In this document: positions 1-43,194 of the stretch, one piece after another | Layout of the letters: each line of letters begins with the position of its first letter | How positions within the stretch are numbered: position 1 is the stretch's first letter | Notes under the pieces: generated by a model | Seen by the model: the letters and a program-made list of their open reading frames with translations, nothing else | What the model was told of the DNA's origin: nothing | Databases searched by the model: none | Assembly (NCBI GenBank): GCA_019748215.1 | Contig: JAIEPV010000071.1 | Coordinates: forward strand, 1 to 43,194 | Source: Hyphomicrobium sp. | GTDB taxonomy: Bacteria; Pseudomonadota; Alphaproteobacteria; Rhizobiales; Hyphomicrobiaceae | Reading direction: 5' to 3' | DNA length: 43,194 nt | Program-made: the position numbers and the translations under genes

Positions 1-1557
1 GCCCCCGCAACCAATATTACAGTACTGATCAGCAGGCGTTGTAAAGCCGAGGCTTCCTGCTTCGATTTCAATGCCTTGGGGTTCATCACCCTCTCCCGGC
101 TTGATCGTCACACGCCGCAAAAGACCGCGCACGATCGCTGTCGCTTCCTCACCATCGCTCTCTGCAGCCTTGAGGCGCAGGTTCTCAACGTGCTTGCGAT
201 ACTTGGCGGCACTATCGCCCGGCGCGATCAGTGGTGCGTCATCCTGCCTCACGGAAAGCTGAGACGTCAGGTCGCGATTCTTCGCCGACAGCTCGTTCAT
301 CCGTGGGCCGGCGACAGCAGGATCGGCATGACCGTCCTCCACCATGCGCAATAGCCGGTCGAGCTTCTTTTGCGTGTCCGCCCGCTCCGCTTCCAGTTTT
401 GACGCTGTGGCACCGCGGTCACCTTGAGCGCGGATGAATTCAGCCTCGTAGGCGCCGACGGCCTCGTCGAACGCCTTTTCTGTCAGCACCCGCGTTTCCA
501 GCGCCGAGAGCACGCGGCGTTCCAGCTCATCCACCCGCATCAGCCGGCTGTCGATACAGGTGCCGCTGTTGGTGCGCGCCGAACAGCGCATGAAGTCCTG
601 CGTCGCGATGTTGTACTTGGCCCCGCAGCAGCCGCAGTAGACGAGACCCGACAGCAGCCGCTTCGGTCCGCGCTGCTTGTTGATGCCTTTGACCGGGCCG
701 CTGCGCTTGGCCCGCACCAATTGCGCCTTATGCCAGGTGTCCTCGTCGACGATGCGCAGATCCGGCGCGTCCTGCCGCTGCCACTCGCTCTCAGGATTGC
801 CGCGCGATACGCGCTTGCCCGTCGTCGGGTCTTTCACGAAGCGCTGGCGATTGTAGACGATGGTGCCCTTGTAGAGCTCGTTGTTGAGAAGCCCATTGCG
901 CCGCTGCTGTGAGCCGACCAATGCCGACAGGTTCCATGAACCGCCACTTGGACCTGGCTCCCCTTCCTGGTTCAGGGCCTTTACGATGGCCATCGTGCCT
1001 TTGCCGGTGATGTATTCGGCATAGATGCGACGGACGATGGCCGCCTCGCTCTGATTTATGACACGGCGGCCACGATCATCGACCGACGGGACGACGTCGT
1101 AGCCATAGCTGCGACCGCCCGGAATCCGCCCGGCCTTCACCCGCCCCATCTGCCCGCGCCGCGTCTTCTGCGCGAGGTCTTTCAGGAACAACGCCGACAT
1201 TGTGCCCTTGAGACCGACATGCATCTCGTTAACCACGCCGTCGGCCAGCGTCTCTATGCGCACGCCGAGGAAATCCAACCGTTGATAGAGCGCCGCGATG
1301 TCAGCTTGGTTGCGCGACAACCGGTCAAGGCTTTCGGTAATAAGCACCTGCACCCGGCCGGCCGCTGCGTCATTCATAAGCCGTTGCAGGCCAGGGCGGT
1401 TGATGACCGATGCGCCAGAGATGGCGGCATCCTCGTACACGCTGATCTGCTTCAAGCCGCGTGTGTCTGCGTAGCGTCTCGCCATCGCCACCTGGTCGGT
1501 AATCGAGCGGTTGTCCTGCAAGTCACTCGAAAATCGCGCATAGATTGCTGCGAGCAT
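1..1557 (-). CDS. Large serine recombinase / resolvase (3' end outside window)
   Basis: Reverse-strand translation begins MLAAIYARFSSDLQDNRSITDQVAMARRYAD..., with YARFSS catalytic-serine context, LITESLDRLSRNQADIA, KGTMSALFLKDLAQKTRRGQ, a recombinase zinc-ribbon (YCGCCGAKYN) and a coiled-coil C-terminus; open to the window edge. Confidence 0.93.
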   Translation of the reverse strand, partial: MLAAIYARFSSDLQDNRSITDQVAMARRYADTRGLKQISVYEDAAISGASVINRPGLQRLMNDAAAGRVQVLITESLDRLSRNQADIAALYQRLDFLGVRIETLADGVVNEMHVGLKGTMSALFLKDLAQKTRRGQMGRVKAGRIPGGRSYGYDVVPSVDDRGRRVINQSEAAIVRRIYAEYITGKGTMAIVKALNQEGEPGPSGGSWNLSALVGSQQRRNGLLNNELYKGTIVYNRQRFVKDPTTGKRVSRGNPESEWQRQDAPDLRIVDEDTWHKAQLVRAKRSGPVKGINKQRGPKRLLSGLVYCGCCGAKYNIATQDFMRCSARTNSGTCIDSRLMRVDELERRVLSALETRVLTEKAFDEAVGAYEAEFIRAQGDRGATASKLEAERADTQKKLDRLLRMVEDGHADPAVAGPRMNELSAKNRDLTSQLSVRQDDAPLIAPGDSAAKYRKHVENLRLKAAESDGEEATAIVRGLLRRVTIKPGEGDEPQGIEIEAGSLGFTTPADQYCNIGCGG

Positions 1558-1581
1558 CGGCTTACTCCGTCACGCTGACGT

Positions 1582-1812
1582 TCAAATCCTACTCTTCGGA
1601 AGCTCGGCATCGTCGGGCTGAGTATCATCCTTGGAACGAGGCTGCGACATTGCCCGATCTCTCTGTAACTGCGCAAGGTCGCGACGCGCCGCCAACCGGC
1701 CGAGTGCCCGCGCCAGAGCTAGCAGATCTTCTTCGGGGAGATTTTCAATGCGGCCATCTTCCGCGTTCCATTCGATAGTGACGACGACGTTGCTCTGTGA
1801 CCGCTTCCTCAT
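1582..1812 (-). CDS. Small conserved-type protein upstream of the serine recombinase
   Basis: Part of ORF 1582..1923; likely start MRKRSQSNVVVTIEWNAEDGRIENLPEEDLLALARALGRLAARRDL; same strand, 24 bp upstream of the recombinase. Confidence 0.6.
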   Translation of the reverse strand: MRKRSQSNVVVTIEWNAEDGRIENLPEEDLLALARALGRLAARRDLAQLQRDRAMSQPRSKDDTQPDDAELPKSRI

Positions 1813-2283
1813 GGCACCCATCCGTGACAACCCGGACAGGGTTTGCGATCGCGCGGCTCGAACCAAAAGAAAGCAACTGCAAATCAACGTGATATCAGGC
1901 TTTTTTAGCCGTGGCCGGAGCACCGACTATCATCGATTGCAACGTATCCTGAGTTCCGCGGCACGCAAGCACGGCACAACAAAACAACCAGCGCACCTGA
2001 GCGCTGGCGCCGACGGCGCCTTTCCGAAATTCCGAAATTCTGGAAGTCGAGATGCGCTGGAAGCCAAAGCTTTCGTCCGCGCGCTGTCCGAACTGCTTCA
2101 TCAGACTAACGCTCGCGGCTCCAGTTGACGAATGAGTCCAACAGGCAAGTTTGCGTGGTGCGGTCGGTCTGATCCGAAGCCGACCGTCGAGCGCCTGACG
2201 TCATGGGCCAGGTTCCGCCATTGCCGCCGCCCGTTTTCTTGAGCGGTTTCCATCTGCTTTCGAGGAGCAGCGGAAATGGCCGA

Positions 2284-3147
2284 TCAGATGAAGAGATTCA
2301 CAACGCCAGTGATATTGTCGGCACCGAAGCCGTGGGACTTGGCATCGCCGAAGACATTGCGTGTGGCCAAGGAAACAGGCACCTTGGCACCCACTCGACC
2401 AGCCTCATCGATCACGTAGCCAAAGTCCTTCTCGACGAGTTCGATTGGGAACATCGGCGTGAAGTTGCCAGCCAGCATTGCACCAGCCGCCAGATTCGCC
2501 GCAGGACTGCACACTGGCGTGGTCCCAACGATCTCGATGGCCTTTGCTGTATCCAGGCCAAGCTTCTTGGAGAAGCCGATCAGTTCGCCCATGGCCGCCA
2601 GCTGGATGCCGAACAGGGCATTGACCATCAGCTTGACACCAGCCCCGCTGCCGACGGCGCCTGCATGATGAACCGCGCCGCCCATGGCCTTCAGCACCGG
2701 TTCCGCTCGCGCGAAGACAGATGCATCACCGCCGACGAAGTAGATGAGCTGCCCTGCCTCTGCTTGCGGACGCGAGCCCGCGACCGGAGCGTCGAGGAAC
2801 GCGATGCCCGACTTTGCTGCCGTCTCACCAAGCTCGCGAACCCAATTTGCGGTAAGCGTGGAACTTTCGATCGCGATGGCATCCCGTGACAGGCCCGCCA
2901 GAGCACCGTGCTCTCGATCAAGCCAGATGGCGCGGGAGGCTGCGTCATCGCGAACCATGGCGATGACCACATCGGCGCCCGCCGCGGCTGCACGTGGGGT
3001 TGATGCGAGTTTCGCGCCGGCGGCCACCAGGGCCGCAGCTTTGTTTGGATCGCGATTCCAAACCGCCACAGTGTGTCCGGCCTTTATCAGATTGGCCGCC
3101 ATGCGCGAGCCCATCGCGCCTAACCCAAGAATTGAAACATTTGCCAT
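2284..3147 (-). CDS. NAD(P)-dependent oxidoreductase, 3-hydroxyisobutyrate dehydrogenase-like family
   Basis: N-terminal Rossmann motif GLGAMGSRMAANLIKAGH, DAPVAGSRPQAEAGQL, and GVKLMVNALFGIQLAAMGE. Confidence 0.92.
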   Translation of the reverse strand: MANVSILGLGAMGSRMAANLIKAGHTVAVWNRDPNKAAALVAAGAKLASTPRAAAAGADVVIAMVRDDAASRAIWLDREHGALAGLSRDAIAIESSTLTANWVRELGETAAKSGIAFLDAPVAGSRPQAEAGQLIYFVGGDASVFARAEPVLKAMGGAVHHAGAVGSGAGVKLMVNALFGIQLAAMGELIGFSKKLGLDTAKAIEIVGTTPVCSPAANLAAGAMLAGNFTPMFPIELVEKDFGYVIDEAGRVGAKVPVSLATRNVFGDAKSHGFGADNITGVVNLFI

Positions 3148-3183
3148 TTTGACCGCTCCATTAAATGTTGATCGATTGTTAGC

Positions 3184-3825
3184 TCAGGCAGCAGCCCGAG
3201 CGGGGGCGGCGGCAACCGCCGCATCAATCAGTGCGCGTGCTTTGGTGACGTTCGCGGAGATCGTTGCTGGATCGGCAGTCGTTGCTTCGACGTTGATGAA
3301 CGTCACATCCGCGATGCCAAGGAAGTTCAGCAGGAACTTGAGATACGGCTGCACGAAGTCCGCGCCGCCGAAGGGGCCGCCGTCGAGATAGCCACCGGCG
3401 CCGTAGGCGATCATGACATAAGCGCGCTTTCCAGGGAGCATGCCGGTGAAGCCCTTGCCGTCGTAGGAGAACGTATGACCGATGCGGACGATCTGGTCGA
3501 TCCAGGCTTTGAGCGCCGAAGGGATAGAGAAATTGTACATCGGCACGCTCAGGACCAGCACGTCAGCCGAGCGCAGTTCGTGAATAAGTAAATCTGAAAG
3601 CGCAGTCGCCGCCTTGAGCGGAACATCCATCTGATCTGCCGGGGTGTAGTAGCCCTTGATCGTCACGTCGGCGATATGCGGAATGGGCGCCGCCACGAGA
3701 TCACGCACCATGACCTGATCGTTAGGATGGCGCTGCAGCCATCTCGCAATGAAAGCGTTGGTCAGGTCGCGGGAATAAGACCCGTCGGTGCGGGAGCTGG
3801 TGTCGATACGGAGGATGCGGCTCAT
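3184..3825 (-). CDS. FMN-dependent NADH-azoreductase / NAD(P)H dehydrogenase (quinone) family
   Basis: [53 protein letters not shown], typical of the AzoR/flavodoxin-like fold. Confidence 0.9.
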
Positions 3826-3925
3826 GATGACCTCGTTGTGTTGGTTGAATTGGCATCACACTGATCGCGCCGCAGGCAATCGGAAATAGTGCAATCTGTC
3901 CGACATTCGTGCTATCGTCGCACGA

Positions 3926-4840
3926 ATGGATATCGCAACGCTCAAGGTCTTCGTCGAGGTGATGCGCGCAGGCAGCTTCGCGGCTGTCGCTCGCGCGCAT
4001 GATGTTGATCCATCGTCGATCTCGCGCACCATTGCGATCCTGGAAGACGAGTTGGGATTTCGCCTGTTCCAGCGCACAACCCGCCGCTTGGCTGCGACCG
4101 AAGCTGGCGCGCTTTATTTCGAGCGGATGCAGCCGATCATCGACGAGCTGGACAGGGCTGGCCAGGAGGCGCGCGACATCGTCACTGAACCGGCCGGGCG
4201 GTTGCGTGTGACTGCTTCGGTCTCGTTCGGTCACACCGTCTTGGTGCCGCTCTTGCCTCGCCTGAGATCGGCATTTCCTGAATTGGCTGTCGATCTGATG
4301 TTGACGGATGCCGTGCTCGATCTGATCACCGAGAAAATTGATGTGGCCGTACGGCTTGGACCGCGCATCGACACCGGTCTCATTGGCACGCAGTTGATGC
4401 GCACGCGGTACTACGCCTGTGCGAGCCCCGCCTACCTCAAGGCGGCGCCAAAGCTCAAGGTCCCGTCCGATCTAACGGCTCACGGATGCTTGCTGTTCCC
4501 CTATCCGGGCTATCGTTCGCGATGGCGTTTCCGTGCCAAGAACGGTGAGGTGACCGAAGTGCCGGTCAACGGCGCCGTGACGATATCGAATGCGTTGGCG
4601 CTTCATCGGGCCGCGTTGGATGGATTGGGACCGGTGCTACTAGCGGATTGGCTCGTCGGCCGCGATCTGCGGCGCGGAACACTCATCGACTTGTTTCCAA
4701 AATTCGAAGCAACGGCCACTGACTTTGATACCGCCGCATGGGTACTTTATCCCTCGCGCGCCTACGTGCCGCGCAAGGTGCGAGCGTTCATTGATTTCCT
4801 GAAAGCCCATACCAAAAACGCAGCCGCCAAAAGCGACTGA
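3926..4840 (+). CDS. LysR-family transcriptional regulator
   Basis: MDIATLKVFVEVMRAGSFAAVARAHDVDPSSISRTIAILEDELGFRLFQRTTRRLAATEAG; divergent from the azoreductase gene. Confidence 0.93.
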   Translation: MDIATLKVFVEVMRAGSFAAVARAHDVDPSSISRTIAILEDELGFRLFQRTTRRLAATEAGALYFERMQPIIDELDRAGQEARDIVTEPAGRLRVTASVSFGHTVLVPLLPRLRSAFPELAVDLMLTDAVLDLITEKIDVAVRLGPRIDTGLIGTQLMRTRYYACASPAYLKAAPKLKVPSDLTAHGCLLFPYPGYRSRWRFRAKNGEVTEVPVNGAVTISNALALHRAALDGLGPVLLADWLVGRDLRRGTLIDLFPKFEATATDFDTAAWVLYPSRAYVPRKVRAFIDFLKAHTKNAAAKSD

Positions 4841-5168
4841 CGTCCGCTTTCTCCAACTGCGGAAGGACTGGGCACGACGTCGCGACTGGCAGCACCGGGT
4901 CACTTTCAACACGCTCATCGTGTTCGATGACCGGATTGATCCGAGACCGAACTGAGCGAAGTTGCCTTCGTTGCCGATGCTCGCTTGCGATCCTCTGGTT
5001 TCAATTTGCCTTTCCGTTTGCGCGTGAGCCCTCCATAGTTGAACAGAGTGAAAATCCTCGAGTGCGGCACGTCCTCGTCAACCATCCTGTGTGCCCTCGT
5101 CCGAGTTGCTCCGGTTTTTCCCTAGAGCGATCACTTCGACGACGTGCCGTGCGAGGCAACCCTGCCGA

Positions 5169-6227
5169 TCAAGGCGCCGGTTTGCCCTTGGTGTAGCTGG
5201 TCACCCAGCGAAGGAAACGCGCGTCCTCGCTGCGTGCCGCGTCTTTGGTCTTCGCCCATTGGCAGTACATGCTTTCAAGCATGTACTTGTCCCAGCCCGG
5301 TGCCCGCTCGCGCATAGTGTCGAACGCCGCCTGCGAAATGCGGATCAGACGGTCCTCGGCCGCCGGACGGCTCTTCGTCTTGCCCTTCCCTGCCGTCTTG
5401 CTGTCGGGTTGCCTTGACGTCACGTCGCCTCGCCGCAGGAACACGACTTGATCGCCGTCTAGCGTCATGCGGTAGTCCGGCAGATGATCGCTGCGCGCGA
5501 GCTCGCGCAGATGTGCCGAAAAATGCTTCTTTTCCTGCTTTGAGCCGCACTTCTTCTGCAGCAACTCGGCGCCGATGCGCCAACTAGGTTGCCGGCCGCA
5601 ATGCTTGCGCGCCATCTCGTAGAGGCGCCGATCAATCGGCCGGCGCAGCCGAAAGTAGTCCCGGCTGATCGGCAACACCTCTGCCGACATAACCGTTCGG
5701 TACATCCAGTCCGACAGCTTGATGTCGAGAAATTTGAGACGCTCGGCAAAGCCACTCCCCTTGCGATTGTACTCATACCACTCGATGATGCCGAAGTTCT
5801 GCCGCGTCACCTCGTTGCCGGTCGTGATATTCGTCTTAATGCGCGTACCTGCCAGCCTGTCCAAGGCATCTTCCAACCGCTCGTAAGTGATCCCGCCTGT
5901 CTGACGGTTGGTCGAGACCAGCAAATCATGCGTCGTTATCCGCACCACCTGCCCGATCGGCGCACCGCGGTTCTGCCGATCCATGAGCTTGCTGATGCAG
6001 TAGATCAGGATATCCTTGTCGAAGATCGTGGCGAGGCCTTTGCTCGACGGGTGGATCTCGATGATCGTCTGGTCGTATGCATAGCGCAGCGTGCGCATGT
6101 CGGCGTTGGCCAGCGAAAAAATCGGATGCCCCATGGACGCCATGTCGGATCGTGGCGTCACGTCTACCGCATCCAATTCGATGAAGAAGTCGCGCACGGG
6201 ATGGCGTTCGGGAAGCAAGGCACTCAT
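5169..6227 (-). CDS. Replication initiator protein A family (plasmid RepA-type)
   Basis: MSALLPERHPVRDFFIELDAVDVTPRSDMASMGHPIFSLA...RYAYDQTIIEIHPSSKGLATIFDKDILIYCISKLMDRQN; adjacent to iterons and an AT-rich/DnaA-box region. Confidence 0.87.
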   Translation of the reverse strand: MSALLPERHPVRDFFIELDAVDVTPRSDMASMGHPIFSLANADMRTLRYAYDQTIIEIHPSSKGLATIFDKDILIYCISKLMDRQNRGAPIGQVVRITTHDLLVSTNRQTGGITYERLEDALDRLAGTRIKTNITTGNEVTRQNFGIIEWYEYNRKGSGFAERLKFLDIKLSDWMYRTVMSAEVLPISRDYFRLRRPIDRRLYEMARKHCGRQPSWRIGAELLQKKCGSKQEKKHFSAHLRELARSDHLPDYRMTLDGDQVVFLRRGDVTSRQPDSKTAGKGKTKSRPAAEDRLIRISQAAFDTMRERAPGWDKYMLESMYCQWAKTKDAARSEDARFLRWVTSYTKGKPAP

Positions 6228-6266
6228 GTGCAAAGCCTAATTTGGCTTGCCGCGTCGTCACAAATG

Positions 6267-6437
6267 ATTCGTTCTTTCGGCGACCGATTCGGTCTTCTGC
6301 CGATTTGGCCTTGCCGGCCTCAATTTCGTTCTTTTGGCGACCGGACTAGGCATTCGGTCCATTGCCGACCCATATTCGTTCATTTGCTGACCCGAATTCG
6401 GTCATTTGGCGACCGATATTCGGTCTTTCGCCGACCG
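6267..6437. repeat. Iteron array (7 degenerate ~20-bp repeats, consensus ATTCGKTCWTTYGSCGACCG)
   Basis: Copies start at 6267, 6287, 6324, 6352, 6374, 6396 and 6418; the last four are spaced exactly 22 bp; directly upstream of the rep gene. Confidence 0.88.
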
Positions 6438-6478
6438 CCCCATGTTTTTAGTTCAGCTTGTTCAATGCGTTATTCAAT

Positions 6479-6487
6479 TTATTCACA
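6479..6487 (+). promoter_or_regulatory. DnaA box TTATTCACA within AT-rich candidate oriV
   Basis: Perfect match to TTATNCACA, next to the iterons and an AT-rich stretch (ttatttaacatttataacat). Confidence 0.72.
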
Positions 6488-6713
6488 GCCGTAACTCTCT
6501 AACTTTATTTAACATTTATAACATCAGGGGATTTTTGAAAACATTAGGAGTGAAAAAGAACCTGTCGCTTCAACCGATTGCCGTCCAGAGCAACTCATCC
6601 CGAATCGTTGTGGACTTCATATGTCATGACGCTACGCTGTCATGACGGCTCTACGAATTGCCGTAGTGCCACATTGCCGTATTGACGGGCTTTTCGCTCG
6701 GAACAGGATACTC

Positions 6714-7403
6714 ATGATCATTACCCTCGCCTCCTCCAAGGGTGGAGTCGGAAAATCCACCATTACCGGCTGCCTCGCCGGTGTCTGGGCCGCCGATGGC
6801 AACACCGTCCACATCGTCGACCTCGACAACAATCGCACCGTCTCCCGTTGGTTCTCCGATACGGCACGACGACCTGACGGCATTACGGTCTCGACGCCGG
6901 ACCCAATCGGGTTGACCGAGCATCTGGCCGAACTGACAGCCACGACAGCGCCGGACCTTATCCTGATCGACGTAGCCGGCACCTATGAGCGGGCCCTGAC
7001 TGTCGCCGTCGCCCGTGCGCACCTAACGCTCATTCCGGCAGCGCCAACCGAAGCCGATATTTTCGAAGCGGCGCGCGTCGCCCGCCACATCACATCGGTC
7101 TTCCATGCCTTTGGCCGAGAGCCGCTGTATCGCGTGCTGCTCAATCGTGTGCAGCCACTGGCCTCCGGTGCGCAGCTCTATGCCACCCTGGAAATAGTGC
7201 GGCTCAAGTTGCCGCGCCTGAAAACACGTATCCATCAACGCGCCGCCTACGAGGAATTAGGCCTATCGGGCCTCCCTCCGCATTTTGCCGACCTCAAACG
7301 GCCAACCGTCGCCAAAGCGGTCGAAGAACTCGACGCCGTCCGCGCCGATATTGAAGACTTACTCAAATCCAACCACGTCGAAGCCCTCGAAGGAGCCGCA
7401 TGA
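6714..7403 (+). CDS. ParA-family partition ATPase
   Basis: MIITLASSKGGVGKSTITGCLAGVWA (deviant Walker A), IVDLDNNRTVSRWF, DLILIDVAGTYERALT. Confidence 0.92.
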   Translation: MIITLASSKGGVGKSTITGCLAGVWAADGNTVHIVDLDNNRTVSRWFSDTARRPDGITVSTPDPIGLTEHLAELTATTAPDLILIDVAGTYERALTVAVARAHLTLIPAAPTEADIFEAARVARHITSVFHAFGREPLYRVLLNRVQPLASGAQLYATLEIVRLKLPRLKTRIHQRAAYEELGLSGLPPHFADLKRPTVAKAVEELDAVRADIEDLLKSNHVEALEGAA

Positions 7404-7726
7404 TGAGCAAACCCAATTTTCGCCCGATCGCGCCACTGGATGCCGATGACGCCGCCCTTGAACGCGTCAATGAAACGCTGGGCGTGCCGACCATGGTGCG
7501 TTCTCCTGCCAAAGCTGCCTTGCCGCCGAGACGTTCTGACGTCGCGCCGTCACGACGACAGAAGAAGGTGACGTTCCGCGGGCCGGAACCAGCGATCGAT
7601 GCGCTGAAACTCGATGCGCTCACTCAGCGGACCACTGTCCGAAACCTGATCCTGATAGCGCTGAGGGACAAAGGCTATCCTGTCATCGATGAGGATTTGC
7701 TGCCGGGGGCAGGGGGCAGCGATTGA
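7403..7726 (+). CDS. Small partition-associated protein, possible ribbon-helix-helix DNA-binding partner of ParA
   Basis: Start overlaps the parA stop (atgatgag); basic C-terminal half RRQKKVTFRGPEPAIDALKLDALTQRTTVRNLILIALRDKGYPV. Confidence 0.65.
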   Translation: MSKPNFRPIAPLDADDAALERVNETLGVPTMVRSPAKAALPPRRSDVAPSRRQKKVTFRGPEPAIDALKLDALTQRTTVRNLILIALRDKGYPVIDEDLLPGAGGSD

Positions 7727-8144
7727 CATTGCCGTCTTGACGGCATGGCGGCGAGCAGGCGTGACGGCAACTCGTCATGACCGCTCGAATGCGAACCTTG
7801 TCATGCCTCGGAAAGCGCGCCGATCGGATGCCTCCGATATGTCTTGACGTCACGACATCCCGTGTCGCTGTGCGCCTGACCGAATGCGCCGTTGGTGGCA
7901 CGGGAAGTGGGGCGGGGGGGGGGCGCCAGCACGACGGCCTGACGGCCGACCGTCGAGCCGCCTTCCGGGCGCCATGGTGGAAAGCCGCTCTAAGTCTGGA
8001 AAGGTGGTGTTACGCAGCCAAAACGGCCAAGCGAAAATGTCACTGCGGGACAGCCCGAAAGTAATGCCGCACTGGCGATTGCCGTCGCATTTATCTACAA
8101 TAAGACCCTCTTACGATAATTTCCGTAGGACGAAAAGGAGTAAC

Positions 8145-8591
8145 GTGCGTGACAGGATAATCAAAAACTACAAGGCCGCCGCCGCGACATTGCGGGACGC
8201 TGCCCACTTGGCCATGGAATTAACCGATGCGACCCGCAATTTCTTGGCCGAAGACTGGTCGCAAATCAGCCGTCGCGGTCACATCGACCATTCGCCGCTC
8301 AATGACACGCTTTATATCGATCCGCGCGGAACAGTCAGGCGGGCAACAGAAATGCCAAAGCGTCTGTCGCTCCGTCGGCGCATCGCCGATGGGCACCGCC
8401 GCGTCACCCATCGCGTTGAAGCACTCGCTGCACTTTTCGAGGCCGCCAAGATAATCCGGGAACGCAAATCCGCCGGCAGGCAGAACCGGCGCACGGAGCG
8501 GCAACACCGTCGCCAACAGCATGCACGCGACCGCAGAGATAGAATAAGCCGCATGGCACACCGCTTTGCATCCCGCTACGGCCGCACCTGA
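8145..8591 (+). CDS. Hypothetical protein with TLRDAAHLAMELTDATRN N-terminal helix
   Basis: GTG start preceded by aaaaggag; in frame within ORF 7884..8591; N-terminus resembles that of the 10669..11226 protein. Confidence 0.55.
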   Translation: MRDRIIKNYKAAAATLRDAAHLAMELTDATRNFLAEDWSQISRRGHIDHSPLNDTLYIDPRGTVRRATEMPKRLSLRRRIADGHRRVTHRVEALAALFEAAKIIRERKSAGRQNRRTERQHRRQQHARDRRDRISRMAHRFASRYGRT

Positions 8592-8593
8592 GA

Positions 8594-10492
8594 CTACTTC
8601 AGTGGCCAAAACATTCGCTTGCAAATGACCACCCACGCGGCGTCGATTTTCAAGAACTGGTCATGACTGCCACCCAGGCTGTCGGGATGCGCCTTCGCAC
8701 GCAGGCTGCGATACAATTTCCGCATATCGTCTTCGTTCAATTCAGCGGTCATGGTATTGATGCCAAATGCCGCCTTGGCCTTGTCGAAAGCATCTGACGT
8801 TACGCCGGACGGATGCTCCTGCCGCTTCCGCTCCTGTTCCTCTCGCTGCGCACGCTGGCGCGCCTCTTCCTCCTGCTTCCTCCGCTCCTTCGCGGCCGAA
8901 CCGTACTCCTCGATGAAGGCCTCGAACATTCGCCGAATGGGCAGTCGCCTATTTATCCAGATCCCAAATCGATTGTCGTTCAGACCCGCTGACAAAATCA
9001 CAACGAGCACAGCGGTCAGAGCAATCACGTAGTTGCCGAGATTGATGGCGAACCATTTTAGAGCAAGTGCAGCGTAGTATAGAGCCTGACCGAGCAGCCA
9101 AAGCACCCACACACCGAGATGCCACAACAGCCATGTGACCCAAATGACGAGTTGCACAGCAAGCCAAATGATCCATGCAATGATTGTGTAAACCAGCCAG
9201 AAGAATTGCACGAACGGCTTGGCCAGCCACCACAGCACGTCAGAAATTGAACTGAACACCCAAACGAATGGCGCGGACACCCACGCCCAAATTTCACCGA
9301 ACAACCAGCCGATCCACGGCAGCACACCGCCGCTGTTAATCGATAGCCACTGCCAAGCTGCACTCAGCAACTGTCCCGGTGCACTCCAACCGTTCCAATC
9401 TCCTACAGCCGCACCCATTGCCGCCAGCGACGCTTGGCATCGAGGCCAAGCCGTAGGTAGCAGAAACGTTGTGCCACAATGCGGTGCGGACTTATTCAGA
9501 GCTGCTGCGAATGGCTCTGTAATATTCCCATGCACCCAATGCAAAACACTTCCCTCGACTTGCCTCCATTCAGGATGCTGTCCGAGCACATGCAACGGTA
9601 TTAGAACGGCCGCCACCAAGGCCACGGCCAACGCCAGCCAACGCACCATACGGACAGATACCTTCGCGGCTAAAAGGACGACGGTACTTTGGCGGAAGAA
9701 GAGCAAGCAGCCAACCATCGCCACCAACAACACAGCAAACATTGGGTCTGTCCGTTCTGGTGCTAACCCAAAGTCGATTTCCTGCGGTAACACGGGGCGC
9801 GAATTTGGAACGCGGCTCTCGACTGCCTTTGTTGCCGCGTCCGGCACTGGTGTCATCACGGGCGAGGCAACCGCCGCCACAACTTGCTTTGACGGCCAAT
9901 GAATTTGCACGCCGCGTGTCACATCCGCAGGCCGGAACGCCGAACCACATGACGGCTCAAGACGATTGCGGCCACGGCACGTCGGCATATTATCGCCGTA
10001 ACGTTTACACATCTCATCATCGAAGCGAGGTTCACGCTTTGAATGCACCGCAGCGGTCAGGGTGAAGCTTCGCCCGTCCGCCGACAAAACCAACTCGCCA
10101 CTATAGGCAGGCGCGCAGCTCGACGGCCGCATGAGGCTGTGCGAAAAAAAGCCACTGATGGAATTCCCCGACCGTTGACCCGAAAAGTATTCCGCGCCGT
10201 CCGGTATCAGGTGCATCGACACCTCTGCGGGAGAGCGTACAAATCGCAGCCGGACTAAGCCGGAACTGCCGCCCTCCAACGTCATCACGGCGCGCGTACC
10301 AGAGCCGCCGCCACCATCCACCTGCCAGTAGGTTTTCCCATCCTGCGCCCGTGCAGGCATGGCGCCGCAGAATGCCGCCAGCAAGCCAAGCAGCGACCAA
10401 ACCACCAGGGTCGTGCTCAATCGCTGCACAGCATGCTCTGTAGCTGACCTCGCGGGGCCGTCAATTTCGACAAACCTGCGCCGCGATCGCAC
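8594..10492 (-). CDS. Trp-rich multi-pass membrane protein with C-terminal J-domain-like segment
   Basis: Signal-like N-terminus, several hydrophobic Trp-rich segments, Glu/Arg-rich coiled coil, C-terminal LYRSLRAKAHPDSLGGSHDQFLKIDAAW (HPD motif). Confidence 0.8.
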   Translation of the reverse strand: MRSRRRFVEIDGPARSATEHAVQRLSTTLVVWSLLGLLAAFCGAMPARAQDGKTYWQVDGGGGSGTRAVMTLEGGSSGLVRLRFVRSPAEVSMHLIPDGAEYFSGQRSGNSISGFFSHSLMRPSSCAPAYSGELVLSADGRSFTLTAAVHSKREPRFDDEMCKRYGDNMPTCRGRNRLEPSCGSAFRPADVTRGVQIHWPSKQVVAAVASPVMTPVPDAATKAVESRVPNSRPVLPQEIDFGLAPERTDPMFAVLLVAMVGCLLFFRQSTVVLLAAKVSVRMVRWLALAVALVAAVLIPLHVLGQHPEWRQVEGSVLHWVHGNITEPFAAALNKSAPHCGTTFLLPTAWPRCQASLAAMGAAVGDWNGWSAPGQLLSAAWQWLSINSGGVLPWIGWLFGEIWAWVSAPFVWVFSSISDVLWWLAKPFVQFFWLVYTIIAWIIWLAVQLVIWVTWLLWHLGVWVLWLLGQALYYAALALKWFAINLGNYVIALTAVLVVILSAGLNDNRFGIWINRRLPIRRMFEAFIEEYGSAAKERRKQEEEARQRAQREEQERKRQEHPSGVTSDAFDKAKAAFGINTMTAELNEDDMRKLYRSLRAKAHPDSLGGSHDQFLKIDAAWVVICKRMFWPLK

Positions 10493-10500
10493 TGCGCCTC

Positions 10501-10662
10501 TCAGCCTTTAAACCTGACCGCTTCAGTCAGCGCCACGTTGGCGAAGTAATGCGGCGCCACACCACACTGCGCGTCGCAGCAACAGTCAATTGCAACCGGC
10601 ACTCCTGCCGCGCTCTGCAAAACCTTGTCCGGCTTTGCGGCGTCCTTCATGGCCTCGAACAT
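10501..10662 (-). CDS. 53-aa Cys-rich small protein
   Basis: Reverse strand reads MFEAMKDAAKPDKVLQSAAGVPVAIDCCCDAQCGVAPHYFANVALTEAVRFKG*; shorter than the ORF-track cutoff; lies between two minus-strand genes. Confidence 0.5.
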   Translation of the reverse strand: MFEAMKDAAKPDKVLQSAAGVPVAIDCCCDAQCGVAPHYFANVALTEAVRFKG

Positions 10663-10668
10663 GGTGCC

Positions 10669-11226
10669 CTATCGTTTTGGCAGCAATACCTGACGAGGTG
10701 GGGCAGCCAGCGCCGTTGGATTTTGCTTCAACACCAGCAGCGCCCCGGACGGCGGGCGCGTGTAACCTGTCCAGTTGCAAAAATCGCAGGTAATCTTTGT
10801 CCCGCCGGTCTCGTGGATGGCGGTCGAGCCACATTGCGATGAACCGCACGCGCAACTGATAAATGTCATCATGCCGGTCGCGCCATACCAGTGGCAACAC
10901 GGGCACGCCCAATCCTTCCAATCGAACTCATCATAGGGTCTTGTTTCTGATTCCGGCGAAGCTGTTCCCGTTTGCGCCGGAGCAGACGCTAGGCGCACAT
11001 CAATTTCATAACCCGTCACTACGAACTTCTCACCCCGCTTGCGGCGCAACACCACCACATAAGGTTTGCGCACCGACCCGCACATGAACTGCATCCGTAC
11101 CCGCTCGATGCCGAGTGCATCTTCTGCTCTTTGTGCAGCGTGCCCGGCTTTGCCGCCTACATAGTTGCGGCCGGCGTCTGCCAAATCCTTGGCCAACTGC
11201 GCGGCATCTTTCAGCGTCTTGAACAC
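10669..11226 (-). CDS. Zinc-ribbon-like protein (three Cys pairs)
   Basis: CPCCHW...CACGSSQCG...CDFCNWTGY; N-terminus MFKTLKDAAQLAKDLADAGRNYVGGKAG. Confidence 0.65.
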   Translation of the reverse strand: MFKTLKDAAQLAKDLADAGRNYVGGKAGHAAQRAEDALGIERVRMQFMCGSVRKPYVVVLRRKRGEKFVVTGYEIDVRLASAPAQTGTASPESETRPYDEFDWKDWACPCCHWYGATGMMTFISCACGSSQCGSTAIHETGGTKITCDFCNWTGYTRPPSGALLVLKQNPTALAAPPRQVLLPKR

Positions 11227-11243
11227 GGCACGGTCTCCACAGT

Positions 11244-12290
11244 CTAGATCGTATAGTCGTCACGCCGGCTCGTCCGCGCAGGTTGCTCTTGCGAACGAGC
11301 GGCATTATCGGGACCTGGGGAGCGCGACAGCGGAGCGGGCTCCAGCAGCGTGTCATTCAAACGTCGCTCGATGGGGCGCAGCACTTCGAGCCCCGCACCG
11401 CACGGCCAATAGGCCAGCATACCGCCGTTCTTCAGATGCACAGCCAAAGTCGAACCGTGATAAACTGGATCGCTTGGTTTGATGCCCCAATAAGATGTCA
11501 TGCGCAGATGCTTGCGCACCTCCGCCGCAGGCTCGAATGTGAACTGCTTTATGTGCATCGTGCCCGCCGGTGTATCCGCAATCATTTTGTCGCCGAACCA
11601 CTGGAAGAAAAACTTTATCATCATGCCGTCAGGCGACAAGCGCGCGCGATACAGCACACGATCGCTGCAATGGACGAATTCGTTCGAGCCGTTGCGGTCC
11701 GGGCGGTCGTCATAAAATTCTACATTGGGTGTTTTGTACCCATAGCCAGCTAAGCGGCCATTTCTCACGTGATCATCCCAGCCACTTCTTGGCTTTCCCT
11801 CGATGAACGCGCGATGCAATTCGGCAAAGATGCGGCGCAAAGAAGTATGGTCGCCGGCATGCTCACAAATCCTGAAGGTTCGACCGTCTTTCAGGTGTGC
11901 CAGAATAACGTCATGCTCGATGAACAGGAGGTTGCCGCTAGACATGGCACGGCGTTCCGCGTGGCTCAAATCCAGCTCGGATTTCGAACACCGCTCGAAG
12001 CTGTCCAGCAAGTCCGCAGGGAAGGCCAACAGCAGCTCCGGTTGGCTTTGCCGTTGCGTGCTGGTCAGGTGGAAAAAGGCGAACACATCGTCGATGTAAG
12101 CCGCATGCGAAATCGCGCGCGACGATTCCACCACGCGGTCATGACGCGGCGCATTCGGGTTGTGACCGATGGTGACGGGTTGCGTGTTGACGTGCGGGCC
12201 AGTGATTTGGAACGTCCATTGCGGTAGCCGGAAGGCGTTGCGCTCTTTGCCGTGTACCACGGACCAGCTAACGGAGGGCAGGTCAGTCAT
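11244..12290 (-). CDS. Hypothetical protein
   Basis: Long minus-strand ORF; likely start MTDLPSVSWSVVHGKERNAFRLPQW just inside the end of the upstream cistron. Confidence 0.65.
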   Translation of the reverse strand: MTDLPSVSWSVVHGKERNAFRLPQWTFQITGPHVNTQPVTIGHNPNAPRHDRVVESSRAISHAAYIDDVFAFFHLTSTQRQSQPELLLAFPADLLDSFERCSKSELDLSHAERRAMSSGNLLFIEHDVILAHLKDGRTFRICEHAGDHTSLRRIFAELHRAFIEGKPRSGWDDHVRNGRLAGYGYKTPNVEFYDDRPDRNGSNEFVHCSDRVLYRARLSPDGMMIKFFFQWFGDKMIADTPAGTMHIKQFTFEPAAEVRKHLRMTSYWGIKPSDPVYHGSTLAVHLKNGGMLAYWPCGAGLEVLRPIERRLNDTLLEPAPLSRSPGPDNAARSQEQPARTSRRDDYTI

Positions 12291-12573
12291 TTCGAGCACT
12301 CCGCAAGGAGCAAGGCCGCACGGCAGGAAGCCCAAAGTAATCCCGGGCGTCGGACACGCCCAGCATATCGACCTTGCGCGCCTTCTGCTGCACAATATAG
12401 CGAGGCCGCGCCAGCATCAGCCGTCTATCGGCAGCTTCTCGCCAGTCATAAAGCCGGTTACCGGTCGCATCGACGCCGCCGACGCAGGTTGCCGGCCCGA
12501 TGTCCCAGTCCCTGAATTCTTTGCTCGGCTTGGTCACCGTCGTGTATCCGTTCATAACATTCGGTAGCGTCAA
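12283..12573 (-). CDS. Small hypothetical protein
   Basis: MTLPNVMNGYTTVTKPSKEFRDWDIGPATCVGG...; short overlaps with neighbouring cistrons. Confidence 0.55.
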   Translation of the reverse strand: MTLPNVMNGYTTVTKPSKEFRDWDIGPATCVGGVDATGNRLYDWREAADRRLMLARPRYIVQQKARKVDMLGVSDARDYFGLPAVRPCSLRSARND

Positions 12574-13094
12574 CCTTCGCGTCCACCGCGCTCATTGGCC
12601 TTGGTCCGATCGCCGGCCTGCCGCGCCAACTCCTCGCGCGCCGATGCCGCAAGCCCCGCCGCGAAGCCGGGCTCGAAAATGCCCTGGGTCTGTCCCTCGA
12701 TTTCGGCACGCGCAGCATCAAACGTCGATCGCCAATTGCCTTCGAGGCCTTCGACGCCGCGCGGATGCTTTTCGATGTAGGCGGCCAGAGCCTTCTCGAT
12801 GAATTCTTCCGGGCTCGACAGCATGTCACGTGCCATCAGCATCTCGATCTTGGCCCTCGTCGTCGGCGACACAGACACGTCTTCTTCGGTGTCGGACTGG
12901 TAGAGCTTCGCCAATCGGGCCTTGTGCCGCGCCACGTACTCAGGCGTGTCGAGCACGTCAGGCTTACTGGCCTTACGCGCCTTCTGCAGCACGCCAAGGA
13001 ACTCCTCGCTATCGCGCATGCGCTCCAGCATCCAGAGTGCCAGATCTCGATCAGGCGAATCCCTGTGGGGCAGGGGCGACGAACTATTCGGCAT
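12570..13094 (-). CDS. Hypothetical protein
   Basis: Part of ORF 12570..13160; probable start MTKMPNSSSPLPHRDSPDRDLALWMLERMRDSEEFLGVLQKARKASK, overlapping the upstream stop; exact start estimated. Confidence 0.55.
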   Translation of the reverse strand: MPNSSSPLPHRDSPDRDLALWMLERMRDSEEFLGVLQKARKASKPDVLDTPEYVARHKARLAKLYQSDTEEDVSVSPTTRAKIEMLMARDMLSSPEEFIEKALAAYIEKHPRGVEGLEGNWRSTFDAARAEIEGQTQGIFEPGFAAGLAASAREELARQAGDRTKANERGGREG

Positions 13095-13443
13095 CTTTGT
13101 CATCCTGCTTGCGGAGATAGCGTTCAACAAGTTCGTCTTCACTTGGAATGAGAGACGCATCGATGCCGCCGTATTTCTCGAGATAGTCGGCGACCATTAT
13201 CTCGAACAGCTCTGGCAGCCCGTCGTGCTCATGGCCATCGATGATAAGATCGACGACCGCCTTAATTTTGAGCTGCATTCGCAGAGCCATCTGTACCAAA
13301 CGCCCGCGGCGACGCTTACCGCGCCGATCCTTGGGTGGCCCTCCATAGGCGCGATCGACGGGCTTCATGTTCGCGCGCTCTTTCGCCTGGCGACGGCGTT
13401 CTTCCTCCTCTCCATCGTCACCGTGCATCGGTCGCGCTCCCAT
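13084..13443 (-). CDS. Small basic hypothetical protein
   Basis: MGARPMHGDDGEEEERRRQAKERANMKPVDRAYGGPPKDRRGKRRRGRLVQ...; collinear with the coupling-protein operon. Confidence 0.55.
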   Translation of the reverse strand: MGARPMHGDDGEEEERRRQAKERANMKPVDRAYGGPPKDRRGKRRRGRLVQMALRMQLKIKAVVDLIIDGHEHDGLPELFEIMVADYLEKYGGIDASLIPSEDELVERYLRKQDDKDAE

Positions 13444-14317
13444 TGAGCGTAAACCTAGCCGGGCTCCGGCGCCGATGCCATTGGCTCACATCTTTCGAGT
13501 GAGGAAGACTTACCGCGCTCGGCTCCGACGGGCGTTCTGGATCTCGCCACCGCAGCAAGGCCGAACCGTTCAACAGCAGGACCAGAATGACAGAGCCGAG
13601 CTCTATGGTGACAGCCAAGGCAACTGAGAGCCCGCGCCGCAAGCGCGACGTGTCGATACCCAGCACGTCGGCCACCGCCGCTGCTTGTGGGTCACTCTCG
13701 CCCGCACTCGACGACATGCCTACGAGCCGTGCCGAAAGCGCGGACCGTTCCATCATCAACGCTGAACGGTCGTTTGCTGCCGCCCTTTCGGATTTGAGGC
13801 GCAGAACCTCGCTACAGAACTGACGCACGGCTGCCCCAGCGACGACGACGCAGAAATTGGACGAAGTCCAGTGGCGGTCCAGCATCATGCGGGCGATCTC
13901 GACGTCGAGCACGCCGACCGATCTGCCAAGTGGCAATTGCTCGAGCCGTGCATCGAGATCGCGCAACTGGAGCTGAGCGCTGGAACGCACATCAGCATCT
14001 GCTTGACGCGCCGCAGTTACGGCACCACGCGTCAAGGCGGCGAATCCTATGCCGGACGCCAGCGAGAGGGCGATGACGATTCCGAGCATCAACGCTGCCC
14101 CAGCCAACTGGCCCCATGCGCGCAGCACGATGGCACGAACCAAGACGACTGGGAGGACGGCTTTGGTCACGTCGGCGGCGATGCTGAGCATGGCAAGGAT
14201 GCTGGCCTCCGCCGCCGTCCGGCCGAGGGAGGAGAGGAACAGCGCGTTCGTCGTGGCGGAGAGGGCGATGAAAAGCGCAGCCGCTATGGCGATGCAGAGA
14301 GTAGGCAAAGAAGACAT
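13418..14317 (-). CDS. Membrane protein encoded next to the coupling protein
   Basis: Likely start MSSLPTLCIAIAAALFIALSATTNALFLSSLGRTAAEA; multiple hydrophobic segments plus a soluble coiled region. Confidence 0.65.
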   Translation of the reverse strand: MSSLPTLCIAIAAALFIALSATTNALFLSSLGRTAAEASILAMLSIAADVTKAVLPVVLVRAIVLRAWGQLAGAALMLGIVIALSLASGIGFAALTRGAVTAARQADADVRSSAQLQLRDLDARLEQLPLGRSVGVLDVEIARMMLDRHWTSSNFCVVVAGAAVRQFCSEVLRLKSERAAANDRSALMMERSALSARLVGMSSSAGESDPQAAAVADVLGIDTSRLRRGLSVALAVTIELGSVILVLLLNGSALLRWRDPERPSEPSAVSLPHSKDVSQWHRRRSPARFTLNGSATDAR

Positions 14318-14505
14318 GACGATCTCCCGTATGGCACCTACCCAACGGGATATCTTCGGTCGTATGGCTGTCCCAGCAATCAGGTCGAGATCAACCTGAT
14401 ATCGAGTACCTGGTCGCGTGGAACCGACCGGCCACACGGAACACAGACGAACCGCAAGCAGCGCAGCTGATCGATGATGCGGTAACTGGTGGTGTGCTAT
14501 TGCGA

Positions 14506-15966
14506 TCATGGGTCAAACAGACCCACGAATGGCTTATCCTCGTAGTAGACGATGCGTTGCAGAATGACCGGCGACTGTCCGGCTGCTCTCACAAGGATGC
14601 GTCGTGTTTCGCGTTCCAACATTTCTTCGAGTTCGTGTGACGCCGCCAGCTTCTGCACGCGCAGCTCATCGCGTGCCCCCGTAGCGCCGCTGAGCCGCTG
14701 TGACACCGTCGTGTCAGACCTCCGTTCCAGCAGCACGCTCGTCTGGCCCAGCTTATCTGACACATAGTCCAAGGTCGTCTTGTCGGAATTCGACCAGAAC
14801 ATCGTCACGCCGGCATTGCCGACAAATGTCTCCCAGCTCTCCTTGTAGAGCCGCTTGATCTGCGTCATGTCCTGCAACACCACCCACAACTTCACACCGA
14901 AGCCCGCCATCAGGCCAGCCGCGACCTCGACGGATTTCATGTGGCCGAGCACGGCAAACTCGTCGAGCACCATCAGCGCCGGTATGTCCGATTTCACCTT
15001 GGTCCGCTCAAAGGCGATCAGCGCCAGATTGATGATGACACGCAGCCAGCGTGCGTGTGTACCCATGCGCGTAGCGGGTAGACAGAGGTAGAGTGTCGAC
15101 CTTTGCGTCTTCAGATCTGACAGGCGAAGATCACTCCCCGAAAGCACGTTCGCCATTGCGTCGCTGTCGAGAAACTCAAGTTGCGTCAGTGTGGTCGAAA
15201 ATACACTCTGCAGTTCCTTGTCCGCCATCTGCCCAAAGTTGACGCCAGCGGATGCGACTGTGCCACCGAACGCATCACATGAGCGCAGCAAAAGAAACAG
15301 GGCTGGCCGGGAGGCAGATTCTTGACGGCGTGCAATGTCGACCACGAGAGGATGTGTGCCGTTCAGCAACCGCCAGACTGTCACCAGATGCCGGTCTTCT
15401 TTTGCAAGCGTCAGAGTATACAGAATGAGAGCCTTGATCAGGATACGGGCGCTATCTGTCCAATGCGGATCGCGCTCGTTCGCGACGATCAACGCGTCGG
15501 CGATCTGCCCTGCGTCGTCCTTGACGTGCTGGCTTGCAGGATCGATTTCATCGAGCGGGTTGAAGCGACCTGACGGCACACCGCTTTCGTTGAAGGGGTC
15601 CAGAACGATAACTTTCTGGCCCTTCTGCCGACGAGCACGAACTGTGATGCGGGCAAGTTCGCCTTTGGGGTCGATGGCGAGAACAGACCCGTCATAAAGC
15701 AGCAGGTTCGGCACGATGAGGGACACGCCCTTGCCGCCGCGTGAGCCGGCCACTGTCAGAATGTGCCGGTTGTCCTTGCTGCCGATGCCACGCCCGTTGC
15801 GAAAGCCCAGAATGATGCCGCCGACCTGGCCCGACGGCATCCGGTAACCCCACATCGGCTGGTTTAACTTCTCGGGATCGAGCCAAGCGGCATCGACGAG
15901 GTTGCCCTGCATGCCGGAGACACCACGGCGCAGCGCCGATTTCAGATCTGCCTCGAAGTCGCTCAT
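14506..15966 (-). CDS. Type IV coupling protein (VirD4/TraG family)
   Basis: NRHILTVAGSRGGKGVSLIVPNLLLYDGSVLAIDPKGELARIT, PALMVLDEFAVLGHMKSVE, WVVLQDMTQIKRLYKESWETFVGNAG. Confidence 0.95.
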   Translation of the reverse strand: MSDFEADLKSALRRGVSGMQGNLVDAAWLDPEKLNQPMWGYRMPSGQVGGIILGFRNGRGIGSKDNRHILTVAGSRGGKGVSLIVPNLLLYDGSVLAIDPKGELARITVRARRQKGQKVIVLDPFNESGVPSGRFNPLDEIDPASQHVKDDAGQIADALIVANERDPHWTDSARILIKALILYTLTLAKEDRHLVTVWRLLNGTHPLVVDIARRQESASRPALFLLLRSCDAFGGTVASAGVNFGQMADKELQSVFSTTLTQLEFLDSDAMANVLSGSDLRLSDLKTQRSTLYLCLPATRMGTHARWLRVIINLALIAFERTKVKSDIPALMVLDEFAVLGHMKSVEVAAGLMAGFGVKLWVVLQDMTQIKRLYKESWETFVGNAGVTMFWSNSDKTTLDYVSDKLGQTSVLLERRSDTTVSQRLSGATGARDELRVQKLAASHELEEMLERETRRILVRAAGQSPVILQRIVYYEDKPFVGLFDP

Positions 15967-16343
15967 GCCGTCGCCTCTCGTGCGTCCCGCCGATGATCTC
16001 ACACGGCACGGCGCTTACGGCCCGGACCGGCCGCGTTCTCGCAATATATTTGATATCAGGCATTTTTTGTTGGCAAGCGGCGCGTCCCGCTAACCTAAGT
16101 TCGTGCGCAATGGTCATGGTCGCTGCGCAGTAGTTCTCTGTTCTGAAGCCGCAAATCGTCGGTCCCACGACCTAGCGCGACACCAATTTCTGCCATCCAT
16201 CCTCGGCCAACTTAAAGCGAATGGGTCGATGGCGTCCTTCACGCACGTGACCGTTCTTGGCCGTTTCTCTCAATCCGTCCTTTGCGACCTCGTATTTTGC
16301 CGCGCTTGTCTCACAGCGCCGCATCCATGGGGACGGGCAAACC

Positions 16344-16464
16344 GCCCGCAAACGCGGGCCGCCCTTCAACGACAAAATGGCTGGACCCACCACGACATTG
16401 CGCTTGCGCACCCCGTGAGCAAGCCACGGGGCCCCGCGCCGGGCGGCGAACGAAGACGCCGCCC
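16344..16464 (+). promoter_or_regulatory. Cluster of four perfect GC-rich hairpins upstream of the small-ORF operon
   Basis: GCCCGC-AAAC-GCGGGC (16344-16359), TGCGC-TT-GCGCA (16399-16410), CCCCGTG-AGCAAGC-CACGGGG (16411-16431), GGGCGGCG-AACGAAGA-CGCCGCCC (16441-16464). Confidence 0.7.
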
Positions 16465-16588
16465 TCAAGCACAATCTCGCGGTCCCCCAGCAATTTTCTC
16501 GTGTGACCCCGATGCGACGCTGTGAGTCCGAGGCGGCAACGAGGTCGCCAATTCCGGCCCTCGCTCAACAACCAAGAAGGGTAACATC

Positions 16589-16825
16589 ATGACGACACCA
16601 TCCAACAAACCAACCCATCGCGCTTATGCCGTCACCAAACGCGGCGAGAAATCCCGCTGGCAAGAAATCGGCGCTGCCTGGGCGCACAAGGACGGCAAGG
16701 GCTTCAACCTCAAGCTCGACTATCTGCCGCTCAATGGGGCCGAACTGGTGCTGCGTGTCCCGGATGCCGCCGAAGCGGCCACCGCCGATGAAGCAACCGC
16801 TCCTGCAAACGAAGGAGGCTTCTAA
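16589..16825 (+). CDS. Small protein with W..IG.AW.HKDG.GFN.KL motif (paralogue of 20227..20454)
   Basis: SRWQEIGAAWAHKDGKGFNLKLDYLPLNGAELVLR; first gene of the coupled small-ORF operon. Confidence 0.8.
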   Translation: MTTPSNKPTHRAYAVTKRGEKSRWQEIGAAWAHKDGKGFNLKLDYLPLNGAELVLRVPDAAEAATADEATAPANEGGF

Positions 16826-16989
16826 TGGGAACCGCAATCAACCACAGCTGCTTCGCGGATGATCGCTACCTCCTCGTGGACGACACCGACGAGGACGCAT
16901 CCCAACTCTTGACCGTCATCTGTGATGGCGATCCGCGCAGTAATCGCGGCTTCGATTTTGACGCTTACCGCAATGGAGGCAACCTATGA
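16825..16989 (+). CDS. 54-aa hypothetical protein
   Basis: MGTAINHSCFADDRYLLVDDTDEDASQLLTVICDGDPRSNRGFDFDAYRNGGNL*; TAATG start/stop overlap; below ORF-track cutoff. Confidence 0.6.
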   Translation: MGTAINHSCFADDRYLLVDDTDEDASQLLTVICDGDPRSNRGFDFDAYRNGGNL

Positions 16990-17186
16990 CCGGCACTGCT
17001 GCCCTCATCACCCTCGAAAGGCGCCGCTATGCGGCGCTGATCGAGGCTCTGAAACTCGCCCGGTATGCCATCCTGCGTACCGGCCGCCGCTTCGACTGTC
17101 CACCGCACGATCAATATTCGGTCGCGCACACCATCGATGTCGCCATCGCTGATGCCACGCGCGCAGATTGCGAGGTGCGCTCATGA
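16986..17186 (+). CDS. Small hypothetical protein
   Basis: ATGA overlap with the preceding cistron; MTGTAALITLERRRYAALIEALKLARYAILRTGRRF. Confidence 0.6.
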   Translation: MTGTAALITLERRRYAALIEALKLARYAILRTGRRFDCPPHDQYSVAHTIDVAIADATRADCEVRS

Positions 17187-17377
17187 GCAAGCAACGCGAA
17201 TATCTGGTCGCCATCCCTGCCCATTCGAACATGCGTATCTGGGTCGCTGCCGCCAACAAGAAATCGGCCCGCGTGAAAGCCGAAGGCATTTGGCATCACA
17301 ACGATGACGCCTTCGTCTGCAACGGCGGCGATATCGACAGCATTGATGTTCTCGACTCGCGCGAGGTGCGCTCATGA
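17183..17377 (+). CDS. Small hypothetical protein
   Basis: MSKQREYLVAIPAHSNMRIWVAAANKKSARVKAEGIW; ATGA overlaps at both ends. Confidence 0.65.
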   Translation: MSKQREYLVAIPAHSNMRIWVAAANKKSARVKAEGIWHHNDDAFVCNGGDIDSIDVLDSREVRS

Positions 17378-17700
17378 GCATCACCACTTGTCCGACCTGC
17401 ACTAACGACACGCACTGGTCATGGATTGAAGCCTTCGACAAATTCGGCTTCTGCGATGGCGATGGACTCGTCATGACGGAACACGTGGCCGATGCCTTGC
17501 GGGGGCATGGTTACACAGTCACGGTCGAACCCTGGGGATGTCACAACGTCACCATCACGTCGATCAAAACCAAGAAGGGCAAGGAACTCATCCCGGCCCG
17601 CACCAATCTTGGCTACGACGACCCGCTCGACTATCTGCCCAGACGCATCATCAAAATGCTCGACGAAGCATTTCCCGAGTGCGGGGAGGTGGAGCCATGA
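17374..17700 (+). CDS. Hypothetical protein
   Basis: MSITTCPTCTNDTHWSWIEAFDKFGFCDGDGLVMTEHVADALRGHGYTV; ATGA overlap with neighbours. Confidence 0.65.
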   Translation: MSITTCPTCTNDTHWSWIEAFDKFGFCDGDGLVMTEHVADALRGHGYTVTVEPWGCHNVTITSIKTKKGKELIPARTNLGYDDPLDYLPRRIIKMLDEAFPECGEVEP

Positions 17701-18374
17701 TGCACTCCTGTATTATCATCGGTGCAACTCCGCGCAGCCCGCGAAGCGGGTTGCCTCCGACACCCCGCAGTATTCCGCGGCGCATCCCCAATGAGTTCTA
17801 TCCGACACCGCCCGAGGCAACGCGCGCGTTGCTGTCGGTCGAACGGTTCGATGGATCAATCTGGGAACCCGCGTGCGGGGAGGGCGCCATCGCCAATGTC
17901 CTCTCGGACACCGGGCACAAAGTGGTCGCAACCGACCTCGTCGAGTACGGGTTTGGTGTATCGGGAATCGACTTCCTGAAGGAACTGCGTCCGCGCGCCA
18001 AACATATCGTGACCAATCCCCCTTACGGGTCCGGATTGGCCGATGCGTTTGCAGAAAAGGCGCTCGGCTTCGCAGCCCAAACGGGGGGCATGGTCGCGAT
18101 GCTTCTTAACATGGCTTCGCTGTCGCATCGCCGCCGCACATCGTGGTGGAAGGAGAAACCGCCCGCGCGGCTCTATGCCATCGATGACATCGTCTGCTGG
18201 CCCTCGCATCGCTACGGGCCGGCGCCGGAGTATTTCACGAAGCACCGCTACATCTGGGCGGTCTGGACCCCGAACCACAAAGGCCCTTCGGCCTTCTGGT
18301 GGTTGTCTGCTGCGGAGTTCCGCAACGGCCAATCTTCTCACAACAACAACAACAAGAAAAGGAGAACCACATGA
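17697..18374 (+). CDS. Putative N6-adenine DNA methyltransferase-like protein
   Basis: NEFYPTPPEATRALLS, IWEPACGEGAIANVLSDTGHKVVATDL (SAM-binding) and VTNPPYGSGLADAFAEKAL (NPPY catalytic motif). Confidence 0.82.
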   Translation: MMHSCIIIGATPRSPRSGLPPTPRSIPRRIPNEFYPTPPEATRALLSVERFDGSIWEPACGEGAIANVLSDTGHKVVATDLVEYGFGVSGIDFLKELRPRAKHIVTNPPYGSGLADAFAEKALGFAAQTGGMVAMLLNMASLSHRRRTSWWKEKPPARLYAIDDIVCWPSHRYGPAPEYFTKHRYIWAVWTPNHKGPSAFWWLSAAEFRNGQSSHNNNNKKRRTT

Positions 18375-18637
18375 AACCTGATCCATCCACGGCGGCCTTC
18401 GCCATGGCAATGGCGATGCATGCCAATCTGGCGGCTCTTGCCCATCAGCTGGCTGACGCCAGCAAGCTGGCCACGTCCGCACGCGATGCCATGGAAGCGC
18501 ACAATCGCAATCTGGCCATCGGCACCGTGCTGCCACTCGACCGCATTCTTCCAGAATGCGTCACGCTGCTGCGCAGCGTTCTGGCCCTGCAAAGCTGGCA
18601 CAATCAGTTGCCGACGCAGCAAGGCGGTGCCGCATGA
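18371..18637 (+). CDS. Small hypothetical protein
   Basis: MKPDPSTAAFAMAMAMHANLAALAHQLADASKLATSARDAM; ATGA overlap. Confidence 0.6.
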   Translation: MKPDPSTAAFAMAMAMHANLAALAHQLADASKLATSARDAMEAHNRNLAIGTVLPLDRILPECVTLLRSVLALQSWHNQLPTQQGGAA

Positions 18638-18876
18638 GCAGCACTGTCACCAAACCGAACTGCGATTTGCGCAGCGAATACGACATGGCTTGCCCGAAAT
18701 GCCGGCAGGCCGAAGCCCTCTCCATCGAAATCACCTGTACGGCCACGCTGACGATCAATGGCACCGAGACTAACGGCGATCATTACTGGGATGAAACCTC
18801 ATCCTGCAGCTGCGATGAATGCGACCATCACGGTACTGCGGGAGAGTTTCGCATTGATGCCGACAAGGCGGTGTAA
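18634..18876 (+). CDS. Small zinc-ribbon-like protein
   Basis: MACPKCRQAEALSIEITCTATLTINGTE...SCSCDECDHHGTAGEF. Confidence 0.65.
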   Translation: MSSTVTKPNCDLRSEYDMACPKCRQAEALSIEITCTATLTINGTETNGDHYWDETSSCSCDECDHHGTAGEFRIDADKAV

Positions 18877-18878
18877 GC

Positions 18879-19094
18879 ATGACCCAGCCGCTTCTTAGAA
18901 ACTTCACCTGTCCCAAATGTCAGTGCAGTCGCGATTTCTACGTCGATGTTCTGGCAACCGTGCATGTGAGCGAAACAGCGCCCTGCCTGGCTGCCGACTA
19001 TTTTGCCGATGGCGATTTCACCTGCGTCTGTCTTAGCTGCGATTACGAAGGTAAAGTCTTCGAATTCACAAAGGCCGGGGAGGTGCAATCATGA
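18879..19094 (+). CDS. Small zinc-ribbon-like protein, similar layout to the preceding gene
   Basis: FTCPKCQCSRDFYVDVLATVHVSE...FTCVCLSCDYEGKVFEF. Confidence 0.65.
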   Translation: MTQPLLRNFTCPKCQCSRDFYVDVLATVHVSETAPCLAADYFADGDFTCVCLSCDYEGKVFEFTKAGEVQS

Positions 19095-19504
19095 CCCGGC
19101 ATCAGACTTTTCGCGTCATCGTCACCAAGAGTGAAATCTTTGAGATCGATCTTGCCGCCCGGGCTGAAGTCATTGCACTGACCCGCGCCGAGCGGCTTTG
19201 GGATGGCGGGATGCGCAGCCGCTTCGCCCGCGTCGATCGGCAGGAACGGGCGACCTTCGCCATCGACGAGCACGCAACTTCGCCTCTGCGCGACATCGCC
19301 AACGAGGATCGCGCCCGCTGGGCGAAAAAGGCCCTCCAGGCCTTTTCGCAGGAAACTGGGTCTGGCACGGGGCGCGAAGGGTTTTCCGACCTGCTGTGCG
19401 ATCTCGGGCATTATGCGCGCAGCGTCGGCCTCGATTTTGATGAGGAGTTCGAACGCGCCGCCAAAACGTGCGCGCTGGAAGTGGCCGAGGAGGTGCTGTC
19501 ATGA
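19091..19504 (+). CDS. Hypothetical protein
   Basis: MTRHQTFRVIVTKSEIFEIDLAARAEVIALTRAERLWDGGM; coupled start/stop overlaps. Confidence 0.6.
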   Translation: MTRHQTFRVIVTKSEIFEIDLAARAEVIALTRAERLWDGGMRSRFARVDRQERATFAIDEHATSPLRDIANEDRARWAKKALQAFSQETGSGTGREGFSDLLCDLGHYARSVGLDFDEEFERAAKTCALEVAEEVLS

Positions 19505-19716
19505 GCACTTCGCTCGACACCCTTTTGGAGACGATCGCCCGTGAGGTGCTCAATATCCCGAAATTGGCCACGCGCGGCCGCGATGCGCTCGATTTCCATG
19601 ACGTCGGTGTCGTTTCGCTAAAGCGCGCACTGGCGCGCGCCTACGCCGCCGGCTGTGAGGCCACCGCCAAACAGCTCGTCACCTCACTCACCTTCAGCAA
19701 AGGAGACCGGCCATAA
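19501..19716 (+). CDS. Small hypothetical protein
   Basis: MSTSLDTLLETIAREVLNIPKLATRGRDALDFHDVGVVSLKRALARAYAAG; coupled. Confidence 0.6.
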   Translation: MSTSLDTLLETIAREVLNIPKLATRGRDALDFHDVGVVSLKRALARAYAAGCEATAKQLVTSLTFSKGDRP

Positions 19717-20015
19717 TGAAAGGAACAACATCACCATCGCCTACACGCCCGTCCAAGCAAAGCATAAGATACGACCGCTGGGAGACGTTCGAGCGACGCT
19801 TTGGACCACTGCCGGCGCCGGACCACGACCTTCTCTGGGAAGTAGGGCAGGTGCCATCTGGTGCCGACTACCGGTATTGGTGGACGGTGCTGGACTGCGA
19901 GGGGCGTTTCTATCTCTCGCCGGGGTTCCGTTTCGTCAACCGCTTCGCGTTCGTGCGTTGCGCGCGGCCGTGGACGGACGACGATTTAGAGCAGCCGCTC
20001 TACCGGTACGATTGA
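19716..20015 (+). CDS. Hypothetical protein
   Basis: TAATG coupling; MKGTTSPSPTRPSKQSIRYDRWETFERRFGPLPAPDHDLLWEVGQ. Confidence 0.55.
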   Translation: MKGTTSPSPTRPSKQSIRYDRWETFERRFGPLPAPDHDLLWEVGQVPSGADYRYWWTVLDCEGRFYLSPGFRFVNRFAFVRCARPWTDDDLEQPLYRYD

Positions 20016-20160
20016 TGGTTTTGCTTCACGTTCAATTCTTATCGGGATACGCCTCGCGCGCCGGCCGTCAAGCCCTTCGCAAGCGCGCACAAGGGTGCTG
20101 CGCTAGCGAAGCCGGAGGCCAAGGGGCATTGACTGCCGCCGCTAGCGAGGCGTGAAAGTT

Positions 20161-20216
20161 CCACCATGTCATTTATGCGAGGCGCGCTTCGCTAACTCGC
20201 ACAAATAACATGATGG
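20161..20216. promoter_or_regulatory. 21-bp imperfect inverted repeat (hairpin) just upstream of the second HKDG-type gene
   Basis: ccaccatgtcatttatgcgag / gcgcgcttcgctaa / ctcgcacaaataacatgatgg; 18 of 21 complementary, reaching the ggag before the 20227 ATG. Confidence 0.75.
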
Positions 20217-20226
20217 AGAACCCGCA

Positions 20227-20454
20227 ATGACCACCTCGCCGACAACCACAAAAAACTTGCCGACGCTCAAGATTTACCGCGTCATCAAAGGCCGCACCAA
20301 TTTGGACAAGGACATCTGGACACCCGTCGCCGTCTGTTGGCCGCACAAGGACGGCAGCGGCTTCAACGTCAAATTCAAGTTCAACGAAGCCCCCGCGAAT
20401 GGCGGCGAGTACGTCATGCGGCCCGACACACCGAAACCCGCACATTCGGCATAG
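20227..20454 (+). CDS. Small protein, paralogue of 16589..16825
   Basis: IWTPVAVCWPHKDGSGFNVKFKFNEAPANGGEYVMR shares the W...W.HKDG.GFN.K pattern. Confidence 0.75.
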   Translation: MTTSPTTTKNLPTLKIYRVIKGRTNLDKDIWTPVAVCWPHKDGSGFNVKFKFNEAPANGGEYVMRPDTPKPAHSA

Positions 20455-20463
20455 GGGGCAACC

Positions 20464-20730
20464 ATGACAGCAAGTACCTCAACAACAGCAATCCGCCCCG
20501 CATCATGGCATCGTAGAGGCCACGACTGGCACCTCATTGGCGCAGGCCATATCTATGCCCGCATCGACCGTGATGGCCGCCGCTGGCTCTGCTACGCTAT
20601 CGACGATAGCGGAGACGACACTTTTCTCGGTCAGGCTCGAAGCCTTGCCAATGGCAAGGCACATCTCTCCCTACGCTTCGCACCTCGCCTGCCGTCCGAC
20701 GTCATTGCGAATGAGGTCGCGCCGATGTGA
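20464..20730 (+). CDS. Small hypothetical protein
   Basis: MTASTSTTAIRPASWHRRGHDWHLIGAGHIYARIDRDGRRWLCYAIDDSGDD; 9 bp after the previous stop. Confidence 0.55.
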   Translation: MTASTSTTAIRPASWHRRGHDWHLIGAGHIYARIDRDGRRWLCYAIDDSGDDTFLGQARSLANGKAHLSLRFAPRLPSDVIANEVAPM

Positions 20731-20779
20731 TAGGGCACCTGCCTACCCGTCATTGTCTGCAACTGAATGCAAAGAACAC

Positions 20780-21377
20780 GCTATCTTCTTGATGGCGCGT
20801 GGTGGCGCAATCGCGCATGAAAAAACATCTTTGAATTTCAAAGGCGGATAATTGCGACATCATCTTGATGGCTCCAAGATAATTAGATGGAAGCAAGGTA
20901 ATACCTTCCTGATACAAAGCTCGTGGCAATATGAACGCTCACTTTCCACCTCCCGCATTCAAGACGCGTGCATTTTGAAAGCTGCTTGATTGCTTCATGG
21001 CAGATAGTTGATAGCACCTTCATGCCTCATTTATTTCCGCCGTGCAAAGCCTTTGGCGAGTTTTTCGCTAAATGCCCGATAGCATCCTGATGGCATAGGA
21101 ACCTCTCGTCTGCCGGCCATCGTCAGTCTGCTCGCGGCGCGGAAATAGCCTGCGCATCCTCATCAATTGTGCAGCCCAGCCGAGCAAGACATGGCGCGTC
21201 CAGCCAGCGTCAGGCATCCAGCAGCGCACCAGTCACACACGACCCGCGTCTCAATATCACACCGTTATTCATTGGAGTGGCAAGCGAAACTCTAAACGCA
21301 GCCTTTCGACAGAATGGACAGTGTTTCCAGACCTCGTGGCGGCTCAAGTCTAAATTACCTGCTATCACCTTGATGTT
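20780..21377 (+). repeat. Dispersed degenerate ~17-bp repeat, about 6 copies (G.TATCACCTTGATGGC-like)
   Basis: 20780 gctatcttcttgatggc; 20856 gacatcatcttgatggc; ~20900 taataccttcctgatac; 21010 gatagcaccttcatgcc; 21078 gatagcatcctgatggc; 21361 gctatcaccttgatgtt. Confidence 0.6.
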
Positions 21378-21431
21378 TTCTTATTCAGATTGGTCAATGG
21401 CATTTATTCTTCAGTAGCGCGGAAGGGGTAG

Positions 21432-21518
21432 CAAGATGGGTTTTCGTTACACGAAAACGCGCCGCTAAAAACGGCTCATCTTGTTGGGGCTACGGACCTG
21501 AAAGGTCCCGCGCCCCAA
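21432..21518 (+). promoter_or_regulatory. Highly structured element, candidate oriT / relaxosome site or mobC leader
   Basis: CAAGATG/CATCTTG closes two inner hairpins (GTTTTCG-TTACA-CGAAAAC; GCCG-CTAAAAA-CGGC), followed by TTGGGGC-tac-GGACCT-GAA-AGGTCC-cgc-GCCCCAA; just upstream of mobC and relaxase. Confidence 0.68.
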
Positions 21519-21552
21519 GCCCCCGGACGCTGCGCTCTGCTGGAGGAGTGCT

Positions 21553-21942
21553 ATGACCAAATCCAACATCCCGGCGAAAGTCGAGCCCACTAAGGGTCGA
21601 CCGAAAGCAGCACGTGTCAAAGATCACTGGATCAGTTTCCGGGTGACGGCGGAAGAGCATTTCCAACTTATCGACAAGGCAGAACGCAGCGGGATGGTTC
21701 CCGGCGACTATGCCCGGTCGCGTGCGCTGCGTGGTATCGCACGGTCGAAGAAGTCCGCGCCGGCAACGGCGCCGATCTTTGGCGATGATACACGCGCCGT
21801 GTTCCACGAACTTCGCAAGCAGGGCGTCAACCTCAATCAGATCGCCCACCACTGCAACCGCAACCAAGTGCCGCCACCCCTTGAAGTGAGCGAACTGGCC
21901 AAGGTCATCATGGCACTCTGGGAAAGGCTGCTGCGGTCATGA
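21553..21942 (+). CDS. MobC-like relaxosome accessory protein
   Basis: ISFRVTAEEHFQLIDKAERSGMVPGDYARSRALRG...FHELRKQGVNLNQIAHHCNR; 4-bp overlap with relaxase. Confidence 0.83.
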   Translation: MTKSNIPAKVEPTKGRPKAARVKDHWISFRVTAEEHFQLIDKAERSGMVPGDYARSRALRGIARSKKSAPATAPIFGDDTRAVFHELRKQGVNLNQIAHHCNRNQVPPPLEVSELAKVIMALWERLLRS

Positions 21943-23780
21943 TCATCCGCATCCAGGCCAACGGAGGTTCGTTTCGCGGCGCCGGGCTCTACTATCTGCA
22001 CGACAAATCCGGTGATCAGTCACTCGAAAAGCATCTGAAGCCGAAAACGGACGAGCGCGTCTGGTTCACCGACACGCGCAACTGTCTTGAACAGGACCCC
22101 GGCCGCGCGCTCGAAGAAATGTGGCGCACGGCCGAGGATCAGGCGTACCTGAAGATGCAAGCCGGAGTGAAGCGGGGCGGCCGCGTTTGCGAAGACCCGA
22201 CCAAGACGCTGTCGATGTCATGGCACAAGGATGACCGGCCAACTCCGGAGCATATGGTGGAAGCCGCCGATGCGTTGATGAAGCACTTGGGCTGGGATGC
22301 GCATCAGGCTATCTATGTCGGCCACAACGACACCGAGCACCGACATATCCACGTAATCCTCAATCGTGTGAATCCGGACAACGGACGCACCCTCGACGAT
22401 TACCGGGAGCAGAAGCGTGCGCAATCCTGGGCGTTGCAATATGAACGTCAGCAAGACCAGGTTCGCTGCGAACAGCGCGAGATCAATGCCGCCCGTGAGG
22501 CGGGCAGGGCAGAACACCGTCAACAGGAGGCCGCGAAGACGAACGAGCACGTGAGCGGCGTGACGCACGACATCCCGGCGGAACGCGCACCGATGGAAAC
22601 GCCAGCGCCATTGCTCGCCCGCGCCGCCAACGATCACCTGCCCCACAACGTCATCATGCTGTCGCGCCCGCACGAGCAGGAATTCGCCGCCCAAGAACAA
22701 CTGCGTCAGGCGAACGACGCCAACACGCGCGCCGAGCACGCAGTCGAACAAAAATCAGAACTGAAGGACCAGCAGCGCGCCGAACGGGAAGCGTTCTTCA
22801 ACGACGGCGCCAAGCTGTTCAAGGCAACGCGCCACGCCGCCTATGACGAGGTACGCCTGGAGTACAAGGCTGAGTGGCGGCAGTTCTACAAAGACAGCGA
22901 CGCCGCACAGAAGTCGGCAAAGGCGAGTTCGGAGACGGCCATCGGACGTGCCTTCCACTTCGCGCGCGAGGGTCAATGGGATGCCGCCCGTGAGGCATTC
23001 GGGGATCGCGACAGCGTACGTGATGCCGTTGCCAAGGAGATGAGTGAGCGCAAGGCGGATGTGAAAGCCCGCCAGACCGAGGATCTCCGCGAGCGACAAC
23101 GCGATGCCTGCGATGCCCTGCGTGATGTCCGCGACGTGCAATACCAAGAGCTGCTGCAACGCCAGCGCGACGAACGCGCCGCGCTGCTAGCTGGCCAGAC
23201 GCTCGGCTCCCTCGGTATTGGCGTGGACCGCCACGCCAATGACGCTGCAAAGTCTTCGCCGGAGCGTGCCGCCAACGAGAACCTGGTGGTCGAGAGCAGT
23301 CCCGTTTTGCAACCGATCAGCGGGCAGCGGATTGAAGTTGCCCACGGCAATGCCAAGCCGCTGGAACAACAGGATGGCACAACGGTTGCGCCTCTGTTCC
23401 GACCGATCGAGCAATCGTTGGTGTCCGAAGCAGGCGGTGCCGTTGAAGTGCCGCAAATCGAGACGCCGCAGCAGGAGCCTATTGCGCCAATCCGTGGTGT
23501 CAGCGATCTCGTCGCCAATGGAATTGGCGGTGTGGCCAGTTACCTTGCCGATCAACTCGGCGAATTGTTCGCACCAACCCCGCCCGAAGTGCGTGAAGCG
23601 CAAGCTAAGGCAGATGCAAAGCAAGTGCCCGAACGGCCGGCGCAGCAAGACGACAAGGCTGCTGCATACGCCCGCATCATCGATAGCGCCGTTCGCCTCG
23701 CAGAAACCGAGCGCGCCCAGCAGGACGACGCCTATTGGAAGGAGCGGGATCGCGGGAAGGGCTTCGAGCGGGACCAATAG
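21939..23780 (+). CDS. MobP-type relaxase (Relaxase/Mobilisation nuclease domain)
   Basis: MIIRIQANGGSFRGAGLYYLHDK... and histidine triad AIYVGHNDTEHRHIHVILNRVNPDNGRTLDDYREQKRAQ; long coiled C-terminus. Confidence 0.92.
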   Translation: MIIRIQANGGSFRGAGLYYLHDKSGDQSLEKHLKPKTDERVWFTDTRNCLEQDPGRALEEMWRTAEDQAYLKMQAGVKRGGRVCEDPTKTLSMSWHKDDRPTPEHMVEAADALMKHLGWDAHQAIYVGHNDTEHRHIHVILNRVNPDNGRTLDDYREQKRAQSWALQYERQQDQVRCEQREINAAREAGRAEHRQQEAAKTNEHVSGVTHDIPAERAPMETPAPLLARAANDHLPHNVIMLSRPHEQEFAAQEQLRQANDANTRAEHAVEQKSELKDQQRAEREAFFNDGAKLFKATRHAAYDEVRLEYKAEWRQFYKDSDAAQKSAKASSETAIGRAFHFAREGQWDAAREAFGDRDSVRDAVAKEMSERKADVKARQTEDLRERQRDACDALRDVRDVQYQELLQRQRDERAALLAGQTLGSLGIGVDRHANDAAKSSPERAANENLVVESSPVLQPISGQRIEVAHGNAKPLEQQDGTTVAPLFRPIEQSLVSEAGGAVEVPQIETPQQEPIAPIRGVSDLVANGIGGVASYLADQLGELFAPTPPEVREAQAKADAKQVPERPAQQDDKAAAYARIIDSAVRLAETERAQQDDAYWKERDRGKGFERDQ

Positions 23781-24355
23781 CGGATACCCTGGGCAGGCCA
23801 AGCCAGGGCGTCCTCGAAAACCGTACGGCCGCCGATTTGAAATACGACCGACAAAGCTTCCGAAGCCGATGCCGTCGAGCCGTCATCGGTCTCCATGCGG
23901 CAGAACTACAGCTGCTCATCGCCAGCCAACGCGCTGCCCGGCGGGCCGTTATGCGATCAATACAAGCCACGCTGTCAGGCCGTCACGCCGGCGCCGTGGC
24001 CGCCATTGTCGCGAAATTCGCCGGCCGGCGCGCAGCGTTGGCGTCAGATGGAGGGCAGGGGCGGGCGGCGGTCCTGCAACAGATTTCGACCGAGGAAGCC
24101 CATGAACTGGCGCGTCTTGCTCTTGAGCATGCCGCCGAGAAGCGGGCGTTGCGTCGAACGGTGTTGGTGCCCTTGGCGGCCCGCCAGCGCTCGGTGCGTC
24201 GTAACCTACGCTGTCGCAACCGGCATCAGCGGATTGTGCTTGCCGTTCAACTCGAACCGCATCGTCTGCGTCGGCCGGCGTCAGTGACCCGCGTCCGGAA
24301 AGCGATCGTGGCGAGGCCTAGAGATCCCGTCTGCTTTGGTCGCCCTCGGACTTGA
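23735..24355 (+). CDS. Hypothetical protein downstream of relaxase
   Basis: Overlaps the relaxase 3' end in another frame; helical, Arg/Ala-rich; exact start uncertain. Confidence 0.5.
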   Translation: MEGAGSREGLRAGPIADTLGRPSQGVLENRTAADLKYDRQSFRSRCRRAVIGLHAAELQLLIASQRAARRAVMRSIQATLSGRHAGAVAAIVAKFAGRRAALASDGGQGRAAVLQQISTEEAHELARLALEHAAEKRALRRTVLVPLAARQRSVRRNLRCRNRHQRIVLAVQLEPHRLRRPASVTRVRKAIVARPRDPVCFGRPRT

Positions 24356-24451
24356 GCCCAGACCTCGATTGGGCGTCTGATCGGTCTGGCGCACCTACAG
24401 GAAACTTCAGACTTGATTTTTGCTTTAATCTATGTAACATATTGATATATA

Positions 24452-24466
24452 ATGTTAATTTAACAT
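24452..24466. promoter_or_regulatory. AT-rich palindrome ATGTTAA-T-TTAACAT
   Basis: Perfect 7-bp dyad in an AT-rich island (24405-24480) with more AATGTTAT/GTAACAT half-sites. Confidence 0.5.
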
Positions 24467-24524
24467 AATGAATGTTATACGACTGGCAGGTCGTCGCAGT
24501 CGTCTTGGTCGACTGCTGCGACCA

Positions 24525-25472
24525 TCATCGCCTCCGCGTCGTTCGCGGCGTCTCTTGCGTTGGGCTCCAAGAATCGCGCGGCGGCTGATAGCGCGGCACG
24601 TTGCGAATATTGCACCGGGTATCGTAGTGCCTTTCAGTGAGGCTGACTGTCCATCCGAAGCGTTCGGCAGCTTCGAGGAACGCGGGCATGTCGTAATCTT
24701 TATCGAGAAAGGCGATATAGTCCCCGACCCGGCTGTCGGTACTGACGCGATGGCAAATTCCCAGGTCCGCGATATGGTTGCGCTCGACTTCGAGCCAGCC
24801 ATGATCGGGGTCGATGTGGTAGGTGAGCGAAAGATGTTTTCTCACCTTGGGCCGACGATCCATTGGCACCTGTGAGCAGCACGTCCGCGCGTCACGGCTT
24901 ACGGCCCGTCTCGTTCGATCCAGCTCGGCGGCAAGCTCATCGTCCAGTTTCTTCAATCGCGATTCCCACGCGAATTCTGACTCGCCCTCGTACGGTGTAA
25001 ACATGTGCATGATCGTTTGGATCGGTTTGAAATCGCGAGGAGGTCTACGATCTTGCTTGAAATACCACTCGTGGCACAGGCGATATATGACGGTCATGGC
25101 CTGGAATTCCGAAGCCTCGCAAACGAGGTCGGCTGACAGCGCAAGTGCTCGCGTAAATGCCGCGCAGTCCCCAAGGGTCAGGCGTGATGTTGGATGGTGC
25201 CCCACGCCGAACTGCTCGAACATGGCCCGCGCCGAGGCGGAGTGCACGGTTGCCCGTGGTAACACCATGAGTTCGGTCTCCTCGATGCGTTGTAAAAGAT
25301 GCGCCGGGCCCCCGATCTTATGGAGTCCTATATTGGTCAGCCCTGCCTTGAGCCCCGTCTCGTAGGCCATATAAATAGACGGCACATCGCCGTCGTCGAT
25401 CGCGCGCTGGATTGCACTGTCGGCAACCTTGTCCACCAGCGCCATGAACGATGTTCGATCAATCACGATCAT
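24525..25472 (-). CDS. Hypothetical plasmid-type protein
   Basis: MIVIDRTSFMALVDKVADSAIQ...; C-terminal TYHIDPDHGWLEVERNHIADLGICHRVSTDSRV...DMPAFLEAAERFGW. Confidence 0.68.
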   Translation of the reverse strand: MIVIDRTSFMALVDKVADSAIQRAIDDGDVPSIYMAYETGLKAGLTNIGLHKIGGPAHLLQRIEETELMVLPRATVHSASARAMFEQFGVGHHPTSRLTLGDCAAFTRALALSADLVCEASEFQAMTVIYRLCHEWYFKQDRRPPRDFKPIQTIMHMFTPYEGESEFAWESRLKKLDDELAAELDRTRRAVSRDARTCCSQVPMDRRPKVRKHLSLTYHIDPDHGWLEVERNHIADLGICHRVSTDSRVGDYIAFLDKDYDMPAFLEAAERFGWTVSLTERHYDTRCNIRNVPRYQPPRDSWSPTQETPRTTRRR

Positions 25473-25535
25473 AATCACTCCCCTCGTGTCGCTTGCGCCT
25501 GACATCGCCCTTTGGAAGTTGCGCACTTTTTGGTC

Positions 25536-26210
25536 CTAGCCGGCGGTGCGATCCCGACCAACTTGCAGCTTCGTGCGTCGCGGCCGGAGAGGTCGGTTCA
25601 GATCCGCCAAGATCGACTTGATCTGCTCGCGGATGCCCTTCTGCTGATCTGTGAGGCAATCACCGAGGTTGTCGATATGTTCGGCGAGGTTCGTCAAAGT
25701 CGTGCCGGGTTGCTTCCGTGTCATCACCAATGCCAACTTCGTACTCGGGAGCGGGCCACGTCGCACCTGTCTCAACGGTCCCATCTGCAGCACCATCGGA
25801 TCAGCCTCGTAATTGCGCCGCAGCATGAACCATTCCGTGTAGGTGGATAATGTCACGCCGGATTGTAATGCCGCCTCGCGCGCTGCCTCGACCTCCGCGC
25901 GGCTCACCGGATAATATTTACCTGGCGCGCGCGGCCGTTGTGCCCGCTCTTGCGCGATCTCGGCCGTCGTCTTGCCCGGATGTGCCATTCGCGCGAACCG
26001 CCCGACACCCTGCTGGGTCATCGCTTCGATCCACTGCTCACGCAGTTGCTCGACTGTGTACTCAGCCGGTGCGCGCTTACCCTTCTCATCTTTCTTCCAA
26101 GCCAAAATTGTCTCCGTTGGAATGATGTAACCGTATGCCTCCCTGATCACACGATCATACATTTGGCGATGAAGATTCTCCATGCTGTACTCGATAAGCC
26201 GCCGCGCCAT
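25536..26210 (-). CDS. Hypothetical protein
   Basis: MARRLIEYSMENLHRQMYDRVIREAYGYIIPTETILAWKKDEKGK...; good codon-pattern ORF. Confidence 0.65.
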   Translation of the reverse strand: MARRLIEYSMENLHRQMYDRVIREAYGYIIPTETILAWKKDEKGKRAPAEYTVEQLREQWIEAMTQQGVGRFARMAHPGKTTAEIAQERAQRPRAPGKYYPVSRAEVEAAREAALQSGVTLSTYTEWFMLRRNYEADPMVLQMGPLRQVRRGPLPSTKLALVMTRKQPGTTLTNLAEHIDNLGDCLTDQQKGIREQIKSILADLNRPLRPRRTKLQVGRDRTAG

Positions 26211-26430
26211 CGCTCATCCTCCTGCACCTGTTCGCAGACGCGCTCAACATTGCCAGCACGTCCTCATCTCGCTTGCCACGGTAGTTAGCCAAGACGACGA
26301 GTTCATGGTGAGTCACGCCACGACGAAGCTCTTGTGCCGGCCAACTTTGTAAGCGCGAGTGCACATGCCGCGCTTTTGCGGGCAAGCTGTGTAAAGGCCC
26401 TGAAATTGGTCGCACGCGGGCAGCTGCTGT

Positions 26431-26574
26431 TCACTCGAGTGACCGTGTCCATTCGTCGTGTACGCGTTCGGTCCACAGCGGACGGAATGCTCCAGCAAGC
26501 GCCAGCTCCATGAGTACGCTACGCAGTGTTGCCGGATAGAGGACGTTGGCGTCGAGGAAAGCGGCAACCGTCAC
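26431..26574 (-). pseudogene. Truncated PIN-domain toxin
   Basis: GTG start overlapping the antitoxin stop; VTVAAFLDANVLYPATLRSVLMELALAGAFRPLWTERVHDEWTRSLE* keeps the PIN N-terminus (FLDANVLYP) but stops after 47 codons. Confidence 0.8.
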
Positions 26575-27029
26575 CGCAGCCCCAGCTCCTGATCGCTCTT
26601 CGCAAGTTCGTCGAGGGCGGCGCGCCGTTTGGCTTGTGTGTCACGCTTGTAGGCGAGCACGTCCTTCAACGGCAGCCGCCGTTGATTACCGACCATGCGT
26701 GCCGGCAACGTGCCCTTGTCGATCATCCCCACCAGAAACGGGCGCGAGACGTTCAGCAGATCGGCTGCTTGCTGCGTTGTCACTTCCGCGTCGGCTGCAT
26801 GCACGGCAACCGGCCTCCCCTCGCCCATGGCTTTCAGGATGGCCAACAAGGGACCAGCAGCAGCATGGGGAAGGTCGAGTGTCGTCACTTCCTTGCCAGC
26901 GGCCGACACTTGTAGCCGAAGGCTTTCGCCGTCTGCTGGATGGCCGGTCAGGACGCGCGTCGCCTCACGCGCCATGAGGGCTTCCTGGTCGCTGGGGATC
27001 GTTGGGTCGGTGTCGGTGCGCGGCATGGT
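26571..27029 (-). CDS. Antitoxin with excisionase-type HTH (partner of PIN toxin)
   Basis: VTTQQAADLLNVSRPFLVGMIDKGTLPARMVGNQRRLPLKDVLAYKRD; start MPRTDTDPTIPSDQEALMAREATRVLTG, coordinate estimated within ORF 26571..27053. Confidence 0.85.
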   Translation of the reverse strand, partial: TMPRTDTDPTIPSDQEALMAREATRVLTGHPADGESLRLQVSAAGKEVTTLDLPHAAAGPLLAILKAMGEGRPVAVHAADAEVTTQQAADLLNVSRPFLVGMIDKGTLPARMVGNQRRLPLKDVLAYKRDTQAKRRAALDELAKSDQELGLR

Positions 27030-27157
27030 GAACTCCTTCGTTAGGAGCATCATAGCATAACTGACAGCTCAATTGAAACACTCGAATTAGTCGAAATACT
27101 CGAAACATGCGCATCCAATCATTTCAATCGGTTAGTCGCTCACTCATCGGACCAGGA

Positions 27158-28381
27158 TCAGCATGGCGGCAAGACGTCCCGGTTCCGTTTAACGGCCAAT
27201 GCCTGCAACATGTCGTTCGGTTCGGCCCCAATTTGATGGGCAATGTAGGTTGGCTGCGGCAGTGGCCCAACGCTCTCTTGGATGCTGGGGACCGTCAGCC
27301 AGACGATGCCATCATGCACGTCCGGTCCTAGTTCGCTGACCAGTTGGCTATCGTCGGTCACGACGATCCCCATGGACATTTTGCCGGGCGATACCACGGT
27401 AAGGACCAGTGAGCCCTTCACGATGTTCAGCATCAACACCCACGCTCCCGGCCAGTGCAACACCGGCACAATTGCTGCCAAGGCGTTCCCACCGTTCAGA
27501 TATCCGCTACCTCGCACGGGGAGTGATTGTCGCTTCTGGAAATCCTTCTCCCAAAGCGCTTGTCGGAGCAGCGCGGCATACGGGCTATCGTCGAAAGTTT
27601 TTCCGAGCAGGTTGTGGCCGAGACCCAAGGCGATTTTGGCCAACAGACGGCCGTCCTGATCTACCCGCATTTCGATGGTACTCCGGACGCTTTGCTTGCG
27701 CCGCGAGGCGTCCGCCACATGCTTGACCACGACAAGGTCGCGTGCGGTCATCGCGTCGGTTGGATCGAGCGTACTGAAATCCGCCGACCATTGTGGTGGC
27801 ACGTTGGAATTGACCAGATACCGCTTCGCACGTCGAAAATGCGCTTTGAAAGAATTCACTGCGACCGTAATCCAAAACGGATTGGTTGAGGTGAAGCTCA
27901 TGTAGGCGCGACCCGCCGCGAGTTTGCGCGCTCGTGGATCGCCGCCTGCATAACTTGACCACGTGGCTTCATCGAGCGTCGGCCGGATGTGAATGACATG
28001 CGCCCCGCACGGACCCGACCAGAATTCTGCAACTTCATTGTCCGCCAACGGCACATCCGTCAGGCGGCTCAGATAGGCCAACGGCAGTACGGCTCGATCA
28101 ACATCCGACAGCGTCAGGTAGTCATGCGCGCCATGCCACCGTTCCGCGCTGCCAAAAAAGCTCTTGATGAAGACGCCATCGACGAACAGACCGGCGAGAT
28201 TGTTGCACTTGCCGCAAACATCGTTCGTGCGCCAAGTCGATGGCAGACAATCGCCCCCCAATGCATCTGGCCAGATGTGCTCATCGGTAAATTCAACGAC
28301 GGGCTTGTCGCGACCGCAATAGATGCACCTCCTCGTGACATCACTCGATGCGTCTTGATTGTCCGACAAGAGAAACTCCAT
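27158..28381 (-). CDS. HNH-type endonuclease domain protein
   Basis: RRCIYCGRDKPVVEFTDEHIWPDALGG...TNDVCGKCNNLAGLFVD, C..C / DEH / C..CN pattern; long C-terminal domain. Confidence 0.78.
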   Translation of the reverse strand: MEFLLSDNQDASSDVTRRCIYCGRDKPVVEFTDEHIWPDALGGDCLPSTWRTNDVCGKCNNLAGLFVDGVFIKSFFGSAERWHGAHDYLTLSDVDRAVLPLAYLSRLTDVPLADNEVAEFWSGPCGAHVIHIRPTLDEATWSSYAGGDPRARKLAAGRAYMSFTSTNPFWITVAVNSFKAHFRRAKRYLVNSNVPPQWSADFSTLDPTDAMTARDLVVVKHVADASRRKQSVRSTIEMRVDQDGRLLAKIALGLGHNLLGKTFDDSPYAALLRQALWEKDFQKRQSLPVRGSGYLNGGNALAAIVPVLHWPGAWVLMLNIVKGSLVLTVVSPGKMSMGIVVTDDSQLVSELGPDVHDGIVWLTVPSIQESVGPLPQPTYIAHQIGAEPNDMLQALAVKRNRDVLPPC

Positions 28382-28481
28382 GGATTCGGGCGGAGTTGAA
28401 CACTGACACCGTTGGCGTTGGGCAGCAATTGTCAGATAGGATTCGTTACGAGCACACTTCAAGCAACTGGATTGCGACGGC

Positions 28482-28952
28482 ATGGCCGGAGACATCGGCT
28501 ATTTGGGCGGTGTGCTCGGTATAAACCTCAAGGTTCGGCTTTCAGCCTCATGGAATCAACGCGACAATAAATGGTTCCCCGCATGCGAGGCCTCATTGAA
28601 CGCACCACACCCAAAGCCTGCTCAAACTCCCTATGCTGCTCTCAACGGCGCGGCGGCCGATGGCCGTGAGGATGCCGGCCGTCAACAGGCTGGTGCACGT
28701 GACGCGGCAGCGACTGCGGCCGATGGCGAGACGGCGCGCTGGTCGGCGGAAACAGAGCGGTTGGCAGCGCTGAAAGGTGCCTTGTGGGCTTCTTTCCAGG
28801 CTGAACCGGCGAGTGTGGTGCGCGCGCCGATCGTCGATTTGACCATGGCCTATACCGATGCGCTTCGGATGGAACTCAAACTGCGCGCCGTCGGCAAAAG
28901 CCCTGGGCCGTCGGTGCGGCTGGCGGCCAAGACGGGCGCGCGGGGGTATTGA
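28482..28952 (+). CDS. Hypothetical protein (start uncertain)
   Basis: C-terminal half WSAETERLAALKGALWASFQAEPASVVRAPIVDLTMAYTDALRMELKLRAVGKSPGPSVRLAAK looks coding; N-terminus may be spurious. Confidence 0.38.
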   Translation: MAGDIGYLGGVLGINLKVRLSASWNQRDNKWFPACEASLNAPHPKPAQTPYAALNGAAADGREDAGRQQAGARDAAATAADGETARWSAETERLAALKGALWASFQAEPASVVRAPIVDLTMAYTDALRMELKLRAVGKSPGPSVRLAAKTGARGY

Positions 28953-28982
28953 TTGGCGCTGATTGCGATATTACCCGACCAA

Positions 28983-29003
28983 AAGGCCGTTCAGTCCGGC
29001 CTT
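28983..29003 (-). terminator. Possible terminator-like hairpin AAGGCCG-TTCAGTC-CGGCCTT
   Basis: Perfect 7-bp stem; on the minus strand followed by TTTTGG. Confidence 0.35.
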
Positions 29004-29075
29004 CGCAGGTCATGAAAGTAATTCAACCATCATTTGCGGTTGCATCGTTCCGCCTAAGGAACTTATGCTAACGCC

Positions 29076-29774
29076 ATGATTGACAATAGACAAATCCGTG
29101 CCGCCCGCGCCCTGCTCGAATGGAGCCAGGCCGATCTCGCCCGTGCCACCGGTATGGCGCATTCGTCCATCAAGGCCATCGAGAACAGCCATTCGACACC
29201 GCGCCGCGAGACTTTGGAATCTATCGCCGCTACTTTCGAAGCCGCCGGCATTGAGTTCTGTCCTCCCTCCGGCGTGCGCATGAAGAACGACGTCGTCACC
29301 GTGCATCAGGGTCGTGATGCGACGACCGCACTCTTGAACAGCATCCTGCGTCACGCGCCGACCGATCCAAGCCGTGAAGTCTGTATCATCGGGCTCGATG
29401 AAAAGCTCGCCCGCGAAATGGACGGTTCCGAGTTGCTCGAAGCCCATTCGGTACAGTTGCGTGAGAGCGGCATTCGTGAACGCATCCTGATCTCCGAAGG
29501 TGTCACTCAGTTCCTCGGCCACGAAACCAGCTATCGCTGGATGCCGCACGACGGCTTCTGTAGGCAGGCACCCATCTATATCTACGGCGACAAAGTCGCC
29601 GTGCACTCCGGCACCTTGCGCCGGCAGACGATCATCATCGATGCCAAACCCTTAGCGCAACATCTGCGCGCACTGTTCAGTGTGCTCTGGACCCAAGCCG
29701 ATACGCCGTGGGAAAAGCCGGCGTTCGCGGTGCGCAGAGCGCGCGAGGCGGTTGTCGAGGAAGCGATCGCGTAG
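29076..29774 (+). CDS. XRE-family HTH regulator with C-terminal sensor/effector-like domain
   Basis: IRAARALLEWSQADLARATGMAHSSIKAIENSHSTPRRETLESIAATFEAAGIEF; large C-terminal domain. Confidence 0.85.
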   Translation: MIDNRQIRAARALLEWSQADLARATGMAHSSIKAIENSHSTPRRETLESIAATFEAAGIEFCPPSGVRMKNDVVTVHQGRDATTALLNSILRHAPTDPSREVCIIGLDEKLAREMDGSELLEAHSVQLRESGIRERILISEGVTQFLGHETSYRWMPHDGFCRQAPIYIYGDKVAVHSGTLRRQTIIIDAKPLAQHLRALFSVLWTQADTPWEKPAFAVRRAREAVVEEAIA

Positions 29775-29889
29775 GCCGGACCGGCCAACATTGCTGCCCG
29801 CCGGGTTGGGACAATCTTCTTTGGCGCCCAAGGGCTTTGGGGTAGAATGAACTGATGTCCGGGCTCATGCACCCGGGTGGAGATTTCCC

Positions 29890-30162
29890 GTGCCCACCAA
29901 CAAGATCAAAACAACCAAGCACGCGACCAAAAAATCGGCGCACTCGCTGACTACGAAGGTCGCGCACAACAAGCCTGAACCAATCATTGGTGGCCGTCCC
30001 GATAAGTTCAGGACCATCCATCGCGCCATGATCTCAGCTGCCAACGAAGCGCGTTCTGAAAACGAGCGTCTTGGGATTCCCAGGACTAGTTCACGCTATA
30101 GCGCGATCGTCCACAGCACGCCGTCATGTAAGAAATCGGCTCACGCGCCGAACGCCGGGTAG
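29890..30162 (+). CDS. Small Lys-rich protein preceding the caspase-like gene
   Basis: GTG start; MPTNKIKTTKHATKKSAHSLTTKVAHNKPEP...; 3 bp from the next gene. Confidence 0.55.
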   Translation: MPTNKIKTTKHATKKSAHSLTTKVAHNKPEPIIGGRPDKFRTIHRAMISAANEARSENERLGIPRTSSRYSAIVHSTPSCKKSAHAPNAG

Positions 30163-30165
30163 TCC

Positions 30166-30807
30166 ATGGCAAACGAGAAAATCCTGATCCTTGAAGCATG
30201 GGCAGACGATATCAGCGACACCCGCGCTGTTCGCGACTTCTATGCATCTGCTGAGCGCTTGATGTCGGTTTCGGCACCAGTCCGCATCATTGGACGCCCA
30301 CTTCTAGCCAACAAATACACCGATGATGTGAGTGCGTTTTTGGACCTCGAATGCAACCTTCGCGGACCGAACATCGTGATATTCAGCGCCCATGGCGGTC
30401 ACGAAGTGAAAGAAGCCAATGGTCGAAAAATCAACAAGCGTACGATGACCGGTCATGACGGTGATATCAACATCAGTACCGGCATTCGTAGATTGAACGG
30501 TCGCCTCGAACGAACGATCATCATTTTGGATTCGTGTAAAGTAGGTAACAACATCGGTTCGTTTCACGACGCTGCTGGTGCTCATTGTGTCGTCGGATTC
30601 ACGACGGAGGTCGACTGGACCGACTCAGCAGTTTTCCTGCTCGCCCTTCTCATGAAATTACAAGAAAACGGCATTTTGCACCAGCAACGCCTCGATGTCA
30701 GTCGCGATGGACGATTGTCATCCTTGGAAAAAGTTCTTCAGGAGATGAAAAGCGGCCAGTACCGTTCGCTCGCTGAACATTTAGGATTTCAATATAAACT
30801 GGCTTGA
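30166..30807 (+). CDS. Putative caspase-like / CHAT-like cysteine protease-fold protein
   Basis: NIVIFSAHGGHEVKEANGRKI (His-Gly after a hydrophobic strand), TIIILDSCKVGNN (D-x-C after a strand), GAHCVVGFTTEVDWTDSAVFLLALL. Confidence 0.65.
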   Translation: MANEKILILEAWADDISDTRAVRDFYASAERLMSVSAPVRIIGRPLLANKYTDDVSAFLDLECNLRGPNIVIFSAHGGHEVKEANGRKINKRTMTGHDGDINISTGIRRLNGRLERTIIILDSCKVGNNIGSFHDAAGAHCVVGFTTEVDWTDSAVFLLALLMKLQENGILHQQRLDVSRDGRLSSLEKVLQEMKSGQYRSLAEHLGFQYKLA

Positions 30808-31041
30808 TTGGTAGAATCCGAGAATTCCTCTGGCGTGTCCCGCGCGAAAAGGCGCGAGGCCGGGCTCTAGTCGGTCGTGAAGGACGCCCGACCGAAGCCC
30901 CATTGCAAAAATAAGGAAAGCGCAATGATGGGTCTCCGCCCATGCGGGAAACGATCCCTCACGCAAAGCTGCGGCTGAGCCACGCCGGCGAATTGTGGTG
31001 TGTCATTGTGTTGACGCCCGCCGCTAACACTCGCAGCTTCG

Positions 31042-31311
31042 TCATGGCGGCAGTTGCGCGCCTCGGCCGGCCGGCGCAACCAGACGCAATTTCGGTTTGC
31101 TAAAGATGTCGGTGACGTCGAGACCGTACCAGCGGCACAGAATCTGTACCTCAGCAGCACTCCACCCGGTTTTACCCGCCTCGATGTCCTCGACTGTTTC
31201 GACCGGATGCCCGAAACGACGCGCCACCGCCGCGACCGGCACGCCCCGTGTCTGCCGTGCCGCCCGCAGATGCAAGATCATGTATCTCTTGGCCAACGGC
31301 GGTAATGCCAT
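31042..31311 (-). CDS. Small HTH (XRE-like) protein
   Basis: LRAARQTRGVPVAAVARRFGHPVETVEDIEAGKTGWSAAEVQILCRWYGLDVTDIF. Confidence 0.65.
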   Translation of the reverse strand: MALPPLAKRYMILHLRAARQTRGVPVAAVARRFGHPVETVEDIEAGKTGWSAAEVQILCRWYGLDVTDIFSKPKLRLVAPAGRGAQLPP

Positions 31312-31772
31312 GGTGTCTGTCTCCTGAGGTTCGCATGCCAGCTAGGTCAAGCGCGCCTGCACCGCCGCACGTCTCTTCTGTCAGCGTTGATCGGCCCGAT
31401 GCGTTGAGTTTGCCATCGTGCTCGGGTCCGTCAAGGATGAACCCTCGCGGGCGCGCAAGTGCGCGTCCTTGACCGACCCTGTGCGCGACGGCCGCGCTTG
31501 CAGGCGGTCGGGGCGAAGGAAAGCCTTCGGCGAGGCCGAACCAAGGAAATGCACGGATAAGGGAATTCAGCGTGTACTGCGTCGGCGAGGCGCGAGCGGC
31601 TGCAGGAGTGCAGGCTAAGGCGATCATCAAAGGTGGTTTGCGAGTGCTGCGGCAGACGATGATTGCAAGTGCGGCGGTGAGCACCCGGGTTGGTTGATAT
31701 CACGTTGATTGCTTTCGGGCGTTCTCTGTCGCGTCCAGGCTTTGGTCTCCTCGTCACAACAGGAGAGCACCC

Positions 31773-32147
31773 ATGCAAACCCACGCCGATCCAAGAACCG
31801 CCATCGTTGCGCCCGCTGTCATCAGTGCCGCGCTCGATTGCCTCGCCGTCCTCACCGACATCGATCCCATTCGCCCCTCGCACATGCATTTGATCGCCAA
31901 GGCGCTTGGCTGCCGTGAGCCCGAAGCAATAGCCCTGACTTTGCGTCTGCAGGCCACGGCGCACGTGCTCAATGACCCGCGCTGGCCGGCCTGGTCGCGG
32001 TTCTACAAGGCCGCCGCGATCGATGTTCGCCGCCAATTCGATGGCCGGCTCGTCCTCCTCATTGCCGAGTTGGAACTCGATGCGGCCTGCCGCTTTCCTG
32101 CCGATCGCTTCTTCGCCGCGCTGCTCGATGAGTGTGCGCCCGATTGA
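31773..32147 (+). CDS. Hypothetical protein
   Basis: MQTHADPRTAIVAPAVISAALDCLAVLTDIDPIRPSHMHLIAKALGCREPEAIALTLRL; RBS-like ggagag upstream. Confidence 0.65.
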   Translation: MQTHADPRTAIVAPAVISAALDCLAVLTDIDPIRPSHMHLIAKALGCREPEAIALTLRLQATAHVLNDPRWPAWSRFYKAAAIDVRRQFDGRLVLLIAELELDAACRFPADRFFAALLDECAPD

Positions 32148-32301
32148 GCATTGTGAGCGGCCGCAAACCAAAAGGGCCAGTGCCACGCGCCAGAACCGTC
32201 ACGGCATTTTTGAGTGCTGCCATTCTCACACTTATCCGCCGCCGGCCACGTCCGTAGCCTGACGACGTTCAATTCATCCAACACCTGAGGAGACACCCAT
32301 C

Positions 32302-32916
32302 ATGACCCAACCGAACGGGGCCGCCGCCCCACAACCCGCCGAGACCAACAGCGGCTTCTTCGTCAACACTGGCACGCACACCGGCTGGTTCACCACGCCC
32401 GATGGCGACATCTACGACATCCGCAAACTCGAACCACGTGAAGTCACTGATCCCCGCAATGGTGAAGTCACCACCATCTGGGGCGGTTACGCGACGGCAC
32501 GCGATCGCGACCTCGCCGCCCGCGATGCCATCCTGCAAGCCGAATTCAAAAAGACCGGCGTTCGTCCGGCCGAGCTGTTCGATCCGCAGGCTCGCGACAT
32601 TCCGCTCTACATCACGCTGCGCAATCGCCCCGGCAAAGGCTACAGCGACATCGGGTCGTTCTGGAATGCTCGCGGCCGCTACACCATCTTCGCCCGCGAT
32701 CTCGAAGGCAAACGTGGCCTGCGTTTCGGCGGCAATGTGCTCGCCTGGAAATCCACCGCAGCGCTCGATGCCGAACGTGCCGCCCAGACACCTGAACCCG
32801 ATGTTGCTGCACCCGATGCAGCACCAGTTTCCGCGCCCGATGGGAAAGCCGCTCGCGATGGTGCCGCCAAACGCGCCCGCAAAGGCCGCGATGACACGCC
32901 GAGCGCCGATGCCTGA
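32302..32916 (+). CDS. Hypothetical plasmid protein
   Basis: MTQPNGAAAPQPAETNSGFFVNTGTHTGWFTTPDGDIYDIRKLEP; same-strand cluster with ardC-like gene. Confidence 0.68.
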   Translation: MTQPNGAAAPQPAETNSGFFVNTGTHTGWFTTPDGDIYDIRKLEPREVTDPRNGEVTTIWGGYATARDRDLAARDAILQAEFKKTGVRPAELFDPQARDIPLYITLRNRPGKGYSDIGSFWNARGRYTIFARDLEGKRGLRFGGNVLAWKSTAALDAERAAQTPEPDVAAPDAAPVSAPDGKAARDGAAKRARKGRDDTPSADA

Positions 32917-32935
32917 TCAATTCTGACTGCCCTTG

Positions 32936-33015
32936 GGAGACGTCTGGTTTCAATACCAGGCGTCTCCTTTCGCTGCCGGGGCCCCCGTTTGGGCGAACCC
33001 CAGCAGCGAAAGGAG
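32936..33015 (+). promoter_or_regulatory. Two overlapping, mutually exclusive hairpins; the second sequesters the ardC Shine-Dalgarno
   Basis: HP-A GGAGACGTCTGGT-ttcaat-ACCAGGCGTCTCC (32936-32967); HP-B CTCCTTTCGCTGC (32964-32976) with GCAGCGAAAGGAG (33003-33015). The arms share CTCC; the HP-B right arm contains AAAGGAG before ATG 33026. Confidence 0.78.
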
Positions 33016-33025
33016 CCCACAAACC

Positions 33026-34210
33026 ATGGCCAGAAAGCCCAGAACCTACAAAACCCTACCCCGTGCCGACGGCAAGACGGCACGACATCAGGACGGCACG
33101 ACCCAACCGAAGGATGGATCTGAGACGCGCCAGAAGATCGACGTGCACGAAGCCATCACGCAAAAGATCATTGCCGCGATCCAAGCCGGAGCTGGCACCT
33201 TCGAGATGCCCTGGCACCGGCCCGGTGTCGCCTTCACCATTCCGACGAATGCATCGACCGACAAAGCCTATCGCGGATCGAACATTCTCTCGCTGTGGAT
33301 TGATGCCGACGCCAAGAAATTCGAGCATCAAGTCTGGGCCACCTACAAGCAATACGCCGAACTCGGCGCGCAGGTGCGTAAGGGCGAAAAAGGGTCCATC
33401 ATCGTCAAGTATGGCGAATGGGTCCCCAAAGAGAAGACCGGCGCGGTTGCTGGTGAGCAACCAAAGCGCCAAGGCGAAAATGATGACGACGGCAAACGTC
33501 TGTTCGCCAAGGCTGCCTGGGTGTTCAACATCGACCAAGTCGATGCGCCAGCCGCATTGCGCGAGCGATTGCTGCCAGCTTCTTCACAGCGCCCAGATCT
33601 GACGACACAGCTTGCTCATGTCGATGCGTTCATTGCTGCCACAGGTGCTGAGTTCCGCGAAGGTGGCCAACGAGCCTTCTACCGCCATCGCGATAGCCGT
33701 GGCGAAGGTGATTTTATTCAGATGCCGCCGCGCGACTTATTCACCGGCACCGCCACTTCAACGCCAACGGAAAGCTTCGAAAGTACCAGGCTTCATGAAT
33801 TGACCCATTGGGTTGGCGCAGAACACAGGCTGAATAGAAAGTTCGGCGAGCGCTTCGGCGACAAGGAATACGCCTTCGAAGAACTGGTTGCGGAATTATC
33901 TGCCGCGTTCCTTTGCGCGGAGTTGGCAATCACCAACACGCCCCGTGCCGACCATGCCCAGTATTGCGCCTCGTGGCTGGAAGTCTTGAAGGGCGATGCC
34001 AAGGCGATCTTCACCGCCGCCTCTTTGGCAACGCGCGCAGTTGCGTATCTCAATGAATTGCAGCCGGTTGCCGTGACGGCGCCGGGCGTCGATGACACCC
34101 GCGCGCACGGTGCAGAAGGTGACGCATTGGAACCCGATAGGCCGAGCAGTAACGACGCGCGCGATCGCCATGTAGCGCCCCGTTCTGCAAAAGCGGGTGG
34201 TCCACGATGA
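33026..34210 (+). CDS. ardC: ArdC-like antirestriction protein (ssDNA-binding N-terminus plus zincin-like metallopeptidase domain)
   Basis: KIDVHEAITQKIIAAIQAGAGTFEMPWHRPG, YRGSNILSLWIDA, ESTRLHELTHWVGAEHRLNR (HExxH), ELVAELSAAFLCAELAI. Confidence 0.88.
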   Translation: MARKPRTYKTLPRADGKTARHQDGTTQPKDGSETRQKIDVHEAITQKIIAAIQAGAGTFEMPWHRPGVAFTIPTNASTDKAYRGSNILSLWIDADAKKFEHQVWATYKQYAELGAQVRKGEKGSIIVKYGEWVPKEKTGAVAGEQPKRQGENDDDGKRLFAKAAWVFNIDQVDAPAALRERLLPASSQRPDLTTQLAHVDAFIAATGAEFREGGQRAFYRHRDSRGEGDFIQMPPRDLFTGTATSTPTESFESTRLHELTHWVGAEHRLNRKFGERFGDKEYAFEELVAELSAAFLCAELAITNTPRADHAQYCASWLEVLKGDAKAIFTAASLATRAVAYLNELQPVAVTAPGVDDTRAHGAEGDALEPDRPSSNDARDRHVAPRSAKAGGPR

Positions 34211-34896
34211 CGGGACGTGCACGCAAACTATTGCCTCATGCGGCGGCCGCTACCAAGTTGGAGCTCCAGCGCGTTCGTGTTCGTGCCGATGGGTATGATG
34301 CGAGTGGAGCCTACTGGGGTGCAGGCACGGACGTGTTTGTTGCTTCTCTGCAAGATGGCGCACAGGAAATTACCGTTCGCGCCAAGTCCGCCGCCGAGGC
34401 ACGCACCAAGGTCATGGCCGAACTCGCCCGCGCGCCCGGTGCGGCCAAGGTCGCACAGCACGACCAACTCGGCGGCGCGTCGCCCAATAAGACCCGCTAT
34501 GAAATCTACTGGCGCGATCCCGTTGCAGGTTCGAGCACACGTATTCGCATCACCCACTCCCGCGACTATCTGGTTATTGGGCAGGATCATGTCGAGATCG
34601 AAGCTCTGGCGCCCAAGAAGGCTGCTCTGCCGATCACCGGCACCGGATACCTGTCGCAGTTCTTGACCGCGCTGGAATTGATCAACGCCGGCGGCCCCGT
34701 GACGTTTGTCACCGCATGGCTCGACCGTGATGCCAAGAACAAGGATTGGCAGAAGCGGCAGACCGTTCGCCAGCAGGGCGATCTGTTCCAATGGGCAGAT
34801 GCCAACACCGAGGTCGGCAAACGCGAGCGGTCCGCCAAGGCGAAGCGCCCGAATGCCAAGGATGCACCATCGCGGCGCGATCGTGATCCCGCATGA
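34207..34896 (+). CDS. Hypothetical protein
   Basis: Overlaps the ardC stop; MTGRARKLLPHAAAATKLELQRVRVRADGYDASGAYWGAGTDVFVAS. Confidence 0.6.
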   Translation: MTGRARKLLPHAAAATKLELQRVRVRADGYDASGAYWGAGTDVFVASLQDGAQEITVRAKSAAEARTKVMAELARAPGAAKVAQHDQLGGASPNKTRYEIYWRDPVAGSSTRIRITHSRDYLVIGQDHVEIEALAPKKAALPITGTGYLSQFLTALELINAGGPVTFVTAWLDRDAKNKDWQKRQTVRQQGDLFQWADANTEVGKRERSAKAKRPNAKDAPSRRDRDPA

Positions 34897-35378
34897 TTTT
34901 GACGCGGCGTGAACGGCAGGCCCAGGGACAGGCGGCCGAAGACAGGTTCCGCACCTGGCTGGACAGGTGCCACCTGCCGCACATCTATGTCGAGCAGTCG
35001 CCGATGACCATCCCGCAGCACCTGCGCGGCGAGATCAAGCGTCCAGATTTTCTGGTCGGCGTTCCCACCATCGGCACACTCGCCGTCGATGTGAAAGCCA
35101 AACGCGTCTACCGCGATGCGATCCTGATCGACGCCTATGAGCACCGTACCCTCATGGCGTTCGAGACGTTCTTTAATGTGTCCGTCTGGTTCGCCTGCTT
35201 CCCGCCTGACGCGCCGCACACCTGTCATCTGTTCCTCAACCGCAGCCTGGCTGGGCTCGAGGTGGTGACCGTTAAGGGCAAGGCCGTCGTTGCTGTGCCG
35301 TTGCGGTTGACCAGATCCGTGGACGAGCGGCGGGATTTTATGGCGGCGCTGCTCGGGGCGATCAGTTTGAAGCAATAA
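34893..35378 (+). CDS. Putative PD-(D/E)XK-like nuclease-fold protein
   Basis: KRPDFLVGVPTIGTLAVDVKAKRVYRD (PD...D-x-K) after an N-terminal AAEDRF helix; overlaps the previous stop by 4 bp. Confidence 0.55.
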   Translation: MILTRRERQAQGQAAEDRFRTWLDRCHLPHIYVEQSPMTIPQHLRGEIKRPDFLVGVPTIGTLAVDVKAKRVYRDAILIDAYEHRTLMAFETFFNVSVWFACFPPDAPHTCHLFLNRSLAGLEVVTVKGKAVVAVPLRLTRSVDERRDFMAALLGAISLKQ

Positions 35379-35452
35379 TTGGAAGCAATATCAAGCAAAG
35401 ACCCAACGAATCACTGGTAGTAGCTGCTCAGTGGGATGGGCGAAGCATTCGA

Positions 35453-35650
35453 TTGCAAATCGCCACTGAACACTTCCGCGCCGCACACCTGCTGCCCAAA
35501 CTCGAGCAAGCCATCCTCGCCAAAGCCTTCCGTGGCGAACTGGTCCCCCAAGACTCCAACGACGAACCAGCATCCGTACTGCTGGAGCGGATAAAGTCAG
35601 ACCGCAGCAATGATGCAAGGAAGCCCCCTGGCCGACGGCCGAAAGTTTGA
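35453..35650 (+). pseudogene. Remnant of a type I restriction specificity subunit (HsdS) C-terminus
   Basis: LLPKLEQAILAKAFRGELVPQDSNDEPASVLLERIK matches the characteristic HsdS C-terminal segment; the rest of the gene is absent. Confidence 0.8.
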
Positions 35651-35751
35651 CGCGGTGCCCCCCGAATGTAGGGAGCGCCTTGCCCACGGCCCTGCTTGGC
35701 TGGAGTTAGCCCATAAAAATACGAATAGAATCATGGCTATTTGTGCAGCAC

Positions 35752-35787
35752 GGACTAGGGCACGTTATATTTATTGAAAACTAGTCC
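35752..35787. promoter_or_regulatory. Perfect 7-bp inverted repeat flanking an AT-rich promoter-like core upstream of the four-gene operon
   Basis: GGACTAG-(22 nt, gttatatttattgaaaa)-CTAGTCC ending 21 bp before the first candidate ATG (35808). Confidence 0.55.
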
Positions 35788-35807
35788 ACAAATGCGTAAG
35801 GTGTGGC

Positions 35808-36962
35808 ATGCCCTACGCTGACGGTAACACCATGCCCAATGAAACATCCCCGCTTGAGGCCGATTTCGTGCAACTCGCACGTATCGCACTGTCCGGGCGC
35901 GCCCAGGACATCCAAGTGCTGCTGCATCGTGCCGCCAAGCGCTATCGTCCGGACGCACCGGCGTTCGCCGATGCTCTAGTTGCACTGGTTCGTGAGGCTC
36001 CGACACGTTCATCGCCACTGCGACGCCAGACCGAAGTGCCAATGCCGGTTGACGCCGACTCGCGCCTGCATTTGTTGCGCGTCGAGGATACTCCGCATCT
36101 TGGACACGAGCCGGTGTTCGCGGCAGGCCTCGCCAAAGCGATGAACCAATTGGTACGTGAACGGCACAGCACGACGTCACTGCGCAAGGTCGGTCTGGAA
36201 CCAACCCGTACCGTACTGTTTGTTGGCCCTCCTGGCGTCGGCAAGACCATGGCTGCGCGATGGCTCGCACGCGAACTCGGCAAGCCGTTGATCATCCTCG
36301 ACCTAGCCGCAGTTATGAGCAGCTATCTAGGCCGCACCGGCACGAACCTGCGGCACGTGCTCGAATATGCCAAGTCCCTCGATTGCGTCTTGCTGTTGGA
36401 TGAGTTGGACGCCATTGCAAAACGCCGCGACGACCGGAGCGAGGTTGGTGAATTGAAGCGGCTGGTGACCGTGCTGATCCAGCAGATCGATGATTGGCCA
36501 TCGACCGGTCTGCTCGTAGCGGCAACCAATCACTCAGAACTTCTTGATCCAGCGATCTGGCGACGCTTCGAGACCAAGGTCGAGTTCCCGATGCCCGATC
36601 AAGCGGCAATCCAAGCCTTTGCAAAGGGCATGCTGACACCAACTGCGGACGGTGGGTCGTCATGGGCAGACGTACTCGCCGTGGCTCTGCGCGGGAAGTC
36701 GTTCAGCGACGTTGAAATCCTGATCAACGGTGCCCGCCGCGCAGCCGCTGTCACCGACATTCAATTGACCGAAGCCTTGTCGGCCATCATCCAACCAGAA
36801 ACCATGAGCAAAGACGAGAGGATTGAATTGGCGACCAAACTCGTCGAGAGCAATCTTGTATCCCAGAGGCGCGCCCATGAATTGACCGGTGTATCGCGCG
36901 ACACAATACGTGGCCACGCTGAAAAGAAGCCTAAGCCGAAACGCTCTGCAGGTCGCAAATGA
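35808..36962 (+). CDS. AAA+ ATPase (operon gene 1)
   Basis: LFVGPPGVGKTMAARWLARELGKP (Walker A), CVLLLDELDAIAKRRDD (Walker B), AATNHSELLDPAIWRRFE (sensor/Arg finger); C-terminal SQRRAHELTGVSRDTIRGHAEK HTH-like. Confidence 0.93.
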   Translation: MPYADGNTMPNETSPLEADFVQLARIALSGRAQDIQVLLHRAAKRYRPDAPAFADALVALVREAPTRSSPLRRQTEVPMPVDADSRLHLLRVEDTPHLGHEPVFAAGLAKAMNQLVRERHSTTSLRKVGLEPTRTVLFVGPPGVGKTMAARWLARELGKPLIILDLAAVMSSYLGRTGTNLRHVLEYAKSLDCVLLLDELDAIAKRRDDRSEVGELKRLVTVLIQQIDDWPSTGLLVAATNHSELLDPAIWRRFETKVEFPMPDQAAIQAFAKGMLTPTADGGSSWADVLAVALRGKSFSDVEILINGARRAAAVTDIQLTEALSAIIQPETMSKDERIELATKLVESNLVSQRRAHELTGVSRDTIRGHAEKKPKPKRSAGRK

Positions 36963-39181
36963 CGAAACGAAATTTTCTCCTTGGCAAGGGCGAACGCCTC
37001 ATCTCGGATGTCCAAGGCGTGCGAGGTGGCGGTCCAAAGGAGCATCCTTACACGTTTGGGGAAGCAAAGGCGCGTTTGGAGCCGCGCCTGATCAAGGCTG
37101 TCGATGCAATTGATAAATTGCCGCCCGAAGCATGCCCGGACGACAAAGCCGTCGCCACCATCACCCTAAATCCCGAATACATCGCCAAGTCATACCACCC
37201 TGAAGGACTGTTCGAGGCCGTTGGACTTGAACCGGTCGGTAGCCGCCCGAAGCGCATTACGCCTGACAAGAGATCACGCGGAAGAGCCCCAGAAGAAACA
37301 ATCACCACAGAATTTTTCGTGATGGGTTCACGAGAGGCGTTCCGTCGATGGCAGCGTAACCTGCCAACATGGCAAGCAGACAGCCCCGGCGCCAAAGAGT
37401 TCGTATCGATTGAGGAAATCACCGCGCCAGATTTCTCTGACAAGATCAAAGGCGAACTTCCGAAGCATGGCAAGGCAACCTTCGAAGTGGTTCTTCACGC
37501 CGACGCACTGTTCGGCGAAAATCGCCTCCTGCCCTTGTTTCGCAAGTATTTGGCCGGTTTCGGCGTCAATGCCAATCTGGCCCGGCGGTTCTACGCAGGC
37601 GGACTTTGTTTCTTAGAACTCGATGCCCCGGTCGAGACCGCCGCCAAGATCGCGACCTTTACGCCCGTGCGCGTTCTTCGCCAGATGCCAAATTTGCGAA
37701 TGCTCCGACCGACAGTTAGAACTACCGGACTGCCGGCGCAACCGCTCGTCCTGCCCAAGGAACCCGCGCTCGATTCCAGCATCAAAGTGGCTATTTTTGA
37801 TGGTGGCTTGCCCGATAAGCATCCGTTGACGGCCTGGGCCAGGCCGTTCGACACGACCGGTCTCAGTACACCTGATAAGGAAGGTCTGCAGCACGGCACA
37901 CACGTCACATCAGCGTTTTTGTTCGGGCACATAGATCCAACCAAGCCACTGCCGCGCCCCTATGCTCCTGTCGACCACTATCGAGTCCTTGACAGTGCAC
38001 CGAGCCAAGATCCACACGAGCTTTACGAGGTCCTTGAGCGCATCGACAACGTGCTCTCTAACAAGAATTATGATCTGGTCAACATCAGTCTCGGTCCTCA
38101 TTTGCCGATCGAAGATGACGACGTCCATGCCTGGACAGCCGTGCTCGACGAGCGTTTCGCCCGCGGCACCACACTTGCTGGTATTGCGGTTGGAAATGAC
38201 GGAGAGGGCGACTCAAAACTGGGCCTTAATCGCATCCAAGTCCCGTCGGACGCCGTCAATGCTATGGCGATCGGCGCTTGCGATTCACCTGAAACACCAT
38301 GGCTAAGGGCTACTTACAGTTCTGTAGGGCCCGGCCGAAGTCCTGGCCTCATCAAACCGGACATCGTCGCCTTTGGCGGTTCACTACAACGACCATTCCT
38401 GGTGGTGAGCGACACAGACAAGCCAACCCTTGATACGACAGGCGGCACTTCCTTCGCCACCCCGCTTGTCCTGCGTATGGCTGCCGGCATTCGTGCTCAC
38501 ATCGGATCGAGCCTCGGCCCGCTTGCCATCCGCGCCTTACTCGTCCACTCCGCCGAGGCATCTGACCATGCTGCGGAAGAAGTCGGCCGTGGTCGACTTG
38601 CCTCCACCTTGGACGACATTCTCGTCTGCGACGACGATACGATCCGTGTTGTGTATCAAGGTGTCATCTCTCCCACTCGATACATTCGCGCACCGATACC
38701 CCTGCCCTCCACCATCATTCCAGGTAAGGTCCGGGTCGACGCAACGCTCTGCTACGCAACAGCGGTCGATCCCCACCATCCTGGAAACTACACGCGCGCA
38801 GGCCTAGAGATCGCGTTCCGTCCCCACGACGGCAAACGCACTAATCCTCAGAAAGTGCACGCCGACACGAAGAGCTTCTTTGGTTCCGCACAAGCCGGAT
38901 TGTCCGAGGACGACCTACGGCGCGATGCCTGGAAGTGGGAGAACTGCCTTCACGCATCTGTCAGCTTCATGGGCAAATCTTTGCAAAACCCGGCTTTCGA
39001 TATCCACTACAACGCCCGATTAGAAGGCCGTAACTTCGCGCCTGATCATGAACTGCCCTATGCACTCGTCGTCACGGTGCACGCCAAGAAGCTGGCCGAT
39101 CTCTATGATCAGGTCGTGCGCAAGTATGCAACACAACTTGAGCAACTGAAACCCGTCATCGATATCCCTGTTCGGGTTTAG
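36959..39181 (+). CDS. S8 subtilisin-like serine protease (operon gene 2)
   Basis: KVAIFDGGLPDKHP (Asp), GLQHGTHVTSAFLFG (His), GGTSFATPLVLRMAAGIRA (Ser); ~270-aa N-terminal extension; 4-bp overlap with gene 1. Confidence 0.93.
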   Translation: MTKRNFLLGKGERLISDVQGVRGGGPKEHPYTFGEAKARLEPRLIKAVDAIDKLPPEACPDDKAVATITLNPEYIAKSYHPEGLFEAVGLEPVGSRPKRITPDKRSRGRAPEETITTEFFVMGSREAFRRWQRNLPTWQADSPGAKEFVSIEEITAPDFSDKIKGELPKHGKATFEVVLHADALFGENRLLPLFRKYLAGFGVNANLARRFYAGGLCFLELDAPVETAAKIATFTPVRVLRQMPNLRMLRPTVRTTGLPAQPLVLPKEPALDSSIKVAIFDGGLPDKHPLTAWARPFDTTGLSTPDKEGLQHGTHVTSAFLFGHIDPTKPLPRPYAPVDHYRVLDSAPSQDPHELYEVLERIDNVLSNKNYDLVNISLGPHLPIEDDDVHAWTAVLDERFARGTTLAGIAVGNDGEGDSKLGLNRIQVPSDAVNAMAIGACDSPETPWLRATYSSVGPGRSPGLIKPDIVAFGGSLQRPFLVVSDTDKPTLDTTGGTSFATPLVLRMAAGIRAHIGSSLGPLAIRALLVHSAEASDHAAEEVGRGRLASTLDDILVCDDDTIRVVYQGVISPTRYIRAPIPLPSTIIPGKVRVDATLCYATAVDPHHPGNYTRAGLEIAFRPHDGKRTNPQKVHADTKSFFGSAQAGLSEDDLRRDAWKWENCLHASVSFMGKSLQNPAFDIHYNARLEGRNFAPDHELPYALVVTVHAKKLADLYDQVVRKYATQLEQLKPVIDIPVRV

Positions 39182-39217
39182 GAATGCCAGATCACAGCGT
39201 TGTTGCAAGGAACCCCC

Positions 39218-40924
39218 GTGGCCGTCGTCCGAAAGATTGAAATCCGCCACTTTCGTGGCATCGCAAGTCTCGACTGGTGCCCGAGCGAGGGCATGAATTG
39301 CCTTGTCGGGCCAGGAGACAGTAGCAAGACCACAATCCTTGATGCCATCGATTACTGCCTTGCGGCTCGTCGAAATCTATCATTGAGCGACGCCGATTTT
39401 CACGACCTGGATGTCAAGACGCCTGTTGAAATCTCGATCACACTTGGCCGTCTCGGCGACAGCCTGAAAAATCTTGAGGCCTACGGCTTGTATCTTCGCG
39501 GCTTCGATCCAAAGACCGGTTCCATCGACGACGAACCGGACACCGGACTAGAGACGGTGCTGACGGTAAAATTGACAGTTGAGGCGGATCACGAACCATC
39601 ATGGTCGCTGTACTCGGAGCGCGCGGCCCAACAAGATCAGGCCAGAGGACTCGCATGGGCGGATCGATCTGCTGTCAGCCCAACCAGACTTGGTGCCTAC
39701 GCCGATCATAATTTGAGTTGGGGTCGTGCATCGATCTTGAACAAGATCTCCGACGAGACGATTACCGCTACAGCGGAGCTGGCCGAACTTGCTCGCAATG
39801 CACGCGATGCCTTCGGTCAACAAGCAGAGGCCGGATTGCCGACAGCTTTGAGCATCGTGCAGGACACGGCTGGAAAACTGGGCGTTCCTGTCGGTGATGC
39901 AGTAAAAGCAATGCTGGATTCCCAGTCGGTATCATTTTCAGGTGGTACGATCTCACTTCACGATAGTGATAAAATTCCCTTGAAAAACCTGGGCCTCGGC
40001 TCGAAGCGGCTGCTCGTCGCCGGCTTGCAGCGCGCCGCTGCTGGCACGACTCCTATCGTCCTGGTCGACGAAATTGAGCACGGCCTGGAACCACACCGAA
40101 TTATCCGTCTCCTCGATGCGCTCGGCGCCAAAGAGGCAAAGCCACCACTTCAAGTTTTCATGACAACGCATTCACCTGTCGCTGTTCGGGAATTGATGGC
40201 TGCACAGATCCATCTCGTTCGATCACGCAATACGGTTCACGTTGTCCATCGCGCGAGCGATGTCGGTGATGTACAGGGAACGATCAGGCTGTTCCCCGAG
40301 GCCCTACTCGCCCGGTCTGTCATCGTATGCGAGGGCGCGACAGAGCATGGGCTTCTGCGGGGCCTCGACCAGTACCGCGTCGCAAACGGCAAGGTGTCAC
40401 TGACCGCGCGTAATGCCGCCATCGTCGACGGGGGTGGTGATAATGTATTCAAACGAGCGCGCGCGATCCAACTATTGGGCTATCGTACAGCTGTCCTCCA
40501 CGACAGCGACAAAATCCCGACGCCAGATATCAAAGCAGAATTCGAAACTTCGGGTGGCCCAACATTTTCTTGGAGCGCGGGCTGCGCATTGGAGGAGGAG
40601 CTTTTCCTTTCACTCCCCGAAAAAACTGCTCAACAGTTGCTCAACTACGCTGTGGAGCGACGAGGTGAGAAAGCAATCGATGATCAGATCCGGTCTGCGT
40701 CCAACGGTAAAATAACGCTGGCCGGATGCCGCGCCGACCTGACGCAAGAAATGCGCACGCTACTCGGAAAGGCCTCGAAGGCAAAAACAAGTGGTTGGTA
40801 CAAAACTATCTCTGACATGGAAGTCGTTGCTCGCGACATAATCGGGCCAGGCGCAAACGGCTCTGCTGCTTCGTTGACCGGCCCGATTAACGCCCTGACC
40901 AAGTGGATTGCGGATGGTGCCTGA
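39218..40924 (+). CDS. OLD-family ATPase-TOPRIM nuclease, GajA-like (operon gene 3)
   Basis: VRKIEIRHFRGIASLDW, CLVGPGDSSKTTILDAIDYCL, IVLVDEIEHGLEPHRI, TTHSPVAVREL; TOPRIM SVIVCEGATEHGLLRGL and AVLHDSDKI. Confidence 0.9.
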   Translation: MAVVRKIEIRHFRGIASLDWCPSEGMNCLVGPGDSSKTTILDAIDYCLAARRNLSLSDADFHDLDVKTPVEISITLGRLGDSLKNLEAYGLYLRGFDPKTGSIDDEPDTGLETVLTVKLTVEADHEPSWSLYSERAAQQDQARGLAWADRSAVSPTRLGAYADHNLSWGRASILNKISDETITATAELAELARNARDAFGQQAEAGLPTALSIVQDTAGKLGVPVGDAVKAMLDSQSVSFSGGTISLHDSDKIPLKNLGLGSKRLLVAGLQRAAAGTTPIVLVDEIEHGLEPHRIIRLLDALGAKEAKPPLQVFMTTHSPVAVRELMAAQIHLVRSRNTVHVVHRASDVGDVQGTIRLFPEALLARSVIVCEGATEHGLLRGLDQYRVANGKVSLTARNAAIVDGGGDNVFKRARAIQLLGYRTAVLHDSDKIPTPDIKAEFETSGGPTFSWSAGCALEEELFLSLPEKTAQQLLNYAVERRGEKAIDDQIRSASNGKITLAGCRADLTQEMRTLLGKASKAKTSGWYKTISDMEVVARDIIGPGANGSAASLTGPINALTKWIADGA

Positions 40925-42338
40925 TTCCGTCGATCTGCTGACAATCCCACGAGGGCTTGTCATTGCCCCGGCCGGATGTGGCAAGACGCAATTGATCATT
41001 GAAGCACTCAAGCGTCATGACGCCACCAAGCCCATTCTAGTACTGACACACACAAATGCTGGCGTGGCAGCGTTGCGAAGCCGGCTCGATCGAGCCAAAG
41101 TGCCCCCGGTCGCCTATCGGCTGTCAACGATTGATGGGTTCGCCATTCGACTTGTTGGGATGTTTCCCGCGTCGGCACAAATCGACCCAGCTCGCCTCAA
41201 GCTAGAGCGACCCCCCTATCGCGATATCCGAACAGCGGCATGTAACGTCCTAAAAATATCGAGCATTCACGACGTTATTCGAGCCACCTATGCACGACTG
41301 CTCGTCGATGAATATCAGGACTGCTCACAATGGCAGCACGGGATCGTGTACTATATGTCCCACGCGCTTCATACGTGCGTCCTCGGTGATCAGTTGCAAG
41401 CGATCTTTGGTTTCGGAGACGATGGCTTAGCCGATTGGCATAAGCAGGTAGGTGCACATTTTCCTGTCGTAGCTGAACTGAAAACGCCATGGCGATGGAT
41501 CAACGCCGGGGCCGACGAGCTTGGCCAATGGGTGCTTGCGGCCCGCACAAAGCTGTTGTCCGGTCAGACAATAGATTTTCGCCACGCACCAACGGCGGTC
41601 GAGTGGGTCCAACTTGACGGCTCGAACAGCGATCGGCCAAAGCAGCTCAAGGCAGGCGCAACACGATCACATACGACGGACGGTCATGTTTTGATTATCG
41701 GCGACAGTATGAGCCCGCCCAGCCAGCAGCGCCTCGCTAGTCAAATACCTGGAGCGACCGTGGTCGAAGCGGTCGACTTGAGGGACCTGGTGAACTTCGC
41801 ATCCAACCTCGATCTGAAATCGACAGACGTTGTACGCCAAGTTGCGGAATTTTCCGCCAAGCTCATGACCGGTGTTTCACCTGACGATCTATTGCGCCGA
41901 TTGGATACGATCAAAGCGGGTCGTGCCCGAAAAGAGGTTAGCGATCTGGAACGAGCAGCCCTCGCGCTGCTTGCAGAGCCGAACTACGACGGTGTCGCGT
42001 CCGTTATTGCTCAGCTCAACCAGCAAGGCGGCGTCCGCGTCCATCGACCAGCTGTGCTGCGAGCATGCATCCGCGCTCTCAACGAGTGCGCGAAGGCAGA
42101 TGGTCCGGAGTTTGCAGATGCCGCTATTCGAGCGCGTGAGCAATATCGTATGGCGGGGCGATCTCTCCCCCGTCGTGGCGTCGGAAGCACGCTTCTTCTG
42201 AAGGGGCTTGAGGCCCAAGTATGCGTTGTCGTTGAAGGCGATAAGCTGAACGCGAAGAACCTCTATGTAGCCCTGACACGCGGTTCCAATAAGTTGGTTG
42301 TGTGTTCGAAAAATCCAGTGTTGCCCGTAGTCGCATGA
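40908..42338 (+). CDS. UvrD/PcrA-like SF1 helicase, GajB-like (operon gene 4)
   Basis: LVIAPAGCGKTQLIIEAL (motif I), ILVLTHTNAGVAALRSRL, ARLLVDEYQDCSQWQ (motif II), LGDQLQAIFGF, LYVALTRGSNKLVVC (motif VI); overlaps gene 3. Confidence 0.9.
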   Translation: MRMVPDSVDLLTIPRGLVIAPAGCGKTQLIIEALKRHDATKPILVLTHTNAGVAALRSRLDRAKVPPVAYRLSTIDGFAIRLVGMFPASAQIDPARLKLERPPYRDIRTAACNVLKISSIHDVIRATYARLLVDEYQDCSQWQHGIVYYMSHALHTCVLGDQLQAIFGFGDDGLADWHKQVGAHFPVVAELKTPWRWINAGADELGQWVLAARTKLLSGQTIDFRHAPTAVEWVQLDGSNSDRPKQLKAGATRSHTTDGHVLIIGDSMSPPSQQRLASQIPGATVVEAVDLRDLVNFASNLDLKSTDVVRQVAEFSAKLMTGVSPDDLLRRLDTIKAGRARKEVSDLERAALALLAEPNYDGVASVIAQLNQQGGVRVHRPAVLRACIRALNECAKADGPEFADAAIRAREQYRMAGRSLPRRGVGSTLLLKGLEAQVCVVVEGDKLNAKNLYVALTRGSNKLVVCSKNPVLPVVA

Positions 42339-42483
42339 ACTGAAATAACTTGATGCCTTGTTGTTGATACGCCTGGGGATCACACTGTCGGCTACGTCTG
42401 ATCTACTAAGAGCTGACGAGGATAATTGTCCGCTCGCGGGACTTTGGTTTGCTACACCGTACCCGACAGGGGAAAAACCAAAC

Positions 42484-42549
42484 TTGAGTCAATGACCGAA
42501 CAATCGCTCGACGCAAGAGACTGATTTCATTTGGCTTGTATTGACTCAA
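42484..42549. repeat. Perfect 10-bp inverted repeat TTGAGTCAAT ... ATTGACTCAA
   Basis: Arms 42484-42493 and 42540-42549 in the noncoding gap after the helicase gene. Confidence 0.6.
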
Positions 42550-42840
42550 GAATGGTTTGAAATTTGTTGAACTGAGTCGTTGCCGTTGCGAAGTTGGCCT
42601 CACCGGGACAACCGCAGATCCTCAGGCCAAGAACAGCTTGATCTGGCTCGGGAATTTCAAACAATTATCCGTACACCAGCCCAATACTGCAATAGCTGTA
42701 GCGGGCCCCTGATCGAAATCAAATAGGTATCTTGCACTTCCGACATTTGCTGGATGCCGTGTAGGCCTGAACCTCATCAGCGACTTAGCGCGGCATCAGT
42801 TCAGATTCTCGCTGTCTCATAAACTTCAAGTGCGACTTGA

Positions 42841-42860
42841 AACAGAACGCGCGTTCTGTT
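42841..42860. promoter_or_regulatory. Perfect 20-bp palindrome, probable TetR operator
   Basis: AACAGAACGCGCGTTCTGTT, 11 bp upstream of the TetR start codon. Confidence 0.78.
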
Positions 42861-42871
42861 AAGAAGTCCGT

Positions 42872-43194
42872 ATGGCGAGAACAAGATCACAGACTAAGGA
42901 CACTGTTATCGAGCGCGCGATGCATTGCTTTTGGCAGCGAGGCTTTGCAGCGACATCAATCGATGAACTCGTGCGAACTATCGGTATCAGCCGACACAGC
43001 CTCTACGGTGACTTCGGCGGCAAGGAAGAGTTGTTCGTCGCCTGCCTCGACACATATAGCCGGGACGTAGTGACGCCGGCGTTCGCTCAGGTCGAGGAGG
43101 AGCGTGCCACACTTGAGGCGGTTGCGCAGTACTTCGAGTTTCAGATCGCACGGGGCGAAGATGCCGGGTTTCCAGGGCCTGGTTGCCTGATGGC
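42872..43194 (+). CDS. TetR/AcrR-family regulator (3' end outside window)
   Basis: MARTRSQTKDTVIERAMHCFWQRGFAATSIDELVRTIGISRHSLYGDFGGKEELFVACLDTY. Confidence 0.9.
   Translation, partial: MARTRSQTKDTVIERAMHCFWQRGFAATSIDELVRTIGISRHSLYGDFGGKEELFVACLDTYSRDVVTPAFAQVEEERATLEAVAQYFEFQIARGEDAGFPGPGCLM

Follow-up and report, generated by a model that had tools for sequence, protein, structure and literature searches.

Stable hairpins that hide a Shine-Dalgarno (SD) sequence on transcripts reading in from upstream are known from the e and soc genes of phage T4 and from the IS10 transposase gene, and in the T4 genes a promoter located inside the 5′ arm, or 3′ of it, yields an open transcript. Gene 0.3 of phage T7 is an anti-restriction gene with a leader that is processed by RNase III. 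Among conjugative elements, Frpo of the F plasmid can drive anti-defence genes of the leading region, and Frpo candidates are defined by their −35 and −10 elements, which together with UP elements lie within the fold (PMC11541004). The ArdC protein of plasmid R388 was found to be needed in recipients and not in donors (PMC7213743); the word 'leader' does not occur in that paper, and the passages considered describe no regulation by an RNA leader.

Here we describe a folded leader 5′ of ardC in a 43,194-nt stretch of DNA (the window), a contig of an alphaproteobacterial genome that also encodes a relaxase and a coupling protein, so that conjugation genes are present on the element. The encoded ArdC belongs to the same protein family as that of R388, with an ArdcN and a metallopeptidase domain (PMC7213743). 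The leader resembles those of T4 e/soc and IS10 in that the SD lies in a stable hairpin on what would be read-through RNA; unlike in T4, no promoter-like site was found between 32200 and 33200 with the sigma-70 consensus, and two abutting hairpins are conserved. With T7 gene 0.3 it shares a structured mRNA leader on an anti-restriction gene, in which processing could free the SD; however, there is no sequence relation between the two, and cleavage of the ardC leader is hypothetical. As with Frpo (PMC11541004), foldable DNA lies 5′ of an early anti-defence gene of a conjugative element, but −35/−10-like elements of the sigma-70 type are lacking and the fold keeps a fixed register relative to the SD. 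We consider it fairly probable that the leader is a conserved, cis-acting intercistronic RNA structure in an mRNA of ardC and the preceding gene, here named gene X, and that it lowers the translation of ardC.

Structure of the leader and its gene context

The leader comprises two hairpins, HP-A and HP-B (Table 1). The initial annotation had proposed both of them, together with their common CTCC at 32964-32967 and the burial of the ardC SD by HP-B; all of these were verified in the sequence, and an inner helix was added to HP-B. Above the perfect outer stem, HP-B contains a C-A mismatch, a GGGG/CCCC helix and a small CCC/GGG top. The outer GGAG of HP-A (32936-32939) is also able to pair with the CTCC, and the overlap between the two hairpins amounts to only 4 bp. 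An additional outer helix, TTGGG/CCC, was found only in the minimum free energy structures of the window and of some homologues, with no support from the consensus fold.

Table 1. Features of the X-ardC locus in the window
Feature	Position	Strand	Description
Gene X	32302..32916	+	Orphan 204-aa protein, directly 5′ of the leader at every locus found
Outer helix, 5′ strand (tentative)	32931..32935	+	TTGGG, with CCC 3′ of the SD; would close a three-way junction
HP-A	32936..32967	+	GGAGACGTCTGGT-TTCAAT-ACCAGGCGTCTCC; 13 bp including one G-U, 6-nt loop
HP-A conserved core	32940-32948 with 32955-32963	+	ACGTCTGGT/ACCAGGCGT, 9 bp
HP-B	32964..33015	+	CTCCTTTCGCTGC...GCAGCGAAAGGAG; 18-nt arms, perfect 13-bp outer stem; SD-sequestering; based on covariation and on matches to model R1
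SD of ardC	33009..33015	+	AAAGGAG, wholly within the HP-B 3′ arm
ardC	33026..34210	+	394 aa; PF08401 ArdcN (E 1.3e-33), PF18818 MPTase-PolyVal (E 5.7e-46)

The SD ends 10 nt 5′ of the ATG at 33026 and is complementary to the 3′ end of the host 16S rRNA (CCTCCTTTC). The 5′ arm of HP-B (CTCCTTTCG) is identical to the tail region of the 16S rRNA of the same genome and, judged by this identity, is an anti-SD mimic. The whole leader was predicted to fold as RNA with −55.5 kcal/mol at 37 °C (z −5.6), with none of 200 shuffled sequences as stable; as DNA, z was −4.8 for the + strand and −5.8 for the − strand (0/200 shuffles for each). HP-B is the sole 18-nt near-perfect inverted repeat of the window with arms less than 60 nt apart.

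Searches of the gene X protein against Pfam, PHROG and NCBIfam gave no matches. At one homologous locus (L089, 856-1456) gene X is broken across two frames, by a frameshift or a sequencing error. Translational coupling of ardC to gene X was judged unlikely because 19 nt lie between the stop codon of X and HP-A, and 47 nt between this codon and HP-B. Further 3′ of ardC, an AAA ATPase gene is followed by one for an S8 peptidase (35808-39181), possibly a defence pair, since the peptidase resembles IteS, an anti-phage peptidase, although below the threshold (128.9 bits against a cut-off of 900). These are followed by genes for an OLD-like AAA/TOPRIM protein and a UvrD-like helicase (39200-42338), a layout that is Gabija-like from domain matches. 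Near the contig end (42475-42558) there is a 19-nt inverted repeat, 89% complementary, with 46 nt separating its arms.

Distribution and conservation

The same two hairpins were found back to back 5′ of ardC at ten further loci, always right after gene X, and the ardC relatives that follow gene X (46–88% identity) possess both of them. Based on tblastn and genome searches, gene X precedes every leader at 63–87% identity. The homologues come from Hyphomicrobiaceae and from one contig labelled Betaproteobacteria. The paired arms, whose absence from homologous ardC leaders the initial annotation had named as a refutation, are thus present in such leaders, which holds within the X-linked ardC lineage. 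A covariance model built from HP-B (R1) matched 10 loci in 8 of the 103 family genomes, and gene X, with at least 70% identity in this search, was detected at the same loci (10/10). Some ardC was present in 47 of these 103 genomes, and the copies outside the X block gave no match to R1; the leader therefore belongs to the X-ardC block of one mobile-element lineage. As far as these matches indicate, it is a feature of that block and not of ardC generally.

In wider samples, of 385 genomes from the class and 399 from the phylum, R1 matched only the genome of the window. In the order sample, there was one weak extra match in another family (L177, 1501-1553), with neither gene X nor ardC nearby. 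No matches to the leader were found in plasmid DNA. Among viral contigs, the ArdC protein had two distant relatives, both without the leader, and the hairpin pattern gave eight chance-like matches, none of them with gene X or ardC. A search of the window against Rfam 15 at the gathering cut-off returned no families, and the window locus together with ten ardC homologue loci, at E values up to 1, returned two sub-threshold microRNA models only. The leader structure is genuine and conserved, and apparently uncatalogued, being absent from Rfam.

Covariation of the two stems

As the consensus fold (A1) misaligned HP-A, a hand-made alignment (A3) was used, consisting of ten distinct sequences, which represent few lineages and mostly one family, with the loops swapped for a constant spacer. 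In A3, 96.3% of cells were paired, and the covariation score was 0.315, compared with 0.107 in shuffled alignments (0/500 as good); slid versions scored no higher than 0.091. The covariation across homologous leaders that the initial annotation had suggested looking for was present: double changes that kept pairing occurred at 6 of the 18 pairs of HP-B and at 7 of the 9 pairs of HP-A, the latter count being biased upward since the 5′ arms of HP-A were placed by complementarity, a bias from which the HP-B counts are free. In a MAFFT alignment of HP-B alone (8 sequences), six of the seven variable pairs were double-changed and no shuffle equalled the covariation score.

The 18-nt arms of HP-B are separated by a variable centre of 14–17 nt, and the SD lies in the 3′ arm in identical register in every copy. 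The outer seven pairs (CTCCTTT/AAAGGAG), fixed by the SD, are invariant across the sequences, and the opposite arm is fixed likewise. At locus L027 the inner stem is wholly replaced and the outer seven pairs are kept, and this persistence even in L027 implies that the anti-SD arm is itself conserved. Wobble pairs carry a strand signal: the A3 table contains 15 G-U cells on the + strand and six C-A cells, which correspond to G-T wobbles on the − strand. This favours the mRNA sense, and the sequence evidence leans, not decisively, towards a structure acting on that strand rather than on the − strand.

Predicted sequestration of the Shine-Dalgarno sequence

The accessibility of the SD was compared with that in 195 control genes, taken from the window and from two related genomes (400 kb). 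An uninterrupted SD-containing stem of 13–19 bp was found in all eight homologues tested; the longest such stem among the controls was 11 bp, and none of the 195 had one of 12 bp or more. The ardC SD thus lies inside a stable and conserved intramolecular stem, the arrangement of SD-sequestering cis-regulatory leaders. Freeing AAGGAG was predicted to cost 5.2 kcal/mol in the window and, on average, 3.8 kcal/mol in the controls; the predicted cost of opening the region from −20 to +13 was 18.3 kcal/mol, a value matched or surpassed by 38 of the 195 controls. Since both costs are high among the controls but still within their range, we claim that the structure lowers translation and not that it shuts it off. 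Because HP-A competes, the predicted unpaired fraction of the SD core GGAG in the window is approximately 40%.

Compared with controls, ardC leaders in a set that included five X-linked ones had a less exposed SD (unpaired 0.25 vs 0.37, p 1e-4), and in other ardC lineages, with the X-linked leaders excluded, the SD opening cost was also above that of controls (p 3e-6). Several further leader types were noted. One recurrent hairpin, roughly CTTCGTCCGGCATCGAGCCCGC...GCGGGC...ACGAAGGAG, has the SD in its 3′ arm (L018-L024, L033, L052, L054, L065), another type, GTGACGGG...CCCGTCGCGGAG, has it at the hairpin end (L114, L120, L121, L128, L131), and a conserved ACTGAGATCAGCGCTGA hairpin (L028, L035, L037, L067, L070) sits 3′ of an A+T-rich, promoter-like stretch.

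Proposed mechanism and alternative readings

In the mechanism that we propose, gene X and ardC would be co-transcribed and the pairing would operate in the mRNA. HP-A would fold first, HP-B would then fold directly against it, and the 5′ arm of HP-B, which reproduces the anti-SD tail of the 16S rRNA, would pair with the very strong SD of ardC. This pairing would reduce ardC translation, so that read-through X-ardC transcripts would be poorly translated. Most likely this throttle is permanent and does not switch in response to a ligand; a trans factor, e.g. RNase III cutting the stem, or a protein, might conceivably relieve it. A version in which the abutting hairpins silence ardC while the element is resident, and open just after transfer through RNase III, a protein or a signal of fresh entry, we regard as rather unlikely.

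The initial annotation had seen in the leader a translational switch with mutually exclusive hairpins, in which HP-A, extended through the CTCC, frees the SD, HP-B closes it, and the balance between them responds to a signal. The partition function for the window gives the two states similar weights (0.55 vs 0.43), and three sequences carry GGAGACG and others GGGACG, which are able to pair with CTC(C). However, in 12 of 40 cells the 4-bp extension by which HP-A competes is unpaired, and it has no compensatory change, which is hardly possible there as its CTCC partner is invariant. The predicted share of the CTCC held by HP-A was 0.43 in the window, 0.33 in L005, 0.31 in L013 and at most 0.02 in the other five, so that competition should matter in 3 of 8 homologues, and the toggle is limited to 4 bp, with the inner SD bases paired in either state. 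The 9-bp core of HP-A ends exactly at the base before the CTCC, from which it follows that both stems form together; the core abuts HP-B in every sequence and the stems can stack. Neither a ligand-binding core nor an Rfam match was recognised. In the model, the window does therefore come close to balance, but this property is not conserved, and mutual exclusivity gives way to compatible, abutting stems: of the proposed switch, the SD-burying leader structure with its compensatory changes is supported, and conservation of a second pairing that would free the SD is not. The switch is weakly supported overall and not supported as a general mechanism, and we consider it unlikely. The perfect 13-bp SD helix and the predicted stability of the leader at 37 °C tend to argue against an RNA thermometer of the ROSE or fourU type, in which an imperfect, marginally stable SD helix melts at physiological temperature.

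The hairpins could instead mainly protect or define the 3′ end of the X mRNA, as a barrier or processing site, the overlap with the SD being secondary. The leader does track gene X without exception, and at locus L027 the identity is 68% for X and only 46% for ardC; however, every copy has a 5′ arm that still complements the SD, ardC lies downstream wherever the contig continues, and no terminator signature is present at the leader, so that this reading appears doubtful. An intrinsic terminator or attenuator was rejected, with no G+C-rich hairpin followed by a T run on the + strand near the leader. The Frpo-like single-strand promoter that the initial annotation had offered as an alternative, or else a priming site, formed by DNA at conjugal entry, would agree with the strong folding of both DNA strands, with the conjugation genes and with the roles of Frpo and R388 ArdC outlined above. 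Against it, no −35/−10-like pair within the fold or elsewhere in 32200-33200 was found on either strand (sigma-70 consensus only), G-U wobbles exceed C-A cells, and a role in DNA would not require every copy to place its SD within the 3′ arm; we hold it to be very unlikely. Inverted repeats with symmetric changes are compatible with a double-stranded operator bound by a dimeric repressor as well, but operators conserve sequence rather than pairing, and here there are G-U pairs on one strand, the arms flank a centre of variable length and the inner stem of L027 was replaced with pairing kept, which renders an operator most improbable.

Implications for ardC regulation

A recipient needs anti-restriction genes when the element enters, and later they may become a cost; a covarying leader that hides the SD of ardC points to an RNA layer of control. 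With R1, a covariance model is available for an element that Rfam does not contain, and there is a hint that unrelated ardC leaders also bury the SD, each in its own form. If silencing in the resident element and opening after transfer were true, the X-ardC leader would be a regulated RNA element that times anti-restriction at the RNA level.
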